Shown: positions 1 through 64,000 of the stretch, piece by piece
How the letters are laid out: each line of letters starts with the position of its first letter
How positions within the stretch are numbered: position 1 is the first letter of the stretch
Assembly: GCF_021532375.1 (NCBI RefSeq)
Contig: NZ_JAKGAP010000002.1
Coordinates: 124,001 to 188,000, forward strand
Direction: 5' to 3'
DNA: 64,000 bases
Source of the DNA: Paenibacillus alkaliterrae
Lineage (GTDB): Bacteria; Bacillota; Bacilli; Paenibacillales; Paenibacillaceae
Position numbers and translations under genes: made by a program
The notes under the pieces: generated by a model
What the model saw: the letters and a program-made list of their open reading frames with translations, nothing else
What the model was told of the DNA's origin: nothing
The model's database searches: none

Positions 1-1
1 G

Positions 2-397
2 ATGGATCGGCCGATCGTGCTTCATGCGGTATACGAGGATGCGGATAAAGCATGCGATATTTTGGAGAGACATGGCGTTCAGCGGGCTCATTTCCATTGG
101 TTTAAGGGCAGTGCTGCCGTCCTGCCGCGAATGGCCGAAAGCGGCTATATGATTTCGATCACGCCGGATGTGGCGTACGAGGAGGAGATTCAGCGGCTCG
201 TCGGGCATTATCCGCTTTCGCTTATGATGGTGGAGACGGACGGTCCGTGGCCGTTCGAGGGACCGTACGCCGGGGAGTCTACGCGGCCGGCAATGGCTGC
301 TGATGCAGCGAGGCATATAGCGGCCTTAAAGAAGCAGCCTGCAGAGCAGGTAGCTTGTCTGCTGCTTGCGAATACGCGGCGCTTTTATGGGATTTAG
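2..397 (+). CDS. TatD-family metal-dependent hydrolase, C-terminal part (5' end outside window)
   Basis: The reading frame is open from the first base, so only about the last 131 residues are present. Seen: PIVLHAVYEDAD (metal-binding His), a RAHFHWFKGS strand with a second His, and MVETDGPWPFEG, the conserved Asp near the end of the TIM barrel. These are typical of TatD amidohydrolases, which are metal-dependent 3'-5' DNA exonucleases or phosphoesterases of the cytoplasm. The Met at base 2 is probably internal, because the N-terminal H-x-H metal motif is missing. A strong hairpin with a T tract follows the stop. Family confidence is good; the exact substrate is unknown. Confidence 0.85.
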   Translation: MDRPIVLHAVYEDADKACDILERHGVQRAHFHWFKGSAAVLPRMAESGYMISITPDVAYEEEIQRLVGHYPLSLMMVETDGPWPFEGPYAGESTRPAMAADAARHIAALKKQPAEQVACLLLANTRRFYGI

Positions 398-419
398 CCA
401 AGATTTCATGTTAGGAGAA

Positions 420-463
420 GTCCGGCTCGGAGGATATCGGATTCTTCGAGGCGGGCTTTTTTT
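420..463 (+). terminator. Rho-independent terminator after the TatD-like gene
   Basis: Arms at 420-432 and 444-456 pair at 12 of 13 positions (including G-T wobbles) around an 11-nt loop and are followed directly by seven T. It ends the tatD-like transcript. Confidence 0.85.
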
Positions 464-629
464 ATCATTCGAACCAGTCCAAATTGCATTTTTGGCAGCG
501 GAGTAAGTTTGTCCGCCCGGGTTGAACCTTCCTTCGTACCGATTTGTCCGTTGCCTTTCGCGCTGCTGCTGCATACAAAGGTAAGAGCGAGGTAAGTTCC
601 AGGTAAACCTAATAGAAAGGAGTCTGACG

Positions 630-1409
630 ATGGCTAAACTTACGAGGAATCAATTTTTTGCGGTATTGGCGCCTACCGTTATTCGAATAAAGCGGGAAGG
701 ATCGACTATGTTTCCTTCCGTGCGGCTTGCGCAAAATTTGCTCGAAACCGGCGGCGTCATTCATTCGTGGAACAACTTGGGCGGAATAAAGGTAGGCAGC
801 GGCCAGACGAATGCTTATTGGCATGGCGAAGCGGTGGTAAAGGGAACCTGGGAGTACATTGATGGTCGGAATGCCAGCACGAGAGCTGCTTTTCGGGCCT
901 ACAAAAGCGTGTATCACTTTTATAAAGATTTGGATTTGCTGCTTGCAATGCCGCGTTATGCACGCGTTCGAAATGCGCCGACGCCAGAGAGCCAAGCCGA
1001 AATGCTGCAGGCGTGCGGCTATGCGACAGATCCGGCGTATGCGACCAAGCTAAAGTCGATTATTGAACGATACGGGTTAAAAAGATACGATGCGTTAGGC
1101 AGCAGGCATGTTCAGAAACCGGAGAAGCTGAAGGATGCAATCGCAATCCCGGTTGTGTACGAAGGTCAAGTGATTTCGGACGGATACTTGCTAAACGGGG
1201 TGACATGGGTTCCGGCGAGGCAGCTGGGAGAGGCGCTTGGAGCGGTGATCGATTGGACGGGAACGGAAGTGACCGTAAACGGTAAGGCGATCGAAACTAT
1301 TCTGTCGGAAGCAACCGGCTATGTGAAGGTTCGCGATCTGGCAGCGGAGCTTGAATTACAGGCGAGCTGGGACGCCGGGGCAAGTGTCGTATTGCTCGGA
1401 ATCGGGTAA
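630..1409 (+). CDS. Glucosaminidase-domain cell-wall hydrolase with C-terminal copper-amine-oxidase-like domain
   Basis: The 259-residue product has an N-terminal glucosaminidase fold of the FlgJ/LytG type (about residues 8-150). It shows the LAQNLLETGG helix with the likely catalytic Glu39, then NNLGGIKVG. The C-terminal part (about 170-257) resembles the copper amine oxidase N-terminal-like domain common in Paenibacillus surface proteins (VTWVPARQLGEALGA...KVRDLAAEL). No signal peptide is visible, so it may be released by lysis, act in the spore mother cell or derive from a prophage. AGAAAGGAG lies just upstream of the ATG. Predicted role: cleavage of glycan strands between GlcNAc and MurNAc. 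Confidence 0.8.
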   Translation: MAKLTRNQFFAVLAPTVIRIKREGSTMFPSVRLAQNLLETGGVIHSWNNLGGIKVGSGQTNAYWHGEAVVKGTWEYIDGRNASTRAAFRAYKSVYHFYKDLDLLLAMPRYARVRNAPTPESQAEMLQACGYATDPAYATKLKSIIERYGLKRYDALGSRHVQKPEKLKDAIAIPVVYEGQVISDGYLLNGVTWVPARQLGEALGAVIDWTGTEVTVNGKAIETILSEATGYVKVRDLAAELELQASWDAGASVVLLGIG

Positions 1410-1427
1410 GGTAAGCTTGTCCATAAA

Positions 1428-1476
1428 AAAAGAAAAACTGGCTTCCAACCCCTTTAAGGCAGGAATGTCAGTTTTG
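1428..1476 (-). terminator. Terminator for the minus-strand membrane miniprotein gene, possibly bidirectional
   Basis: AAAACTG and CAGTTTT arms enclose partly paired inner sequence. On the minus strand the stem is followed by a T-rich run (plus-strand ATAAAAAAAGAAAAA at about 1423-1437), directly after the stop at 1481. It may also end the + strand hydrolase gene. Confidence 0.65.
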
Positions 1477-1480
1477 TCGT

Positions 1481-1639
1481 TCATTTGCCTTTCCTTGATG
1501 CGGCCCAGAATGCGAGTATGATAAGGGGAATGAGAATGAACCATGGAATAGTAATCGTTCCGCCAACGATAAAAGCTAAAGCCATTACTGCAATAATGCC
1601 GATAATAATGTACAGACAGCCTCTGCCGAATGTTTCCAT
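1481..1639 (-). CDS. 52-residue hydrophobic membrane miniprotein
   Basis: A short frame starting at the ATG ending at 1639, preceded by a clear TAGGAGGCGATCGTG ribosome binding site, encodes 52 residues beginning METFGRGCLY. Residues about 9-27 (LYIIIGIIAVMALAFIVGG) and 31-45 (IPWFILIPLIILAFW) form two hydrophobic segments, and the tail is basic (ASRKGK). It therefore looks like a two-segment membrane miniprotein. A perfect 8-bp hairpin lies just upstream of the ribosome binding site and a terminator follows, so it appears to be an independent unit. I do not recognise a family; function unknown. Confidence 0.7.
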   Translation of the reverse strand: METFGRGCLYIIIGIIAVMALAFIVGGTITIPWFILIPLIILAFWAASRKGK

Positions 1640-1656
1640 CACGATCGCCTCCTAAA

Positions 1657-1676
1657 GGTTTTGCGACAGCAAAACC
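1657..1676 (-). promoter_or_regulatory. Perfect leader hairpin next to the miniprotein ribosome binding site
   Basis: GGTTTTGC and GCAAAACC form an 8-bp perfect stem with a GACA loop on the plus strand (TGTC on the minus). On the minus strand it sits directly 5' of the AGGAGG of the 52-residue gene. A role in mRNA stability or translation control is inferred. Confidence 0.45.
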
Positions 1677-1742
1677 ATCTTCGTAAGCATATGCTCCATG
1701 AAAGTATATTCGTTTATAACGTTATTATGGTTTACAAGGTTT

Positions 1743-1772
1743 CAAAAAAAATGACCCACATCGCTGTGGGCC
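1743..1772 (-). terminator. Terminator after cutC
   Basis: On the minus strand GGCCCACA and TGTGGGTC flank a GCGA loop and are followed by an eight-T run, downstream of the cutC stop at 1832. Confidence 0.8.
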
Positions 1773-1831
1773 GGTGTCTTATGAACAATATCCAGGGGGA
1801 GCTTCGACGCAGAATTACATTCTGTTCATAT

Positions 1832-2560
1832 TCAACCCGGTGTGAACATTTTATCGAGGGAGTGTCTTGCTTCCTGTACCAGAGCCTTATTGACACAGCC
1901 GGCAGGTTGATGAACGCCGCTGCCAAAGTGCACTTCCCGCACTTGAGACGCTTGTAGAAAAGCGGGGAGCGACGGTATGCTGAGTCCGCTTCCCGCCATA
2001 ATCTCTATGGATGAATGAGTGCTGAGCCGTTGGAGCCGCCATAATTGCCCTGCCGCATGCAGCACGGAAGGCTGCCCGGCAGACGTTAGCACCCGTTTAA
2101 TAGACGGATAGCGCATTAATGTGCAGAATGCTTCGTCGAGATTGGGTGTCGCATCGAAAGCACGGTGGAATGTTATGTCCATCTCGCCAGCCTCGTCTAG
2201 AAGCAGCTTAAGTGCCGTTTCATCGATAAGCCGTTCATCTGTAAGGCAACCCATTACAATGCCTGCGCGTCCAAGCCGCCTTACCGACCTGATATCGGCA
2301 AGCATCGTTTCCAAGTCGTCCTCGCTGTAGACGAAAGAGCGGCTGTGGGGGCGAATCATCACTTGCACATCTATCGAGACTGCGTCCAGTGTTCGTTCTA
2401 TCAGCCCGATGCTAGGCGTCAGGCCGCCTTCCGATAGTGCGGAGACGAGCTCGATTCGATTTGCGCCGCCAGCTTCGGCAGCAAGCGCATCGCTTACACT
2501 CATCGCAATCACTTCCAAAGTGATGCCCGGTCGGTTCAAAGGCACATGTAAGTTATGCAT
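1832..2560 (-). CDS. cutC: CutC family protein
   Basis: The 242-residue TIM-barrel protein matches the CutC family: LEVIAMSVSDALAAEAGGA near the N-terminus, RIELVSALSEGGLTPS, VMIRPHSRSFVYS, then DITFHRAFD and VREVHFGSG. CutC was named for copper homeostasis in E. coli, but its biochemical role remains uncertain. The start is the ATG at 2558-2560, preceded by AAGGAGATAACAAC. It begins 13 nt after the asparaginase-homologue stop and ends with a terminator, so it is the last gene of the sugar-import operon. That position suggests a role in sugar or amide metabolism rather than copper handling (inference). Confidence 0.88.
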   Translation of the reverse strand: MHNLHVPLNRPGITLEVIAMSVSDALAAEAGGANRIELVSALSEGGLTPSIGLIERTLDAVSIDVQVMIRPHSRSFVYSEDDLETMLADIRSVRRLGRAGIVMGCLTDERLIDETALKLLLDEAGEMDITFHRAFDATPNLDEAFCTLMRYPSIKRVLTSAGQPSVLHAAGQLWRLQRLSTHSSIEIMAGSGLSIPSLPAFLQASQVREVHFGSGVHQPAGCVNKALVQEARHSLDKMFTPG

Positions 2561-2573
2561 TGTTGTTATCTCC

Positions 2574-3578
2574 TTAAAGAGGCTGCAGATTGAAAACAGC
2601 TTCGTTTCGGCCGACGACCAAGTTATTGTCATTGTAAATAGCGGCTGGTGCCAGTTGGCGCAGCTTCTCGATAGTCGTATGGTTGTCATACCCGAGTTGT
2701 TTCAGCACGGACGCTGCAATGATTGGCCATTCATCTTCCGATCCGTCAAGCACCTTAAGGGCAATGCCAAGCCGCTCCTTCTTCAAGGCGAAGCAATAGA
2801 CGCCTTTCGCGCCTCCCTTGGCAACAATATTGTCATCGCTGTTGAGCGCCGAACAGATTAGACCGGTTCCGCTCACCATCTCCGGATGGCGGTTCATTAA
2901 TCTGGTAAGCTTCGTGACAGCTTCCCGCACTTCTTTATTTTCAATGAGATCCGGGCAAGCAAGCTTCAAATACGCGGTTGCCAAATGGTTAAGCGGCATA
3001 GCGAACACCGGAAAACCGCAGCCGTCTGTTCCTAGCGTTATGAGCGATTGATCTATTTCGGCCATCATGGCCAGCGTGGCGATAATTTCCCGTTGAACGG
3101 GATGGTCTTCATGCCAATAATCGGACAAGGAATAGTCCTTGTGAAAACTGAGCGCTAACACGCCCAAATGTTTACCTGAACAATTGTGGTACAGCTTCCG
3201 CTGCGGGCTTCCTGCTGCAATGAGCGTTCGGCTTGCAGATATATTGAGCGGATAAGTTGGATGACAGACGAGCGACTGCTCCTGCAGTCCGGTCTTCGCT
3301 ATAATCGATTCCAGAGCTTCGACGTGAAAGGGCTCCGCACGGTGCGAGGCCGTTAAAATCGTTAATTCTTTTTCGTTAAAAGGGTAATGTCTGTCCGTAC
3401 CGTTGACAAAAAACGGAATAGCTTGAAATGGTTTTCCCGATGATCTCAAATAAGTAACGTGATTTGGATTACCTGCCCGGTACACGACGGAACGGTTATC
3501 ATTTACGATACAAATATGGCCGGAGTGCACGTTTTCAAGCATTTCGCCACGATATTCTTCCACTAATCTAACTTCCAT
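2574..3578 (-). CDS. Asparaginase II family protein (PF06089 type)
   Basis: The 334-residue protein has features of the Rhizobium-type L-asparaginase II family: LRSSGKPFQAIP near the N-terminus, ASHRAEPFH, NCSGKHLGVLAL, TLGTDGCGFPVFAMP and KGGAKGVYCFAL. The family hydrolyses asparagine or related amides in the cytoplasm and is unrelated to the EcAII fold. The start is the ATG at 3576-3578 with GGGAGG upstream; an in-frame TTG further upstream overlaps that site and is less likely. It lies between a sugar permease gene and cutC in one operon. That context suggests amide cleavage of an imported compound such as a glycosyl-asparagine (inference). Confidence 0.85.
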   Translation of the reverse strand: MEVRLVEEYRGEMLENVHSGHICIVNDNRSVVYRAGNPNHVTYLRSSGKPFQAIPFFVNGTDRHYPFNEKELTILTASHRAEPFHVEALESIIAKTGLQEQSLVCHPTYPLNISASRTLIAAGSPQRKLYHNCSGKHLGVLALSFHKDYSLSDYWHEDHPVQREIIATLAMMAEIDQSLITLGTDGCGFPVFAMPLNHLATAYLKLACPDLIENKEVREAVTKLTRLMNRHPEMVSGTGLICSALNSDDNIVAKGGAKGVYCFALKKERLGIALKVLDGSEDEWPIIAASVLKQLGYDNHTTIEKLRQLAPAAIYNDNNLVVGRNEAVFNLQPL

Positions 3579-3624
3579 GCGGAAACCTCCCAAAAGTAAT
3601 TTGTGCTGCCTCTGCTTTCATACC

Positions 3625-4455
3625 CTATTCTTTGACGGCGCCAGCACTAAGTCCATTCTCGACTTTTTCTTGGAATAATAGATAGACGATAATGGTAGGG
3701 ATGATTGTGATCATAATACTAGCAAAAGTTGGGCCCATTTGAACAGAGCCATATTGACCGACGAAAGACATAAGTGCTATTGAAATATTGAATAGGCTTC
3801 TATCGGAAATGAGCAGAACGTTCCAAATAAGGTCATTATAGATACTGAAAAAAGCTAATATTCCAGCCGTAGAAACGGCGGGCATTGTGAGCGGCAGTAA
3901 AATTCGGAACAGCAGCGTTCCGGGTTTGCATCCATCAATGACAGCGGATTCGTCGATTTCCTTACTAATGCCGCGCATGAAACCCGTAATGAGAAAGATG
4001 GTGAAAGGAAGCTCGATGACTGCGTACAGTACGATTAAAACGACATAATTGTTAAAGCCGTTCACCGTTCCTATAAGTCTGGAGATCGGTATCATCAAGG
4101 AGAAGACAGGAATCATCAGCCCAGTAATAAAATACAAATAGATCGCTTCTCTAAACTTAAATTTGATGCGGGATAATACAAACGAGGCCATAAGCCCGAG
4201 TATAAGAGCAAGCACCGTTCCTGCAGCAGCATAGAGGAAGGAGTTCAATACGGCCCAATCCATATGGCCTTCAACGATCGCCCGCTTATAATTGGACCAC
4301 AGCCATTGCGCAGGAAGCGCAAACAAGTTTTCGCTATATATTTCCGTATTGTCCTTCAATGAGTTTTGGAACGAGAACAGCAGCGGATACAAAAAAACCA
4401 ATGAACATAACACAGAGAAGGCATATATCAATAAACGGAATGGAGACAATTTCAT
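3625..4455 (-). CDS. CUT1 carbohydrate ABC transporter permease, MalG type
   Basis: This 276-residue membrane protein has about six hydrophobic segments, starting FRLLIYAFSVLCSLVFLYPL. It carries a cytoplasmic EAA-loop sequence (IDESAVIDGCKPGTLLFRIL then LPL), the contact site for the ATPase. The AVIDG version differs a little from the usual EAA---G. The start is the ATG at 4453-4455, spaced well from CAGGTG; an in-frame GTG four codons upstream lies on the ribosome binding site. It follows the MalF-type permease by 27 nt. It is part of a sugar importer that lacks a local ATPase gene. Confidence 0.9.
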   Translation of the reverse strand: MKLSPFRLLIYAFSVLCSLVFLYPLLFSFQNSLKDNTEIYSENLFALPAQWLWSNYKRAIVEGHMDWAVLNSFLYAAAGTVLALILGLMASFVLSRIKFKFREAIYLYFITGLMIPVFSLMIPISRLIGTVNGFNNYVVLIVLYAVIELPFTIFLITGFMRGISKEIDESAVIDGCKPGTLLFRILLPLTMPAVSTAGILAFFSIYNDLIWNVLLISDRSLFNISIALMSFVGQYGSVQMGPTFASIMITIIPTIIVYLLFQEKVENGLSAGAVKE

Positions 4456-4482
4456 AGATGTTTTCACCTGCCTTGAATAGTT

Positions 4483-5364
4483 TTAATGGTCTGCTTTGGA
4501 GCTCATTAGCTTATTGAGTACAATGGTCGCCAAGAAGCCGACAACAATAATAAATGTGCCGATACTGTTGCCCATGCCGAAGTTGTTGTATTTAAAGGAT
4601 TCGTTGTAGAGCATCGTTGTCGGAACATCGGTCGCACCGTTCGGTCCGCCGCCTGTCATGACATAAATTTGCCCGAACACGCGCAGTGACTGTGTAACGG
4701 CCAGCACCGCAAATATTTTAAACGTTTCTTTCATGAGCGGAATCGTAATGAAAAGTATATTTTTCCAGCCGACCGCTCCGTCAATGGATGCAGCCTCGTA
4801 AATTTCTTCTGAAATCGAGACAATGCCGCTTGCGAAAATAATCATGTTTAAGCCGCAATATATCCATGCATTAACGGCAACGACTACATAAATGGCGATA
4901 TTCGGTTGACCGAGCCAATCTTGCTGGAGCATGCCGAGTCCGATTATTTCAAGCAGCTTGTTTACAAGACCGCCGTCGCCTTTAAGCAGAAACTGCCACA
5001 TTAAGCCGACTGATGTTAACGGAAGAATGGCGGGCATAAAATAGGCCACTTTAAAAAACCGGCGGCCTTTCATTTTGCTCGTAATGATCAAAGCCAGCGA
5101 GAAGCCGATCGGCAAAATGAGGACGAAGGAAGCGACGATAAATACGCCTACATTTTTTAAGGAACGGTAAAACTCAGCTTTTTTAAACATGTCGATATAG
5201 TTGCTCAAGCCGACGAACTCTAGCGCGACGCTCTTAATACCGTTCCAACTGAAGAAAGACATGTAAGCCGTTTGAAATACCGGGACAATGAAAATGAACG
5301 TATAAAGTAAGAAAACCGGCAGCAAAAACAGAATGACAGTCGGATATACTTTTCGTCCGAACAT
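4483..5364 (-). CDS. CUT1 carbohydrate ABC transporter permease, MalF type
   Basis: A 293-residue inner-membrane permease with an N-terminal segment VILFLLPVFLLYTFIFIVPV and five further membrane segments. Its EAA loop, EEIYEAASIDGAVGWKNILF, is followed by ITIPLM. AGGAGG lies upstream of the ATG. It pairs with the downstream MalG-type permease and with the upstream lipoprotein. A stable hairpin separates it from the binding-protein gene, as in many sugar importers where the binding protein is made in excess. The substrate is not deducible; oligosaccharides are typical of CUT1 systems. Confidence 0.92.
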   Translation of the reverse strand: MFGRKVYPTVILFLLPVFLLYTFIFIVPVFQTAYMSFFSWNGIKSVALEFVGLSNYIDMFKKAEFYRSLKNVGVFIVASFVLILPIGFSLALIITSKMKGRRFFKVAYFMPAILPLTSVGLMWQFLLKGDGGLVNKLLEIIGLGMLQQDWLGQPNIAIYVVVAVNAWIYCGLNMIIFASGIVSISEEIYEAASIDGAVGWKNILFITIPLMKETFKIFAVLAVTQSLRVFGQIYVMTGGGPNGATDVPTTMLYNESFKYNNFGMGNSIGTFIIVVGFLATIVLNKLMSSKADH

Positions 5365-5415
5365 AGGGCAGCCTCCTAACTTCTAATTTACTTTCATATC
5401 GTTCGAAATAAAACA

Positions 5416-5465
5416 CCGTCCCGCTTATCACCCGTCCGCGAAATGGGCGGGATGATGCGGGACGG
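5416..5465 (-). promoter_or_regulatory. Nested stem-loop between binding-protein and permease genes (attenuator or mRNA stabiliser)
   Basis: CCGTCCCGC and GCGGGACGG (9 bp, perfect) enclose a second stem, CCCGTCC with GGGCGGG. On the minus strand the outer stem is followed by TGTTTTATTT. It lies between the binding-protein stop (5495) and the permease start (5364), so it probably reduces read-through or protects the upstream mRNA. Confidence 0.75.
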
Positions 5466-5494
5466 CGCAGTCGTCTTACGAGTGGTGCAGCTTA

Positions 5495-6838
5495 TTATTT
5501 CCGATTGGATTGAACAAAGCTTTGAATCGCATCGGCTGCTATTTGCGGCGAATTTCCTGCGAACATGCCTTGAATTTCGTTTCTTACTTTGTCTTGAAGC
5601 TGAGCAATAGGGTCATAGGCGTAAATTTCGCCTTTAAAGCCTGAAGCTGAAGCTTGTGCAGCGGCAAAAGCTTGGGTAATCGGATCGACGGCATCCGGTG
5701 CGATTTCCATTTTGACCGGATAGACGCCGCCTTTCGTAAATTCCAGGTAATATTGGAAGGATTCAACGGAAGTAAGGAATTTCACCAGTTTGATCGTTGC
5801 GTCCAATTCTGCGCCCTTGGCTTCCTTAGAAACGGAATATCCGCCCGCTCCTCCGAACCAAAGATCTTTCGTTTCCGGTGCATCTGCAAAGGCTGGAAAT
5901 GGAATGACGCCGATTTTGTCTGCGATAGCGGATTCGGCAAGCTGGCTGATTCCCCATGAGCCTTCGTAAAGCATTGCGCTTTTGCCTGCAATGAAGTTAG
6001 CTGTAATCGTATTGTTGTCGGTTGTAACTATGTTGTTGCCTAGAATGCCTGCCGTTTGCCAGTCCTTCATCAGTTGAAGCAATGAAGTCATGTCAGGATC
6101 ATTCCATTTTGCAGCGTCGGTTACAAGCGCCTCGGTTTTGGATTGTCCGAACTTTTTCAGAGACAGGTTTGTCAGCATATGACCGCCGCGGAAGTTTTCC
6201 TTATCGGCGATTGCCATCGGCGTAATACCGATTTCCTTGAACTTGTCGGCTACGGCTGACATTTCTTCAATGGTAGTTGGCGGAGACATCCCGATTTTCT
6301 CGAACAATTCTTTATTGTAGTAAATCGCGATGCTGTAAAATTCGGTCGGAACGCCATAAGTGCCTTTTACATCCTTGTACTGCCATGTATCAAAAAGGGG
6401 GAGGAAAGCGCCGGACCATTCCGGATCTTCGTCCAAGTAAGGTTGAAGATTAAGGGCGATATTCGTAGCATATTCTTTAAATGCTTCTCCGCCGTAGTTG
6501 GTCCAAATGTTCGGCACATTGCCGGTCGCAAGTGATGTTTTCAATTTGTTGTTGAAGGCGTTCTCGTCATTCAGCGATTCGTCAACGACAGTGATGTTCG
6601 GATTCTCATCCATGAACTTCTTCAACAGGTTCTGAAACGCGACTGCTGTCGGACTTGTTCCGGAAGCGCGGGATAAAATCGATATCGTCACTTTTTCGTC
6701 GGTTGCAGCATTTTCCGTATTGCTGCTGTTCCCGTTTGTGTTCGCCGGCACATTCGTGTTAGATCCGCATGCAGCAGTGAATACCGAAACGAATAACAGC
6801 ATTGTCATTAAGAATGAAAGTCTATTTTTCTTTACCAT
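5495..6838 (-). CDS. Extracellular sugar-binding lipoprotein (ABC transporter, family 1)
   Basis: The 447-residue precursor has a lipoprotein signal peptide (MVKKNRLSFLMTMLLF...) ending in the lipobox FTAAC with Cys24 as lipidation site. An Asn/Thr-rich linker follows, then a family-1 solute-binding fold (VTISILSRASG, NIWTNYGGEAF, TYGVPTEFYSIAIYYNKELF, GKSAMLYEGSWG). It captures carbohydrate outside the membrane and delivers it to the two permeases. The start is the ATG at 6836-6838 after GGGAGG; upstream in-frame codons would spoil the signal peptide. It has its own promoter (6897-6925), and the adjacent two-component system probably senses the same ligand. Confidence 0.92.
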   Translation of the reverse strand: MVKKNRLSFLMTMLLFVSVFTAACGSNTNVPANTNGNSSNTENAATDEKVTISILSRASGTSPTAVAFQNLLKKFMDENPNITVVDESLNDENAFNNKLKTSLATGNVPNIWTNYGGEAFKEYATNIALNLQPYLDEDPEWSGAFLPLFDTWQYKDVKGTYGVPTEFYSIAIYYNKELFEKIGMSPPTTIEEMSAVADKFKEIGITPMAIADKENFRGGHMLTNLSLKKFGQSKTEALVTDAAKWNDPDMTSLLQLMKDWQTAGILGNNIVTTDNNTITANFIAGKSAMLYEGSWGISQLAESAIADKIGVIPFPAFADAPETKDLWFGGAGGYSVSKEAKGAELDATIKLVKFLTSVESFQYYLEFTKGGVYPVKMEIAPDAVDPITQAFAAAQASASGFKGEIYAYDPIAQLQDKVRNEIQGMFAGNSPQIAADAIQSFVQSNRK

Positions 6839-6896
6839 TCTCCAAAAACCTCCCATTATGTGATATATTATCGGCAGCTTATGTCCCGATATCGTC

Positions 6897-6925
6897 ATTA
6901 TATAGAGCGGGATGGGGCGATTGAA
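6897..6925 (-). promoter_or_regulatory. Putative sigma-A promoter for the sugar importer operon
   Basis: On the minus strand TTCAAT and TATAAT are separated by exactly 17 nt, about 60 nt upstream of the binding-protein start. The -10 is perfect and the -35 weak, as expected for an activator-dependent promoter. Confidence 0.6.
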
Positions 6926-6955
6926 TGGAATTTCTTTACCGGACCGGTCATATTT

Positions 6956-8542
6956 TTACGATAAAAACGCTTTCACTATAAAATGGGACGGGGGAAGCCC
7001 GTAATGTTTTTTGAAACATTTGCTGAAGTAGTGGGGATCGGCAAAACCTATTTGCTCCGAAACTTGTGATAGGTTCTGATAGCCGTTGTCCAGCAGTTCT
7101 TTCGCTTTCACCATCCTGCATTTCGTTAAATAAGTGACGACAGAATAGCCTGTCTCTTTCGTGAAAATGCGGCTCAAATAGCTGGGATTGACATGGATGC
7201 TGGCAGCGATGCCGTTTAAGTCAAGAGTGGAATCGGCATAGCTTACGTCGATAAATTGCTTCGCTTTTTCCACAAGTAAGGCCGGCGTTGATCGTTTCGG
7301 AGCACCGCTTGCGCTGAGTATTTCCTTATAATTATCGCAAACCCACGCTTCAATTGCGTTCAGAGATTCAAGCTTTCTTACTAATGAGTCAGGAGCGAAT
7401 ACTTCGTTAATTTCAGTAATGGCGGTTATCCGGTACTCAGAAGCGTATAATCTTAATGCAGCAACGAGTTCGCTCAGCAGCAAATATAATTGATCGAGTG
7501 TGGTTGGATTATCCTTCATTTGCTCGAATAAGGAGTGAATCGACTCTAATGTACCGAGCAGGCTGCCTAGACGAAGCTGAATGAGCATGTCTTCGCGCAC
7601 AGCAAACAGAGCTGAGCCCGTACCCGAACTAGAGAGCTGGTTAAAGTGAATGATACGGTCGCTGCCGAGCAGCGTTTTATTCGCACTGGCAATGGACGCT
7701 TCTCGGAAGCTGACCGGGAGTTCGGCAATCCCTTCCTTCACGGCACCGACCCCCGTGGTTATGGTGAATGGCGTCGTATTTCGAATCCGGTTCATCGCAA
7801 TGCGGCATGTTTGCAGCAGCTTGTCCATGCGGGTACTGGTATAAATAGCGCCGGTGTTTGCTGCTACTATGAATTGATCGTTGTCGATAAATGCTTCCGC
7901 ACCGGGAACGGTCGCGAAGCATTCGCTTAAGACCGCGAAGAGGTTAGAATAATCCGGCTGCGCAGTCGTGCTTGCCCGGTCGATGGTCATTATTATGGAT
8001 ACGAAGCTGGTCCCGGTGAGCTCCGGACAATAAAGCGACAGCTGCTCCGGATTAGGGAGGGGGGCCGATTCGGTCACCAGCTTACGCATAAACGTATTCC
8101 GCAAGACGGAGTGGCTTTCCTGCAGCTGAAGCTGTATCGTCGAGGCGGAATGTTGTTCTGCTGTTTCCTTATGAATGCCCACAACAAGCTCACTGACGGC
8201 GCTGATAAGCTCTATCGTATCAACAGGCTTGAGTAAGTAATCACTAGTACCAGCCTTCAAAGCGGACTTTGCATACTCGAACGTGCCGTAACCCGTCAAA
8301 ATAATAATTTTTACAGCGGGATGCGTTATACGGGCTTCTCTTGCAAACGCCAGCCCATCCATAATCGGCATGTTGATGTCTACAATGGCCAGTTGGATAT
8401 GCGCTTCTGTAAGAAGAAGCATAGCATCCTCGCCGTTATCTGCTTCTGCAGCTATTTCACATCCCAGCGACTGCCAATCCAGACCGAGCTTTAATCGTTC
8501 ACGTACCAAATATTCATCGTCGACAATCATGACGTTAATCAT
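6956..8542 (-). CDS. YesN-type response regulator with C-terminal AraC helix-turn-helix
   Basis: The 528-residue protein starts with a receiver domain (MINVMIVDDEYLV; phosphoacceptor Asp55 in LAIVDINMP; Lys in YLLKPVD). After a long variable middle region it ends with a double AraC helix-turn-helix (about residues 430-525: LNGIAASIHVNPSYLSRIF ... ISEQIGF-like second helix ... HYFSKCFKKHYGLPP). Such regulators activate neighbouring sugar-transport genes when phosphorylated. Its start overlaps the kinase stop by 4 nt (ATGA), so the two are translationally coupled. The importer operon lies immediately downstream and is the obvious target. Confidence 0.93.
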   Translation of the reverse strand: MINVMIVDDEYLVRERLKLGLDWQSLGCEIAAEADNGEDAMLLLTEAHIQLAIVDINMPIMDGLAFAREARITHPAVKIIILTGYGTFEYAKSALKAGTSDYLLKPVDTIELISAVSELVVGIHKETAEQHSASTIQLQLQESHSVLRNTFMRKLVTESAPLPNPEQLSLYCPELTGTSFVSIIMTIDRASTTAQPDYSNLFAVLSECFATVPGAEAFIDNDQFIVAANTGAIYTSTRMDKLLQTCRIAMNRIRNTTPFTITTGVGAVKEGIAELPVSFREASIASANKTLLGSDRIIHFNQLSSSGTGSALFAVREDMLIQLRLGSLLGTLESIHSLFEQMKDNPTTLDQLYLLLSELVAALRLYASEYRITAITEINEVFAPDSLVRKLESLNAIEAWVCDNYKEILSASGAPKRSTPALLVEKAKQFIDVSYADSTLDLNGIAASIHVNPSYLSRIFTKETGYSVVTYLTKCRMVKAKELLDNGYQNLSQVSEQIGFADPHYFSKCFKKHYGLPPSHFIVKAFLS

Positions 8543-10350
8543 TGCTGTTCACTCCCTTCATGCAGTGTCGGCAGAATGGCTGTAATGGTCGTACCTTCGC
8601 CCTGCACGCTGTCGATTTGCAGGCCATACTCCGGACCAAAATATAGCTTAATCCGATCATTCGTGCTTTTTACTCCAAAGCTCTCCGCTTTATGACCGCT
8701 GTCGCTCCCACGGATGAGACGGCGTGCTAATTCAGGGTCCATACCGACTCCGTTATCTTTCAACTCAAGATAAAGGCGATTCGCTTGCACGTATCCGTTT
8801 ATTTCGATAAGGCCTTTGCCGCGCTTGTGCTTTAATCCGTGATAGACCGAATTTTCCACTAGAGGCTGCAGCAACAGCTTCACTGTAACTAGTGAAAGAA
8901 TGGAAGGATCGACGTTTATCGCGTAATTGAGCTTGTCTCCATATCGAACCTTCAATATGTCCAAATAATGCTGCGTAATCATCATTTCATCGCCCACAGA
9001 AATAATGGCGTTTCCTTTGCTGAGAATACCGCGGTAGAAACGAGCGAGCTGATTGACGAGCATGATGATGTCACCGTTGCGCTTAAGCTCCGCAAGCCCG
9101 CAAATGCTTTCCAGCGTGTTGTACAGGAAATGGGGATTGATTTGCGCCTGGATGGCAGCAAGCTCGTATTCCTTCCGTTTCTTTTCTTCCTCCAGATTAC
9201 TTTGCATTAGAGCTTTCGTGCGGCTTACCATTCGGTTGAACTCCACAGCTAATTCGCCGATCTCGTCACGAGATTCAATATCCAGAGAAACATCGAGCTC
9301 GCCTTGCTTAACCCGCTTGACTGTTTCTTTAATTTGGTGGAGAGGCCTCGTAATTGATTTTGTAATGAGCAGCGTTAGAATTACGGCAAGCCCGATAAAG
9401 ACGATGCCTAGCGTGAACAGCCGGCCGGTCAGCAATTGGTTGTCCTCTGTAATTTCGCTTATGGGGACGACACCTACGATTGTCCAGTTCAGCCGCTCGT
9501 ATTTACGTGATATGACTAGATAATCGGTTCCGTCGATCAAATATTTATTGCCGCCCTGCTGCTGCAGAACCGCGGGATAGAACGGCATATTGCTTATAGA
9601 GCTGTAAAGCTGATCTTGGTGCTTGCCGGATACGATTTGTCCGTCATCGTTAATGATGTAAATCTCGCCGCTGTGACCAAGCTGAATATTCGCATATTGA
9701 TCGCTAATATAACGCTCCTTAATCGACAATTGCAAAATGCCGAGCGATGCGGCGGTCTCCTGCGAATTAAACCGTTGAAACAACGAAACGACGCTATTCT
9801 GTTTCGAGTCCTTCCAATAATTGCTCGGCTTTGTTTCTTCCCATGCAAGTCCAAATGCAGAACCTTTGAACCGATCGAAAAACGCCATGCTGACATCCTG
9901 AATCGATTGCAATCCGCCGGAGTCGTATATTTGATGATCATTATCGTACATGATGATGGCATCGACAAAGGATTTGCCGTCGGCGATGCTGCTTAGCGCG
10001 TTTTGTACAGTAATATAACGTTGATAGTAAGAGAAGGAAGTATCCGTGTTTGCCGGAGGACTCTCCGCGGAGATAAGGGTCTCCTGAATGATCCGGTTTT
10101 GAATCGATATTTTTGCGTAATTTTCGGCGTTGTCGAAGATGAGATCAAGTTTTTCAGAGACTAGCACTAAATTTTGCGATGTGCTGTTAATGGCATTTTT
10201 GATAAGGATGACGGATGATATTTGATAATTGGATACGGCGAGTGCCGTTATGAGCAGCGAGAGGGCGACTGTGAAAAATAGGATGATACGCGTGTGAATG
10301 GATTGGGAATATGCCCAGCGATTAAATCGTTTGGATAGTTGCAGCAGCAT
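8539..10350 (-). CDS. YesM-type membrane sensor histidine kinase
   Basis: The 603-residue kinase has a first membrane helix (about 20-42), a large extracellular sensor region (about 45-305), a second helix (about 308-330) and a HAMP domain (331-383). The His_kinase domain holds phospho-His407 in INPHFLYNTLES. The ATPase part shows QPLVENSVYHG and LKDNGVGMDP. The start chosen is the ATG at 10348-10350, 8 nt after GGAGGT; the in-frame codon six positions upstream lies on that site. It probably detects an extracellular sugar, directly or through the lipoprotein, and phosphorylates the partner regulator. Confidence 0.93.
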   Translation of the reverse strand: MLLQLSKRFNRWAYSQSIHTRIILFFTVALSLLITALAVSNYQISSVILIKNAINSTSQNLVLVSEKLDLIFDNAENYAKISIQNRIIQETLISAESPPANTDTSFSYYQRYITVQNALSSIADGKSFVDAIIMYDNDHQIYDSGGLQSIQDVSMAFFDRFKGSAFGLAWEETKPSNYWKDSKQNSVVSLFQRFNSQETAASLGILQLSIKERYISDQYANIQLGHSGEIYIINDDGQIVSGKHQDQLYSSISNMPFYPAVLQQQGGNKYLIDGTDYLVISRKYERLNWTIVGVVPISEITEDNQLLTGRLFTLGIVFIGLAVILTLLITKSITRPLHQIKETVKRVKQGELDVSLDIESRDEIGELAVEFNRMVSRTKALMQSNLEEEKKRKEYELAAIQAQINPHFLYNTLESICGLAELKRNGDIIMLVNQLARFYRGILSKGNAIISVGDEMMITQHYLDILKVRYGDKLNYAINVDPSILSLVTVKLLLQPLVENSVYHGLKHKRGKGLIEINGYVQANRLYLELKDNGVGMDPELARRLIRGSDSGHKAESFGVKSTNDRIKLYFGPEYGLQIDSVQGEGTTITAILPTLHEGSEQQ

Positions 10351-10396
10351 GTGAGAGCACCTCCGCATCAGTTTGTGGCTGCCGTCCGGGCAATAA

Positions 10397-10432
10397 AAAG
10401 ACGACCGCTCTGCACCTTGGAAGAGCGGTCAT
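10397..10432 (-). terminator. Terminator after the GHL6-like glycosidase gene
   Basis: On the minus strand GACCGCTCT and AGAGCGGTC form a perfect 9-bp stem followed by GTCTTTTTATT. It separates the glycosidase gene from the downstream kinase gene. Confidence 0.88.
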
Positions 10433-10520
10433 TATTCGTTCATTTATTATTATAGTAAAAGGGATAGTGCAAATTGTCTATCTATTCGCAATAAATAGTT
10501 TAAATGAATCTTGACAAGTA

Positions 10521-12503
10521 CTAATTAATATTATTATATTCTATTACTACCATTTGATGGCATTTTATCTGATCAATTTGATAGTGAAGGTCATCTCCAT
10601 CTACAGTAAATGTTACTTTGTTCAAATCCGGGGCAGTGTATACGCCGGTAATCTCTTTGCCGGGCAATCGAACCGTTACGTGAATGCCTGATAAAGGAAT
10701 GATATCTTCAATGATTTCTACACCGTCCCCGCGTTTAACCGGACTTGCATAAAGCAAATGGTTAACGTAGCGGCTCTCGGAGGATTGCTTCTGCAGTGTG
10801 ACGATGCCCTGAGCAGGCAAGTTGGTTTGAAGCGTTTTGTCTGGCAGCAGCAGGTTCAAAGCGTAAACAATCGTTTCCTTTAACGCCAGCGTACCTTTGA
10901 CGGCATAATCCTCGAATACGTTCCATGCTACGTAAATGCCGTTCGCGCTCTCTACCATTCCGGGACCGCCGTCGTTTAGGCTGCTGGGGGTATGCTGGTG
11001 GGAGCAGAAGTTATAAACATCACGGTTAAAATAAGGATCCTCGCGCTTGCCGAGCTCCGTTCCGCCATCCAGTTCAACACGGCGGCCATTCGCATAGAAA
11101 ATGTAAGACGCTTCTCCCAGCGGCTCGAGCGGGAATAAAGGCCTGAAATAATCAGGCTGATAGGGATTGCTTCCGGCATCCCGCACACCCAGATCGATCA
11201 CGAAATGAGTTTGCCCGGGGTTAAGTCCTGAATTGCCGGTTGCCAGAAGTTTGCCGCCGCCTTCCAGGAAGGAAGCGAGCTTTGCTTGCAATGATTCATT
11301 AATAACGACGTAATCCGGGAGAATGATTACTTTATACCGGTTGAAATCCGATTCGAGGTCAATGACATCGAATAAGAAATGGCCTTCCAGCAGCATGCGC
11401 ACGGCGCCTGCATCGGATTTACCTGTAAACATCGCGTCATTCTCTTGATTCGCGCCCGAAGCTTCAACCGTCAGCAGTCCGATATCTGCTGCATGGGTTA
11501 CGTTGACACACCATTTTTCTTTACGTTCGACCTCCGAGTAGGCTGCGCCAATTAAACGGTAAGTGGCCGGATCCATTAATCCTTCCGGATGCAGCTGATC
11601 GCCAATCGAACAACGGGCGCCGTTCGCAAGGCTGAGCGCTGTTTCATATCGAAGCGCGTTCGGATGCTTGTAACCGCCGAATTCGCCCCAGAACGTGTGG
11701 AACTTGCCTGTCATACCGAGAAAATCCATTCCGAGCTGTTGCGCATAACGCGCTGACAAAGGGAAGTGGTCATAGCCCCAGCCGCCGGTAGGCAGTGATT
11801 CGAGCTCAAGATGCGTATTCATTGCTGCAAGATCACGTCTGCCTTGACTGATGTGTCCCGCATTATGGAAGATCGGCATATCGGGTTTGATCGCGTGGAT
11901 CGCTTCTTCGACTCTGCGCGTGTAGTTCCTGTAGATGCGCTCGCCAAGCTCGATAATGTTCGTTTTCACGCGAGGATCCTTGCCTTCACGATGCAACTGC
12001 GCGATACATGTGTGGCAATAGCATTGACGTACGCCGACAATGTCCAGGAAGATACCATCTGCATCATATTTTTGCACAACCTCTTCGATTTGCGTAATCA
12101 TCATATCGAGGTAAGGCGAATTTAAGCAAAACTGATGGAAGCCCGGGGTCATAAATCCGTTTACCCAATTGGTTTCATCCTTCTCATTGCGCATCAGCCA
12201 TTCCGGATGAAGGAGGGCCATTCTCTCGTCAAGTCCGACGGATAAGTAAACGGGAGTCTTAACGCCAATCTCGTGAGCAGCTTCAATTTGCCGCTGAAGC
12301 AGATCAAATTCGAGATGAGGGTGGATTTCGTTTGTTCCGGAAGGAAAGTAAGCCCATCCATGATGGCATTTGGCGAATACAGTAATCGAATCAACGTGCC
12401 CGAGACGCAGCATTTCTTGAAATTGCTCTTTTGAAAAGCGCTTTGCAATGTTTGTAATTTTTTCAGTGGTATGGAAGTCGAGATGTACTTGTCTGAATCG
12501 CAT
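10521..12503 (-). CDS. GHL6-like putative glycoside hydrolase with beta-galactosidase-trimerisation-like domain
   Basis: The 660-residue cytoplasmic protein (no signal peptide) has an N-terminal TIM barrel (about 1-330: VYLSVGLDERMALLHPEWL, YDADGIFLDIVGVRQ, CYCHTC). A flavodoxin-like domain follows (about 360-520: YKVIILPDYVVINESL, GGKLLATGNSG), as in the trimerisation domain of GH42-like enzymes, then a beta-rich tail. Asp residues in DGIFLDIV are candidates for catalysis. The start is the ATG at 12501-12503 behind AAAGGAGCG. It is divergent from an AraC regulator and upstream of the kinase/importer locus. It could process the imported oligosaccharide; substrate unknown. Confidence 0.75.
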   Translation of the reverse strand: MRFRQVHLDFHTTEKITNIAKRFSKEQFQEMLRLGHVDSITVFAKCHHGWAYFPSGTNEIHPHLEFDLLQRQIEAAHEIGVKTPVYLSVGLDERMALLHPEWLMRNEKDETNWVNGFMTPGFHQFCLNSPYLDMMITQIEEVVQKYDADGIFLDIVGVRQCYCHTCIAQLHREGKDPRVKTNIIELGERIYRNYTRRVEEAIHAIKPDMPIFHNAGHISQGRRDLAAMNTHLELESLPTGGWGYDHFPLSARYAQQLGMDFLGMTGKFHTFWGEFGGYKHPNALRYETALSLANGARCSIGDQLHPEGLMDPATYRLIGAAYSEVERKEKWCVNVTHAADIGLLTVEASGANQENDAMFTGKSDAGAVRMLLEGHFLFDVIDLESDFNRYKVIILPDYVVINESLQAKLASFLEGGGKLLATGNSGLNPGQTHFVIDLGVRDAGSNPYQPDYFRPLFPLEPLGEASYIFYANGRRVELDGGTELGKREDPYFNRDVYNFCSHQHTPSSLNDGGPGMVESANGIYVAWNVFEDYAVKGTLALKETIVYALNLLLPDKTLQTNLPAQGIVTLQKQSSESRYVNHLLYASPVKRGDGVEIIEDIIPLSGIHVTVRLPGKEITGVYTAPDLNKVTFTVDGDDLHYQIDQIKCHQMVVIEYNNIN

Positions 12504-12648
12504 GGTATACGCTCCTTTATAAATAAATAATGTATTCCCTAGTAATATAGGTCTATTGTAAGATGATAAGAGAAAGCGTGTATTTAAAAAAGATTCCTTC
12601 ATTTATATAAAATTCCGCTAATTTAACGATTGAAAGGAGGGCGAGCCT

Positions 12649-13536
12649 ATGAAGAGGCTTACCGAAATGACCGTTTATTTGCGATCCGCCCACACTTATT
12701 CTTATACTGGAAGCATTCACGAAGAAACGCGGGTAGGTCACGCCTTTGCGTTCCATCTGTTCGTTCAAGGGAAGGGGATTATGTTTGTAGAGGGGAAGAA
12801 ATATGAGGTAGGGAAGGGCTCGCTTCTGTTCATCCGTCCTGGACAAGCACATTCGTTTCATCATAATCCCGGTTTGCAGCTGGAGGCGTTCAATATTTAC
12901 TCCGACTTATGGGAGATTCCGGGCAGCGGTTCCTCGACATTTTCCTTCCAAACCGATTCAGCCGACCCTCGTCTGCTCACGCTGCAAGAGATTTGCCCGG
13001 AGCTGGATGAGTTGCCGACCCATGCGATGATTACCCCTTATCCGGACGCCGTCGATTTGTTTATTCAAATATGCGGCTTACATGGCTCGGCCGGGTTTTA
13101 CAGCGAAGAAATGAGCGCTAATTTGATGGCGGGGTGGTTGATGCGTTTCTATAATATCGTTCGCGAAAGGCAGCCGCGCGACTACCGGATTATGCATGTG
13201 CTCGAAGAGATCGACCGCAGTCCGGAACGGCAGTTCCATTACGCCGATTGGTGCAGGCGGTACGGGCTGGAAAAGACGCATTTCTATAAGCTGTTCAGAA
13301 GCGTTACCGGGATGACGCCAAAAGCGTACCAGCTTAAGCAGAAGATGACGAAGGCTTCCGTGCTTCTGCTGGAGAGTAATCAGTCCGTTACTTCGATTGC
13401 GGAGCAGTTGGGGTATGATTCGATCCATTATTTCTCCAAACAATTCGCGGACGTGATCGGCGTGCCGCCTTCAACGTACAGGCTGAGAAACCGCGGCGGG
13501 AGCTTGGGGTCATTTAATTTTCATGGAAGCCGCTGA
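12649..13536 (+). CDS. AraC-family transcriptional regulator with cupin sensor domain
   Basis: The 295-residue protein has an N-terminal cupin-like ligand domain (about 1-110: HAFAFHLFVQGKGIMFVEG, RPGQAHSFHHNPG) and a C-terminal double helix-turn-helix (about 190-285: HYADWCRRYGLEKTHFYKLF, then SVTSIAEQLGYDSIHYFSKQ). GAAAGGAGG precedes the ATG. It is divergent from the glycosidase gene across a 145-bp AT-rich spacer, so it probably controls that gene in response to a sugar (inference). Confidence 0.9.
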   Translation: MKRLTEMTVYLRSAHTYSYTGSIHEETRVGHAFAFHLFVQGKGIMFVEGKKYEVGKGSLLFIRPGQAHSFHHNPGLQLEAFNIYSDLWEIPGSGSSTFSFQTDSADPRLLTLQEICPELDELPTHAMITPYPDAVDLFIQICGLHGSAGFYSEEMSANLMAGWLMRFYNIVRERQPRDYRIMHVLEEIDRSPERQFHYADWCRRYGLEKTHFYKLFRSVTGMTPKAYQLKQKMTKASVLLLESNQSVTSIAEQLGYDSIHYFSKQFADVIGVPPSTYRLRNRGGSLGSFNFHGSR

Positions 13537-13629
13537 AGGCTGCGGCGTCCGCTTCGGGCAAATGCTGAAAACGGGCACACCGAAGGGAGTGCTAGTCAAT
13601 AAATTAAATAGAGGGAAGGAGTGATGGAG

Positions 13630-14379
13630 ATGGCTTTTCTAATTGCGATCTGCGACGGCCATGGGATGGCGACTGCCGGCAAACGCACGCCTGTGCTGCC
13701 GGACGGAACGGTCATGAGAGAAAATGAATTTAACCGGGCGGTAGCCGCTTTGCTCGATGAGCATTTGAGGCGCAGCGGGTTTCAGACATTGCTCGTTGCC
13801 CCGACCGATGCGGATACGCCGATTAATACGCGCACGCGCATTGCAAATAACGCGAACGCCGATTTTTATATCAGCATTCATGCTAACGCATTCGGAACGA
13901 CCTGGAACAGCGTGCGAGGAATTGAGACGTATCATTATACGGGCAGCTCCGAAGGCAAGAAAGCTGCGGATATCATACACCGCTATTTGATTGGCGGCAC
14001 GGCGTTACCCAATCGGGGAGTAAAGACGAGAAGTAATTTGGCTGTATTGCGGGACACCTTCATGCCTGCCGTGTTGGTGGAGTGCGCATTTATGACGAAC
14101 TTGGATGATGCAAGGCTGCTTCTATCCGGCTCCTACAGAGCCGAGTGCGCGTACGAGCTGGCTCGCGGCATTTGCGAATATTTCGGCATGCCGTTTATCG
14201 AGAGAGAAGAAGAGGACGAAGAGGTGGAGGCGAGCGGCAGTATGACAGCAGAGGATGCAAACAAGATCATACTGTTTTTAAGCGCAGCCTACTTTGCAAC
14301 GACTAACCAAGAAGCGCGGGAAGAATTCAACCGATTGGCGAACGAGCTGCGCATAGCGAGCGGTCAGGCTACGGAGTAA
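13630..14379 (+). CDS. N-acetylmuramoyl-L-alanine amidase (Amidase_3)
   Basis: The 249-residue product has an Amidase_3 zinc domain (about 1-195): His11 in CDGHGM, Glu31/33 in MRENEFN and His84 in YISIHANAF are likely metal ligands, and Glu151 in VLVECAFMTN is the catalytic Glu. An acidic linker (EREEEDEEVE) leads to a short helical tail. There is no export signal. The ATG at 13630 has the best spacing to GGGAAGGAG; ATG at 13624 and GTG at 13621 are too close. It removes stem peptides from MurNAc; a sporulation, germination or phage-like lytic role is possible. Confidence 0.88.
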   Translation: MAFLIAICDGHGMATAGKRTPVLPDGTVMRENEFNRAVAALLDEHLRRSGFQTLLVAPTDADTPINTRTRIANNANADFYISIHANAFGTTWNSVRGIETYHYTGSSEGKKAADIIHRYLIGGTALPNRGVKTRSNLAVLRDTFMPAVLVECAFMTNLDDARLLLSGSYRAECAYELARGICEYFGMPFIEREEEDEEVEASGSMTAEDANKIILFLSAAYFATTNQEAREEFNRLANELRIASGQATE

Positions 14380-14388
14380 TAACAAGGA

Positions 14389-14411
14389 GCTCACGGAGGT
14401 GGGCTTTTTTT
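14389..14411 (+). terminator. Terminator after the amidase gene
   Basis: GCTCAC (14389-14394) and GTGGGC (14399-14404) pair with one G-T wobble around a GGAG loop and are followed by seven T. Confidence 0.85.
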
Positions 14412-14456
14412 AAATATAAGAAAGTGTAAGTTTGAAACTTATACTTTCTTATATTT
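14412..14456. repeat. 45-bp near-perfect palindrome
   Basis: Two 22-nt arms, beginning AAATATAAGAAAGTG and ending CTTTCTTATATTT, flank a single central G at 14434; 21 of 22 positions match. It abuts the T tract of the amidase terminator and lies upstream of the YolD-like promoter. It could be a cruciform, a dimeric-regulator site or a mobile-element remnant. Confidence 0.8.
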
Positions 14457-14526
14457 CACCGCGAAACGAGCTTTTGCCGCCAAAGGACGGCATCAGCCGT
14501 TTACGCTTGCGCTATGATAATGTCTT

Positions 14527-14555
14527 TTGGCATGCATCCGGAATGGGTATATAAT
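14527..14555 (+). promoter_or_regulatory. Sigma-A promoter for the YolD-like gene
   Basis: TTGGCA (14527-14532) and TATAAT (14550-14555) are 17 nt apart, about 60 nt before the start codon. The fit to the sigma-A consensus is nearly perfect. Confidence 0.85.
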
Positions 14556-14616
14556 GATAGGTACTCAGTGTGTAGAAGCAATGAAGAAATAAAAGAAGAG
14601 TTTGGAGGAGAGTCAA

Positions 14617-14859
14617 TTGGCAAAGGGTCCAAAACGGCCGACGAGGGATGAATATCAATTAGAGGAGCTCGGCGAGCGGTTAGTAGAAGCGCAGCAGGAA
14701 GAATCGGAATTATTATTTACGGTATGGAATTGGGACGTTCAACCACAGGGGAAGATTGTACATATGGATTCACGTACGAAAACGGTTCATGTGGCTTATC
14801 AAGGGGAGACCGTTAAAATTCCTTTCTTAGACATTATGAAAGTAGAAAGCGCGTATTGA
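14617..14859 (+). CDS. YolD-like family protein
   Basis: The 80-residue protein (TTG start, eight bases after GGAGG) contains RPTRDEYQLEELGERLVEAQ and the beta-rich LLFTVWNWDVQPQGKIVHMD. These are typical of the YolD-like family, small SH3-fold-like proteins often encoded beside Y-family polymerase UvrX. No polymerase gene is adjacent here. The gene has its own consensus promoter upstream and a terminator downstream. A link to the DNA-damage response is plausible but unproven. Confidence 0.82.
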   Translation: MAKGPKRPTRDEYQLEELGERLVEAQQEESELLFTVWNWDVQPQGKIVHMDSRTKTVHVAYQGETVKIPFLDIMKVESAY

Positions 14860-14901
14860 TTGCGATATCATTTGTTTTCATATTCTTAAACGAGTAGTGC
14901 G

Positions 14902-14940
14902 AAAGCGGCGTGCCCTTTGATGAAGGGCGCGCCGCTTTAT
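14902..14940 (+). terminator. Terminator after the YolD-like gene
   Basis: AAAGCGGCGTGCCCTT (14902-14917) and AAGGGCGCGCCGCTTT (14923-14938) form a 16-bp stem with one wobble and a TGATG loop. The T-rich end lies within the right arm. Confidence 0.8.
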
Positions 14941-14942
14941 AA

Positions 14943-14966
14943 CGCAAAAAACCCATAGAATGGGCC
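14943..14966 (-). terminator. Terminator for the first yjcZ-type gene
   Basis: On the minus strand a short GC-rich stem (GCCCAT/ATGGGT, loop TCT) is followed by TTTTTTGCG. It lies downstream of the stop at 15033. Confidence 0.7.
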
Positions 14967-15032
14967 TTTCGCGTTGGAATTTTTAATGGATAGTCTTTCA
15001 TGGTTTACATGGAGCATAATTTCTAGTGGTTC

Positions 15033-15140
15033 TTAATAGACGAAGCCGCCCATGCAGCTACAAGCGATAATTACCAATAAAATGAAAAGGACCAGAATGG
15101 AACCAGTGTTTGTGAAAGCACCACCTACGTATCCGGACAT
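15033..15140 (-). CDS. YjcZ-family sporulation miniprotein (copy 1)
   Basis: A 35-residue frame starts MSGYVGGAFTNTGS and continues with the hydrophobic stretch ILVLFILLVIIACSC before GGFVY. This is the hallmark of YjcZ-type sporulation proteins: a Gly-rich head, one membrane segment and a short Cys/Gly/aromatic tail. GAGGAGGTG lies upstream of the ATG at 15138-15140. A paralogue at 17955-18068 is almost identical over residues 5-27. The upstream regions of both share a sigma-K-like -10 (CATAnnnTA), which suggests late mother-cell expression. The molecular role is unknown. Confidence 0.88.
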   Translation of the reverse strand: MSGYVGGAFTNTGSILVLFILLVIIACSCMGGFVY

Positions 15141-15175
15141 GATTCAATGCACCTCCTCATGTTGTGAGTACTCTG

Positions 15176-15184
15176 TAGGTTATG
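15176..15184 (-). promoter_or_regulatory. Putative sigma-K -10 element upstream of yjcZ copy 1
   Basis: The minus strand reads CATAACCTA, matching the sigma-K -10 pattern CATAnnnTA, 36 bp from the start codon. The corresponding site of copy 2 reads CATAATCTA. An AC dinucleotide about 15 nt upstream may be the -35. Confidence 0.45.
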
Positions 15185-15239
15185 CATGGCTGCTGTTTTG
15201 TGATTGGGTGTTTGTAACGGAGATATATCATCACTGTCA

Positions 15240-16136
15240 TTAGCCCATCGGTTCATAAACTCCTCCAAATCCGATTAATTTGGGTTGACGCAGAAGCCCT
15301 GATTCCGTGAATTCAAGTGCTGATACGCTACACGGGAAATGTACCCCAAGCCAGACGATATCGGATTTCTGCATACTGGATGAGATTGAGGGGAAGGGGC
15401 ATTCCCCGGGATAGTCTTGCATAAATTGCTGCAGCATCTTCTTAGAGGCGTTGTCCAGTCCCGACACATGTCCGATATAACGGTCCTTGTAACGCAATAC
15501 AAGGCTGGAGACCCGGCCCTCTTTACGTTTTATCCCTACAACGTCTGCAACGATCCGTATTTCTTTCCTCTTTTTGAACCAATCTTTATGTTTTTTTCCT
15601 TCGATGTAAGGGCTGTCCAGCCGTTTCGAGATCATTCCTTCCCATTCGCGTTCATTAAGCCATTCCCAGAGAGCGTGACCATCGTAAAAAAGGTCAGTCA
15701 CAAATAACCGCGGCTCTTTATTAGGAAGCTTAGCTGCAAGCCGCTCGAACCGATCAATGAAAGGGAGCGGACGAATGTCTCTACCGTCGTCATACAGCAA
15801 ATCGAACATGACGAAGATGAGGGAATCATCATTCGATCTTTTCCTTACCCCTAATCGGTCCCGCAGGAATTTTGGTCTAGTTCCATCAAAATAAGCAATC
15901 TCGCCGTCAAGCACACATGCGCCGATCTTTAACGGCTTCAATAATTCTACGATCTCAGGAAAAGTATCGTTCCGAGGTTCCATCCGTTTCGAAAAAATCT
16001 CTACGCCGCCGTTGCCATCCAACCGGACTAAGGTGCGGACGCCGTCCCATTTTATCTGGTATCCCCATTCTGTACCGACAGGTATATCCGGCGAGGTGAC
16101 AGGAGCCATCGGAACAGAGGGCAGCGACATGCTCAT
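15240..16136 (-). CDS. ligD: ATP-dependent DNA ligase of NHEJ (LigD ligase domain only)
   Basis: The 298-residue protein is a compact ATP-dependent ligase. Motif I is YQIKWDGVR with the adenylated Lys29. Further motifs are CVLDGEIAYFDG, FVMFDLLYDDGRDIR, WEGMISKRLDSPY and DWFKKRKEIRIVADVVG, followed by an OB fold (about 200-298). It lacks the polymerase/primase and 3'-phosphoesterase domains that LigD has in mycobacteria. It seals double-strand breaks held by Ku. The start overlaps the ku stop by 4 nt (ATGA), so the two genes are coupled. In B. subtilis the homologous pair acts in spores. Confidence 0.93.
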   Translation of the reverse strand: MSMSLPSVPMAPVTSPDIPVGTEWGYQIKWDGVRTLVRLDGNGGVEIFSKRMEPRNDTFPEIVELLKPLKIGACVLDGEIAYFDGTRPKFLRDRLGVRKRSNDDSLIFVMFDLLYDDGRDIRPLPFIDRFERLAAKLPNKEPRLFVTDLFYDGHALWEWLNEREWEGMISKRLDSPYIEGKKHKDWFKKRKEIRIVADVVGIKRKEGRVSSLVLRYKDRYIGHVSGLDNASKKMLQQFMQDYPGECPFPSISSSMQKSDIVWLGVHFPCSVSALEFTESGLLRQPKLIGFGGVYEPMG

Positions 16137-16972
16137 GAAACGTTATCCTTTGTATTTTTGGATGTGCTTTTCCGTTTCCTCTTTGCAGCGGCAGGCGGTG
16201 TTTTGATTGCTTCCAGGCTTGCCTGTAGAGCAGCCATAAGATCGATAACATTCGACCTGCCTTCAGCAGGCGTTGATACAATATCTACACTCTCGCCAGC
16301 AATCTTCTGTTCAATCATTTCAAGCAATGCTAAACGGTAGTCGTCCGTATATTTCTCAGTCTGAAATTTTTCGCTCAACTGCTCGACAAGCGTTTTGGCC
16401 ATCGACAGTTCCTTTTCATTAACGGCTGTTTGCTCGGGCAGATTAGGGATCTGGGATATCGAACGGATCTCGTCCGGAAAGTGCATCGTCTCCAAACATA
16501 AGCAATTATCGACGACACGTATGGCGGCTAAGCTGCTTTTGCTCCGGATTGAGATTTTGGCGATACCTATTTTTCCGGTTTGCTTGATTGCCTCGAGCAA
16601 GAGACTATAAGCACCTGCGCCAGCCATATCAGGCGAGAGGTAATATGCCTTTTGAAAGTAGAGGGGGTCGATTTCCGAAAGGTCTACAAAGTCGAGAATT
16701 TGAATCGTTTTAGCGGATTCCGGCTTTATTTTCTCAAGCTCTTCTTCTTTGACGATGACGTACTTATCTTTCTCATATTCAAAGCCCTTTACGATTTCAT
16801 CAGGCCCGATTTCCTTATCGCAATGACGGCATGTTTTTGCATAAGAGATCGGCATTCCGCATTCCTTATGCAGGCTGCGGAAATGGATGTCCTTATCTTC
16901 TGTAGCCGTAAACATTTTCACCGGAACATGAACAAGGCCGAAACTGATCGCGCCTTTCCATACTGTATGCAT
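16133..16972 (-). CDS. ku: Non-homologous end-joining protein Ku
   Basis: The 279-residue protein starts MHTVWKGAISFGLVHVPVKM, the characteristic Ku N-terminus, followed by the beta-barrel core (KTCRHCDKEIGPDEIVKG, DLSEIDPLYFQKAYYLSPD). It ends in a basic tail (AAAKRKRKSTSKNTK), which in bacterial Ku recruits LigD and binds DNA. It forms a homodimeric ring on DNA ends. It is the first gene of a two-gene operon with ligD. The ribosome binding site is AAGGCGGG. An inverted repeat 65-90 nt upstream may be regulatory. Confidence 0.96.
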   Translation of the reverse strand: MHTVWKGAISFGLVHVPVKMFTATEDKDIHFRSLHKECGMPISYAKTCRHCDKEIGPDEIVKGFEYEKDKYVIVKEEELEKIKPESAKTIQILDFVDLSEIDPLYFQKAYYLSPDMAGAGAYSLLLEAIKQTGKIGIAKISIRSKSSLAAIRVVDNCLCLETMHFPDEIRSISQIPNLPEQTAVNEKELSMAKTLVEQLSEKFQTEKYTDDYRLALLEMIEQKIAGESVDIVSTPAEGRSNVIDLMAALQASLEAIKTPPAAAKRKRKSTSKNTKDNVS

Positions 16973-17305
16973 AAATTTCCCGCCTTATCTTTTTCGATTA
17001 ATTATCGCTGTTTAGCCAGCGCTTTCCTGTCATCTGACATTGGCGGTTGTTCCGCCAATGAACAACCAAGTCAAACCGTTAATTCCTCCACGAGTAATCA
17101 ATTTTATTGTAATGTAGTATATCCACAAACTGATTTAATTACTAATCGTAACTGTAACTTCCATGTGAATATTTTTCGGATAGGGAGGAAAAATAAAAAT
17201 GTAAATTGGTAACTATTGGATTATGGAATTTATTGGGAATTTAGATGATGTCCAAAAAAGCATTAGCAACGTTTAATAAAATATTAGGGAAAAGTTGGGA
17301 AGGGA
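16973..17305. other. Intergenic region upstream of ku with inverted repeat and a 24-codon open frame
   Basis: This 333-bp gap lies between ku (minus) and a membrane protein gene (plus). It holds a perfect inverted repeat, CATTGGCGG/CCGCCAATG with a 5-nt loop (17038-17060), 65 nt upstream of ku. It also holds a short + strand frame (17245-17319, MMSKKALATFNKILGK...), whose stop lies 14 nt inside the next gene in another frame. I see no clear sigma-A promoter. Confidence 0.5.
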
Positions 17306-17755
17306 ATGGGGAAATGTGACCGTACCGAGGCTCTACTATGGAGTATAGCTTTACCAGGATTTGGGCAAATATTAAACGGCAAGTTTTTAAAAGGGCTATT
17401 ATTGATTGGCTTGGAATTTATAATCAATGTTCAATCCAATTTGAATGAAGTGATAATCTCCAGTTTTCACGGTGATATTACGAAAGCAATAGCCCAAACG
17501 GATTATCAATGGTTAATGTTTTACCCCTGTATTTATATGTTCTCTATCTGGGATGCTTATAAAGAAAGCAGGGGCACTCCTTCGCCGTATGCTGTTGTTC
17601 CTGTCGCGTTTGGGGCGTATTTCGGAACGATTGGCGTGATATTCTCACGTGACCTATTAGGTGCCGTATGGTTAGGCCTTCTAGGAATGTTCGTGGGGAT
17701 TGGTGTGGGATTAATGATTAAAAAAATACTGATTAAAAGGGCAACCGTTATGTAA
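17306..17755 (+). CDS. Conserved-looking membrane protein of unknown function
   Basis: The 149-residue protein has about four hydrophobic segments: ALLWSIALPGFGQILNG, FLKGLLLIGLEFIINV, YQWLMFYPCIYMFSIWDAY, and a Gly-rich tail AVWLGLLGMFVGIGVGLMI. The N-terminal PGFGQ-x-LNG-x-x-x-KG turn resembles TM2-like membrane proteins of Bacilli. GGGAAGGG lies immediately before the ATG. A 24-codon frame upstream overlaps its start by 14 nt, which may allow translational coupling. A terminator follows. Function unknown. Confidence 0.75.
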   Translation: MGKCDRTEALLWSIALPGFGQILNGKFLKGLLLIGLEFIINVQSNLNEVIISSFHGDITKAIAQTDYQWLMFYPCIYMFSIWDAYKESRGTPSPYAVVPVAFGAYFGTIGVIFSRDLLGAVWLGLLGMFVGIGVGLMIKKILIKRATVM

Positions 17756-17775
17756 AGTAAACTGGTTGCCTTTTT
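17739..17775 (+). terminator. Terminator after the membrane protein gene
   Basis: GGCAACC (17740-17746) and GGTTGCC (17764-17770) form a stem followed by TTTTT; the left arm overlaps the last codons. Confidence 0.8.
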
Positions 17776-17869
17776 GCTATGATTTGAATCGGTAAGTTTC
17801 GGGAACACGACATGATAGGACCAATTGTTTACTTTTTGATGAATTAAGATTGGAATATTAAGTATCTCG

Positions 17870-17897
17870 ACAAAAAAGAAAGCCCATATAATGGGCC
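17870..17897 (-). terminator. Terminator for the second yjcZ-type gene
   Basis: On the minus strand GCCCAT and ATGGGC flank a TAT loop and are followed by TTTCTTTTTTG. It resembles the terminator of copy 1. Confidence 0.75.
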
Positions 17898-17954
17898 ATC
17901 TCATTCATTCTATTTTAGGAGTTGACGTACGGAGGTTACGTCGCAGGGGTACGA

Positions 17955-18068
17955 TTAATAGCCATAGCCACCAAAGAAACCGCAACTACAAACGATAATT
18001 ACCAACAAAATGAATAGGACCAGAATGGAACCTGTATTCGTGAAAGCGCCACCTACGTTACAGGACAT
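17955..18068 (-). CDS. YjcZ-family sporulation miniprotein (copy 2)
   Basis: A 37-residue frame starts MSCNVGGAFTNTGS, has the same membrane stretch ILVLFILLVIIVCSC as copy 1 and ends GFFGGYGY. GAAGGAGGTG precedes the ATG at 18066-18068. Copy 1 (15033-15140) is in the same orientation 2.9 kb away, with ku, ligD and the membrane protein gene between. The tail is more Gly/Phe/Tyr-rich than in copy 1. Expression in the mother cell late in sporulation is inferred from the conserved upstream element; function unknown. Confidence 0.88.
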   Translation of the reverse strand: MSCNVGGAFTNTGSILVLFILLVIIVCSCGFFGGYGY

Positions 18069-18104
18069 TGTTAAATGCACCTCCTTCACATCTTGAGTAC
18101 ACTG

Positions 18105-18113
18105 TAGATTATG
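18105..18113 (-). promoter_or_regulatory. Putative sigma-K -10 element upstream of yjcZ copy 2
   Basis: The minus strand reads CATAATCTA (CATAnnnTA pattern). The surrounding ~80 bp, including ACAAACACCCAATCA, is shared with the upstream region of copy 1. Confidence 0.45.
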
Positions 18114-18372
18114 TATGATTTTGGGTTTATGATTGGGTGTTTGTTACGGAGAGACATTTGCCCAATTTCAAGATCATTGAGAGGAATAATCATCGACTTA
18201 GCCGCCATCTATTTCCTATCGGCAATGCGGCATCCTTGCAACCAATTAAATTAGACATACATTTTGCTAGAAATGAATGGCAGCTTTCCCATTGAAATTC
18301 ACTATCATAGCGGATCGTTTCGCTATAAAATTTACTCTCGTAATCTATGAAATTACGGGAGGAAGTTATCAC

Positions 18373-19623
18373 TTGAATATAGCTTTTCGGCGAATGATTG
18401 TCGTTTTGATGTTTGTTGTTTTTACGTGGCAAGCGGCTGCGGGAACGGCAGATGCTTTAGGTTCCAACATGTTAAACGGGAAGCCTTTGCAAACCGCTGA
18501 TTACGTAACCGTGGCGAAAGTAACGCATTTATCCGCTCCGGTGCATGTAAAAGCACTTTCCGGTTCCGCGAAAGTGGCTACTTTAAAACGCGGGGTTGAA
18601 TATCCGGTCATTTCAGTGGCTAAATACCATTACCAAGTGCAGCTGCTTGGAGGAAAAAAAGGTTGGATTCGCAAGTCGTATGTGTCCGTTCGCAAGGCTA
18701 ATCGTTATGTGTCCGGTTGGAACTACCTTGGAGGTACGGACAAATTTATTGAGGTCAGCGATATAGCGGCTCTCGATGTCGTAATGCCTCGTTGGTATAG
18801 ATTGAGTCAGGATGGGCTTGTATCAACTTCACCTGACAAACGTTATGTTGATTGGGCGCACTCAAAAGGGAAGAAGGTTTGGGCGATGCTCGGCAATGGG
18901 TTCGATATGGAACTCACGGATCGTGTTCTGTCTTCTCCCGCCAATCGTCAGGAGGTAATCAGCAAAGTAAAGGATTCGGTGCTTGCGAACGGGATTGATG
19001 GGATTAATGTTGATTTCGAGAACATGAAGCTGGAAAATCGTGAGGAGTTCGTCATCTTTATTCGCGATTTAAAAAAATCCTTATCCGCTGGCAACAAGCT
19101 CGTTTCCGTCGATGTGACGCGGGAAAATCCGGACCCGAATTGGTCCGGGAGCTACGACCGCGCCGGTTTGGGCAAGGCTGCGGACTATGTAATCATGATG
19201 GGCTATGACGAATATTATGAAGGGCGCGGCGAAGCCGGCTCTGTCTCATCCTTGCCATGGGTGGAAGAAGGATTGCGCTTATTGCTTAAGGATGTGCCTG
19301 CTCATAAGGTGATCCTTGGCGTACCGTTTTATACCAGGGAATGGACGGTTCCCGCCGGCGGCGGCAAGGCAACGTCTAAAGACGTATTTATGAAAGACAC
19401 CGATGTTTGGATTTCTGAGCGTGGGCTAACCAAGAAATGGGATTCGGTCTCCCGACAAAATTACGTTGAATTCACCGATACGGCCGGTCGGCATCGTTTG
19501 TGGGTGGAGGATCGGATATCGATGGCTGCGCGTTGGAGCCTTGTGAAGAAATATTCACTCGCCGGTATATCCGCATGGGCCATCGGACAAGAGTCGGCAG
19601 ATATTTGGAGCGTGTTTAAGTAA
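18373..19623 (+). CDS. Secreted SH3-domain glycoside hydrolase family 18 protein
   Basis: The 416-residue protein begins at a TTG seven bases after GGGAGGAAG. A signal peptide follows (RRMIVVLMFVVFTWQAAAG), then a bacterial SH3 domain (about 45-110: APVHVKALSGSAKVATL ... KKGWIRKSYV). The GH18 barrel (about 120-416) has the catalytic motif DGINVDFE, with the last Glu as acid/base, plus VIMMGYDEYYEG and AGISAWAIGQE. It resembles the cortex or cell-wall hydrolases of the YaaH/YdhD group, with an SH3 domain in place of LysM. It probably acts outside the membrane on peptidoglycan. Longer in-frame starts would bury the signal peptide. Confidence 0.88.
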   Translation: MNIAFRRMIVVLMFVVFTWQAAAGTADALGSNMLNGKPLQTADYVTVAKVTHLSAPVHVKALSGSAKVATLKRGVEYPVISVAKYHYQVQLLGGKKGWIRKSYVSVRKANRYVSGWNYLGGTDKFIEVSDIAALDVVMPRWYRLSQDGLVSTSPDKRYVDWAHSKGKKVWAMLGNGFDMELTDRVLSSPANRQEVISKVKDSVLANGIDGINVDFENMKLENREEFVIFIRDLKKSLSAGNKLVSVDVTRENPDPNWSGSYDRAGLGKAADYVIMMGYDEYYEGRGEAGSVSSLPWVEEGLRLLLKDVPAHKVILGVPFYTREWTVPAGGGKATSKDVFMKDTDVWISERGLTKKWDSVSRQNYVEFTDTAGRHRLWVEDRISMAARWSLVKKYSLAGISAWAIGQESADIWSVFK

Positions 19624-19689
19624 ATAGGCGATTATAAAACCGTATGAGTTATATAACATAGATCAATAATAAATGTATTTGAAAAAATC

Positions 19690-19714
19690 GGGCGCCCCTT
19701 ACGGGGCGCCCTTT
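19690..19714. terminator. Strong terminator after the GH18 gene (bidirectional sequence)
   Basis: GGGCGCCCC and GGGGCGCCC form a perfect 9-bp stem with a TTAC loop. TTT follows on the plus strand, and GATTTTTTC on the minus strand. Confidence 0.85.
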
Positions 19715-19967
19715 CATGGGAGAGGAGAAACCGGACGAAGAGCTTATGGGGAAACGTAAGTCTTCTCCGCGGTTGTCTACGACATCTTGCGACGCCGATA
19801 AATTTATCTTGTCCGCTTTGAGGGGAAATATACATTTTTAGGACAACATTTATTTTTGCTCCACCGGAATTGATTACTAGGACATGTTTTTCGACACGCT
19901 TCCGCTTTATTAACAATGGGATTCTATGGTACGATAGTCGGTAACGAGAGAAAAGGGGGCAATTGCA

Positions 19968-20561
19968 GTGAGAGTCATTGCGGGCGAGGCCAAGGGCCGT
20001 ACGCTGAAGGCTGTGCCCGGTATGAATACTAGGCCGACAACGGATAAAGTGAAGGAAGCCATATTTAGCATGATCGGTCCTTACTTCGACGGAGGAACGG
20101 CGCTGGACCTGTTCGCAGGTACGGGCGGCTTGGGCATCGAAGCTTGGAGCAGAGGCGTAGAACGAACGGTTTTTATTGATCGGGAGAAGATAAGCGTCGA
20201 CACCATTCGTCAAAATGTAGAAACGGCAAAGATGGGCAGCGCTGCCGAAATTTATCGGAATGATGCAGAGCGTGCAATGAAAGCGTTAGCTAAGCGGGAA
20301 CAGAAGTTCCGGCTTGTTTTTCTTGATCCGCCATACAAAATGATTACGATGGATGTGCTGATGTCGCAATTGGCGGATAATGGAATGCTGGAGCCTGCGG
20401 CAATCGTAGTCGTGGAGCATGATGCTGATCATCGATATCCGGAACAGCTGGAATGTTTTGAGCAAATCAAGCATGCCAAATACGGTGATACTGCCGTGTC
20501 CATATACAAATACAACAGCCGTGACAGTCACGACGGGAGTGAAGCCGATGTCAACGATTAA
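19968..20561 (+). CDS. rsmD: 16S rRNA (guanine966-N2)-methyltransferase
   Basis: The 197-residue protein has the RsmD N-terminus [14 protein letters not shown], the SAM-binding motif [14 protein letters not shown] (about 47-60) and the catalytic motif DPPY (120-123). It methylates G966 in 30S precursors. It starts at GTG after AAGGGGGC and overlaps coaD by 14 nt, the same rsmD-coaD pairing as ylbH-ylbI of B. subtilis. The C-terminus ([15 protein letters not shown]) is a short acidic extension. Confidence 0.95.
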
Positions 20562-21051
20562 ACAAGAGCGGGTAGCCGTATATCCCGGCACCTTTGATCC
20601 GGTAACTTATGGCCACCTCGATATTATTCGCAGATCCGCCAAGCAATTTGACCGGCTTATAGTAGCCGTTTTGAATAATACGAGCAAAAATCCGCTGTTC
20701 ACTGTGGAAGAACGCAAGATGCTGCTCGCCGAGGTCACGCGAGACATTCCTAATGTCGAGATCGACAGCTTCCGGGATCTGCTTGTTCGTTTCATGAAAA
20801 CCAAACAGGCGAACGTCATTATTAGAGGCATACGTTCCGTTACCGATTTTGAATACGAGCTCCAGCTCGCTTCGACCAACCATTTGCTAGACGATGAAAT
20901 CGATACGATGTTTATGATGACTAATCCAAAATATTCTTATTTGAGCTCCAGTATTGTCAAAGAAATCGCCCAGTTTCATGGAGCGGTGCATGAGCTCGTG
21001 CCGCCTGTCGTGGAGCAGCGGTTAAGAGAGAAATATAAATCGCGAACGTAA
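20548..21051 (+). CDS. coaD: Phosphopantetheine adenylyltransferase
   Basis: The 167-residue enzyme has the nucleotidyltransferase signature [14 protein letters not shown] (T-x-G-H at residues 20-23) and the C-terminal [11 protein letters not shown] loop. It adenylates 4'-phosphopantetheine to dephospho-CoA, the penultimate step of CoA synthesis. The start is the ATG at 20548, inside the end of rsmD, with GGGAGTGAAG upstream; upstream in-frame codons are not conserved. It supplies CoA for the fatty-acid genes nearby. Confidence 0.96.
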
Positions 21052-21088
21052 GTTAGCGTGAAGGAAATAGCAGGTTGGAATTTGACGT

Positions 21089-22309
21089 TTAATGCGATTT
21101 ACCGGCCCGCCGATAGGGCAACAGCATTAAGGCAAGCGTAATCCCGATGACGGCGATCAGCAAGCTGCCGGTTATGGAATATGGCCACAGCGAGGGCAAG
21201 TCGGCCGTCTTCACGCCAACGGCCGAATTCGGAACAAAGGAATCGGCAGGAGCTGTCGCAGGCATGGCCCCGGGCCCGGGCTCAAGCACGATGCGAAGCA
21301 GCGATGTGGCAGGCTTCCACAACAATAGCATGAACAAGGCGGCATGAGCGGCGTGAACAGTTCTGAGCAGAACGAACGGCAGCAGCTTGAGATCGGTACC
21401 TGAGATCGCATAGCCTGCTTGCAATATGCCGCTCAGCCCGCTCCAAGCAAGCACGGCGGCAATGGCGGCGGCGTTAACAAGCGTGCCGGTTCCCGGCGCA
21501 TCCCATATGGCGGCGGCATATGCGCCAAGGTGGCTTTCGAAGAACGCTTGTGTAATGAAGCCAAGCCCGAAATCCCTCAGCAGCGGATCAAAGAGTGGCT
21601 CTGACAGCTTCGCAAGCACGGCGGCGAAAATCATGAAGCCTCCAATCATCATCAGCTTCTGAAAGCTGGCGGAGACGGCATCGCCAAGCGCTTTGCCGAA
21701 GCTGCGGCCGTCCTGCTCCCTGCCGAGGCGAAGCGCATCCGCTGCCCTGCCCAGCAAGCTGCCGCCCGGTTTATCTGCTGCGGGAGATTGTCCAGTTTCA
21801 TTGCGGCTCCATAACGTAGTAAGAAGGATTAGCCAAAGCGCCGACAGCCATACGGCTGCCGCAATTATACTTCCAGCAATGGGCTTGTGAAGAAAACCGG
21901 CACCGATCACGACAAGCATAAACAAAGGGTTAGGCATGTGAGTAAGGGCTAGCAGACGCTGGCCCTGTTGTTTTGTGACAAGATTCCGTTTGCGAAGAGA
22001 AGCAACTGCTTCTGCGCCTGTCGGATATCCGCCCATCCAGCCTAGGACGATCGCAAGAGCGGACTCTCCGGGGAGCTTGAATAGCCGCTTCATTAATGGC
22101 TGGAGAATAGCTCCGATCGCATGGGCAAGCCCAAAGGCTGTTATCATTTCAAACAGGACGAGAAACGGCAGCAGGCCGGGGAATACGATATTCCACCATA
22201 CGGTGAGCCCTTGCAGCGAAGCTTGAAAGGCGGCATCCGGCTGCAGGATGATCGCAACGACTAGAAGGATAGACAAAATTGCTAACGTAACCGTTTTGGC
22301 CAATGCCAC
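21089..22309 (-). CDS. ylbJ: Sporulation integral membrane protein YlbJ
   Basis: The 406-residue protein begins at a GTG behind AAGGAG. It has eight or more hydrophobic segments with nucleoside-recognition/gate-like repeats (TVWWNIVFPGLLPFLVLFEM; GGYPTGAEAVASL; SFQKLMMIGGFMIFAAVLA). This matches YlbJ, a sigma-E-controlled mother-cell membrane protein needed for heat-resistant spores in B. subtilis. It keeps the ylb gene order but is inverted relative to coaD and ylbL. The C-terminal Pro/Ala-rich loop (about 350-380) is long. Confidence 0.9.
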   Translation of the reverse strand: MALAKTVTLAILSILLVVAIILQPDAAFQASLQGLTVWWNIVFPGLLPFLVLFEMITAFGLAHAIGAILQPLMKRLFKLPGESALAIVLGWMGGYPTGAEAVASLRKRNLVTKQQGQRLLALTHMPNPLFMLVVIGAGFLHKPIAGSIIAAAVWLSALWLILLTTLWSRNETGQSPAADKPGGSLLGRAADALRLGREQDGRSFGKALGDAVSASFQKLMMIGGFMIFAAVLAKLSEPLFDPLLRDFGLGFITQAFFESHLGAYAAAIWDAPGTGTLVNAAAIAAVLAWSGLSGILQAGYAISGTDLKLLPFVLLRTVHAAHAALFMLLLWKPATSLLRIVLEPGPGAMPATAPADSFVPNSAVGVKTADLPSLWPYSITGSLLIAVIGITLALMLLPYRRAGKSH

Positions 22310-22504
22310 TCAGCTCCTTGTACTGTACGGGGATTATAATAAGGTTCAACGACCACTCCTGACATGAATAAGTGGACAAACGTATACGTTAAATAGTACG
22401 CATATGCAGCGGGCGATAGACCATTTAGGAACGAGTCATATTAAGCCTGCTAAATTATGCCCTTACGCCGCCGATTATTTTTGGATTCAGTTGGGAGTGA
22501 TAGG

Positions 22505-23560
22505 ATGCCATTGAAACGATCCGATTTACGCCGCATCGTGTTTATAGCCGTATCTGCCGCTGTTTCGATGTGGGTGCTGCTATACGCTCCAACGCCTTAT
22601 GTCATCTACGAACCGGGCCTTGCGGTTCCCGTAAAGCCGATGATTGCGGCCCAAAAGGGCGATAGCCCGGGTGAAGGCGCATTTTTGCTCACTGCGATTA
22701 AATTGACGGAGCCTAATTTTTTGCAGACCATTTCATCCATGTGGAGCCCGAGAAAGGATGTTCATCTGAAGCGGGATGTGCTAAGAGGCTATACCAGGCA
22801 GCAATATGCGGAGAGATTGAATGTTATTATGCAAGGCTCGCAAAATAATGCGATCGAGGCGGCTTATCGTTATATCGGAATACCGTATGAAAGCAAATCG
22901 CAAGCCATTATCGTATCCGATATTCAAGCGCAGAGACTGAATGCAGTCTTGCCTTTCGAAGCGGGGGATAAGCTGATTGGCATAAAGGGCGGCGAACGTT
23001 TTGGCAGCATCCCGGAAGCGTTCGATATTTTAAAGCGGCTGGATGCCAAGCAGGAGTCGGCTTTTGAGGTGGAACGGAGAGGTGAAATGGTTAGCGTTCC
23101 ATTCTTTGCCGGCGCCTTCCATTCGTCCCTGTCGGCTGAACAGATGCTGCAGGCGCTTGGCGTTACGGGATTGACCGAGCTGCGCGGCTTGGAACCGGCA
23201 GACAGCCGCAACCGTCTTACGATCGAAGCTGGAGATATAGGCGGCCCTTCAGCAGGCCTTGTTTTTGCGCTGCAGGCGCTTGACCTGTTGACCGCGGGCG
23301 ATTTGACAGGCGGACATCGTATTGCCGCTACTGGAACGATAACGGTAGATGGCAAGGTTGGCGCGATAGGCGGAATCGAGCAGAAAATCGTCATTGCAAG
23401 CGAGGAGGGCGCTCAGCTGTTTCTGGCGCCCGCCCGTAATTTTGAGGAAGCGCAAGCCAAGGCGAAGTCGCTTGGCACTTCAATGAAGGTCGTTAGCGTT
23501 GCGACGCTTCAAGACGCCATGGATCACGTGGAAGCGTTCAACGCGGCGTCTCCAAAGTAA
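22505..23560 (+). CDS. ylbL: PDZ-containing Lon-like membrane serine protease, YlbL/SepM family
   Basis: The 351-residue protein has an N-terminal membrane anchor (RRIVFIAVSAAVSMWVLLY), a PDZ domain (about 140-215: FEAGDKLIGIKGGERFGSI) and a C-terminal Lon-type S16 domain. The catalytic Ser is in GGPSAGLVFAL and the Lys in GGIEQKIVIA. It cleaves membrane-associated or secreted substrates. The start is ATG 22505, preceded by GGGAGTGATAGG. Its end overlaps the end of convergent tmcAL by 23 bp. Confidence 0.93.
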   Translation: MPLKRSDLRRIVFIAVSAAVSMWVLLYAPTPYVIYEPGLAVPVKPMIAAQKGDSPGEGAFLLTAIKLTEPNFLQTISSMWSPRKDVHLKRDVLRGYTRQQYAERLNVIMQGSQNNAIEAAYRYIGIPYESKSQAIIVSDIQAQRLNAVLPFEAGDKLIGIKGGERFGSIPEAFDILKRLDAKQESAFEVERRGEMVSVPFFAGAFHSSLSAEQMLQALGVTGLTELRGLEPADSRNRLTIEAGDIGGPSAGLVFALQALDLLTAGDLTGGHRIAATGTITVDGKVGAIGGIEQKIVIASEEGAQLFLAPARNFEEAQAKAKSLGTSMKVVSVATLQDAMDHVEAFNAASPK

Positions 23561-24794
23561 CCGGCTTGTCTATATAATCACGGTAGAGGGATTGGAAAGC
23601 TGCTTCGCGGGGCATTCCTAGCATATATACGCTGCTCGCTTGTACATCCAGCTCGAGATATCTGTAAGGACGGGGGGATCTGGCTGCGCTAAGCAGAACC
23701 GGCAGCTTGGCTGAATGGCGCATGCGCCTCAGCAGTTGCTTGCCTTTTTCGCTGAAGCCCAGTATTCTTATATACTCAATGCCGGAGGCGAGCTTCTCCG
23801 CTGTGAAATCTGCCTTGGCATGTCCTAGCAAAATGGCTAAAAGCGCTCGTTGAAGCTTCGTACGGGTGTAACGCTTCGTCTTTAACAAAGCCAGCAAATC
23901 GTCGAATTGTCTGGCGGCAAGCTTAGGCAGCGAGCGGCGAATGCGGTGCTCCAGCCCCTCCGTGACCTCATGCAAGCATGCGAGCTCCGTAGCCGATCGC
24001 GTAACGATGGCATGGAGCAGCGGGTTCGTGAACTGCTCCCAGCTAATCGGGCAATGACCGGCGGACCATTGCTCTTGCAGCGTACGGAAGGTGGAATCCG
24101 GCACGAAGGAGCGGGCGCCTTCAAGCGACCGCTGGTCGAGCAGCAGCTTGCGGATAGCGGTCGCGCTTGCTATTTGGCTATCGGATGCGGTGGTTTGATT
24201 ATATTGAGCCTTTTCCCGAGCAATAGTAAAGGGCTCCATTTCTCCGTCCATTCGTTTTAGCGCCAGCAAATAATGCAAAGCCAGCGTATGATTGGGCAAG
24301 GAGAATGGAAAATTAGCGGCAGAGGTATTTCCTTGGTTTGATAAATAGGCAGAAACAGCCTGGCTATACGCGCTCGGATAGCTGATTCCCGTTTGAAGCA
24401 GCTGCTTTAGCAGCGATTTAAAAGCGGAAGACTCGTGGGCGATCGCTTCGGCCGCTTGCAGAAGGGGACCAAGGTCGCCGCTTTCCGTACCGAAGCAGAA
24501 GGAGTCCACGATACCGGTTGCTTCTAACAAGGTTACGGCACCGTATGCGAACCATTCCGCGGCTTGAGTTGCGTAAGCCACCGGGAGCTCAATGACAAGA
24601 TCGCAGCCTCCTTCTAACGCCGTTTTCGTTCTAGACCATTTGTCGAGGAGGGCAGGCTCTCCCCGCTGCAGGAAATGACCGCTCATAACGGCTACGACGG
24701 CATCCGCCTCCGTTATTTTGACCGATTGTTGCAAATGATACAGATGACCGTTGTGAAACGGATTGTATTCAACGATAAGACCGACTGTGCGCAT
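23538..24794 (-). CDS. tmcAL: tRNA(Met) cytidine acetate ligase (YlbM)
   Basis: The 418-residue protein starts MRTVGLIVEYNPFHNGH, with the nucleotidyltransferase HxGH (HNGH) used for acetate activation. It continues AVVAVMSGHFLQRGEPALLD and a helical C-terminal tRNA-binding region. It makes N4-acetylcytidine at the wobble position of elongator tRNA-Met. The start is the ATG at 24792-24794 after AGAGAGGA; a longer reading upstream has no family similarity. It is convergent with ylbL and divergent from ylbN, as in B. subtilis. Confidence 0.94.
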   Translation of the reverse strand: MRTVGLIVEYNPFHNGHLYHLQQSVKITEADAVVAVMSGHFLQRGEPALLDKWSRTKTALEGGCDLVIELPVAYATQAAEWFAYGAVTLLEATGIVDSFCFGTESGDLGPLLQAAEAIAHESSAFKSLLKQLLQTGISYPSAYSQAVSAYLSNQGNTSAANFPFSLPNHTLALHYLLALKRMDGEMEPFTIAREKAQYNQTTASDSQIASATAIRKLLLDQRSLEGARSFVPDSTFRTLQEQWSAGHCPISWEQFTNPLLHAIVTRSATELACLHEVTEGLEHRIRRSLPKLAARQFDDLLALLKTKRYTRTKLQRALLAILLGHAKADFTAEKLASGIEYIRILGFSEKGKQLLRRMRHSAKLPVLLSAARSPRPYRYLELDVQASSVYMLGMPREAAFQSLYRDYIDKPVTLETPR

Positions 24795-24899
24795 TTGCCT
24801 GATCCTCTCTTTGTTAAATGTTGGTTGTATTACTATAGCATAGAGAAGTCCATTATACATGGTCAGCTTGCGCAAATAAGGAAAACCAGTGTGGAAATG

Positions 24900-24929
24900 T
24901 TGACAAAACGGTAGGCTGATAGATATAAT
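24900..24929 (+). promoter_or_regulatory. Consensus sigma-A promoter for ylbN-rpmF
   Basis: TTGACA (24900-24905) and TATAAT (24924-24929) are 18 nt apart; both hexamers are perfect. The start codon of ylbN is 27 nt downstream. Confidence 0.92.
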
Positions 24930-24955
24930 AATCTTTGTTTGTTTGGGGTGATCAG

Positions 24956-25477
24956 ATGCAGTTTCATATGCAAGAAACGATGTCCAAAGGTTTGAAAACG
25001 ACAGTCAACGAGCAGTTAGATGTCAGTGACCTTTATAAAGGACGCCAAGATGTTTACCGTATAGGACCGCTCCAAGTATCGTTAGCGGTAACCGGACATG
25101 AAGGCTTTATCGAAGCCGATGGCGAGCTTGCCATCGATCTCGAGCTTGCATGCTCCCGCTGCCTTGAACCGGTGCAGGAACGCATTGTCATTCCTTTTTC
25201 TGAAATGTTCAAGCCGGCTGCGTCTGACGTGAAGAGCGACGAGTATACGGAGGAAGAGATCAGTGACTTTGTTGAAGTGAATGCGGAAAGACTGGACCTG
25301 AAGCCTTATGTGGAAGAAGCGCTTGAGCTGTCCATTCCTTATGCCCCGCTTTGCGGCGATGACTGCAAGGGACTCTGTCCAACATGCGGACAGAACTTAA
25401 ATGAGCACAAATGCAGCTGCGAGACGGACAAGATTGACTTGCGCTTTGCAGCGCTAAAGGATCTGTTTAAGGAATAA
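24956..25477 (+). CDS. ylbN: DUF177 (YceD/YlbN) family protein
   Basis: The 173-residue protein has the DUF177 pattern: a beta-rich N-terminus, CSRCLEP at the centre and [17 protein letters not shown] followed by CSC at the C-terminus, which may bind zinc. In bacteria and plastids this family sits beside rpmF and takes part in 23S rRNA or ribosome assembly. It is co-transcribed with rpmF from a consensus promoter. ATG 24956 follows GGGGTGATCAG. Confidence 0.93.
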
Positions 25478-25515
25478 GCGATTTGCCGATTGATTTTTTG
25501 AAGGAGGTGTTAAAT

Positions 25516-25689
25516 ATGGCAGTACCTCAACGTAGAACATCCAAGACACGCCGCGACAAGCGTCGTACTCATTTCAAGCTTGCAGTACCTGGTATGGTGA
25601 AATGTGAGCAATGCGGAGAGCTGAAATTGGCTCATCACGTATGCAAAGTTTGTGGATATTACAAAACAAAAGAGATCATCGCTCAATAA
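25516..25689 (+). CDS. rpmF: 50S ribosomal protein L32
   Basis: The 57-residue protein starts [20 protein letters not shown]. It has two Cys pairs (CEQCGEL and CKVCGYY), marking the zinc-binding form of L32. AAGGAGGTG lies upstream of the ATG at 25516. It is the last gene of the ylbN-rpmF unit; a strong terminator follows. Confidence 0.98.
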
Positions 25690-25706
25690 TGGGATGGTTT
25701 CAAAGG

Positions 25707-25739
25707 TAGCACTTCATCAGCCGATGAGGTGCTATTTTT
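25707..25739 (+). terminator. Terminator after rpmF
   Basis: TAGCACTTCATC (25707-25718) and GATGAGGTGCTA (25723-25734) pair over 12 bp (one wobble) with an AGCC loop, followed by TTTTT. Confidence 0.93.
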
Positions 25740-25810
25740 AGTGCGATGGTCTGGCTGCAGACATTTTTTCATGCTTCGTTGCGCTGGGGCATATTTTTTT
25801 ATATACTTAA

Positions 25811-25827
25811 TTAGTACCAGGTGATAA
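25811..25827 (+). promoter_or_regulatory. FapR-like operator overlapping the fapR promoter
   Basis: TTAGTACCAGGTGATAA resembles the FapR operator (family form TTAGTACC-x-G-x-TACTAA, 17 bp): the left half is exact and the right half partly degenerate. It overlaps an extended -10 (TGATAATAT) about 100 nt upstream of fapR. Known biology: malonyl-CoA releases FapR. Autoregulation is inferred. Confidence 0.75.
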
Positions 25828-25914
25828 TATCAAGTAACATACATACCGCAAGGAATGCGCATGCTATTATCAAGACGCTGTTAATATGCTTTAACAGTCA
25901 CTATACGGTAGAAG

Positions 25915-26532
25915 GTGGTGCCGAACATCGAACGAATGCCCAAACGGCAGCGGCATCAGCAGCTTGCCCGATTAATTGATGAAAATCCTTTTATAACGGA
26001 TCGGGAGCTCACGCGTCTGCTTAAAGTAAGCATTCAGACGATTCGGTTAGACCGGATGGAGCTTGGCATCCCGGAGCTTAGAGAACGTTTGAAGCTGATG
26101 GCCGAACGCTCCTACGATTCCGTAAGGTCGCTGCCTTTGCATGAAGTGATTGGCGATATCGTGGATCTTGAATTGGACAAAAGCGGAATTTCGGTGTTTG
26201 AGATTCGTGAAGAGCATGTATTCTCCAGAACGGGGATCGCACGCGGACATCACGTATTCGCTCAAGCGAATTCGCTTGCAGTTGCTGTCATAGATGATGA
26301 AATAGCACTTACCGTAACAGCTGATATCCGCTTCATTCGCCCGGTTAAGCTGGGAGAGAAATGCATAGCGAAAGCTTATGTGCGTTCGGTTTCGGGGGAA
26401 CGAAGCAAGGCGAAGGTTGAGTTGTTTACTTATGTAGGCGATGAAATGGTGTTTCAAGGCAACTTTGTTATTTTCCGGTCCGCGGGAGAACATGGCAGTG
26501 AAGGGGGAGACGAACGTGCGGATCGCTATTGA
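25915..26532 (+). CDS. fapR: Fatty-acid and phospholipid synthesis repressor FapR
   Basis: The ~200-residue protein has an N-terminal DeoR-like helix-turn-helix (ELTRLLKVSIQTIRLDRMEL) and a C-terminal hot-dog domain that binds malonyl-CoA (FSRTGIARGHHVFAQANSLA, ALTVTADIRF). It represses lipid-synthesis genes. The start is uncertain: GTG at 25915 or 25918 lies on the only Shine-Dalgarno-like sequence (GAAGGTGG), ATG at 25936 is 17 nt too far, and an ATC at 25927 has ideal spacing. It overlaps plsX by 17 nt and heads the fapR-plsX-fabH-fabD-fabG-acpP-fabF cluster. Confidence 0.93.
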   Translation: MVPNIERMPKRQRHQQLARLIDENPFITDRELTRLLKVSIQTIRLDRMELGIPELRERLKLMAERSYDSVRSLPLHEVIGDIVDLELDKSGISVFEIREEHVFSRTGIARGHHVFAQANSLAVAVIDDEIALTVTADIRFIRPVKLGEKCIAKAYVRSVSGERSKAKVELFTYVGDEMVFQGNFVIFRSAGEHGSEGGDERADRY

Positions 26533-27505
26533 TGCAATGGGCGGGGATCACGCTCCTGGCTTAATTGTACAGGGAGCGCTGGAAGCTGCGGCGCAGTGGC
26601 CGGATACGGAGCTGCTGCTCGTCGGGGATACGTCTGTAATTGAACCGCTCATGAAAGGACAGAAACCTGCGAATATGACGATTTGTCATGCGGACGAGGT
26701 TATTGGTCCCGATGATGAGCCGGTGAAGGCGGTGCGGCGGAAGAAAGGGGCGTCCATGGTCGTTGCAGGGCAGCTCGTGCGCGAGAAGCAAGCGGATGCT
26801 ATGCTGTCCGCAGGCAATACGGGCGCGCTTATGGCAACGGGGCTGCTCGTTGTCGGCAGGATGGACGGCATTGAGAGGCCGGCGCTTGCGCCTATGATGC
26901 CGACGATGGATGATATTGGAGTGCTTGCGCTCGATCTGGGCGCTAATATGGATGCAAAGCCAGAGCATTTGCTGCAGTATGCGATTATGGGCAGCATTTA
27001 TCGAGCCAAGGTGCATGGGATGAAGAAACCTCGCGTTGGATTGCTTAATGTAGGCACTGAAGCGAAAAAAGGGAATGAAATATCGAAGGTCGCTTATGAG
27101 CTGCTGGAGCAGGCGCCAATCCATTTTATCGGAAATGTTGAGGCAAGGGATGTACTGACACGAAATTGTGACGTGCTTGTCTGCGACGGCTTTGCCGGCA
27201 ATATTATGCTGAAGGCGATGGAGGGAGCGGCCGGTACGATTTTCACCTCGCTGAAGGATGCCTTCGGTCAATCGTTAATGACGAAGCTGGCTGCGGCAAT
27301 CATGCTTCCGAAGCTGCGTACGATAAAGAAAAAGATGGATTACAAGGAGCATGGCGGAGCGCCTCTCCTTGGTTTAAACGGCCTTGTCGTGAAATGCCAC
27401 GGCTCGTCCGACGTTGTCGCGGTGAAGAACGCGGTCCGGCAGGCGCGGATTGCCGTACAGGGTCAACTAATTGAATCGATCGCAGATGAAATCAACGGGA
27501 AGTGA
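26516..27505 (+). CDS. plsX: Phosphate acyltransferase PlsX
   Basis: The 329-residue protein starts at GTG, giving MRIAIDAMGGDHAPG, the PlsX signature, with GGGGGAG upstream. Other conserved parts are LSAGNTGALMATGL, NVGTEAKKGNE and CDGFAGNIMLKAMEG. It converts acyl-ACP to acyl-phosphate for phosphatidic-acid synthesis at the membrane surface. It overlaps fapR by 17 nt and is followed within 10 nt by fabH. Confidence 0.96.
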   Translation: MRIAIDAMGGDHAPGLIVQGALEAAAQWPDTELLLVGDTSVIEPLMKGQKPANMTICHADEVIGPDDEPVKAVRRKKGASMVVAGQLVREKQADAMLSAGNTGALMATGLLVVGRMDGIERPALAPMMPTMDDIGVLALDLGANMDAKPEHLLQYAIMGSIYRAKVHGMKKPRVGLLNVGTEAKKGNEISKVAYELLEQAPIHFIGNVEARDVLTRNCDVLVCDGFAGNIMLKAMEGAAGTIFTSLKDAFGQSLMTKLAAAIMLPKLRTIKKKMDYKEHGGAPLLGLNGLVVKCHGSSDVVAVKNAVRQARIAVQGQLIESIADEINGK

Positions 27506-27514
27506 GTGAGGAAA

Positions 27515-28501
27515 ATGAGTTTACATCCTGTAGGCATAATCGGAACGGGCAAATATGTTCCGGAACGTATTTTAACGAATCAAGAGCTTGAACAAATGGT
27601 GGATACAAACGACGAATGGATTGTTACTCGTACAGGGATCAAAGAGAGACGATTGGCTGCTGATGAGGAAGCTACCTCTGATCTTGCCCTGATTGCATCG
27701 CTCAAAGCGATCGAGGCAGCCGGCTTAACGGCTGAAGACATTGATTTAATCATTGTAGCGACCATTACGCCCGATATGTTTTTCCCATCGACCGCATGTT
27801 TGCTTCAAGATAAGCTGGGCGCGAAGAAAGCCGCTGCTTTCGATTTATCGGCAGCCTGCTCAGGCTTCATTTATGGGCTTGCAACCGGTTCGGGCATGAT
27901 TGCCTCCGGCATGTATAAGCATGTCCTTGTCGTAGGCGCCGAAACGCTTTCGCGCATTACCGATTACACGGACCGCAACACATGCATTTTGTTCGGCGAC
28001 GGAGCTGGCGCTGTCGTACTGGGACAAGTGGAAGAAGGCCGCGGCTTCCTTTCGTTTGAGCTAGGCGCGGACGGCAGCGGCGGAGATCTTCTTAAGGTTC
28101 ACGGCGGCGGCTCGCGGGTTCCGGCAACGGAAGAAAGCATACAGTCCAAGCAGCATTACATTTATATGGCCGGCAATGACGTATTCAAGTTTGCTGTACG
28201 CATTATGGGAAGCGCCGCCGAGGATGCCTTGCAAAAGGCTGGCATAACAAAGGATGAAATCGACCTTCTGGTTCCGCATCAAGCTAATATCCGAATAATT
28301 CAGTCCGCGCTTAACCGGTTGAACCTGTCGGAAGATAAAGCGATGATCAACCTTGATAAGTATGGAAATATGTCGGCTGCGTCGATCCCGGTCGCACTTG
28401 CGGAAGCAGTAGAGCAAGGACGCGTGAACGAAGGCGATTGCGTCGTGCTTGTAGGTTTCGGCGGCGGTTTGACATGGGGCGGTTCGGTACTCATTTGGTA
28501 A
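27515..28501 (+). CDS. fabH: 3-oxoacyl-ACP synthase III
   Basis: The 328-residue condensing enzyme carries the catalytic triad Cys115 (LSAACSGFIYG), His255 (VPHQANIRI) and Asn285 (KYGNMSAAS). It condenses acyl-CoA with malonyl-ACP to start fatty-acid synthesis. In this group it usually prefers branched primers. ATG 27515 follows GTGAGGAAA; the in-frame GTG at 27506 is probably part of the ribosome binding site. Only nine bases separate it from plsX. Confidence 0.96.
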   Translation: MSLHPVGIIGTGKYVPERILTNQELEQMVDTNDEWIVTRTGIKERRLAADEEATSDLALIASLKAIEAAGLTAEDIDLIIVATITPDMFFPSTACLLQDKLGAKKAAAFDLSAACSGFIYGLATGSGMIASGMYKHVLVVGAETLSRITDYTDRNTCILFGDGAGAVVLGQVEEGRGFLSFELGADGSGGDLLKVHGGGSRVPATEESIQSKQHYIYMAGNDVFKFAVRIMGSAAEDALQKAGITKDEIDLLVPHQANIRIIQSALNRLNLSEDKAMINLDKYGNMSAASIPVALAEAVEQGRVNEGDCVVLVGFGGGLTWGGSVLIW

Positions 28502-28537
28502 AATTATAACGAATGCTCTGTTTAGGAGGAAGCACGC

Positions 28538-29470
28538 TTGAGTAAAACAGCTTTTGTTTTTCCTGGGCAAGGCGCCCAGGCGGTTGGTATGGGGAAGGAT
28601 GTATACGATGCCTTTGACCGTTCGCGTACCATTTTTGAACAAGCGGATCAGGCGCTTGGATTTTCACTGAGCACCATTATTTTTGAAGGCCCTGAACATG
28701 CGCTTAAGCAAACCGCAAACACACAGCCTGCTCTATTGACGGTTAGTATTGCGCTGCTTGAAGCGCTCGAAGGACGAGGTTTAAAGCCCGATTTTGTTGC
28801 GGGCCACAGCCTTGGCGAATACAGCGCGCTTGTAGCCGCCGGCGTACTCTCGTTCGAGGATGCGGTACGGACGGTTCGGGCTCGCGGACAGTTTATGGAA
28901 CAAGCGGTTCCCAGCGGTCAAGGCGCAATGGCGGCCGTTCTCGGTGCCGAGCGTGAAGCGTTGGCAGCGCTATGCGCTAAGATTACGTCTGATGGTAATG
29001 TTGCCGAGCTCGCGAATGTGAATTGTCCGGGACAAATAGTTGTGTCCGGCACGGCTGCGGGCGTTCAAGCGGTTGTCGAACGCGGCAAGGAAGAGGCGGG
29101 AGCGAAAAGGGTCATTCCTCTGGAAGTAAGCGGGCCTTTCCACTCCTCGCTAATGAAGCCTGCCGCGGATAAGCTTGAGGCAGCGCTCGCGGGTCTTAAG
29201 CTGCTGGATGCCTCCGTGTCTGTCGTTGCGAATGTGACGGCCAGCGTCGTGACTGCGGCTGACGAAATTCGCGGTTTGCTTGTTGAACAAGTATATTCGC
29301 CGGTCCTTTGGGAGGACAGCATCCGTTACTTGATCGGGCAGGGCGTAGACACGTTCGTGGAAATCGGATCGGGAACGGTGCTTGCAGGCTTGATTAAAAA
29401 GATTGACAAGAACGTTCGCGTTATTTCGGTGAACAGCATCTCTGCGCTTGATGCGCTGCAGGTGAATTAA
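28538..29470 (+). CDS. fabD: Malonyl-CoA:ACP transacylase
   Basis: The 310-residue protein starts at TTG behind AGGAGGA ([19 protein letters not shown]). It has the catalytic Ser91 in [10 protein letters not shown], Arg in [10 protein letters not shown], and His in SGPFHSSLM. It loads malonyl groups onto ACP for FabH and FabF. It lies mid-operon with fabG 17 nt downstream. Confidence 0.97.
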
Positions 29471-29487
29471 CTTCAATTGGAGGGGAT

Positions 29488-30240
29488 ATGATGTTTGCCA
29501 GCCTGGAAGGGAAGAAGGCGCTTGTTACGGGAGCATCCCGGGGTATTGGAAGAGCGATCGCGATCGCTCTGGCTGAAGCCGGCGCAGATGTAGCCATTAA
29601 TTACTCCGGCAGTGAAGCTGCGGCGGCAGAAACGGCGCAAGCGGTAGAAGCGCTTGGAAGACGCGCAATCGTTGTGAAAGCGAACGTCGGCAAAGCAGAT
29701 GAGTTTGAAGCGATGGTGAAGGAAGTCATCGAGCAATTCGGAGCGGTACATATTTTGGTGAATAATGCCGGCATTACAAGAGATAATTTAATTATGCGTA
29801 TGAAGGAAGACGAGTTCGATCAAGTCATTGAAACAAATCTCAAAGGTGTTTTCAATGGCATTAAAGCGGTCACTCGTTCGATGATGAAGCAGCGCTCGGG
29901 CCGCATCATTAACATTTCATCGGTCGTTGGCGTGCTCGGGAATCCGGGACAGGCTAACTACGTTGCCGCTAAGGCCGGCGTGATCGGTCTAACGAAAGCG
30001 AGCGCGCGCGAGCTTTCTTCACGCGGCATTACCGTTAACTGCGTTGCACCCGGATTCATTCAGACGGAAATGACCGATAAGCTCCCGGAAGAAATGCGCC
30101 AGTCGCTGTCGGGCCAAATTCCGCTTGCCCGTCTTGGTAACCCGAGCGACATTGCTAACGCGGTCCGTTTCCTTGCATCTGATGCTGCAGCCTATATGAC
30201 TGGACAGACGATTCATGTGGACGGCGGCATGTATATGTAA
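29488..30240 (+). CDS. fabG: 3-oxoacyl-ACP reductase
   Basis: The 250-residue short-chain dehydrogenase has the NADP(H) motif [12 protein letters not shown] (14-25), NNAG (92-95), Ser144/145 in NISSVVG, and Tyr158/Lys162 in NYVAAKAG. It reduces 3-ketoacyl-ACP in each elongation cycle. Two adjacent ATG codons (29488 and 29491) follow GGAGGGG; either may be used. Confidence 0.96.
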
Positions 30241-30330
30241 CATCTATAATTCCGTTCTTTGGAATTAAAACGGTTGCGTATGGCATTTTATCTTTAATTC
30301 TCGTATAATACCATGGAGGAGGTGAACCGG

Positions 30331-30564
30331 ATGTCCGAAGTAGTAGATCGCGTAAAACGTATCGTCATCGACCGACTAGGCGTGGACGAAGCGGAAGTTA
30401 CACTTGAAGCTTCATTTAAAGATGACCTCGGCGCTGACTCTCTTGATGTCGTTGAATTGGTCATGGAGCTGGAAGACGAGTTTGATATGGAAATCTCTGA
30501 TGAAGACGCAGAGACAATCACCACTGTGGGAGAAGTAGTTAAATACATACAATCTCATACGTAA
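30331..30564 (+). CDS. acpP: Acyl carrier protein
   Basis: The 77-residue acidic protein has the phosphopantetheine site [13 protein letters not shown] with Ser37. It carries growing acyl chains in the cytoplasm. The start is the ATG at 30331 after GGAGGTGAACCGG. A TATAAT at 30304-30309 with a poor -35 (TGGCAT, 17 nt away) may give it a promoter of its own, which would suit its high demand. A hairpin follows the stop. Confidence 0.97.
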
Positions 30565-30572
30565 GAAGGACG

Positions 30573-30600
30573 AGTCCCGTTATAACAAACGGGACTTCTC
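30573..30600 (+). terminator. Hairpin after acpP (weak terminator or attenuator)
   Basis: AGTCCCGTT and AACGGGACT form a perfect 9-bp stem around ATAACA, followed by TCTCTCC rather than a clean T run. Partial read-through into fabF is likely. Confidence 0.65.
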
Positions 30601-30712
30601 TCCATCCAGACCGTTTTCATATTCTGATTATGCAAAGCGTTTTAGCTTTTATATATAAATAAAGATGATGCAAGCGCGGTCATCTACATTGCTGTCTGCA
30701 GAGGTGAATGGA

Positions 30713-31954
30713 ATGAAGCAAAGAGTTGTCGTAACCGGTATGGGAGTTATAACCTCGCTTGGCTCGGATTTAGAGCAGTTCTGGGGGAATTTATTAGAAG
30801 GAAAATCTGGCGTCTCCGTCGTTGAGGCTTTCGATTTTTCTGAATATCCAACGAATATTGCCGCAGAAATCAAAAACTTCAGTCCTGAAGATTACGGTTT
30901 AGATAAAAAAGAAGCGCGCAGAATGGACCGTTTCGTACAATTTGCGGCAGTAGCCAGTCAGTTGGCGATTAAGGACGCAAATTTAAAGATCGGTGAAAAT
31001 GCGGATGCGGAGCGTGTCGGCGTTATGGTCGGCTCGGGTATCGGAGGGCTCGGCACCTGGGAGGATCAGCATAACATTCTGCTCGAGAAGGGGCCAAAGC
31101 GCGTCAGCCCGTTTTTTATCCCGATGATGATCGCGAATATGGCCTCTGGCCAAGTCTCGATGCTGACCGGTGCGAAAGGCCCGAACAGTACGGCCGTAAC
31201 CGCATGTGCGACGGGTACTCACTCCATCGGGGATTCGTTCAAGATGATTCAACGCGGCGATGCGGACGTCATGATCGCTGGCGGCGCGGAAGCGACGATC
31301 AGGCCGACAGGTATGGCCGGCTTCTGCTCGATGCGTGCGATGTCCGTTCGCAATGACGAGCCTGAGAAGGCAAGCCGTCCATTTGATATTGATCGGGATG
31401 GATTCGTTATGGGCGAGGGCGCCGGCGTACTCGTGCTTGAATCGCTTGAGCATGCTGAGGCGAGAGGCGCAATGATCTATGCGGAAATCATCGGTTACGG
31501 AATGAGCGGCGACGCTCACCATATGACGGAGCCGGATCCGGACGGCGCTGCGCGCTGCATGACGAAAGCGATCAAGGATGCAGGTATAGAACCAGCCGAT
31601 ATCGACTACATTAATGCGCATGGTACGTCAACTCCGGTTGGAGATCGTTCGGAGACGAAAGCGATCAAGAAGGCGTTCGGCGATCATGCCTACAAGGTAG
31701 CGATCAGCTCGACGAAATCGATGACGGGTCATTTGCTCGGCGCTGCGGGCGGCGTAGAAGCCGTTATCCTGGGCTTGACGCTCAAAAGCGGCGTTATCGC
31801 TCCAACGATTAATTTGGATAATCAAGATCCGGAATGCGATCTCGATTATGTGCCGAATAAGCCGCGAGAAGCGAACGTGAAGACGGCGCTTTCCAACTCC
31901 TTCGGCTTTGGCGGACATAACGCTACGATCGTGATGAAAGTATATGAAGCGTGA
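30713..31954 (+). CDS. fabF: 3-oxoacyl-ACP synthase II
   Basis: The 413-residue condensing enzyme has Cys165 in TACATGTHS, His303 in [11 protein letters not shown] and His340 in [12 protein letters not shown], the Cys-His-His triad of FabF. It elongates acyl-ACP with malonyl-ACP. ATG 30713 is preceded by GAGGTGAATGGA. Its end overlaps rnc by 11 nt. Confidence 0.97.
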
Positions 31955-32648
31955 TTCCTTCCTTGAGCTGCAGCAGAAGCTGCAGCTAAGCTTTAAGCGA
32001 ACCAAGCTGCTGAGGCAAGCCTTCACCCATACCTCATATGTGAATGAACATAAACGAGGATCCGCGCAGGACAACGAACGGCTGGAATTTTTGGGAGATG
32101 CCGTGCTTCAATTGCTCGTGTCCGAATATTTGTTCACGACTTACCCGCAGCGTCCGGAAGGCGAGCTGACGCGAATGCGTGCTTCGATCGTGTGCGAGCC
32201 GTCTCTGGCACAGTTTGCTGAACGGCTGGAGCTTGGCTTCCATGTTTTGCTTGGGCGCGGAGAGGAACAATTAGGAGGCAGACAAAGGCAGGCTTTGCTT
32301 GCCGATTTGTTTGAATCGTTTGTAGGTGCCATCTTCTTGGATGCCGGCATCGAAAGAACGAGGAGCTTCTTGAATGAGCACATGTTTCCGTATGTTGATT
32401 CTAATGATTTCGGGTTGCTCATGAAGGATTCCAAGTCTAAGCTGCAGGAGCGCTCTCAGCATCATGGCCTTGGTTCGGTCGAATATCGAATCATAGAGGA
32501 GCGCGGTCCTGCGCATGACCGCGAGTTCGTTGTTGAGGTTTATCTCGGGGAAGAGCGCTATGGCGTGGGAAGCGGGAGAACGAAGAAGGAAGCGGAGCAG
32601 CGTGCGGCAGCAGAAGCTTGGCGCATGCTGTCGCAAGAGCAAACGTAA
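31944..32648 (+). CDS. rnc: Ribonuclease III
   Basis: The 234-residue protein has the RNase III signature [12 protein letters not shown] (44-55), the second acidic cluster [15 protein letters not shown] and a C-terminal dsRNA-binding domain (about 163-230; [17 protein letters not shown]). It processes rRNA precursors and other double-stranded RNA. It starts inside the end of fabF, so translation is coupled. A terminator-like hairpin precedes smc. Confidence 0.97.
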
Positions 32649-32653
32649 GCATG

Positions 32654-32702
32654 GAGAGTGTTCCCAATGGTCTGAGGACTGCGGGATGCTCTCTTTTTTT
32701 CG
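32654..32702 (+). terminator. Terminator between rnc and smc
   Basis: GAGAG-x-CCC and GGG-x-CTCTC arms (imperfect centre) are followed by seven T at 32694-32700. Confidence 0.7.
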
Positions 32703-32724
32703 GTCAATATGAGTCGCGGAATGG

Positions 32725-32753
32725 TTATCAGGGGCTATAAGATGTGGTACAAT
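32725..32753 (+). promoter_or_regulatory. Sigma-A promoter with extended -10 for smc
   Basis: TTATCA (32725-32730) and TACAAT (32748-32753) are 17 nt apart, with TGG just before the -10 (extended -10). smc starts 24 nt downstream. Confidence 0.7.
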
Positions 32754-32777
32754 GAGGGGTGAGGTGAAAACCAAAAT

Positions 32778-35700
32778 ATGTTTCTGAAACGGATTGAATT
32801 ATCAGGCTTCAAGTCATTTGCCGATCGGACCGAAATGGAATTCGTAACCGGCATTACAGCGGTAGTCGGACCGAACGGCAGCGGCAAAAGCAATATTTCG
32901 GACGGCATACGTTGGGTGCTTGGCGAGCAAAGCGCGAAAAGTTTGCGCGGCGGCAAGATGGAGGATATCATTTTTGCAGGCAGCGACGCGCGCAAAGCAG
33001 TCAATTACAGCGAGGTTTCGCTTACTCTTGATAACGGAGACGGCGCATTGCCGCTTGAGTATAACGAGGTAACGGTAACCCGCCGGGTGCATCGGAGCGG
33101 CGACAGCGAATATTTAATTAATAAGCAGCCTTGCAGGCTGAAGGATATTACCGAGCTGTTCATGGATACGGGTATCGGTAAGGAGGCTTACTCCATTATT
33201 GGACAAGGCCGCATTGAGGAGATTTTGAGTACGCGCTCAGAGGACCGGCGCGGTATTTTTGAGGAAGCTTCGGGCATAGTGAAATATAAGTCCCGCAAGC
33301 GCGAGGCTCAGAAGAAGCTTGATGAGACGGAGCAGAATCTGCTGCGGATTCACGATCTGGTTTCAGAGCTTGAGGATCAAGTGGGGCCGCTGCGCAAGCA
33401 GTCGGAGAAAGCGATTCATTTCAAGCAGCTTAAAGAACTGCTCAAAACCAAAGAGATCTCGATGTATGTACATAGCATTGAACAAATACACGGCTCTTGG
33501 ACGGAGGCAAACGGAAAGCTGGAGCGCTTACAGCAGGAGCAGCTCCAGCTTTCGACCGTCGTAAGTAAGCATGATGCGCATTTGGAGAAGGATCGTCAGC
33601 AGCTGCGCGAGCTCGAGCTCGAGCTTGACCAATTACATGAATCGATGCTGCAAATAAGCGAGGATTTCGAGAAATGTGAAGGATATGGCGAGGTACTCAA
33701 AGAGCGTAAACGCAATTTAGAGCAAAATAAGCGTCAACTGGAGGAATCGATTGCGGTGCAGGACGCGCGTATCGTCACGTTGACGCAGGAGGAAGCGGAG
33801 TTCCGCAGCAAGGCGGCGGCGCTGCAGCTTCAGCTTGCTGACCTGCGGGCTCAGATTGCGGATGAGGAAGCGAAGCTGTTAGGCGTTGCCGGCGGAGCGG
33901 TGGCCGATGCGGAGGAGACGCTGAAGGGAGAGCTCCTTGAGGTGCTGAGCTCGATGGCGCAGCATCGCAATGAGATACGCTATGCGGCTCAGCAGCAAGA
34001 GACGCTGCAGCGGCGAATGGAGCGGATAAGCGAGGATGAGACGAAGTGGCTGGAGCAGCAGGAGCGTCTGGATGAGAGACGCTCGGAGCTTGCGCAGGCG
34101 CTCGAAGCGACGCTTGCCCGTCTAGAACAGGCAAGAAGCCGCACGCTCACCGAGTCGGAGCAGACAAAAGCGATTTCGCAGAGCCTCGATGAAGTAACGG
34201 CTGCCATGCGGAAATGGGAGCAGAAGCTGGACAGCCATGTATCCAGACGCGACACGATGAAAGAAATGCAGGACGCGCTTGATGGCTTCATGCAAGGCGT
34301 CAAGGAAGTGCTTAAGGCATCGCGGCGGGGAAGCGGCGGCATTAGCGGCGTTCATGGCGCGGTGGCAGAGCTTGTCCGCGTGCCGGAACGAATCGAGACG
34401 GCTGTTGAGACGGCACTTGGCGGCGCGCTGCAGCATATCGTTATGGAGGATGAGAAGTCCGCTCGCGCAGCAATTGGCTTTCTGAAGCAGCGCCAGCTTG
34501 GACGGGCTACTTTCTTGCCGCTTGACGTTATTCGCGGCAGACAAGTGCCCGAGCACGACAAGCGCAACGCTGAATCGATTGAGGGTTTTGTCGGCGTTGC
34601 AGCGGAATTAGTCAGCTCCGATAGCCGTTATGAAGCTATCGTGAACAATTTACTCGGTAATGTCCTGCTCGCGGAAACGCTTGAACAAGCCAACCGGATT
34701 GCTTCCAAATGCCAGTATCGCTATCGCGTCGTTACTCTTGAGGGCGATATCGTCAATGCGGGCGGCTCGATGACGGGGGGCAGTCTGCAGAAGAAGGGCG
34801 CAAGCTTATTAGGCCGTCAGAGACAAATCGACGTACTCGATCAAGAGATAGCGGATGCAAGCAGGATGGCGGAGCAGCTCCGGAACAAGCTAAGTGATTT
34901 GCGCAAGGAGCAATCGATACGCTCGCATAACATCGAGGAGCTGCGCGCCCAAGGCGAGCAAAGCCGGATTGAGGAGCAGCAGATAAGGGCGGAGATTCAA
35001 CAGCTTCATAACGAAGCCAAGCATTTGGACGAGCAGAAGCAGCTTTATACGGCTGACCGAACCACACATATTTCGGAGCAGAAGGATATACAGTCGGCTG
35101 CGGCTGCGGCTGAGCTTCGGTTGGAGCAGCTCATTCAGGATGAATCAAGGCTGCAGGATGCGATCCGTATGGCGGAGGAGCGGCGCAAAGCTAGTGAATC
35201 CGCGAAAGAAGAGCTGCAAGGCCAGTTGACCGATATTAAAATCGCCGCGGCGAAAACGGATCAGGTGAAGCTTTCGTTCGAGGATCAAGCGACGCGCGTT
35301 CGCGCTGATATACAGAGAGCCAAGCAAGAGTTAACAGGCTTGCGATCATTATCGGCGCAGCAGGAGGAAGAGCTGACGCGACACGCCGAGGAGAACGTCC
35401 AGCAAATCGAGCAGCTTAATCACTTAAGGTTACAGAAGCAGCAATGCGCGGAGCAGACCGATTTGAAGCGGGCAGCCCGCGCGCAGCGTATCGCGGAGCT
35501 CGATGAAGGCGAAAGTGAAACGAAGGAGCAGCGTGCAAGGCTAAGACAGGTTGAGGAGCAAATGCGGCAAACGGAAATCGCGGCGAATCGGCTTGACGTG
35601 GAGCTGGACAACCTGCTGCGCAAGCTGAGCGAGGAGTATGAGCTTAGCTACGAATTGGCAAAAGAGCAATATCCGGTTCCGGAGGATGTTGTCGGCACGC

Positions 35701-36353
35701 AGAACGAGGTCCGTGATATTAAACGGCAAATTGCGTCATTGGGAGAAGTGAATTTAGGAGCAATCGAGGAATATGAGCGCGTGAAGGAACGGTATGAATT
35801 TTTGTCCGCTCAAAAGGATGATTTGATCGAAGCGAAGACGACGCTCTACCAAGTTATTCGGGAAATGGATGAGGAGATGTCGAAACGCTTTAAGACGACA
35901 TTTGAGGCGATTAGAGGTCACTTCGTCATCGTATTCGCCAAGCTGTTCGGAGGAGGACGGGCCGACCTTGTGCTGGCCGAGCCGGATAAGGTGCTTGAAA
36001 CGGGGATCGATATCGTAGCGCAGCCGCCGGGCAAGAAGCAGCAAAATCTGCAGCTTCTATCGGGCGGCGAGCGGGCATTGACGGCAATCGCGCTGCTCTT
36101 TGCCATTTTGCAGGTCAAGCCGGTGCCTTTCTGTGTGCTCGACGAGGTTGAGGCTGCGCTTGATGAAGCGAACGTATCGCGTTTCGCGCAATATTTGCGC
36201 GAGTTCTCGGGCCTTACGCAATTCATCGTCGTTACGCATCGCAAAGGGACGATGGAGGAAGCGGATGTGCTGTACGGCGTTACGATGGAGGAAGGCGGCG
36301 TATCGAAGCTGGTATCCGTCCGTCTGGAGGAAGACGAGCCGGTATCTGCATAA
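32778..36353 (+). CDS. smc: Chromosome segregation protein SMC
   Basis: The 1191-residue protein is full length for the family. It has Walker A GPNGSGKSN (31-39) near the N-terminus and two long coiled-coil arms (about 165-500 and 670-1010, rich in Gln/Glu/Leu heptads). The Gly-rich hinge (about 505-660: GVAAELVSSDSRYEAIVNNLLG, cut here by family reading) separates the arms. The C-terminal head has the signature LLSGGERALTAIALLF and Walker B FCVLDEVEAALDE. As a dimer with ScpAB it compacts and segregates chromosomes. It is followed by ftsY in the conserved order. Confidence 0.97.
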   Translation: MFLKRIELSGFKSFADRTEMEFVTGITAVVGPNGSGKSNISDGIRWVLGEQSAKSLRGGKMEDIIFAGSDARKAVNYSEVSLTLDNGDGALPLEYNEVTVTRRVHRSGDSEYLINKQPCRLKDITELFMDTGIGKEAYSIIGQGRIEEILSTRSEDRRGIFEEASGIVKYKSRKREAQKKLDETEQNLLRIHDLVSELEDQVGPLRKQSEKAIHFKQLKELLKTKEISMYVHSIEQIHGSWTEANGKLERLQQEQLQLSTVVSKHDAHLEKDRQQLRELELELDQLHESMLQISEDFEKCEGYGEVLKERKRNLEQNKRQLEESIAVQDARIVTLTQEEAEFRSKAAALQLQLADLRAQIADEEAKLLGVAGGAVADAEETLKGELLEVLSSMAQHRNEIRYAAQQQETLQRRMERISEDETKWLEQQERLDERRSELAQALEATLARLEQARSRTLTESEQTKAISQSLDEVTAAMRKWEQKLDSHVSRRDTMKEMQDALDGFMQGVKEVLKASRRGSGGISGVHGAVAELVRVPERIETAVETALGGALQHIVMEDEKSARAAIGFLKQRQLGRATFLPLDVIRGRQVPEHDKRNAESIEGFVGVAAELVSSDSRYEAIVNNLLGNVLLAETLEQANRIASKCQYRYRVVTLEGDIVNAGGSMTGGSLQKKGASLLGRQRQIDVLDQEIADASRMAEQLRNKLSDLRKEQSIRSHNIEELRAQGEQSRIEEQQIRAEIQQLHNEAKHLDEQKQLYTADRTTHISEQKDIQSAAAAAELRLEQLIQDESRLQDAIRMAEERRKASESAKEELQGQLTDIKIAAAKTDQVKLSFEDQATRVRADIQRAKQELTGLRSLSAQQEEELTRHAEENVQQIEQLNHLRLQKQQCAEQTDLKRAARAQRIAELDEGESETKEQRARLRQVEEQMRQTEIAANRLDVELDNLLRKLSEEYELSYELAKEQYPVPEDVVGTQNEVRDIKRQIASLGEVNLGAIEEYERVKERYEFLSAQKDDLIEAKTTLYQVIREMDEEMSKRFKTTFEAIRGHFVIVFAKLFGGGRADLVLAEPDKVLETGIDIVAQPPGKKQQNLQLLSGGERALTAIALLFAILQVKPVPFCVLDEVEAALDEANVSRFAQYLREFSGLTQFIVVTHRKGTMEEADVLYGVTMEEGGVSKLVSVRLEEDEPVSA

Positions 36354-36394
36354 ATAAACGGGTCCGGTATTGCGAGTATGGAGGAATGGGAAAG

Positions 36395-37402
36395 ATGAGT
36401 TTTTTTAAAAAGCTAAAAGAAAGCATCGCAACGAAAACGGAAGCGGTGACGAATGTTTTCAAGGAAGGCTTGGCGAAGACGCGCACGGCTTTCGCCCAGA
36501 AGGTCGAGGAGCTTATCACTCGCCGCAAGAAAATCGACGAGCAGTTCTACGAAGAGCTTGAAGAAATTTTGATCGGCGCCGATGTTGGCGTGAATACGGT
36601 TATGCAATTGATCGACGAGCTGCGCGTTGAGGTGAAGAAACGTAAAATTGAAGAGGCAGCGGATTTGCAGCCGGTTCTATCGGAGAAGCTCATTCAGCTT
36701 ATGAAGGGCGATGATCATGCTGGTCTACGTATGGCAGCAAGCGGCATAACCGTTATTTTGTTCGTTGGCGTGAACGGTGTTGGCAAGACGACGACGATCG
36801 GAAAGCTTGCGCATAAATTTAAGAATGAAGGCAAAAGCGTGCTGCTGGCAGCCGGGGACACATTCCGTGCCGGCGCGATCGAGCAGCTTGAGGTATGGGG
36901 GCAACGAGTAGGCGTCGATGTTATTAAGCAGCAATCCGGCTCTGATCCTGCAGCGGTCATGTTCGATGCCGTTCAAGCGGCCAAGCAGCGCGGCGTAGAC
37001 GTTCTGTTATGCGATACGGCAGGCAGGCTTCAAAACAAAACGAACCTGATGGAAGAACTTAATAAAATTTTTCGCGTTATCCAGCGCGAGCTTCCGGATG
37101 CCCCGCATGAGGTTTTATTGGTTCTCGATGCGACTACCGGCCAGAACGCGCTCAGCCAGGCGAAGCTGTTCGGGGAGAAGAGCGGCGTTACCGGTCTTGT
37201 GTTAACCAAACTTGATGGTACGGCTAAGGGCGGAATCGTCATTGCTATTCGAAACGAGCTTAGCCTGCCGGTGAAGCTTGTCGGTCTTGGAGAGAAAATG
37301 GGCGATCTGCAGCAGTTCGATTCGGAGCAATTTATACACGCTTTGTTTGCGGGATTAATTCAGCGCGAGGATGCTGAAGGGTCGGAGGAAACGGCTAAAT
37401 AA
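36395..37402 (+). CDS. ftsY: Signal recognition particle receptor FtsY
   Basis: The 335-residue protein has a short N-terminal region (no long acidic A domain), an N helical domain, and the G domain with GVNGVGKTTTIGKLAHKF, DTAGRLQNKTNLMEEL and TKLDGTAKGG. It docks SRP-ribosome complexes at the membrane; GTP hydrolysis with Ffh releases them. ATG 36395 has proper spacing to GGAGGA, while the ATG nine bases upstream overlaps that site. Confidence 0.97.
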   Translation: MSFFKKLKESIATKTEAVTNVFKEGLAKTRTAFAQKVEELITRRKKIDEQFYEELEEILIGADVGVNTVMQLIDELRVEVKKRKIEEAADLQPVLSEKLIQLMKGDDHAGLRMAASGITVILFVGVNGVGKTTTIGKLAHKFKNEGKSVLLAAGDTFRAGAIEQLEVWGQRVGVDVIKQQSGSDPAAVMFDAVQAAKQRGVDVLLCDTAGRLQNKTNLMEELNKIFRVIQRELPDAPHEVLLVLDATTGQNALSQAKLFGEKSGVTGLVLTKLDGTAKGGIVIAIRNELSLPVKLVGLGEKMGDLQQFDSEQFIHALFAGLIQREDAEGSEETAK

Positions 37403-37465
37403 GCGTGTAATAACTCTCTTTTTTCAACGGCTGCAGCATCTTGTTAGAGTGACAAGGGCAAATGC

Positions 37466-37495
37466 TTGACAGCAGCCCATATCGTCCTGTATGAT
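37466..37495 (+). promoter_or_regulatory. Sigma-A promoter for ylxM-ffh
   Basis: TTGACA (37466-37471) and TATGAT (37490-37495) are 18 nt apart, giving a leader of roughly 65 nt before ylxM. Confidence 0.82.
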
Positions 37496-37568
37496 AAGAG
37501 ACGTTGTCAGCTGTAAAGGCCTTTTCCTTGACGGCTGCGCGTATGGTTGTGATACAGGAGGGTTTAGG

Positions 37569-37931
37569 ATGAAAGCAAATGAACCAAATGCCTTATCCAA
37601 GACAACCCGAATCAATCTATTGTTCGACTTTTACGAGCCGCTCCTGACAGAGAAGCAGCGGACGTTCTTAAAATATTATTTTCACGACGATTTCTCGCTC
37701 GGCGAGATTTCCGCGGAGTTCGGCATAAGCAGGCAAGCGGTATATGAGCATATCAAGCGTGCAGAGCAGGCTCTAGAAAGCTATGAGAGCAAGCTAAGCC
37801 TACTGGAAAGGCATGAGTCGCTGCAGAATTGGACCGTCCAGCTGGTGAACGTCATCAATGATCTTTCGCTTAACGAGCAGGACAGACAGTCTCTGATGAA
37901 TATCATTGCACAAATTAACTCGCCAGAATAA
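37569..37931 (+). CDS. ylxM: UPF0122 protein YlxM, helix-turn-helix partner of the SRP operon
   Basis: The 120-residue protein has a sigma-70 region-4-like helix-turn-helix ([20 protein letters not shown], about 44-63) after [14 protein letters not shown]. It always lies next to ffh in Bacillota. A regulatory role in the SRP operon is proposed from context and homology. ATG 37569 follows GGAGGGTTTAGG; a longer frame upstream contains the promoter and is not coding. Confidence 0.94.
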
Positions 37932-37958
37932 TAAACGAATGAATGGAGGTGACGGTAC

Positions 37959-39344
37959 ATGGCAGCGTTTGAGAGCTTATCGAGTCGGCTTCAAAATGTG
38001 TTCAGCAAGCTGAGGGGCAAAGGCAAAGTTTCCGAAGAGGATGTTAATGATGCGATGCGCGAGGTGAGATTGGCGCTTCTGGAAGCGGACGTTAACTTCA
38101 AGGTCGTCAAGGACTTTATCGCGAAGGTGAAGGAACAGGCTGTTGGCTTAGATGTATCTAAGAGCTTTACGCCCGGCATGGTCGTCATCGATATCGTTAA
38201 TAAAGAACTCACGGAGCTTATGGGCGGTACGCAGAGCAAGCTTGTGAAGGCCAATAAGCCGCCAACGGTCATTATGATGGCCGGTTTGCAGGGTGCCGGT
38301 AAGACCACGACGACGGGCAAGCTGGCTAAGCTGCTCCAGAAGGGTAATCATAAGCCTCTTATGATCGCATGCGATATTTACCGGCCCGCTGCGATTAAGC
38401 AGCTGCAGGTTCTCGGCGATCAAATTAATGCGCCGGTGTTTTCGATGGGCGATCAGACCTCTCCCGTGGATATCGCGCGTGCCGGACTTCAGCATGCGAA
38501 GGAGAACGGCAACGATTACGTCATCATAGATACAGCGGGCCGTCTGCATATTGACGAAGAATTGATGGAAGAGCTGAAGCAAATTCATCAGATTACGAAG
38601 CCGGATGAAGTGCTTCTAGTCGTCGATGCAATGACCGGGCAAGATGCGGTTAACGTAGCGAAGAGCTTCCATGAGCAGCTTGAGTTAACGGGCGTCGTCC
38701 TCACGAAGCTCGACGGCGATACGCGAGGCGGTGCGGCGCTTTCCGTTAAAGCCGTGACGGGCTGCCCGATCAAATTCGCGGCAATGGGCGAGAAGATCGA
38801 CTCCTTGGAGCCGTTCCATCCCGAGCGTATGGCATCCCGAATACTCGGCATGGGCGACATGCTTTCGTTGATCGAGAAGGCACAGTCGAACATCGATGCC
38901 GAGAAGGCCAAGGAAATGGAACGCAAGATGCGTACCGCGGAATTTACGTTCGAGGATTTCCTTGAACAGATGGAGCAGGTTAGGAACCTCGGACCGCTCG
39001 ATCAAATTATGGATATGCTGCCCGGCATGAACAAGATGAAGGGCATGAAGGATATGAAGGTCGACGAGAAGCAAATCGGCCGGGTCGAAGCGATCGTTCG
39101 TTCCATGACCAAGGAAGAGAAGCAAAAGCCTGAGCTTCTTAACCACAGTCGGCGTAAGCGGGTAGCGGCAGGCAGCGGAACGACGGTTGTCGAAGTGAAC
39201 CGTTTGATCAAGCAGTTCGATGACATGAAGAAAATGATGAAGCAATTTTCATCGATGATGGGACCGAAAGGACCAAAAGGATCTAAGGGCGGCAAGAAAG
39301 GGCTCAAGGGTCTGCTCGGCAAAAATATGAAGTTTCCGTTTTAA
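37959..39344 (+). CDS. ffh: Signal recognition particle protein Ffh
   Basis: The 461-residue GTPase has an N domain, a G domain (GLQGAGKTTTTGKLAKLL, DTAGRLHIDEELMEEL, TKLDGDTRGGA) and a Met-rich M domain (about 300-461; DMLPGMNKMKGMKDMKVD, MKKMMKQFSSMM) that binds 4.5S RNA and signal peptides. The basic Gly/Lys tail (GPKGPKGSKGGKKGLKG) is typical of this group. GGAGGTGACGGTAC precedes the ATG. It is coupled with ylxM and followed by rpsP. Confidence 0.98.
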   Translation: MAAFESLSSRLQNVFSKLRGKGKVSEEDVNDAMREVRLALLEADVNFKVVKDFIAKVKEQAVGLDVSKSFTPGMVVIDIVNKELTELMGGTQSKLVKANKPPTVIMMAGLQGAGKTTTTGKLAKLLQKGNHKPLMIACDIYRPAAIKQLQVLGDQINAPVFSMGDQTSPVDIARAGLQHAKENGNDYVIIDTAGRLHIDEELMEELKQIHQITKPDEVLLVVDAMTGQDAVNVAKSFHEQLELTGVVLTKLDGDTRGGAALSVKAVTGCPIKFAAMGEKIDSLEPFHPERMASRILGMGDMLSLIEKAQSNIDAEKAKEMERKMRTAEFTFEDFLEQMEQVRNLGPLDQIMDMLPGMNKMKGMKDMKVDEKQIGRVEAIVRSMTKEEKQKPELLNHSRRKRVAAGSGTTVVEVNRLIKQFDDMKKMMKQFSSMMGPKGPKGSKGGKKGLKGLLGKNMKFPF

Positions 39345-39377
39345 ATCGCATTTATCACTTGAAGGAGGTGAATTTCC

Positions 39378-39650
39378 ATGGCAGTACGTATTCGTTTGAA
39401 AAGAATCGGTGCTCACAAGGCTCCTTTCTACCGCGTAGTCGTATCGGATTCCCGTTCGCCGCGTGACGGACGTTTTATCGAAGAGATCGGCACTTACAAC
39501 CCGGTTGCACAACCGGCTCAAGTTAAGATCGACGAAGAAAAAGCGTTGAAATGGTTGCAAACAGGAGCTCAAGCTTCTGATACCGTTCGTGACTTGCTTT
39601 CCAAAGCTGGTGTTATGAAAAAGTTCCATGAGCTTAAGCAACAGAAATAA
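39378..39650 (+). CDS. rpsP: 30S ribosomal protein S16
   Basis: The 90-residue protein starts [20 protein letters not shown] and contains [14 protein letters not shown], the S16 signature. GAAGGAGGTG lies upstream. It lies in the ffh-rpsP-khpA order conserved in Bacillota. Confidence 0.98.
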
Positions 39651-39675
39651 CTGTTGAGCAGCGGAGGGCTTTGAG

Positions 39676-39906
39676 ATGAAAGAATTGATTCTTGTTATAG
39701 CGAAGGCTTTGGTGGATCATCCGGATCAGGTTCAAGTCAATGTGAAAGATGATGACCGAGGCACGATATACGAGCTTTCGGTTCACCCTGAGGATATCGG
39801 TAAAATCATCGGCAAGCAGGGACGCATAGCGAAAGCGATGAGAACGGTAGTCACTTCTGCTTCCGTTAAATCGCAAAAGCGCGTCATTGTAGACATCATG
39901 TCATAA
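39676..39906 (+). CDS. khpA: KH-domain RNA-binding protein KhpA
   Basis: The 76-residue protein is a single KH domain with the GXXG loop in IIGKQGRIAKAMRTVV and the N-terminus MKELILVIAKALVDHPDQV. KhpA works with KhpB/Jag in RNA binding and cell-size control in Gram-positive bacteria. It is located directly after rpsP (B. subtilis ylqC). A pair of terminators follows. Confidence 0.95.
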   Translation: MKELILVIAKALVDHPDQVQVNVKDDDRGTIYELSVHPEDIGKIIGKQGRIAKAMRTVVTSASVKSQKRVIVDIMS

Positions 39907-39920
39907 CGCACGCACTCAAG

Positions 39921-39950
39921 AAGGGCCAGGATCAATATCCTGGCCCTTTT
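39921..39950 (+). terminator. Terminator after khpA
   Basis: GGGCCAGGAT (39923-39932) and ATCCTGGCCC (39937-39946) form a perfect 10-bp stem with a 4-nt loop and TTTT. Confidence 0.93.
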
Positions 39951-39957
39951 CCGATGG

Positions 39958-39994
39958 ACGGCTTCGTTCGCTAACTTGGAACGAAGCCGTTTTT
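39958..39994 (+). terminator. Second tandem terminator before rimM
   Basis: ACGGCTTCGTTC and GAACGAAGCCGT form a perfect 12-bp stem with a 9-nt loop, followed by TTTT. Its right arm overlaps the -35 of the rimM promoter. Confidence 0.9.
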
Positions 39995-40005
39995 GCATGT
40001 ATAAT
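39976..40005 (+). promoter_or_regulatory. Putative sigma-A promoter for rimM-trmD, embedded in a terminator stem
   Basis: TTGGAA (39976-39981) and TATAAT (40000-40005) are 18 nt apart, 31 nt before rimM. The -35 lies in the loop and right arm of the second terminator. Confidence 0.65.
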
Positions 40006-40036
40006 ACGGTTATACGAAAATGAAGGGCTGGTTGAC

Positions 40037-40561
40037 ATGAACGAAAAGTGGTTTACGGTCGGAAAGATAGTTAATACCCATGGCATTCGAGGTGAGCTTA
40101 AGGTGCTCTCGCAAACGGATTTCGCCGATGTTCGGTTTGCGGCGGGCAGCAAGCTTCTCATGTTGAACGAAGAGAGCGGCGACTCGATGGAAGTGAAGGT
40201 CATTAGCTCGCGTTCTCACAAGAACGTATACATAGTGAAGCTGGAAGGCTTTAATGACATTAACCTCGTAGAGAAATACAAAGGATGGGTGCTAAAAGTG
40301 TCCGAGGCTGAATTAGTTCCGCTCGATGAGGGCGAATATTATTATCATGAAATTATCGGTTGCCGAGTTTTGACGGAGGAAGGCGAGGAGCTAGGCGTTA
40401 TATCTGAGATCTTAAGCCCGGGAGCAAACGATGTGTGGGTGGTGGACCGTCCGAAGGGCGCAGGAAAGCAGCTCCTGCTGCCCGTCATTGACGATGTATT
40501 GATCAGCGTTAACATCAAGGAAAAACTCGTAACGGTTCGTTTGATGGAAGGATTGATTTAA
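40037..40561 (+). CDS. rimM: Ribosome maturation factor RimM
   Basis: The 174-residue protein has the RimM N-terminal beta barrel (FTVGKIVNTHGIRGELKVL) and a PRC-barrel C-terminus (EYYYHEIIGCRVLTEEGEEL, LLPVIDDVLISVNI). It binds S19 and helps mature the 30S head. It lies 3 nt upstream of trmD and probably uses the promoter at 39976-40005. The ylqD gene found between khpA and rimM in B. subtilis is absent. Confidence 0.96.
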   Translation: MNEKWFTVGKIVNTHGIRGELKVLSQTDFADVRFAAGSKLLMLNEESGDSMEVKVISSRSHKNVYIVKLEGFNDINLVEKYKGWVLKVSEAELVPLDEGEYYYHEIIGCRVLTEEGEELGVISEILSPGANDVWVVDRPKGAGKQLLLPVIDDVLISVNIKEKLVTVRLMEGLI

Positions 40562-40564
40562 CGA

Positions 40565-41317
40565 ATGAAAATAGATGTGCTGACGCTGTTCCCGGAAATG
40601 TTCGATGGCGTGTTTGGCGCCAGCATTCTGGGGAAAGCAAAGGAAAAGGGGATCGTCTCGCTGGAGGCGATTAATTTCCGGGCTTACTCGAATAATAAGC
40701 ATAATACCGTTGATGATTATCCTTACGGAGGCGGAGGCGGCATGGTTCTGAAGCCAGAGCCCGTATTTGCAGCTGTAGAAGACTTGAAGCTCGAGGAAAA
40801 TATTCGGCCAAGAGTTATTTTGATGTGCCCGCAAGGGGCGCAATTTACTCAGCAGAAGGCGGAGGAGCTTGCGAGGGAGCAGCATCTCGTCCTTATATGC
40901 GGCCATTACGAGGGTTACGATGAGCGGATCCGCGAGCATCTCGTGACGGACGAGCTGTCAATCGGAGATTACGTGTTGACAGGGGGCGAGGTGCCCGCTA
41001 TGGTCGTAATCGATAGTGTCGTTAGACTGCTGCCAGGCGTACTTGGCAACGAAACCTCAGCCGTTACCGATTCCTATAGCACCGGCCTGCTCGAGCATCC
41101 GCATTACACGCGTCCAGCCGAGTTCCGCGGATGGCAAGTGCCTGATGTGCTTATCTCCGGACATCATGCGAACATTGAAGTGTGGCGCCGCGAGCAGTCG
41201 CTCCTTAGGACGCTGGAGCGCCGTCCAGACCTGCTGCAGCAGGCAAAGCTTACGGACAAGGAACGGAAGTGGCTGGCTGCCAGGGCGAAGCTGGACGCAT
41301 CAGGTAACGAACGGTAG
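40565..41317 (+). CDS. trmD: tRNA (guanine37-N1)-methyltransferase
   Basis: The 250-residue protein has the SPOUT trefoil-knot motifs [13 protein letters not shown] and [17 protein letters not shown], and the N-terminus [17 protein letters not shown]. It makes m1G37 next to the anticodon to prevent frameshifting. It starts 3 nt after rimM. A large hairpin terminates the unit before rplS. Confidence 0.97.
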
Positions 41318-41328
41318 CAAGATGCAGT

Positions 41329-41376
41329 TAACAAGAAAGCCGCTGCGGGACATCAGCAGCGGCTTTCTTGTTAGCC
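41329..41376 (+). terminator. Long-stem terminator after trmD
   Basis: Arms at 41329-41346 and 41356-41373 (TAACAAGAAAGCCGCTGC and its complement) pair perfectly over 18 bp around a 9-nt loop. The T-rich end lies within the right arm (CTTTCTTGTTA). Confidence 0.85.
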
Positions 41377-41393
41377 TATGAATGGGAAACCGA

Positions 41394-41422
41394 TTATGGT
41401 GTATAGAAGTATTGGGTATAAT
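41394..41422 (+). promoter_or_regulatory. Upstream promoter candidate for rplS
   Basis: TTATGG and TATAAT separated by 17 nt, just after the trmD terminator. Confidence 0.55.
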
Positions 41423-41454
41423 AGACATTATAGTATGATTGTTTAAAAAACGTG

Positions 41455-41483
41455 TTGTATTGCTCGGTTCTTTGTGGTAAAAT
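41455..41483 (+). promoter_or_regulatory. Second promoter candidate for rplS
   Basis: TTGTAT (41455-41460) and TAAAAT (41478-41483) are 17 nt apart, giving a leader of about 100 nt. Confidence 0.6.
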
Positions 41484-41489
41484 TTCTAA

Positions 41490-41588
41490 TGTTGTTCGTT
41501 AAGTCGGACGGTCCGCTATCAGCGATGACCCGATTCATAGGAATGCGGCGAGCTCATAAGAACGTCTATGGTGGAAGGAGTGAATCAA
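41490..41588 (+). promoter_or_regulatory. rplS 5' leader, possible L19 autoregulatory leader
   Basis: About 100 nt separate the second promoter from the start codon, with short GC-rich complementary segments (GTCGGACGGTCCG region). An L19 leader motif is known in Bacillota; I cannot confirm the fold by reading. Confidence 0.35.
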
Positions 41589-41930
41589 ATGAATCTTTTG
41601 CAAACAATTGCGCTAGAAAACCTGCGTCAAGATCTACCGAACTTTCGTCCTGGCGACACCTTGAAAGTTCACGTAAAAGTTATCGAGGGAACGCGTGAGC
41701 GTATCCAATTGTTCGAAGGCGTTGTAATCAAACGTCGCGGCGGTGGAATCAGCGAAACTTTTACAGTGCGTAAAATTTCCTACGGTGTTGGTGTGGAAAG
41801 AACATTCCCGCTTAACTCGCCTAAAATCGAAAAAATCGAAGTGGCTCGCCGTGGTAAAGTACGTCGTGCGAAACTGTACTACCTGCGTAGTCTTCGCGGT
41901 AAAGCTGCTAGAATTAAAGAAATTCGTTAA
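41589..41930 (+). CDS. rplS: 50S ribosomal protein L19
   Basis: The 113-residue protein has the L19 signature [20 protein letters not shown] and [19 protein letters not shown] 41589 follows GGAAGGAGTG. It is transcribed separately from trmD, with two promoter candidates and its own terminator. Confidence 0.98.
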
Positions 41931-41945
41931 GATCAAACGACAAGA

Positions 41946-41979
41946 GGGGCTTGCGCAAACAAGCTCCTTTTCGTTTTTC
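41946..41979 (+). terminator. Terminator after rplS
   Basis: GGGGCTTG and CAAGCTCC pair (one wobble) around CGCAAA, followed by TTTTCGTTTTT. Confidence 0.85.
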
Positions 41980-42024
41980 TAATTTCCCCATACATAATCA
42001 GCATATAGAAAGAAGGCGGGCAAA

Positions 42025-42738
42025 GTGGACTCACAGCAGCGTAATAACGGGTTGAACGACGGCAGCGATAATGATTCAACGGAAACGCAAAGTCATGCAT
42101 TTCAACAAAATATACCGAACCGTGCCGCGGCCCATGCTTCCGGCTCTGGCAAGCAGAGCGGCGCTTATAAGGAAATCGTGGAATGGATCAAAGCGCTTGT
42201 TATCGCGGTCGTTCTCGTATTTCTCATCCGTCAATTTCTATTCTCGCCGTTTATTGTGGACGGGCCATCGATGCAGCCGAATTTTGAGACTGGTGAACGG
42301 TTAATTGTTAACAAAATTATATATGCGATTCGAGAGCCGAAGTTCGGCGAGGTTGTCGTGTTCGATGTCCCGGAGCAAGATCGAAAGTTTATTAAGCGAG
42401 TAATTGGCGTACCGGGGGATACGATAAGACTTGAGGGCGATGACCTTTATATTAATGAAAAGAAAATCGATGAGCCCTATATAAAGGAAGCTATTGAAGC
42501 GGCCCATGCGAAAGGCGAGTTATATAATTTGGCAGGACCAGACTCTAACTTCCCGAACTCAAGTAATCAGGAAATGACTGTTCCGGAAGGTGCGATATTC
42601 GCATTGGGCGACAATCGAAGGAATAGTTCGGACAGCAGAGTTATCGGTTTTGTAACCGATGATGAGGTGGTCGGACGGGCCGATATTATTTTTTGGCCGC
42701 TGAACAAGCTGGAATTTATTAAGCACTGGACTAAATGA
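42025..42738 (+). CDS. lepB: Type I signal peptidase
   Basis: The 237-residue membrane protease starts at GTG after AAAGGCGGG. It has an unusually long hydrophilic, Asn/Gln/Ser-rich N-terminal tail (about 50 residues), then one membrane helix (WIKALVIAVVLVFLIRQFLF). The catalytic Ser82 is in DGPSMQPN and the general base Lys124 in RKFIKRVIGVPGD, with the C-terminal GDNRRNSSDSR box. It removes signal peptides on the outer face of the membrane, for example from the GH18 protein here. It is followed 9 nt later by rbgA. Confidence 0.96.
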   Translation: MDSQQRNNGLNDGSDNDSTETQSHAFQQNIPNRAAAHASGSGKQSGAYKEIVEWIKALVIAVVLVFLIRQFLFSPFIVDGPSMQPNFETGERLIVNKIIYAIREPKFGEVVVFDVPEQDRKFIKRVIGVPGDTIRLEGDDLYINEKKIDEPYIKEAIEAAHAKGELYNLAGPDSNFPNSSNQEMTVPEGAIFALGDNRRNSSDSRVIGFVTDDEVVGRADIIFWPLNKLEFIKHWTK

Positions 42739-42747
42739 GGTGAGTAA

Positions 42748-43614
42748 ATGACCATTCAATGGTTCCCCGGTCATATGACCAGGGCGAAACGGCAAATACA
42801 AGACAAGCTGAAACTAATCGATCTTGCCATCGAACTATTGGATGCCCGGGTTCCGCTTTCAAGCCGCAATCCGATGATTGAGGAAATTTTGAACGGCAAG
42901 CCGCGGCTAATTGTATTGAATAAATCCGATTTGGCAGATCCGAAGACAACGGAGCAATGGATGGCTTACTTCCGTAACGAAGGTTATGAGTCCATCGCAA
43001 TCGATTCATCGACAGGCACGAAGGTAAGTGAAGTTCCGCTGAAGGCGAAACAAATTTTACATGATAAAATCGCTCGTCAAATTGCTAAAGGAATCAACCC
43101 GCGCGCCATCCGCGGACTGATCGTCGGTATACCGAACGTCGGTAAATCAACGCTTATCAACAAGCTCGCAGGTCGCGCTATCGCGTTGACCGGTGATCGT
43201 CCGGGTGTAACGAAAGGGCAGCAATGGATCAAAGTCGGCACCGAGATGGAGCTGCTCGACACGCCGGGCATTTTGTGGCCGAAGTTTGAAGATGAGCTTG
43301 TCGGCTACCGTCTTGCGATGACCGGAGCCATTCGCGAACAGATTTTGAATGTGGACGATATCGCATTTTTTGCCATGCGTGAGCTTGTGGAGCGTTATTG
43401 GCCTACCATTAAGGAACGGTATGAGCTTGAAACGCCTCCGAAGAATATTTCCGATTCCGACGAGATCGTTCGTGTGATGGAAGATATCGGACGGCGAAGA
43501 GGGTGCCTGGTTAGTGGCGGACGCGTTGATTTGGAGAAAACTTCAGGCATTATTTTACGGGATTTGCGCTCTGGCAAGCTCGGTCGTATCACGCTTGAGG
43601 CTCCGCCCTATTAA
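42748..43614 (+). CDS. rbgA: Ribosome biogenesis GTPase RbgA (YlqF)
   Basis: The 288-residue circularly permuted GTPase has G4 (NKSDLADP) before G1 ([16 protein letters not shown]) and G3 (DTPGILWPK), and the N-terminus [16 protein letters not shown]. It is needed for late 50S assembly. It sits between lepB and rnhB, as in B. subtilis. Confidence 0.97.
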
Positions 43615-43640
43615 GCGGATGCAGATTGGGGGAACGTGAC

Positions 43641-44255
43641 GTGCTGCAATATGAACAGTCGTTATGGCAGGAAGGCTTTAAATCGATTGCGGGAGTAGAT
43701 GAGGTTGGCCGCGGCTGCCTGTTCGGCGATGTAGTTGCTGCTGCTGTTATTTTGCCGCCGGGCCATATTATCGAAGGGGTAAACGATTCGAAGAAGCTCT
43801 CTGAGAAAAAGCGCGACCAGCTATATGATAAGATCGTACAGGAATGTGTGGCGTGGTCGGCGGCCCGCGTAGATGCGGAGACGATCGATCGAATAAACAT
43901 CAAGCAGGCCTCTAGATTAGCGATGAAGCTTGCGGTTGAATCTTTGCAAACGCCGTCCGATTATATGCTCGTTGATGCGGAGAAAGTCGACGTGCCTTTG
44001 CCGCAGCTTTCGATTATTAAAGGGGATGCGGCCAGCCAGTCGATCGCTGCAGCCTCAATTGTGGCCAAAGTTACGCGCGATCGGCTTTGCGCGGTGGAAT
44101 GGGAGCACCGGTATCCGGTATACGGCATTGCCGTTCACAAGGGCTATGCGACAAAGCTGCATAGGGAACGATTGCTTGAACATGGTCCGTGCCCGCTTCA
44201 TCGCAGATCATTTCTTGGAAAGTTATTTCCAGAGGAGCAGTTGCAGCTGTTCTAG
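43641..44255 (+). CDS. rnhB: Ribonuclease HII
   Basis: The 204-residue protein has the catalytic site GVDEVGRGCLFGDV (Asp20, Glu21), the Asp in YMLVDAEKVDVP, and KGDAASQSIAAASIVAKVTRD. It removes ribonucleotides from DNA duplexes. GTG 43641 lies six bases after GGGGGAA; the in-frame TTG at 43626 precedes that site and is rejected. A terminator follows. Confidence 0.96.
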   Translation: MLQYEQSLWQEGFKSIAGVDEVGRGCLFGDVVAAAVILPPGHIIEGVNDSKKLSEKKRDQLYDKIVQECVAWSAARVDAETIDRINIKQASRLAMKLAVESLQTPSDYMLVDAEKVDVPLPQLSIIKGDAASQSIAAASIVAKVTRDRLCAVEWEHRYPVYGIAVHKGYATKLHRERLLEHGPCPLHRRSFLGKLFPEEQLQLF

Positions 44256-44277
44256 CCAATTGTAAATTTAAAAGATC

Positions 44278-44335
44278 AACGCTCGCTTGATTGCACAAGG
44301 ATGATAAATCCATGTGTGATTGATGAGCGTTTTTT
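44278..44335 (+). terminator. Terminator after rnhB
   Basis: AACGCTC and GAGCGTT cap a long imperfect stem (TTGATTGCAC with GTGTGATTGA), followed by a T run at 44330-44335. Confidence 0.8.
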
Positions 44336-44500
44336 GTTTCTGTTTGTTTTGGAGGATTGGTGCTTCAGGGTTGGGGAGCTTTAGCCGATATAGTAGTTAT
44401 AGGAATGACCTGATTCGTATGCGGAAACAAAATGACAGTGAAGTAAGCACATGTACGGAAGTCGAACGAAGGCGCTGCTGCGACGGAGGCGGGAAAATAG

Positions 44501-46333
44501 ATGAATATTAGTCAAATGATGAGAAGCTTCCTGGGTGAAGCGTCAAGTACCGATACTCGGGCAATGGAGCTCAAGGTTGGTCAAATTGTACGGGGAGTTA
44601 TTTTGCAAGTAATGGAAAATAACGAGGCGCTTGTGCAAATCAATGGCATACAAGTGCGGGCGAAAATGGAAATTCCGCTGCAGGCGGGCCAGACGGCGAT
44701 GCTGCAGGTACAGCCGCAATCAAACGGAGCGCTTGTTGCGCTGAAGCAGATAGATCCGAGCGCTGCAGGATTGCCAGAGGATACGTTCAAAGAATGGGCC
44801 AAGCAGCTCGCGTTGCCTGAACAGAAGTGGGCGGCCTCGATCGTAAAGGACTTACGCAATGAAGGCGTCATTCTCAACCGCGAGGTATCGCAACTATTTC
44901 AACAGGCAGCAGCGTCGCTGCCTTCAGGCAGCGATGCCGAGCAATGGATGCAGGCGTCCACTGCTGCATTTAAACGAGGGTTGCCGATGACGGGCGCAAC
45001 GATAGGCGCATTGCAGCAGGTCATGTTCGGGAGAAACGCCCACGAGCTTCTGGAGACGCTGGAGCAGCAGCTTGCGTCGGCCGCTAATACTCTCGACGGC
45101 GAGGAAGATAGAAAGCTTGTATCCCAGGCAATGGCACGTGTAGACAACTTGCTTGCTGAAGGAGCGAAGCTGCTTCGCGGAGCAGCTTCAGCTGGAGAAC
45201 AGCCAAGCGCTAATTCGATAAATGACAAGCACACGGGAATCGTTGCACGTTCCGACAATAAGCTAAGCGGCAATGGATTGTCAGCTGTTGACGCTGATCA
45301 TAAAGACCTTAACGCAATGCCCCAATCGGGCCGTGGCACAGCCAATCCATCCAATTGGCTTGGACAGATGATGAAATGGCTAGGCGTGGATCATGAGCTT
45401 CAGCTAACGAAATTGTTGACATTGGATTCTCAGGCAATGCAGAACGCGCTTGTGACGCAATCAAGCGAGACGGACAAGACTAATGTGACCGCAGAAGCAG
45501 AACGCAATCGGGTCGCTGCAGTAAAGGCAGGCGATGCGGCCGGTGCATTACAAGCCATTGAAGAGGAAGGGGATACGCATTCGAACCGTGCAGCAGCGAC
45601 AGCTGGAAAACCTGCGGATATGGAAATTCAGCAGCCTGACCGGATGCTGGATTTGCGGAATCAAGTTGAACGTGCTTCTGCGATAACATCGCCGCCATTA
45701 TCGATGGCGTTGGATAACAGTACCGCTGCCGATCCTGCGCAGCCAGTGCAGCCGGTACAGCAGGAAACGCTCAAAAGCGCGCTGCTTACGCTAATAGCGG
45801 CGGACGACGTTCCTCCCGCCATTAAGGAAACGGTCCAGCAGCTTGTTCAGCAAATTACCGGGCAGCAGCTGCTTTTAGCACCGGAACGGAACAGCTCGAT
45901 GCTTACGCATGTGACGATGTTTATCCCTTTAAATAGTCCCGATGGCAGTCAAACGGCATCCGTACATATACAAACGCGCCGTGGACGTAAAGGAGAGCTG
46001 GATGCCTCCAATTGCAGATTATTGTTTAACCTCTACATGAAAACGTTAGGCGACACATTGGTTGATGTAAACGTAGTGGACAAAATCGTAAGCTTGAATT
46101 TGTGGAATGACTATCCGGCTATAGCAGCGCTTGCAGATGCTTCACGTTCAGAAATTGTGACAAGTCTACAGCAAGCGGGATACAAGCTGCTTTCACTGCG
46201 AACGATCCCCCTGCCAAAAGCGGGGCAGACAAGCGCGGAGGCGCTATCGGCAGCCGCTGCGAACATGCAGCAGCCTCCCGATTTATCATCGTTTTCTTCT
46301 ACCCGCTACAAAGGAGTCGATTATCGCATATGA
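44501..46333 (+). CDS. YlqG-like protein with FliK-type C-terminal domain
   Basis: The 610-residue protein has a small beta-rich N-terminal domain (about 25-90: VGQIVRGVILQVMENNEALV), a long low-complexity Ala/Gln/Ser middle and a C-terminal globular region. That region (about 465-580: LTHVTMFIPLNSPDGSQTA, then CRLLFNLYMKTLGDTLVDVN) resembles the flagellar hook-length control (FliK) C-terminal domain. GGAGGCGGG precedes the ATG. It overlaps by 4 nt the next gene, a stand-alone FlhB C-terminal domain, repeating the FliK-FlhB partnership. It corresponds in position to B. subtilis ylqG. A role in flagellar export is inferred. Confidence 0.7.
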   Translation: MNISQMMRSFLGEASSTDTRAMELKVGQIVRGVILQVMENNEALVQINGIQVRAKMEIPLQAGQTAMLQVQPQSNGALVALKQIDPSAAGLPEDTFKEWAKQLALPEQKWAASIVKDLRNEGVILNREVSQLFQQAAASLPSGSDAEQWMQASTAAFKRGLPMTGATIGALQQVMFGRNAHELLETLEQQLASAANTLDGEEDRKLVSQAMARVDNLLAEGAKLLRGAASAGEQPSANSINDKHTGIVARSDNKLSGNGLSAVDADHKDLNAMPQSGRGTANPSNWLGQMMKWLGVDHELQLTKLLTLDSQAMQNALVTQSSETDKTNVTAEAERNRVAAVKAGDAAGALQAIEEEGDTHSNRAAATAGKPADMEIQQPDRMLDLRNQVERASAITSPPLSMALDNSTAADPAQPVQPVQQETLKSALLTLIAADDVPPAIKETVQQLVQQITGQQLLLAPERNSSMLTHVTMFIPLNSPDGSQTASVHIQTRRGRKGELDASNCRLLFNLYMKTLGDTLVDVNVVDKIVSLNLWNDYPAIAALADASRSEIVTSLQQAGYKLLSLRTIPLPKAGQTSAEALSAAAANMQQPPDLSSFSSTRYKGVDYRI

Positions 46334-46638
46334 ACAGCGAACAAGAGATGAATTCAGGGAAGCAGAATATAAAAAAAGCAGTAGCCTTAAAGTATGAGCC
46401 GGGTGAAGGCACCGCTCCAGTCTTGGTAGCGAAGGGAAAAGGAGAACTGGCTGAGCTTATTCTTGAGCGGGCGAAGGAGAATGGCATTCCGATCCAAGAG
46501 GACTCCTCTTTGGTCGAGGTGCTATCCAAATTGGATGTGGATCAGGAAATACCTCCCGAACTTTACACATTGGTTGCAGAAATTTTGAGCTTTGTCTATC
46601 GGTCGGACCGCAAAGCGAGGGAGATGAACGATGAGTGA
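46330..46638 (+). CDS. ylqH: Stand-alone FlhB/EscU C-terminal-domain protein (YlqH type)
   Basis: The 102-residue soluble protein aligns with the cytoplasmic C-terminal part of FlhB: KKAVALKYEPGEGTAPVLVA, KGKGELAELILERAKENGIP. It lacks the NPTH autocleavage motif, which is replaced by Asn-Ile-Lys-Lys, and all membrane helices. It therefore corresponds to the fragment left after FlhB cleavage. It starts within the end of the FliK-like gene (ATGA overlap), which suggests co-translation and partnership. It overlaps yraN by 8 nt. It may tune substrate switching of the type III export gate. Confidence 0.88.
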   Translation: MNSEQEMNSGKQNIKKAVALKYEPGEGTAPVLVAKGKGELAELILERAKENGIPIQEDSSLVEVLSKLDVDQEIPPELYTLVAEILSFVYRSDRKAREMNDE

Positions 46639-47005
46639 GAAAGATCAAAGGATACAGACGGGAAAGTTTGGCGAGGATGCAGCCTGTGATTACTTGATCG
46701 AAGCGGACTATAAAATCGTAGAGCGGAATTGGCGCTGCCGATCCGGGGAAATCGATATTATCGCGGATGATGCGGGCAGATTGGTGTTCATCGAAGTGCG
46801 AACGCGCAAGACGGGAGGCAGGTTCGGAACGGCCGCGGAATCCGTAGACCGGCGCAAACAGCAGCAAGTCAGAGATACGGCACAGGTTTATTTGCGGAGC
46901 ATAGGCTGTTCTGCGGAATCGATTCGCTTCGATGTCATTGCCATTACGATGAGCCGGCAAATGGACAGCATTCTCGAGTATAAGCATTACGAAGGTGCTT
47001 TCTGA
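46631..47005 (+). CDS. yraN: UPF0102 (YraN) family nuclease-like protein
   Basis: The 124-residue protein has a PD-(D/E)xK-type core: GKFGEDAACDYLIEADYKIV, CRSGEIDIIADDAG and VFIEVRTRKTGGRFG. The usual E-V-K is E-V-R here. It resembles Holliday-junction resolvases and often neighbours comM or rnhB. Its role is poorly defined (DNA processing or competence). It ends before a bidirectional hairpin shared with convergent comM. Confidence 0.9.
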   Translation: MSEKDQRIQTGKFGEDAACDYLIEADYKIVERNWRCRSGEIDIIADDAGRLVFIEVRTRKTGGRFGTAAESVDRRKQQQVRDTAQVYLRSIGCSAESIRFDVIAITMSRQMDSILEYKHYEGAF

Positions 47006-47036
47006 AATTAAGTACGAATGCGATGAATACATAATA

Positions 47037-47085
47037 AACAGGGGCTTCCAAAGGGATTAAATCTAATGGAGAAGCCCCTGATTTA
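47037..47085. terminator. Bidirectional terminator between yraN and comM
   Basis: CAGGGGCTTC (47039-47048) and GAAGCCCCTG (47071-47080) form a perfect 10-bp stem. ATTTAAG follows on the plus strand and TTTATTATG on the minus strand. Confidence 0.75.
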
Positions 47086-47087
47086 AG

Positions 47088-48659
47088 TTACCAATGCTGC
47101 GGATTATCTATTCTGCGGTATTGAATCGCTTCGGCTACATGCTCCGCTTCAACGGTCTCGCTTGCCTCTAAGTCGGCGATTGTGCGGGCAAGCTTAAGCA
47201 TCCGGTCGTAGGCACGCATGCTGATGCCAAGCGCTTCAAAAGCATTTTCAAGCAGGCTCGAAGCTTCCGGCCTTAGATTGACTGTTTTCCGAAGTGCGGA
47301 GGCGGAAAGGTCGCCATTGAACAAAGTTCCGTGTCCGGTGAGCCGTTCATATTGAAAGGATCTTGCTGCAACGACCATCTGCCGCATTTGTGCGGAAGTA
47401 AGGGAGGGACCCGTTTGAGCGCTGTCGAATGAGATGGGGCGAGGCACCTCTAAATGCAAATCGATCCGATCAAGGAGCGGACCGGAAATTTTGGAGCGAT
47501 AACGGCTAATGGCAGAAGCGCTGCAGATGCAGCGTTTGTCCCCGTATTCATGCCCATAGTAACCGCACGGACAAGGATTAAAGGAAGCGGCGAGCATGAT
47601 ATTTGCCGGAAACTGAAATACGGCCTTGGAACGTGATATCGAGACGATACGATCCTCGAGCGGTTGCCGCATCACTTCCAAAACCTGTCTTGGAAATTCG
47701 GGTAACTCATCAAGAAAAAGGACGCCCCGATGGGCTAAAGTCACTTCTCCGGGCTTTGGAATCGAGCCTCCGCCAATCAGTCCGCCTGCTGAGATCGTAT
47801 GATGAGGGGCGCGAAAGGGCGGATGCGTGATAAGGCCTTGCGAGCTTTCCGTCAGCTTGCCGGCAACACTGTATATTTTTGTAACCTCGAGTGCTTCTTG
47901 CTCCGTAAGCGATGGCATTATACCGGGTAACCGGCGGATCATCATCGTTTTTCCGGTGCCCGGGGGGCCGTTTAGAATCAAATTATGCTTGCCGGCGGCT
48001 GCGATTAGCATGGCCCGCTTGGCTTGGTGCTGCCCGATGACATCCCCGTAATCTCCGATGCCGGTATGCAGTTCGTTTGTAGCGCCGCTATTCAACCCAA
48101 TGTTGGAGCGAATGCCCATCGGGGGTTCTTGAATATGATCCCAGCCGTTTTGTTTATTCTTCTGAAGGTCAAGCTCCTTCAAATGCGACAATGCAAATAG
48201 CTCCATGCCGGATATCCAGGCGGCTTCCTTTACGTTGCCATGCGGCAGAAGGACTCGAGTAATGCCGCTTTGCTTGGCTTGTTCGATCATCGCAAGCACA
48301 CCTGCAACGGGACGAACGCTTCCATTAAGCGAAAGCTCTCCGATCAGAAGCGTATGTTCAAATGGCACCGCGCTGATTTGTCCGCTGGAAGTCAATATGC
48401 CCGCAGCTATAGCCAAATCGAAGGATGTGCCTTCCTTGCGGAGGTCAGCCGGTGCCAAATTGACCGTAATCCGATCCATAGGAAAAGTAAAACCGCTGTT
48501 TTTTAGCGCCGCTCTTACTCGTTCGACCGATTCACGGACTGCAGGGTCAGGCAAGCCTACGATATTAACCTGCGGGAGTCCGCTCGCAATGTCAACCTCT
48601 ACCGATATCCTTTTCCCATCGACACCGTATACGCTTGCGCTTTGAATTAAACTGAACAT
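47088..48659 (-). CDS. comM: ComM/YifB family AAA+ ATPase (Mg-chelatase-like)
   Basis: The 523-residue protein has an N-terminal ChlI-like domain (ASGLPQVNIVGLPDPAVRES), Walker A GPPGTGKTMMIRRLPG, Walker B GVLFLDELPEFPR, a Cys cluster NPCPCGYYGH ... CICS, and the sensor region SRYRSKISGPLLDRIDLH. ComM is a hexameric helicase that drives branch migration during natural transformation; dprA lies 3 kb away. The start is the ATG at 48657-48659, whose Shine-Dalgarno (GGGGGTG) lies in the right arm of a leader hairpin. Confidence 0.94.
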   Translation of the reverse strand: MFSLIQSASVYGVDGKRISVEVDIASGLPQVNIVGLPDPAVRESVERVRAALKNSGFTFPMDRITVNLAPADLRKEGTSFDLAIAAGILTSSGQISAVPFEHTLLIGELSLNGSVRPVAGVLAMIEQAKQSGITRVLLPHGNVKEAAWISGMELFALSHLKELDLQKNKQNGWDHIQEPPMGIRSNIGLNSGATNELHTGIGDYGDVIGQHQAKRAMLIAAAGKHNLILNGPPGTGKTMMIRRLPGIMPSLTEQEALEVTKIYSVAGKLTESSQGLITHPPFRAPHHTISAGGLIGGGSIPKPGEVTLAHRGVLFLDELPEFPRQVLEVMRQPLEDRIVSISRSKAVFQFPANIMLAASFNPCPCGYYGHEYGDKRCICSASAISRYRSKISGPLLDRIDLHLEVPRPISFDSAQTGPSLTSAQMRQMVVAARSFQYERLTGHGTLFNGDLSASALRKTVNLRPEASSLLENAFEALGISMRAYDRMLKLARTIADLEASETVEAEHVAEAIQYRRIDNPQHW

Positions 48660-48663
48660 GACA

Positions 48664-48697
48664 AAAAGCACCCCCATCTCAGAATGAAGGTGCTTCC
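48664..48697 (-). promoter_or_regulatory. comM leader hairpin, terminator-like, containing the ribosome binding site
   Basis: On the minus strand AAGCACC and GGTGCTT pair and are followed by TTTGTC and the comM ATG. The Shine-Dalgarno GGGGGTG is inside the right arm. Stem formation could stop transcription or hide the site. Confidence 0.6.
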
Positions 48698-48732
48698 TTA
48701 CCATCCGTACCATTAATTTTGCAGTTGAAAAT

Positions 48733-48762
48733 ATCATAATTTAGTTGGTTTCAACTTGTCAA
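48733..48762 (-). promoter_or_regulatory. Sigma-A promoter for comM
   Basis: The minus strand has TTGACA (48757-48762) and TATGAT (48733-48738) separated by 18 nt, giving a leader of about 65 nt. Confidence 0.8.
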
Positions 48763-48834
48763 TGCACAAAAAAGAATAGCGTATAGGAACGGTGATTTGG
48801 CTATACTAAATGGCGTAGTTTGTCGGTTTAAATC

Positions 48835-48859
48835 GTTTAATCTCAATTTGAGATTAAAC
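48835..48859. promoter_or_regulatory. Perfect 25-bp palindrome upstream of sucCD
   Basis: GTTTAATCTCAA and TTGAGATTAAAC are exact reverse complements around a central T. It lies about 60 bp upstream of the sucC -10. An operator for a dimeric regulator is the simplest reading; there is no T run, so it is not a terminator. Confidence 0.7.
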
Positions 48860-48983
48860 TCATATCAAAAAAGCCGTATTAATTGTGTGTGAAACTAAGG
48901 TAACAAATGGGGAAAGGTGCTACAATGATAGAGGTTTATGTACATATGACTGATTTCAGTCTGTGAAATGGAGGATTTCAACA

Positions 48984-50144
48984 ATGAATATCCATGAGTA
49001 TCAAGGGAAAGCGGTCCTTAAACAGTATGGAGTAGTCGTTCCGGAAGGTAAAGTAGCCTTCTCTGTCGATGAAGCTGTTGAAGCGGCTAAAGCGCTCGGA
49101 ACACCGGTTGTCGTCGTGAAGGCTCAAATTCACGCAGGCGGCCGCGGTAAAGCGGGCGGAGTTAAAGTAGCTAAAAATTTGGACGAGGTGCGCGCATACG
49201 CTGGAGAAATTCTCGGCAAAGTGTTGGTTACGCACCAAACAGGACCGGAAGGCAAAGAAGTAAAACGTCTTCTGATCGAGCAAGGCTGCGATATTAAGAA
49301 GGAATATTATATCGGCGTCGTTTTGGACCGCGATACGGGTCGTGTCGTTATGATGGCTTCGGAAGAGGGCGGCACAGAGATCGAAGAAGTAGCCGAGCAC
49401 TCCCCGGAGAAAATTTTCAAAGAGATTATTGATCCGGCTGTCGGCCTGCAGGCTTTCCAAGCTCGCAAATTGGCTTATTCGATCAACATTCCGGGCGAGC
49501 TTGTGAACAAAGCGGTGAAGTTTATGATCTCTCTTTATACGGCCTTCGTTGAGAAAGATGCTTCGATTGCAGAGATCAACCCGCTTGTCGTAACCGGCGA
49601 CGGACAAGTTATCGCACTCGATGCGAAGCTGAACTTTGATTCGAATGCGTTATATCGTCAAAAGGATATCGTTGAGCTTCGCGACCTTGAGGAAGAAGAT
49701 GCGAAGGAAATCGAAGCATCCAAATTCGACCTAAGCTACATCGCGCTTGACGGCAATATCGGTTGTTTGGTTAACGGCGCCGGTCTTGCTATGGCAACGA
49801 TGGATATTATCAAATATTACGGCGGCGACCCTGCCAACTTCCTTGACGTAGGGGGCGGTGCTACGGCGGAGAAGGTTACGGAAGCGTTCAAAATCATTTT
49901 GTCCGACGAGAAGGTTAAAGGTATTTTCGTTAACATCTTCGGCGGCATTATGCGTTGCGACGTTATTGCTAACGGTGTTGTCGAAGCGGCTAAGCAAGTT
50001 GGACTTGACCGTCCGCTCGTGGTTCGGCTTGAAGGTACGAACGTAGACCTCGGCAAAAATATTTTGAAAGAATCGGGATTGAACATCGTGGCTGCGGATT
50101 CCATGGCGGACGGCGCGCAGAAGATTGTCGCTCTCGTGAAATAA
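48984..50144 (+). CDS. sucC: Succinate-CoA ligase, beta subunit
   Basis: The 386-residue ATP-grasp protein starts [17 protein letters not shown]. It has [24 protein letters not shown] and the C-terminal [13 protein letters not shown]. With SucD it converts succinyl-CoA to succinate while forming ATP in the citric acid cycle. ATG 48984 follows GGAGGATTTCAACA. sucD is 58 nt downstream. Confidence 0.98.
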
Positions 50145-50202
50145 GATAACTTGCTGTGCGGCTCGTCCGTACACGAATTCATTCAGGGGATGTGAGTTAA
50201 GA

Positions 50203-51135
50203 GTGAGCATTTTGGTCAATAAAGATACAAAAGTCATTACGCAAGGTATTACCGGCGCTACGGGCTTGTTCCATACAAAAGGCGCTTTGGAATACGGTAC
50301 GCAAATGGTTGGCGGCGTAACACCGGGCAAAGGCGGCACGAACGTCGATGTTACTCTTGATAACGGATCGCTTGTTTCTCTTCCTGTATTCAATACAGTA
50401 GCTCAAGCTGTTGCGGCTACTGGCGCTAACGCTTCGGTTATCTATGTACCGCCTGCATTCGCAGCCGATGCGATCATGGAAGCGGTAGACGCTGAGCTTG
50501 ATCTTGTTATTTGCATTACAGAAGGCATTCCAGTGCTTGATATGGTAAAAGTAAAACGTTACATGGACGGCAGCAAGACAACGTTGATCGGCCCTAACTG
50601 TCCGGGCGTTATTACGCCAGACGAATGCAAAATCGGCATCATGCCTGGTTATATTCACACCGCTGGTCACGTTGGCGTTATTTCCCGCTCAGGTACTTTG
50701 ACTTATGAAGCGGTTCACCAGCTTACTACCCGCGGTATTGGACAATCCTCCGCGGTAGGCATCGGCGGCGACCCTGTTAAAGGCTCCGAGTTCATTGACA
50801 TTCTAAGCAAATTCAATGACGATCCCGATACTTATGCCGTAATCATGATCGGCGAAATTGGCGGTACGGCAGAGGAAGAAGCTGCTGAATGGATTAAAGC
50901 GAACATGAAGAAGCCGGTTGTCGGCTTCATCGGCGGCGCAACGGCGCCTCCAGGAAAACGCATGGGACATGCAGGCGCCATTATTTCCGGAGGCAAAGGT
51001 ACAGCTGCTGAAAAAATCGCTACGCTTGAAGCTTGCGGCATCAAAGTAGCTCCTACTCCGTCCGAAATGGGCTCGACGCTTGTTAGTGTGCTAAAAGAGC
51101 AAGGCTTGCTCGAAAAATGTATTACGCGCAAATAA
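50203..51135 (+). CDS. sucD: Succinate-CoA ligase, alpha subunit
   Basis: The 310-residue protein starts at GTG ([19 protein letters not shown]). It has the CoA-binding Rossmann part, [22 protein letters not shown], and [10 protein letters not shown] with the phosphorylated His. It completes the enzyme with SucC. GGGGATGTGAG lies upstream. A strong terminator follows. Confidence 0.98.
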
Positions 51136-51157
51136 TCAAATAGCTCAATTTAAGGTA

Positions 51158-51206
51158 AGCAACCTTTCAATGACCCGAAAATGGGAGTTGGAAGGTTGCT
51201 TTTTTG
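51158..51206 (+). terminator. Terminator after sucD
   Basis: AGCAACCTTTCAA (51158-51170) and TTGGAAGGTTGCT (51188-51200) pair over 13 bp with one mismatch, followed by TTTTTT. Confidence 0.92.
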
Positions 51207-51312
51207 TTTATTGGATTTCATTATTTTAACGGTTGACTTGCATTCTTTAGCTGTGTAACGCACAATAGATAAGAATGCAAGCCAATCCTATTAAAAAAAG
51301 GGGTTGGGCGAA

Positions 51313-52446
51313 TTGAATAATTTTAATGACATTTGCAGAAAAATGATTATTGCTTTTCATGAAATACCCGGTATCGGTTGGCATACGATTCAAAAAGCTG
51401 TAAAGCACCAATTTTGGCAAAAGCGCTCTTGGAGCATAGAAGATTTACTTGAGATAGGTTTGCATCGCGGTCAAGCTCAGTCAGCTGCTGAGCGGTACGC
51501 CGAGCGACCATGGATATTAACTGAAGATCTCTCCGAAGCCGTTGCAAGAGCTAATGCGGTCGCAATAACGCCATTTGATGCGGATTATCCACAGAACTTG
51601 AGAGAAATCGCACAGCCGCCGTGGGTTTTGTATGCAAGAGGGAGATTGGAATTGCTGCAGCGTCCAGCAATCGCGGTAGTAGGAACCAGAGTGCCAACCG
51701 CTTATGGCAGACATTCAGCCACATCGCTTGCGCAGGAGCTGTCGGCCACGGGCATTACAGTCGTTAGCGGGTTAGCGCGAGGTATAGACAGCAAGGCGCA
51801 TGAAGCCGCTTTGTTTGAAGCGGGAGGTACGATTGCCGTACTGCCTACACCTATTGACACCTGTTATCCGCCGGAGAACCTTTCTTTATTTCACAAGATT
51901 GCTCAGCACGGCTTGCTCGTATCGGAGACGCCAATTGGCACTCCGCTCCATCCCGGGCAATTTCCTCAACGGAACCGGGTTATAGCGGGCTTGTCCGTCG
52001 GCACTGTCGTGGTTGAGGGCGCAACGCGCAGCGGATCGCTGATAACGGCTCAGCATGCTTCAGACATGTCTAGAGAGATATACGCGATTCCCGGACCTAT
52101 CTCATCGCCGAAGAGCGAAGGGCCGAACGAGCTTATAAAGCGAGGAGAAGCGAAGCTGATCAGCGGCGTGAAGGACATCATTGATGAGCTGAATTGGCTG
52201 CCTGCTGCCCTAGATGCCTATAAGAATACGGATAGAACCAGCGGTTATAAGCAGTCTTCTGAAAATATTGTGTTAACCGACGATGAGAACAAACTGATTG
52301 CTTTTTTACACGATCAGCCGCTATCTATTAACGAATTACACGAGCTGTCAGCGATTCCGTTTGGACATTTGAATGCACTTCTGCTAAATTTATGTATAAA
52401 ACGGAAAATCGAACTGCAGCCAGGATCCATATATATGGCTTTATAG
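51313..52446 (+). CDS. dprA: DNA-processing protein DprA
   Basis: The 377-residue protein has the Rossmann DprA core ([67 protein letters not shown]). It also has an N-terminal helix-hairpin-helix region ([15 protein letters not shown]) and a C-terminal winged helix (about 315-375). It protects incoming single-stranded DNA and loads RecA during transformation. TTG 51313 is nine bases after AAGGGG; TTG 51304 is adjacent to that site and unlikely. Confidence 0.95.
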
Positions 52447-52474
52447 CAAGCAGTGGAGAGAGGAGGCGCCTCAA

Positions 52475-54580
52475 ATGGCAGATTCTTTAGTTATCGTCGA
52501 ATCACCAGCTAAAGCCAAAACGATCGGTAAATATTTAGGCAGCAAGTACATCGTTAAGGCATCTATGGGACATATTCGCGATTTGCCGAAAAGCCAGATC
52601 GGCGTCGAAGTTGAAAATGATTTTAATCCTAAATACATAACCATTCGCGGTAAAGGCAGCGTCCTGAAGGAATTGAAGGATGCCAGCAAAAAAGTGAAAC
52701 ATGTCTTTCTCGCAGCCGATCCGGATCGCGAAGGCGAGGCGATTGCTTGGCATTTGGCACATTACTTGGAGCTGGATGAAACAGACACCTGCCGCGTTGT
52801 ATTTAATGAGATTACGAAGCAAGCGGTTAAGGATGCGTTCAAAACGCCGCGAAAAATAAACATGGATCTCGTAAACGCTCAGCAGGCCAGACGAATTCTG
52901 GATCGGCTAGTCGGTTATAAAATTAGTCCTTTGCTATGGAAAAAAGTGAAGAAGGGCTTGTCCGCCGGCCGCGTACAATCGGTGGCTGTAAAGCTCATAA
53001 TTGACCGGGATAATGAGATTGACGCTTTCGAGCCGGAGGAATATTGGTCAATTACGGCTAAGCTTAGTCATTCCGGAATTACCTTTGATGCGAAGTATTA
53101 TTCGATTAACGGGGAAAAGCGCGAATTGGGCAAGGAAGCGGAAGTGCAGGAAGTGCTCAGTGCGATGAAGGGCAGTCCATTCACCGTATCCGAGGTTAGG
53201 GAGAAGGAGCGTCTCCGTAATCCGGCGCCGCCGTTCATTACAAGCTCACTGCAGCAGGAGGCCGCTCGAAAAATAGGCTTCCGGGCCTCAAAGACGATGT
53301 CAGTCGCGCAGCAGCTGTATGAAGGCGTTGAGCTGGGCAAGGAGGGAACGGTCGGTTTAATAACCTATATGAGAACAGACTCTACCCGAATCTCGCCTGT
53401 AGCCCAGGAGGAAGCGAAGGAGTACATTACGGACAAATACGGCGCTGAATTTGTGCCGGAACAGCCGCGCGTTTACACAAAGAAAAATAGCAACGCCCAG
53501 GATGCACATGAAGCTATCCGGCCGACGTCGATTCTTCGTGATCCTGAATCCATGAAGCCGTTTCTAAGCAGAGATCAGATGCGATTATATAAGCTTGTAT
53601 GGGAAAGGTTCGTATCGAGTCAGATGCAATCGGCTGTGCTTGATACAATGACGGTAGATTTACAAGCGGGCGATACGATATTTAGAGCTAATGGCTCCAA
53701 GGTGAAGTTTGCCGGTTTCATGAAGGTGTATGTAGAAGGCAATGATGACGGAACGGTTGAGGAGCATAAGTTTTTGCCGCCACTCGCTGCGGGCGATGTC
53801 ATCAAAGCTGAAACCATTGATCCCAAGCAGCACTTTACGCAGCCTCCGCCGCGTTATACAGAAGCAAGGTTAGTGAAGACGCTTGAGGAGCTGGGCATAG
53901 GACGTCCGAGTACATATGCCCCAACGCTGGAGACGATTCAGAAGCGCGGCTATGTGGCGATGGAAGAGAAAAAGTTTATGCCAACGGAGCTTGGCGATCT
54001 TGTTATTCAGTTGATGGAGGAGTTTTTCCCGGAAATCCTTAATGCGGAATTTACGGCCAATATGGAAGGTAATCTCGACCATGTGGAAGAAGGTACGGAG
54101 GATTGGGTAAAAGTACTTTCGAATTTTTACGAAACCTTTGAGAAGCGTTTAGAAGTAGCCGAGGATGAAATGAAGGAAATCGAGATACAGGACGAAGTAT
54201 CCGATGAACTATGCGAGAAGTGCGGCCGCCATTTAGTGTACAAAATGGGCCGTTTCGGTAAGTTTCTCGCCTGCTCGGGCTTTCCGGATTGCCGCAATAC
54301 GAAGCCGATCATCAAAGACATCGGCGTTACGTGCCCGAAATGCGCGGAAGGCAAAATTATCGAGCGACGCAGTAAGAAAGGCCGGATCTTCTACGGCTGC
54401 GATCAATATCCGGGCTGCGATTACGTATCATGGGACAAACCGACAAACAAGCCTTGTCCTCAATGTGATTCGAAGCTGGTAGAGAAGCGCAAACGAAGCG
54501 GTGTAAAGCTAAACTGTCCGTCTTGCGGTTACTCCGAAGAGGTGCCTGACGAAGAAGATCAAGATATCGAGAACAGCTAA
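52475..54580 (+). CDS. topA: DNA topoisomerase I
   Basis: The 701-residue enzyme has a Toprim domain ([30 protein letters not shown]) and the active-site Tyr298 in [14 protein letters not shown]. The C-terminus carries three zinc-ribbon repeats of the CxxC...C type ([46 protein letters not shown]). It relaxes negative supercoils. GGAGGCGCC precedes the ATG. In B. subtilis trmFO follows directly; here about 820 bp of repeats intervene. Confidence 0.98.
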
Positions 54581-54663
54581 TAATTTGCTTCCCGTTTAAG
54601 GTTAACCAACTGCTAACATGAGCAACCAAGTACAACCACAATATTCATGTAAAGTCTTACACC

Positions 54664-54687
54664 GTCCTCCCTCTAAACAGGGAGGAC
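54664..54687. repeat. Perfect inverted repeat after topA
   Basis: GTCCTCCCT and AGGGAGGAC (9 bp) flank CTAAAC. There is no T run; it could be an mRNA stabiliser or an element end. Confidence 0.75.
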
Positions 54688-54730
54688 ACCGTTGTTATAC
54701 GATCATACAAAGTAACGATTAGCATTCACG

Positions 54731-54760
54731 ACCCTTCCGTAAATAAAGGAAGGGTTTAAA
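54731..54760 (+). terminator. Possible topA terminator
   Basis: ACCCTTCC and GGAAGGGT form a perfect 8-bp stem with a 9-nt loop, followed by TTAAA. The T tract is weak, so this is tentative. Confidence 0.45.
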
Positions 54761-54796
54761 CATCTAAATTAAGACCGTACTCCGTACCCAAACGTA

Positions 54797-55198
54797 AAGC
54801 GTGTCCCTAAGGGACGAAAGCGAGCACAAAGCCAACCAATCACCAGAGCGCCTCTGCTTCGCCAACGTTACTCAGGAACAGACGGCACAGGCGTTCTAAA
54901 TGGAAGCGTGTCCCTTAGGGACGAGGGCGAGCACTACCCAAACGGATCACACAACCGCCTCTGCTTCTCATACGTTACTTAGGAACGGGCGGCACAGGCG
55001 CTTAAAAAAGGAAGCGTGTCCCGCAGGGATGAAAGCGAGCACAAAGCCAACCAAACACCAGAGCGCCTCTGTTTCACCAACGTTACTCAGGAACAGGCGG
55101 CACAGGCGAGTCAAAAAGGAAGCGTGTCCCCCAGGGATGAAAGCGAGCGTTACACAATAGAAACTCACAACCGTCTCTGCTTCTCCTACGTTATTCCA
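54797..55198. repeat. Four tandem ~108-bp repeats (A-B-A-B) with a conserved mini-hairpin
   Basis: Units start at 54797, 54904, 55012 and 55120 (spacing 107, 108, 108); the fourth is truncated near 55198. Each opens with AAGCGTGTCCC, then a 3-nt loop and GGGAC/T, GA and GCGAGC, and shares CCTCTG-x-TTC and ACGTTA further on. Units 1 and 3 are most alike (CACAAAGCCAACCAA), as are units 2 and 4 (CACAACCG...TACGTTA), so the array looks like a duplicated ~216-bp dimer. The stem GTCCC/GGGAC keeps pairing in all units, through G-U in units 3 and 4. Confidence 0.88.
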
Positions 55199-55231
55199 AT
55201 TGCGGGTGTCCAGAGGGTGCAACCCTTGGGG

Positions 55232-55251
55232 CCCTCCCTTGGAAGGGAGGG
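55232..55251. repeat. GC-rich perfect palindrome
   Basis: CCCTCCCTT and AAGGGAGGG flank GG. It lies at the junction between the 108-bp and the 21/22-bp repeats. A further GGGAGGG follows at 55255-55261. Confidence 0.8.
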
Positions 55252-55266
55252 TTTGGGAGGGTTCGA

Positions 55267-55370
55267 AAGCCTTTGAAGGTTTGGATAGAAGCCTTTGAAG
55301 GTTTGGTGGAAGCCTTTGAAGGTTTGGATAGAAGCCTTTGAAGGTTTGGTAGAAGCCCTCGAGGGTTTGG
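55267..55370. repeat. Five tandem 21/22-bp palindromic repeats upstream of trmFO
   Basis: Units start at 55267, 55289, 55310, 55332 and 55353, with spacing alternating 22, 21, 22, 21. The first four read AAGCCTTTGAAGGTTTGG plus 3-4 variable bases. The fifth reads AAGCCCTCGAGGGTTTGG, where T-to-C and A-to-G changes keep the arms complementary. The array ends 30 bp before the trmFO start codon. Confidence 0.9.
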
Positions 55371-55400
55371 GTGAATTTATACTGAAGGGATTGACTTATT

Positions 55401-56720
55401 ATGTCACAACCGCAAAAAGTAACAGTCATCGGAGCAGGTCTTGCAGGCAGTGAGGCTGCATGGCAAATCGCATCACAAGGAGTTCCTGTTGTCCTTTATG
55501 AAATGCGGCCCGTTACGAAAACGCCGGCCCATCATACTAATCAATTTGCCGAGCTAGTATGCAGCAATAGCTTGCGCGCAAACGGCTTGACTAACGCGGT
55601 AGGCGTATTGAAAGAGGAAATGCGACAGCTGGATTCGCTTATATTAAGCTGTGCCGATAAGCATGCCGTGCCTGCGGGCGGAGCGCTTGCTGTAGACCGC
55701 GACGGGTTTTCTGGCGAGGTAACGCTGAGGCTCCAAGAGCATCCGCTGGTAGAAGTGCGTAACGAGGAAGTGACTGAAATTGCTGCCGACGGCATCGTGG
55801 TTATAGCTACGGGTCCTTTGACGGCACCGGGACTCTCTTCTCAAATCCGCGAGCTGCTTGGCGAGGAATATTTTTATTTTTACGACGCCGCTGCGCCAAT
55901 CGTGGAAAAGGATTCTATAGATATGAACAAGGTTTATTTGGCTTCCAGATATGATAAGGGGGAAGCTGCCTACTTAAACTGTCCGATGACGGAGGAAGAG
56001 TTCGACATTTTCCATGAAGCGCTCACGACAGCAGAAACGGCGGAAGTGAAGGATTTTGAGAAAGAAATTTACTTCGAAGGCTGTATGCCGATTGAGGTCA
56101 TGGCGAGCAGGGGAAAGCAAACGGTGCTGTTTGGACCGATGAAACCGGTAGGGCTCATTAATCCACATACGGGTAAGCTGCCACACGCCGTCATTCAGCT
56201 GCGCCAGGATAATGCCGCGGGCACGCTCTACAACCTGGTTGGCTTCCAGACTCATTTGAAATGGGGGGAGCAGAAACGCGTATTCTCGCTAATTCCAGGA
56301 TTGGAAAATGCCGAATTCGTTCGATTCGGAGTGATGCACCGGAATACGTTTATCAATTCTCCGAGATTGCTAAAGCCTACCTATCAGCTAAATAATCGTG
56401 ATACTCTTTTTTTCGCCGGTCAAATGACTGGCGTAGAAGGCTATGTGGAATCGGCCGCATCAGGACTAATTGCTGGTATTAATGCTGCCAGATTAGCCCG
56501 CGGTCTGGAGCTGGTAGTGTTACCGGAGCAAACGACTTTAGGAAGTATGGCTAACTATATAACAACGGCGGATTTCAAACATTTCCAACCGATGAACGCG
56601 AATTTCGGATTGTTCCCGCCGCTTGAGAAAAAGATTCGAAACAAAAAGGAAAAGAACGAAATGATTGCAAGCCGTGCTCTTGAAGGCATTGAGCAATTTA
56701 AACGGGAACATTTGCAATAA
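55401..56720 (+). CDS. trmFO: Folate/FAD-dependent tRNA (uracil-54-C5)-methyltransferase
   Basis: The 439-residue flavoprotein has the FAD-binding motif [41 protein letters not shown] with a catalytic Cys, and the C-terminal [18 protein letters not shown]. It makes ribothymidine at position 54 using methylenetetrahydrofolate. An AAGGG lies rather far upstream of the ATG. The gene directly follows the repeat array, which may affect its expression. hslV follows with no xerC between them. Confidence 0.97.
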
Positions 56721-56777
56721 ATTGCCGTAAACATCTAATATGATATTTTTATTATACAATTTTGAGGAGGTAAAGCG

Positions 56778-57323
56778 ATGGAGATGCAATTTCACGCGAC
56801 GACGATATGCGCGGTTCGGCATGAGGGAAAGGGCGCAATTGCTGGAGACGGACAGGTAACCTTCGGAAATAGCATGGTGATGAAGCATCAGGCCAAAAAA
56901 GTAAGAAGGCTGTACCGGGGGCAGGTCGTTGCAGGTTTTGCCGGATCTGTTGCCGATGCCATTACTTTGTTTGAGAAATTCGAGGCGAAGCTTGAGGAGC
57001 ATCATGGCAATTTGCAGCGCGCAGCGGTTGAGCTGGCAAAGGATTGGCGCTCTGACCGAGTGCTTCGCAGACTTGAAGCGATGATGCTGGTTATGGACAA
57101 AACGGGTCTCCTGCTTATATCAGGTAACGGTGAAATCATTGAACCTGATGACGGAGTATTGGCAATCGGCTCGGGAGGAAGCTTCGCATTATCGGCGGCT
57201 AGAGCTCTCAAACGTCATGCATCTGAAATGGAAGCTAAGGATATCGCTCGGTCTGCACTCGAAATTGCAGCAGAAATCTGTGTGTTTACTAATCATAATA
57301 TAATCGTAGAAGAGATTGTATAG
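56778..57323 (+). CDS. hslV: ATP-dependent protease subunit HslV (ClpQ)
   Basis: The 181-residue proteasome-like peptidase starts [15 protein letters not shown]. By comparison with E. coli HslV, the nucleophile is Thr8 after removal of a seven-residue propeptide. The B. subtilis type begins with Ser2 instead; here residue 2 is Glu. It continues [15 protein letters not shown] and [16 protein letters not shown]. It assembles as two stacked hexamers with HslU. GAGGAGGTAAAGCG precedes the ATG. Confidence 0.97.
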
Positions 57324-57406
57324 ACTGTATAGTTTGTATTAAAAGATATTTGACGTATCAAGCTTCGGAAGTCCATATGAACAAATGATATCGGAGGGAT
57401 TTTAAA

Positions 57407-58807
57407 ATGGGAAATGATGCATTGACGCCTCGACAGATCGTAGCGGAGCTCGATAAATATATTGTCGGTCAAAAGCAAGCGAAACGTTCGGTTGCTATAG
57501 CGCTTCGTAATCGTTACCGGAGAAGCATGCTTGATGAAACGCTGCGCGATGAAATCGTTCCGAAAAATATTTTGATGATTGGTCCTACCGGTGTTGGTAA
57601 AACAGAAATTGCACGCCGTTTGGCTAAGCTTGTGAAAGCGCCATTCGTTAAGCTTGAGGCAACCAAGTTCACCGAGGTAGGCTATGTTGGACGCGACGTC
57701 GAGTCGATGGTTCGTGACCTCATCGAAACCGCGATTCGAATGGTCAAGTCGGAAAAGACGGAAAATGTGAAGGACAAAGCCGAGATGCTGGCAAATGAAC
57801 GAATCGTATCCTTGCTTGCACCATCCGCTGCGAAAGCAAAGACGCAAAAAAATCCATTCGAAATGCTGTTCGGCAACCAGCAGCAAACAGAGGAAACGAA
57901 TGAGAATTCAGACATCGATCAAGGATTAGCTCAAAAACGTTCCATAATTAAGGAACAGCTGGCGGCCGGCAAGCTCGAAAACGAAATCATCGAGATCGAG
58001 GTTGAGGATAATTCACCGAATATGATGGATATGCTCTCGGGGCAAGGGCCGGAAGGTATGGGCATGAATATGCAAGAGCTTTTTGGCCAACTGATGCCGA
58101 AGAAGCCGAAGAAGCGAAAGCTGCCTGTCAAAGAAGCGCGTAAGGCGCTGACCCAAGAGGAAGCGAACAAACTGATCGATATGGATGATGTTATATCCGA
58201 GTCGATTATCAGGGCGGAGCAATCGGGCATTATTTTCATAGATGAGATTGATAAAATCGCAAGTCCTTCCAGGGGAACGGGACCAGATGTGTCGAGAGAA
58301 GGGGTTCAACGCGATATTTTGCCGATCGTCGAAGGCTCAACGGTAATGACAAAATACGGACCGGTCAAAACGGACTATGTGCTGTTCATTGCAGCAGGCG
58401 CTTTTCACGTATCCAAGCCTTCCGATTTAATACCTGAGCTTCAAGGACGCTTTCCGATTCGCGTAGAGCTGACAAGTCTCAGTTTGGATGATTTCGTCAG
58501 TATATTAAAGGAACCGAAAAATGCGCTAACCAAGCAATATTCAGCACTTCTGGAAACGGAAGGTATCCAAATCGAATTTTCGGACGAAGCTATTCATGAA
58601 TTAGCATCGATTGCTGCGGACGTAAATCGTAATACGGAAAATATTGGAGCGCGCAGGCTGCACACGATTTTGGAGAAGCTTCTAGAGGATTTATCGTTCG
58701 AGGCGCCGGAGCTGTCTCTTGACAAAATGACGATTACGCCTGAATATGTTAGGGAAAAGCTGGGAACCATTGCGCAAAATCGTGATTTGAGTCAATATAT
58801 ATTGTAG
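57407..58807 (+). CDS. hslU: ATP-dependent protease ATPase subunit HslU (ClpY)
   Basis: The 466-residue AAA+ unfoldase has Walker [17 protein letters not shown] (59-74), the [20 protein letters not shown] stretch, Walker [15 protein letters not shown] and the sensor/arginine region [17 protein letters not shown], ending with the conserved DLSQYIL that docks into HslV. The inserted I domain is helical and Gln-rich. It unfolds substrates for HslV. It is in the hslV-hslU-codY order of Bacillota. Confidence 0.98.
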
Positions 58808-58834
58808 TTGTTAAGAGTTTTGGGAGGCATTAGA

Positions 58835-59605
58835 ATGACTTTACTTACAAAGACAAGGACGCTTAACCGGCTGCTGCAGCGTGCGGCAGGCAAAGCGCTT
58901 AGCTTCAGAGAAATGGCGGAGGTGCTATGCACAACCATTCAAACGAATGTGTTCGTCGTTAGCCGCAAAGGTAAAATACTTGGCTGCGCAGCCGTCGATG
59001 CTTATGATCATGATTTTATTCGTTCGCTATCCGCTGACGAGCTTCGCTTTCCTCAAGAGAGCAATGTTCGGTTTCTGGATATGCAGGAATCCATGACTAA
59101 TGTGAAGCCTGATCATGGCGTATATGAAACCTTTCCTAAGCTGGGGGATCAAGAAATTATGACGGTAGTCCCTATTATTGGCGGGGGTGACCGTTTAGGT
59201 ACGTTAGTGCTGACGCGATTGAACGGCACTTTTGATGATGATGATCTCGTCCTTGCCGAATATGGCTCTACGATTGTCGGTATGGAAATATTGCGGGAAC
59301 GGGCGGAAGAAATTGAGCATGAGGTACGCAGCCGTGCCGTTGTTGCGGTTGCAATCGGCTCTTTATCGTTTAGTGAATTAGAAGCTGTCGAGCATATTTT
59401 TGAAGAGTTGGACGGGAGAGAAGGCTTGCTCGTTGCTTCAAAAATTGCGGATCGAGTTGGAATTACCCGATCTGTCATAGTTAACGCCCTGCGCAAGCTG
59501 GAAAGTGCTGGTGTGATCGATACAAGATCATTAGGGATGAAAGGCACTTACATTAAAATTTTGAACAACCAGTTGCTTCAGGAATTGGATAAAATGAAAG
59601 CATAA
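58835..59605 (+). CDS. codY: GTP- and branched-chain amino acid-sensing repressor CodY
   Basis: The 256-residue protein has the N-terminal GAF domain binding Ile/Val ([39 protein letters not shown]) and a C-terminal winged helix ([40 protein letters not shown]). It represses nutrient-acquisition and other stationary-phase genes when GTP and branched amino acids are plentiful. ATG 58835 follows TGGGAGGCATTAGA. A terminator separates it from flgB. Confidence 0.98.
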
Positions 59606-59626
59606 CTCGGGACGTTTATACCAGTA

Positions 59627-59660
59627 AAGCCCTATCTTGAAACAAAGATAGGGCTTTTTT
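59627..59660 (+). terminator. Terminator after codY
   Basis: AAGCCCTATCTT (59627-59638) and AAGATAGGGCTT (59645-59656) form a perfect 12-bp stem with a 6-nt loop and a TTTTTT tail. Confidence 0.95.
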
Positions 59661-59821
59661 CTTATTGTAATAATTTAGTGATTTGTTGAATATTATCATG
59701 TTGGCAAAAATCGACACAGAAATCTCATTTTTTTAATTTTAGTGTCGAACGAAGCAGGAATGAAGAGTAATCTGTTGAATACATAAGAAGAAGACGTTCT
59801 ATGTGAAAGTGGTGAAACTAC

Positions 59822-60238
59822 GTGAATTTGTTGAATGGCGCAACATTTGGAAGAATGGAAGCCGCAGTTCTTGCCGCAGAAATGCGACAGCGCGTCATTT
59901 CTAACAATGTGGCTAATGCTGATACGCCGCATTTCAAACGGTCTGAAGTTTTGTTTGAACAATTGTTGGAACAAGCGATGGGTAATCAGAAGGATGGACA
60001 ATTGACTGGAATACGAACGAACTCGAAACATATTGCAATTGGTAACGGTTCTTCTTCATTGCCAATACCCAAAATCATTACCGATGAAACAACCTCGATG
60101 AATAACAATGAAAATAATGTTGATATCGACCGTGAAATGTCTCTATTGGCCAAAAATCAATTAAGCTACAATCTGTATATCCAGCAAATTAACCATGAAG
60201 TGAAAATGATGCGTACAGCAATCGAAGGGAGAGCCTGA
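59822..60238 (+). CDS. flgB: Flagellar basal-body rod protein FlgB
   Basis: The 138-residue protein starts at GTG (MNLLNGATFGRMEAAVLAAE). It has the rod-protein motif MRQRVISNNVANADTPHFKR and a C-terminal coil (EMSLLAKNQLSYNLYIQQIN). It is exported to form the proximal rod. It is the first gene of the fla/che operon; the 160-bp gap after codY shows no promoter I can assign. Confidence 0.97.
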   Translation: MNLLNGATFGRMEAAVLAAEMRQRVISNNVANADTPHFKRSEVLFEQLLEQAMGNQKDGQLTGIRTNSKHIAIGNGSSSLPIPKIITDETTSMNNNENNVDIDREMSLLAKNQLSYNLYIQQINHEVKMMRTAIEGRA

Positions 60239-60240
60239 TA

Positions 60241-60690
60241 ATGAGATTGTCAACAGGATTTGATATAAGCGCATCCGCTTTAACCGCTCAGCGTCTGCGG
60301 ATGGATGTAATCTCATCCAATATAGCAAATGCTGAAACGACTCGAGGAAGTTTCATTAACGGACAATTCCAGCCTTACAAACGGAAAATGGTCGTCATGG
60401 AACCTTTGCAGCAGTCGTTTTCTAATGTGCTCTCGAAGCAGCTTGGCGAAGGCACGGCTGCACAGGGTGTGAAAGTGACGAGAATTAAAGAAGACAAGTC
60501 GCCAAACAAACTCGTTTATAATCCAACACATCCTGACGCTGACGCTAACGGCTATGTAAATATGCCGAATGTCGATGTAACGAAGGAAATGGTTGATATG
60601 ATAGCTGCTTCACGTTCGTACGAAGCAAACGTAACTGCGCTCAATGCTACGAAGGCGATGTTTGTGAAAGCACTCGAAATTGGAAAATAA
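60241..60690 (+). CDS. flgC: Flagellar basal-body rod protein FlgC
   Basis: The 149-residue protein has the SNIANAETT motif near the N-terminus (LRMDVISSNIANAETTRGSF) and the C-terminal VDMIAASRSYEANVTALNAT coil shared by rod and hook proteins. It starts 2 nt after flgB and is the second rod component. Confidence 0.97.
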   Translation: MRLSTGFDISASALTAQRLRMDVISSNIANAETTRGSFINGQFQPYKRKMVVMEPLQQSFSNVLSKQLGEGTAAQGVKVTRIKEDKSPNKLVYNPTHPDADANGYVNMPNVDVTKEMVDMIAASRSYEANVTALNATKAMFVKALEIGK

Positions 60691-60729
60691 ATACATATAA
60701 GCATCATGTGATTTCATGGAGGGGTATTG

Positions 60730-61035
60730 ATGATACAATCGTTGTCTCCCGGTCAAATGGGGCCGACTAAATTAACGGAATCCAAATCGATTCAACAATC
60801 CACGCCGGCGGAAATGACGCAATCATTCGGTCAAATGTTAGAAACGGCAATCAATAATGTGAGCGTACAAGAACAAAATGTACATAAGATGAATGACAAA
60901 TATTTATTGGGACAGGTAGATGTGACTAAGGTACTAATCGCCTCTGAACAAGCACAGCTAAGCTTGCAGCTTACTTCGCAAGTCCGTAATAAAGTAGTCG
61001 AGGCCTATCAAGAAATTATGCGGATGCAAGTGTAA
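60730..61035 (+). CDS. fliE: Flagellar hook-basal body protein FliE
   Basis: The 101-residue protein ends with the FliE motif LIASEQAQLSLQLTSQVRNK followed by VVEAYQEIMRMQV. It links the MS ring to the rod and is an early export substrate. ATG 60730 follows GGAGGGG; the adjacent TTG is less likely. Confidence 0.95.
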   Translation: MIQSLSPGQMGPTKLTESKSIQQSTPAEMTQSFGQMLETAINNVSVQEQNVHKMNDKYLLGQVDVTKVLIASEQAQLSLQLTSQVRNKVVEAYQEIMRMQV

Positions 61036-61077
61036 TCGCGCTTTAGACCTAGCATAGTAATTGGGTGAGGTGACAAC

Positions 61078-62649
61078 GTGAACGAGAGAATCGCCCAATA
61101 TCGAGGAAGGCTCACTCAGTTTTGGAGCCAAATGGGCAGAAAACAAAAAATATGGCTGGGGGCATCAATTTGTGGATTGTTGTTAACGATCATATTGTTA
61201 ACAATCGTATTTACAAAAACGGAATATGAAATCGCATTTCAAAATTTGGATACGACCGATGCAGCGGCCATCATGAATCATTTGGACGGCAGCGGAATTC
61301 CTTATGAGCTCAGTAACAATGGAAAGAGTATTTCAGTACCAAGCACGGATGCTTCGAGGATAAAAGTGGATGTAGGTTCACAAGGACTTGTGCGGAATGG
61401 ATCTATTGGATTTGAAACTTTCAATTCCAGTTCGTCCCAATTCGGGACGACGGAAAATGAATTCAACGTCAAATATTTAAATGCTTTAAACGGTGAGGTT
61501 CAGCAGCTGCTGAATGCGATGCAGGGTGTAGAAGGCTCAAAGGTGCTGATTAATTTACCGGAGGAAAGTGTATTTTTATCGCCGGAAGATGCCGAAACCG
61601 CTTCTGCTTCGATCATGATGCAGTTCATGTCAGGCTATCGTCCTAGTCAAAAGGAAATAGATGGTTATTATAATCTGGTTAAAACGGCCGTTCCGAAATT
61701 GGCGGTCCAGCATATTACGATTTCCAGCCCTCAAGGGGAGCTTACATATTCAGAAGCAGGCGGCGTATCAGCTGGGAACACAGACGCTGTGGAATCACAA
61801 TTCCAAATTAAACGTAAGTATGAAGCAGAGCTAAAAAAAAATATTCAGCAATTTCTAGGTCCGATTGTAGGGCCTGACAACTTGGTTATTCAGGTTTCAA
61901 GCAGCATGAACTTTGATAAGAAGCAGACGGAGGAAATACTGGTTAGACCGATAGAAAACAATAACAACAATGGTATTGTTGTCAGCGAAGAAATTAATAA
62001 CAGTACTTCGACGGGTACTGCGGGACAAGCAGGCGGCGTCGCTGGGACGGGTGAAACCGACGTTCCCGGTTATGAAGCATCATCCGCTGGCGAGAGTTCA
62101 TCGGAAACAAGCTCCCAAATTCGAAATTACGAGGTTAACCGGATTAATAACAGCATTATTTCCGGCCCATTCGTTTTAAAAGACCTTAATATTAGTATCG
62201 GCATCGAGCAATCCGAAATGAATGATGAATCAAGCAGAACCGCAATAATGACTTATTTAACGGCTCTGGTTAGAGCGCAGCTTGCTGACTCAGGTCAAGA
62301 TGTGAATGACGATATATTAATGGGCAAAAAAGTAGCGTTGATAGCACGGACATTCTCAGGAAGTGATTCAGCCAATCAAACAGCCGGTCTGTCTATGCCG
62401 TGGATTATTGGTTTAGGCGTTGCGGCCCTCGCGCTTATCGGCGGTCTTGTCTATATGCTTGTACGCAAACGCAAAAAAGCGGAGGAAGAAGAGATCGAAT
62501 TGGAGACACCTGTAAAAACGGAGTATCCAACGCTTGATTTGGAGAGTATCAGCAACGATAGCCAAGCTCGTAAAAATCTTGAAACACTCGCTAAACGCAA
62601 ACCGGATGAGTTTGTTAATCTTCTTCGCACATGGCTTGTTGACGAATAG
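61078..62649 (+). CDS. fliF: Flagellar MS-ring protein FliF
   Basis: The 523-residue membrane protein begins at GTG. It has a first membrane helix (about 25-46), a YscJ-like ring-building region (YEIAFQNLDTTDAAAIM; NALNGEVQQLLNAMQGV), a second helix (about 440-462: WIIGLGVAALALIGGLVYML) and a cytoplasmic tail ending ARKNLETLAKRKPDEFVNLL that binds FliG. The mid-region Ser/Thr/Gly stretch is low complexity. fliG starts 11 nt later. Confidence 0.97.
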   Translation: MNERIAQYRGRLTQFWSQMGRKQKIWLGASICGLLLTIILLTIVFTKTEYEIAFQNLDTTDAAAIMNHLDGSGIPYELSNNGKSISVPSTDASRIKVDVGSQGLVRNGSIGFETFNSSSSQFGTTENEFNVKYLNALNGEVQQLLNAMQGVEGSKVLINLPEESVFLSPEDAETASASIMMQFMSGYRPSQKEIDGYYNLVKTAVPKLAVQHITISSPQGELTYSEAGGVSAGNTDAVESQFQIKRKYEAELKKNIQQFLGPIVGPDNLVIQVSSSMNFDKKQTEEILVRPIENNNNNGIVVSEEINNSTSTGTAGQAGGVAGTGETDVPGYEASSAGESSSETSSQIRNYEVNRINNSIISGPFVLKDLNISIGIEQSEMNDESSRTAIMTYLTALVRAQLADSGQDVNDDILMGKKVALIARTFSGSDSANQTAGLSMPWIIGLGVAALALIGGLVYMLVRKRKKAEEEEIELETPVKTEYPTLDLESISNDSQARKNLETLAKRKPDEFVNLLRTWLVDE

Positions 62650-62660
62650 AGGTGGTTCAA

Positions 62661-63674
62661 TTGTCAAAATCAATGCAAGGATTGACTGGTCGGCAGAAAG
62701 CGGCAATACTGCTCATTACGCTAGGACCGGAAGTATCTGCACAAATATTTAAACATTTGCGCGACGAGGAAATAGAGCAATTGACTTTGGAAATTGCCAA
62801 TGTCCGAAAGGTCGATAGTTTAGACCGGGAAACGATATTAAGTGAATTCCATCAAATATGTATGGCGCAGGAGTATATTACGCAAGGCGGTATCACTTAC
62901 GCGAAGGACATATTGGAGAAAGCGCTTGGCGAACAGAAGGCTCTTGAAGTGATTAATAGATTGACGGCTACGCTGCAGGTTAGGCCTTTTGACTTTGCGA
63001 GAAAAGCAGAGCCTACTCAAATCTTGAACTTTATCCAGAATGAGAATTCCCAGACGATTGCACTCGTGCTTTCCTATTTGCAATCCGAACAATCGTCGCA
63101 TATTTTGTCTTCCCTTCCTCAAGAGAAGCAAGCCGATGTTGCCAGAAGAATTGCACTGATGGACAGTACCTCGCCTGAAGTAATCTCGCAAGTCGAACGG
63201 GTGCTCGAACAGAAGCTGTCGGCAACGGTTACGCAGGATTACACAAATGCGGGCGGTATTGATTCGATCGTACAAATTTTGAACGGCGTCGACAGGGGAA
63301 CGGAACGTACGATATTGGATGCGCTCGAGATTCAAGATCCGGAGCTTGCGGAGGAAATCAAGAAGCGGATGTTCGTCTTCGAGGATATTGTCAATATCGA
63401 CAACCGTTCCATTCAGCGCATTATCCGCGATATCGAGAATGCCGATCTGCAGCTTGCGCTTAAAGTGGCAAGCGAAGAGGTTCGGGAAGCGATATTCCGA
63501 AATATGTCAAAGCGCATGGCAGAGACTTTCAAGGAAGAAATGGAATTCATGGGCCCTGTGCGGCTGCGGGATGTAGAAGAAGCGCAAACACGTATCGTTG
63601 CTACGATTCGCCGATTAGAAGAGTCTGGCGAAATCATCATAGCACGCGGCGGAGGAGACGATATCATTGTCTAA
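62661..63674 (+). CDS. fliG: Flagellar motor switch protein FliG
   Basis: The 337-residue protein starts at TTG behind AGAGGTGG (MSKSMQGLTGRQKAAILLIT). It has the EHPQTIA-like sequence ENSQTIALVLSYL and the charged C-terminal torque helix (NRSIQRIIRDIENADLQLAL). It forms the rotor ring that meets MotA. fliH overlaps its end by 8 nt. Confidence 0.97.
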   Translation: MSKSMQGLTGRQKAAILLITLGPEVSAQIFKHLRDEEIEQLTLEIANVRKVDSLDRETILSEFHQICMAQEYITQGGITYAKDILEKALGEQKALEVINRLTATLQVRPFDFARKAEPTQILNFIQNENSQTIALVLSYLQSEQSSHILSSLPQEKQADVARRIALMDSTSPEVISQVERVLEQKLSATVTQDYTNAGGIDSIVQILNGVDRGTERTILDALEIQDPELAEEIKKRMFVFEDIVNIDNRSIQRIIRDIENADLQLALKVASEEVREAIFRNMSKRMAETFKEEMEFMGPVRLRDVEEAQTRIVATIRRLEESGEIIIARGGGDDIIV

Positions 63675-64000
63675 TTTGATTAAATCCTCGAGTGTCGTTT
63701 CTCTTGAACAGCTTAAGCATCTGCATTGGCTGCATCAACGGAATTTAGTTGTCGAGGATGAAATTGATGAGCAGATTGAAGAAGAGTCTGTACCCGATGA
63801 AGAAACGCTCTCCTTGCGAGATCAAATTTTAGGTGACGCTCAACTATTTGCAGAGGAACAACTTCGTGAAGCTGCACAAGCTAGCGAACAGCTTCTTGCG
63901 GAGACGCAGCAGCAAATTGAGGTCTGGTGGCTGCAAAAGCGTGCAGAAGATGAAGCAGCCGCGGAAGCATCCAAACAAGCCGGCTTCAAGCTTGGTTATT
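63667..64000 (+). CDS. fliH: Flagellar assembly protein FliH, N-terminal part (3' end outside window)
   Basis: The frame opens at TTG 63667, nine bases after GGAGGAG inside fliG, and stays open to the window edge (111 codons). It encodes MSNLIKSSSVVSLEQLKHL and then a Gln/Glu/Ala-rich coiled coil (DAQLFAEEQLREAAQASEQL). FliH brings the export ATPase FliI to the membrane gate. The call rests on position after fliG and on composition; the conserved C-terminal domain is not in view. Confidence 0.85.
   Translation, partial: MSNLIKSSSVVSLEQLKHLHWLHQRNLVVEDEIDEQIEEESVPDEETLSLRDQILGDAQLFAEEQLREAAQASEQLLAETQQQIEVWWLQKRAEDEAAAEASKQAGFKLGY

Follow-up and report, generated by a model that had tools for sequence, protein, structure and literature searches.

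The four tandem repeats lying between topA and trmFO in the window (the whole stretch of 64,000 nt of Paenibacillus alkaliterrae DNA that was analysed) are, by their sequence, the front part of a non-coding interspersed element family found in many Paenibacillus relatives. The best explanation overall, which we place slightly on the probable side, is a modular non-coding intergenic element, usually located within same-strand gene pairs. The copies compared show three modules: one to several units of ~70-115 nt, each opening with a small hairpin; an end module, in which hairpin 1 is followed by CCCTCCC-loop-GGGAGGG-TTT-GGGNGGG; and zero to many mini-hairpins repeating the same layout in small. 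In this layout the third tract copies the purine arm in mirror order. It is likely that selection maintains the capacity of one strand to form a purine-motif triple helix. A fuller account, in which the third strand changes with the base pair that it would cover and this three-strand covariation marks a selected single-strand purine-motif triple helix, lying in sense between the genes of conserved operons and having repeatable mini-triplex hairpins behind it, is put forward tentatively.

In the window, the four head-to-tail units described by an earlier sequence-only reading were recovered at the same starts, with spacings of 107, 108 and 108 nt (Table 1), each opening with GTCCC-nnn-GGGA(C/T), where the final T of units 3 and 4 gives a G-U pair on the plus strand. 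The array is beyond chance: its TRF score is 474, and unit 1, used as a query, matched 14 genomic locations, of which four are those of the window. In addition, the 5' hairpin pattern, with up to 3 mismatches, occurs at 15 genome places, and its reversed-pattern control at 0. Regarding the proposed A-B-A-B order, unit 1 agrees with unit 3 at 92% of the first 77 nt, but units 2 and 4 agree at 78%, the same as units 1 and 2 (78%); as 2 and 4 are no closer than 1 and 2, the duplication of a dimer is only half supported. Inside the window the small hairpin does not covary: its loop varies and one pair becomes G-U. Among relatives, the stem of this 5' hairpin is mostly invariant, with few compensated forms (GTTCC/GGAAC in 3 and GTCCT/AGGAC in 2 of 225 stems, a set for which many loci had been retrieved by a pattern that required the GTCCC stem). 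The interval first proposed for the array, 54797..55198, holds a real repeat but stops short: the array is the front part of an element that runs on to about 55370, just ahead of trmFO, and the end module and the mini-hairpins fall beyond the interval. The names topA and trmFO presumably fit the protein sequences, and a trmFO match was present in 51 of 51 same-genus genomes.

Table 1. Features of the topA-trmFO region, in positions of the window
Feature	Position	Strand	Remark
topA, gene upstream of the element	52475..54580	+	name from the sequence-only reading
Unit 1 of the 5' module	54797..54903	+	107 nt; 5' hairpin 54803-54815
Unit 2 of the 5' module	54904..55011	+	108 nt; 5' hairpin 54910-54922
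Unit 3 of the 5' module	55012..55119	+	108 nt; 5' hairpin 55018-55030, closing G-U pair
Unit 4, terminal, continues into the end module	55120..55207	+	5' hairpin 55126-55138, closing G-U pair
Conserved end module, GTCC through last G of third tract	55208..55261	+	9 genome copies, this one at G000:C82:179208-179261
Hairpin 1, CCAGAGGGT-GCA-ACCCTTGG	55210..55229	+	covariation across relatives, 107 distinct segments
Hairpin 2, CCCTCCC-TTGGAA-GGGAGGG; Watson-Crick part of the proposed triplex	55232..55251	+	
TTT linker, then the third tract GGGAGGG, which mirrors the purine arm	55252..55261	+	
Five mini-hairpins, CC..GG-TTT-GG or CCC..GGG-TTT-GGG	55267..55370	+	period 21-22 nt
trmFO, gene downstream of the element	55401..56720	+	name from the sequence-only reading

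The most conserved part of the element is the end module, and not the hairpin to which the earlier reading had drawn attention, and its signal points to a triple-stranded fold. Hairpin 1, with the consensus CCAGAGGGY..RCCCTTTGG, covaries across 107 distinct segments, where position 8 is G-C in 76, A-T in 6 and T-A in 5, and position 9 is C-G in 73, T-A in 12 and G-C in 5. Behind it, the third tract repeats the purine arm of hairpin 2 in mirror order. This arrangement is that of class II purine-motif intrastrand triplexes, the fold itself being a predicted one. The window module, having a 7-nt stem, a 6-nt loop and a 3-nt linker, falls within the search rule given in the available passages of Holder et al. 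(2015; PMC4666352), with stems of 6-15 nt and loops of 1-6 nt; the first loop is longer in some relatives.

The dependence of the third base on the outer pair was counted on 218 fetched modules, all of them distinct and having TTT as the linker; they were chosen regardless of the third base, and their order is pyrimidine arm, purine arm and, at the 3' end, third purine-rich arm. A separate set of 327 candidates was not used for this count; 88 of them have another linker, and the set was scored partly by purine-arm likeness and leans towards the triplex. When the outer pair is C-G, the third base is G in 188 of 188 modules, and when it is T-A, the third base is A in 26 of 26; the four broken outer pairs (2 C.A, 1 T.G and 1 G.G) keep G. 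The outer triad is consequently an allowed one in 214 of the 218. Over the middle T-A pair, the third strand carries A in 108, T in 104, C in 5 and G in 1, which is A or T in 212 of 218. The code for purine-motif triplexes consists of G*G.C and A or T*A.T triads (PMC4666352, in the passages available), and the rule found here corresponds to it, with a mirror geometry that fits reverse-Hoogsteen triads. Exceptions are present when modules with any linker are considered, with one each of C-G-T, C-G-A, C-G-C and T-A-G in 214 modules, as well as an unfetched module (G003:C13:114814) having T beside TTT over a C-G pair. Seventeen of the loci were chosen partly for being T-A-A or C-G-G, which raised the T-A-A count from 18 to 26 and left the coupling unaffected. 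The end modules listed in the genus, family and order scans were fetched in part, the other rows being read by eye.

The 26 T-A-A modules occupy six gene sites, counting locus L194 within icd-mdh. The module tree needs 11 changes of the outer pair and as many of the third base, and in its best version the 11 independent pairs are all concordant; because only 1 of these 11 stands on supported branches, it is possible that one old T-A-A version was copied between sites. Clean C-G-G and clean T-A-A modules were not found at one site in the same orientation, and a candidate switch of this kind in genus g23, suggested by two modules sharing part of hairpin 1, was dropped because their flanking genes differ. 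The mini-hairpins follow a related pattern, as the G-runs before and after TTT tend to match: 2-2 in 79, 2-3 in 19, 3-2 in 2 and 3-3 in 52 (Fisher p 5e-22, with 152 of 223 occurrences treated as independent, the 71 excluded ones having a single G on one side or runs of another length).

The same G-tracts can be read in another manner, with GGGAGGGTTTGGGNGGG as a G-quadruplex element, folding as RNA or DNA in competition with hairpin 2, and the mirror look being a result of equal G-tracts. Most listed modules indeed fit G3N1G3N3G3N1G3, the C-G-G form is a perfect G-quadruplex motif (four G3 tracts with short loops), equal G-runs around TTT also suit it, and the middle base would be a free one-nucleotide loop. 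However, C and G are rare at that base (6 of 218), and the motif is lost in the T-A-A form, where 26 of 218 modules swap two inner G for A on both sides of TTT. These swaps always pair with a C to T change in the opposite arm, and nothing in a quadruplex would call for A as the second base each time, which leaves this reading improbable. Slipped Watson-Crick pairing that involves the third tract was rejected, as the covarying base lies at the wrong end, the end of the tract that would pair staying G in 202 of 214.

Regarding RNA, the plus-strand structure that the sequence-only reading suggested, in what would be a putative transcript, is modestly supported by the 5' hairpin, where G-T mismatches exceed A-C (28 vs 11 in 288 copies, p 0.009, counted regardless of relatedness), but hairpin 2 displays no RNA-strand preference (G-T 4 vs A-C 6). 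An element working purely as RNA would be an intercistronic mRNA structure, REP- or BOX-like, guarding the upstream mRNA from decay or tuning the downstream gene, with a third tract that pairs elsewhere or binds a protein. Besides the 5' hairpin bias, this would agree with the strand bias of the copies, with the covariation of hairpin 1, whose position 4 is G-T in 54 of 107 segments, and with the window end module, which has a better RNA fold than 193 of 200 shuffles (7 of 200 being as good). Meanwhile, the window's units, folded singly, are mostly no more stable than shuffled sequences, and RNA pairing leaves the mirror-order match of the third tract unexplained, since a slipped Watson-Crick partner would be the nearly constant other end of the tract. 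Together with the indifference of hairpin 2 to the strand, these points make a purely RNA element unlikely. Purine-motif triplexes are described as forming in DNA and as absent in RNA (PMC4666352, available passages), and therefore the triplex would need exposed DNA.

A known RNA family was rejected, as Rfam had no match to the element at the gathering score, only matches far below it. Two terminator-like sites were seen on the minus strand only, no more than in shuffles, and an intrinsic terminator was discarded; no promoter-like site was seen in a search for sigma-70 promoters.

The non-coding nature proposed by the earlier reading was borne out by the relatives. None of 144 end modules, 17 of them at a locus edge, lies inside a gene predicted by codon usage, using a small gene finder of our own that gave topA, trmFO and the next window genes as expected, and the unit spacings are even over the three frames (38/35/32). 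A coding tandem repeat had to be considered because of an 86-aa ORF (54900-55160) over units 2-4; however, the gene finder left the stretch from topA to trmFO free of genes, the first spacing is 107 nt and relatives use all frames, so that frame use, gene calls and intergenic placement reduce this alternative to a negligible probability. This ORF made of repeats is likely to be annotated as a spurious small protein, and the repeat family can give rise to such proteins in general.

The neighbouring genes were classified relative to the element at 80 sites, by majority vote per site, resulting in 51 ++, 15 +-, 7 -+ and 7 --. The 51 same-strand sites against 7 opposite ones (p 2.4e-9) were counted regardless of shared ancestry, as were the 30 against 8 (p 4.7e-4) of an earlier set of 52 sites, drawn from 115 arrays with 18 edge cases excluded from the site counts. 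As L194 also belongs to icd-mdh, its mdh being uncalled, the 80 sites become 79. The icd-mdh site is a mixed cluster among them, with 6 T-A-A, 2 C-G-G and 1 C-A-G modules in two orientations, and a few sites carry copies in both orientations. The same-strand excess therefore indicates that the element tends to share the reading direction of the adjacent genes, and its position inside a topA-trmFO transcript would fit this bias for gene pairs.

Some particularities were seen at the icd-mdh site. In L214 (G013), a C-A-G end module between icd and mdh is opposite to both genes, unlike the T-A-A modules that this site has in other genomes, and in L050 and L141 a 15-bp perfect inverted repeat, CAACTGTTGAGCGTG..CACGCTCAACAGTTG, encloses the 5' hairpin.

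Similar units are present in related genomes. A blastn-like search with the whole array was positive in 12 of 60 genomes, own included, all of the same genus. The end module, present in 9 copies in the window's genome, was detected by its pattern in 25 of 51 same-genus genomes, in 22 of 68 family genomes (7 of 19 genera) and in 43 of 119 order genomes, with the own genome counted and the reversed-pattern control at 0 in each case; in the order scan, it occurs in 7 of 35 genera, belonging to two of the families drawn. The 5' hairpin pattern was found in at least 114 stretches of named genomes, and the 80 matches listed are all titled Paenibacillus or Bacillus sp. FJAT. In the own genome, several end modules lie between genes that read as operon partners, which we take to be ribE-ribBA, nudF-spoIIM, ddl and a small gene, and icd-mdh.

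The history of single sites was followed at topA-trmFO, for which 30 loci were fetched from 51 same-genus genomes, one of them cut by a contig end. The other 29 loci, read by eye, include 11 with an end module, that of L299 being confirmed by the genus scan, 2 with fragments and 2 with mini-hairpin relics, indicating that the site is old and often lost; as the module is missing in most relatives examined, it is not essential there. Four units were seen in the window's genome alone among these loci, the relatives printed having at most two recognised. The same gene pair can also carry a copy across genera, as T-A-A modules are located between purF-purM-like genes in g23 and G088 (g32), and between aroE-yhbY-like genes in P. 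tyrfis, P. ehimensis, P. elgii and G088, all four gene names being our presumption. P. terricola (G126) has 36 end modules in one genome, which likely reflects the recent expansion of one subfamily. Most modules in 18 printed regions of it share a near-identical 55-nt end module with a varying upstream stretch, the 3' border being sharp after the third tract and the 5' border blurred.

These near-identical modules, together with the patchy presence, suit the main rival, a repeat that is selfish or passive (MITE-, REP- or BOX-like) and has no host role, which spreads and gets lost and whose structure serves its own copying alone; BOX repeats have been interpreted as parasitic (Croucher et al. 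2011; PMC3049150, available passages). Nevertheless, identical gene sites are occupied across genera, no transposase family shared beside the copies was seen when the 35 largest clusters of proteins from the named loci were inspected, and the plasmid collection gave only two P. cellulosilyticus records, with 14 places. Phage cargo was rejected, the phage search being without a match. On these grounds, a repeat serving only itself is considered rather unlikely. Y1_Tnp, the domain of the Y1 transposases (RAYT) that mobilise REP, has one match in the genome, on an 81-aa frame.

At locus L183 (G000:C35, 2276-3481), two elements point apart, with a 162-aa transposase remnant between them that we presume to be ISXO2-like, and inverted element pairs at this gene pair recur in relatives. 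In L156, L128 and L155, variant end modules carry CCCTCCCAAACCCTCCC or a near form in place of the usual sequence, and their third tract pairs within one long Watson-Crick hairpin.

Concerning known systems, the element would resemble modular BOX elements combined with BoxC/PIT triplex motifs. REP/BIME of enterobacteria and bcr1 of the Bacillus cereus group are also short structured intergenic repeats, often transcribed between genes, and the likeness is one of description only. With TMECO/BoxC/PIT, as presented in the available passages of Holder et al. (PMC4666352), the end module shares the pyrimidine, purine and reverse-Hoogsteen arms on one strand, the G*G.C and A(T)*A.T triads with a 3-nt linker, and an intergenic, multicopy occurrence that is patchy between close relatives and sometimes forms inverted pairs. 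It differs in its 7-nt stem, CCCTCCC, compared to the 9-nt CCCTCNCCC, in belonging to a far larger modular element, in its hosts (Paenibacillus relatives here, proteobacteria for TMECO) and in its strong strand bias and conserved gene sites, as those passages report no strand or operon bias for TMECO. The window's CCCTCCC-N6-GGGAGGG-TTT-GGGAGGG does not match the TMECO consensus CCCTCNCCC-N3-6-GGGNGAGGG-N3-GGGNGAGGG, and the 51 same-strand against 7 opposite sites, in same-direction gene pairs, are at variance with its reported lack of bias; because of both, the end module is not TMECO/BoxC/PIT (PMC4666352, same passages).

BOX of Streptococcus pneumoniae (Croucher et al. 2011; PMC3049150) is likewise modular and interspersed, with a variable number of internal modules, predicted RNA stem-loops and ORFs arising in large copies, and is likened here by its build and not by its boxA/B/C sequence; unlike the present element, it has no triplex layout mentioned in the available passages. 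Terminal inverted repeats and target duplications are reported for BOX (PMC3049150, same passages), and the empty sites at topA-trmFO are too diverged for a target duplication to be read. No published description of the element in Paenibacillus, or of two of its core strings, was found among openly licensed texts, and this repeat family of Paenibacillus relatives, absent from Rfam, is newly named.

How the triple helix preferred here would act is a more doubtful matter: possibly, though with less than even likelihood, the element works in cis at times when the plus strand is exposed, be it by transcription or by replication. RNA polymerase, past the upstream gene, would transcribe the element, the 5' hairpins and hairpin 1 folding in the RNA, while the displaced plus DNA strand would fold into the triplex and keep the bubble open. 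The triplex would then slow or pause the polymerase on its way from the upstream to the downstream gene, and in this manner the expression of the two genes could be set separately. The passage of the polymerase may be tuned by the number of units and mini-hairpins, a number that would change through tandem duplication, as in the window.

Counts of intrastrand triplex motifs exist for many genomes, and whether any such motif is selected to fold is an old question. For the E. coli motif, Holder et al. (PMC4666352) describe no triplex signal in duplex DNA and no in vivo protection, and they found no sign of a stable triplex in cells; triplex stems of 6-7 nt are also common in scrambled genomes, according to the same source. 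The family provides natural mutants, which are the C-G-G form, the T-A-A form and those with a broken pair, and their gene sites are known; therefore both the fold and its effect on the neighbour genes are directly testable.

Other structures were seen around the element and elsewhere in the window. Shortly past the topA stop, a hairpin, GTCCTCCCT..AGGGAGGAC, is located at 54664-54687, and a form of it was recognised by eye in 27 of 30 topA-trmFO loci, element-free genomes included, possibly being a separate conserved topA 3' structure. In L299 (G035), the same intergenic region holds a different tandem array, with the core ACGAGCTTAAATGCTC. Finally, a ylbH leader RNA (RF00516) is present at 19680-19772 of the window, with 78.8 bits.
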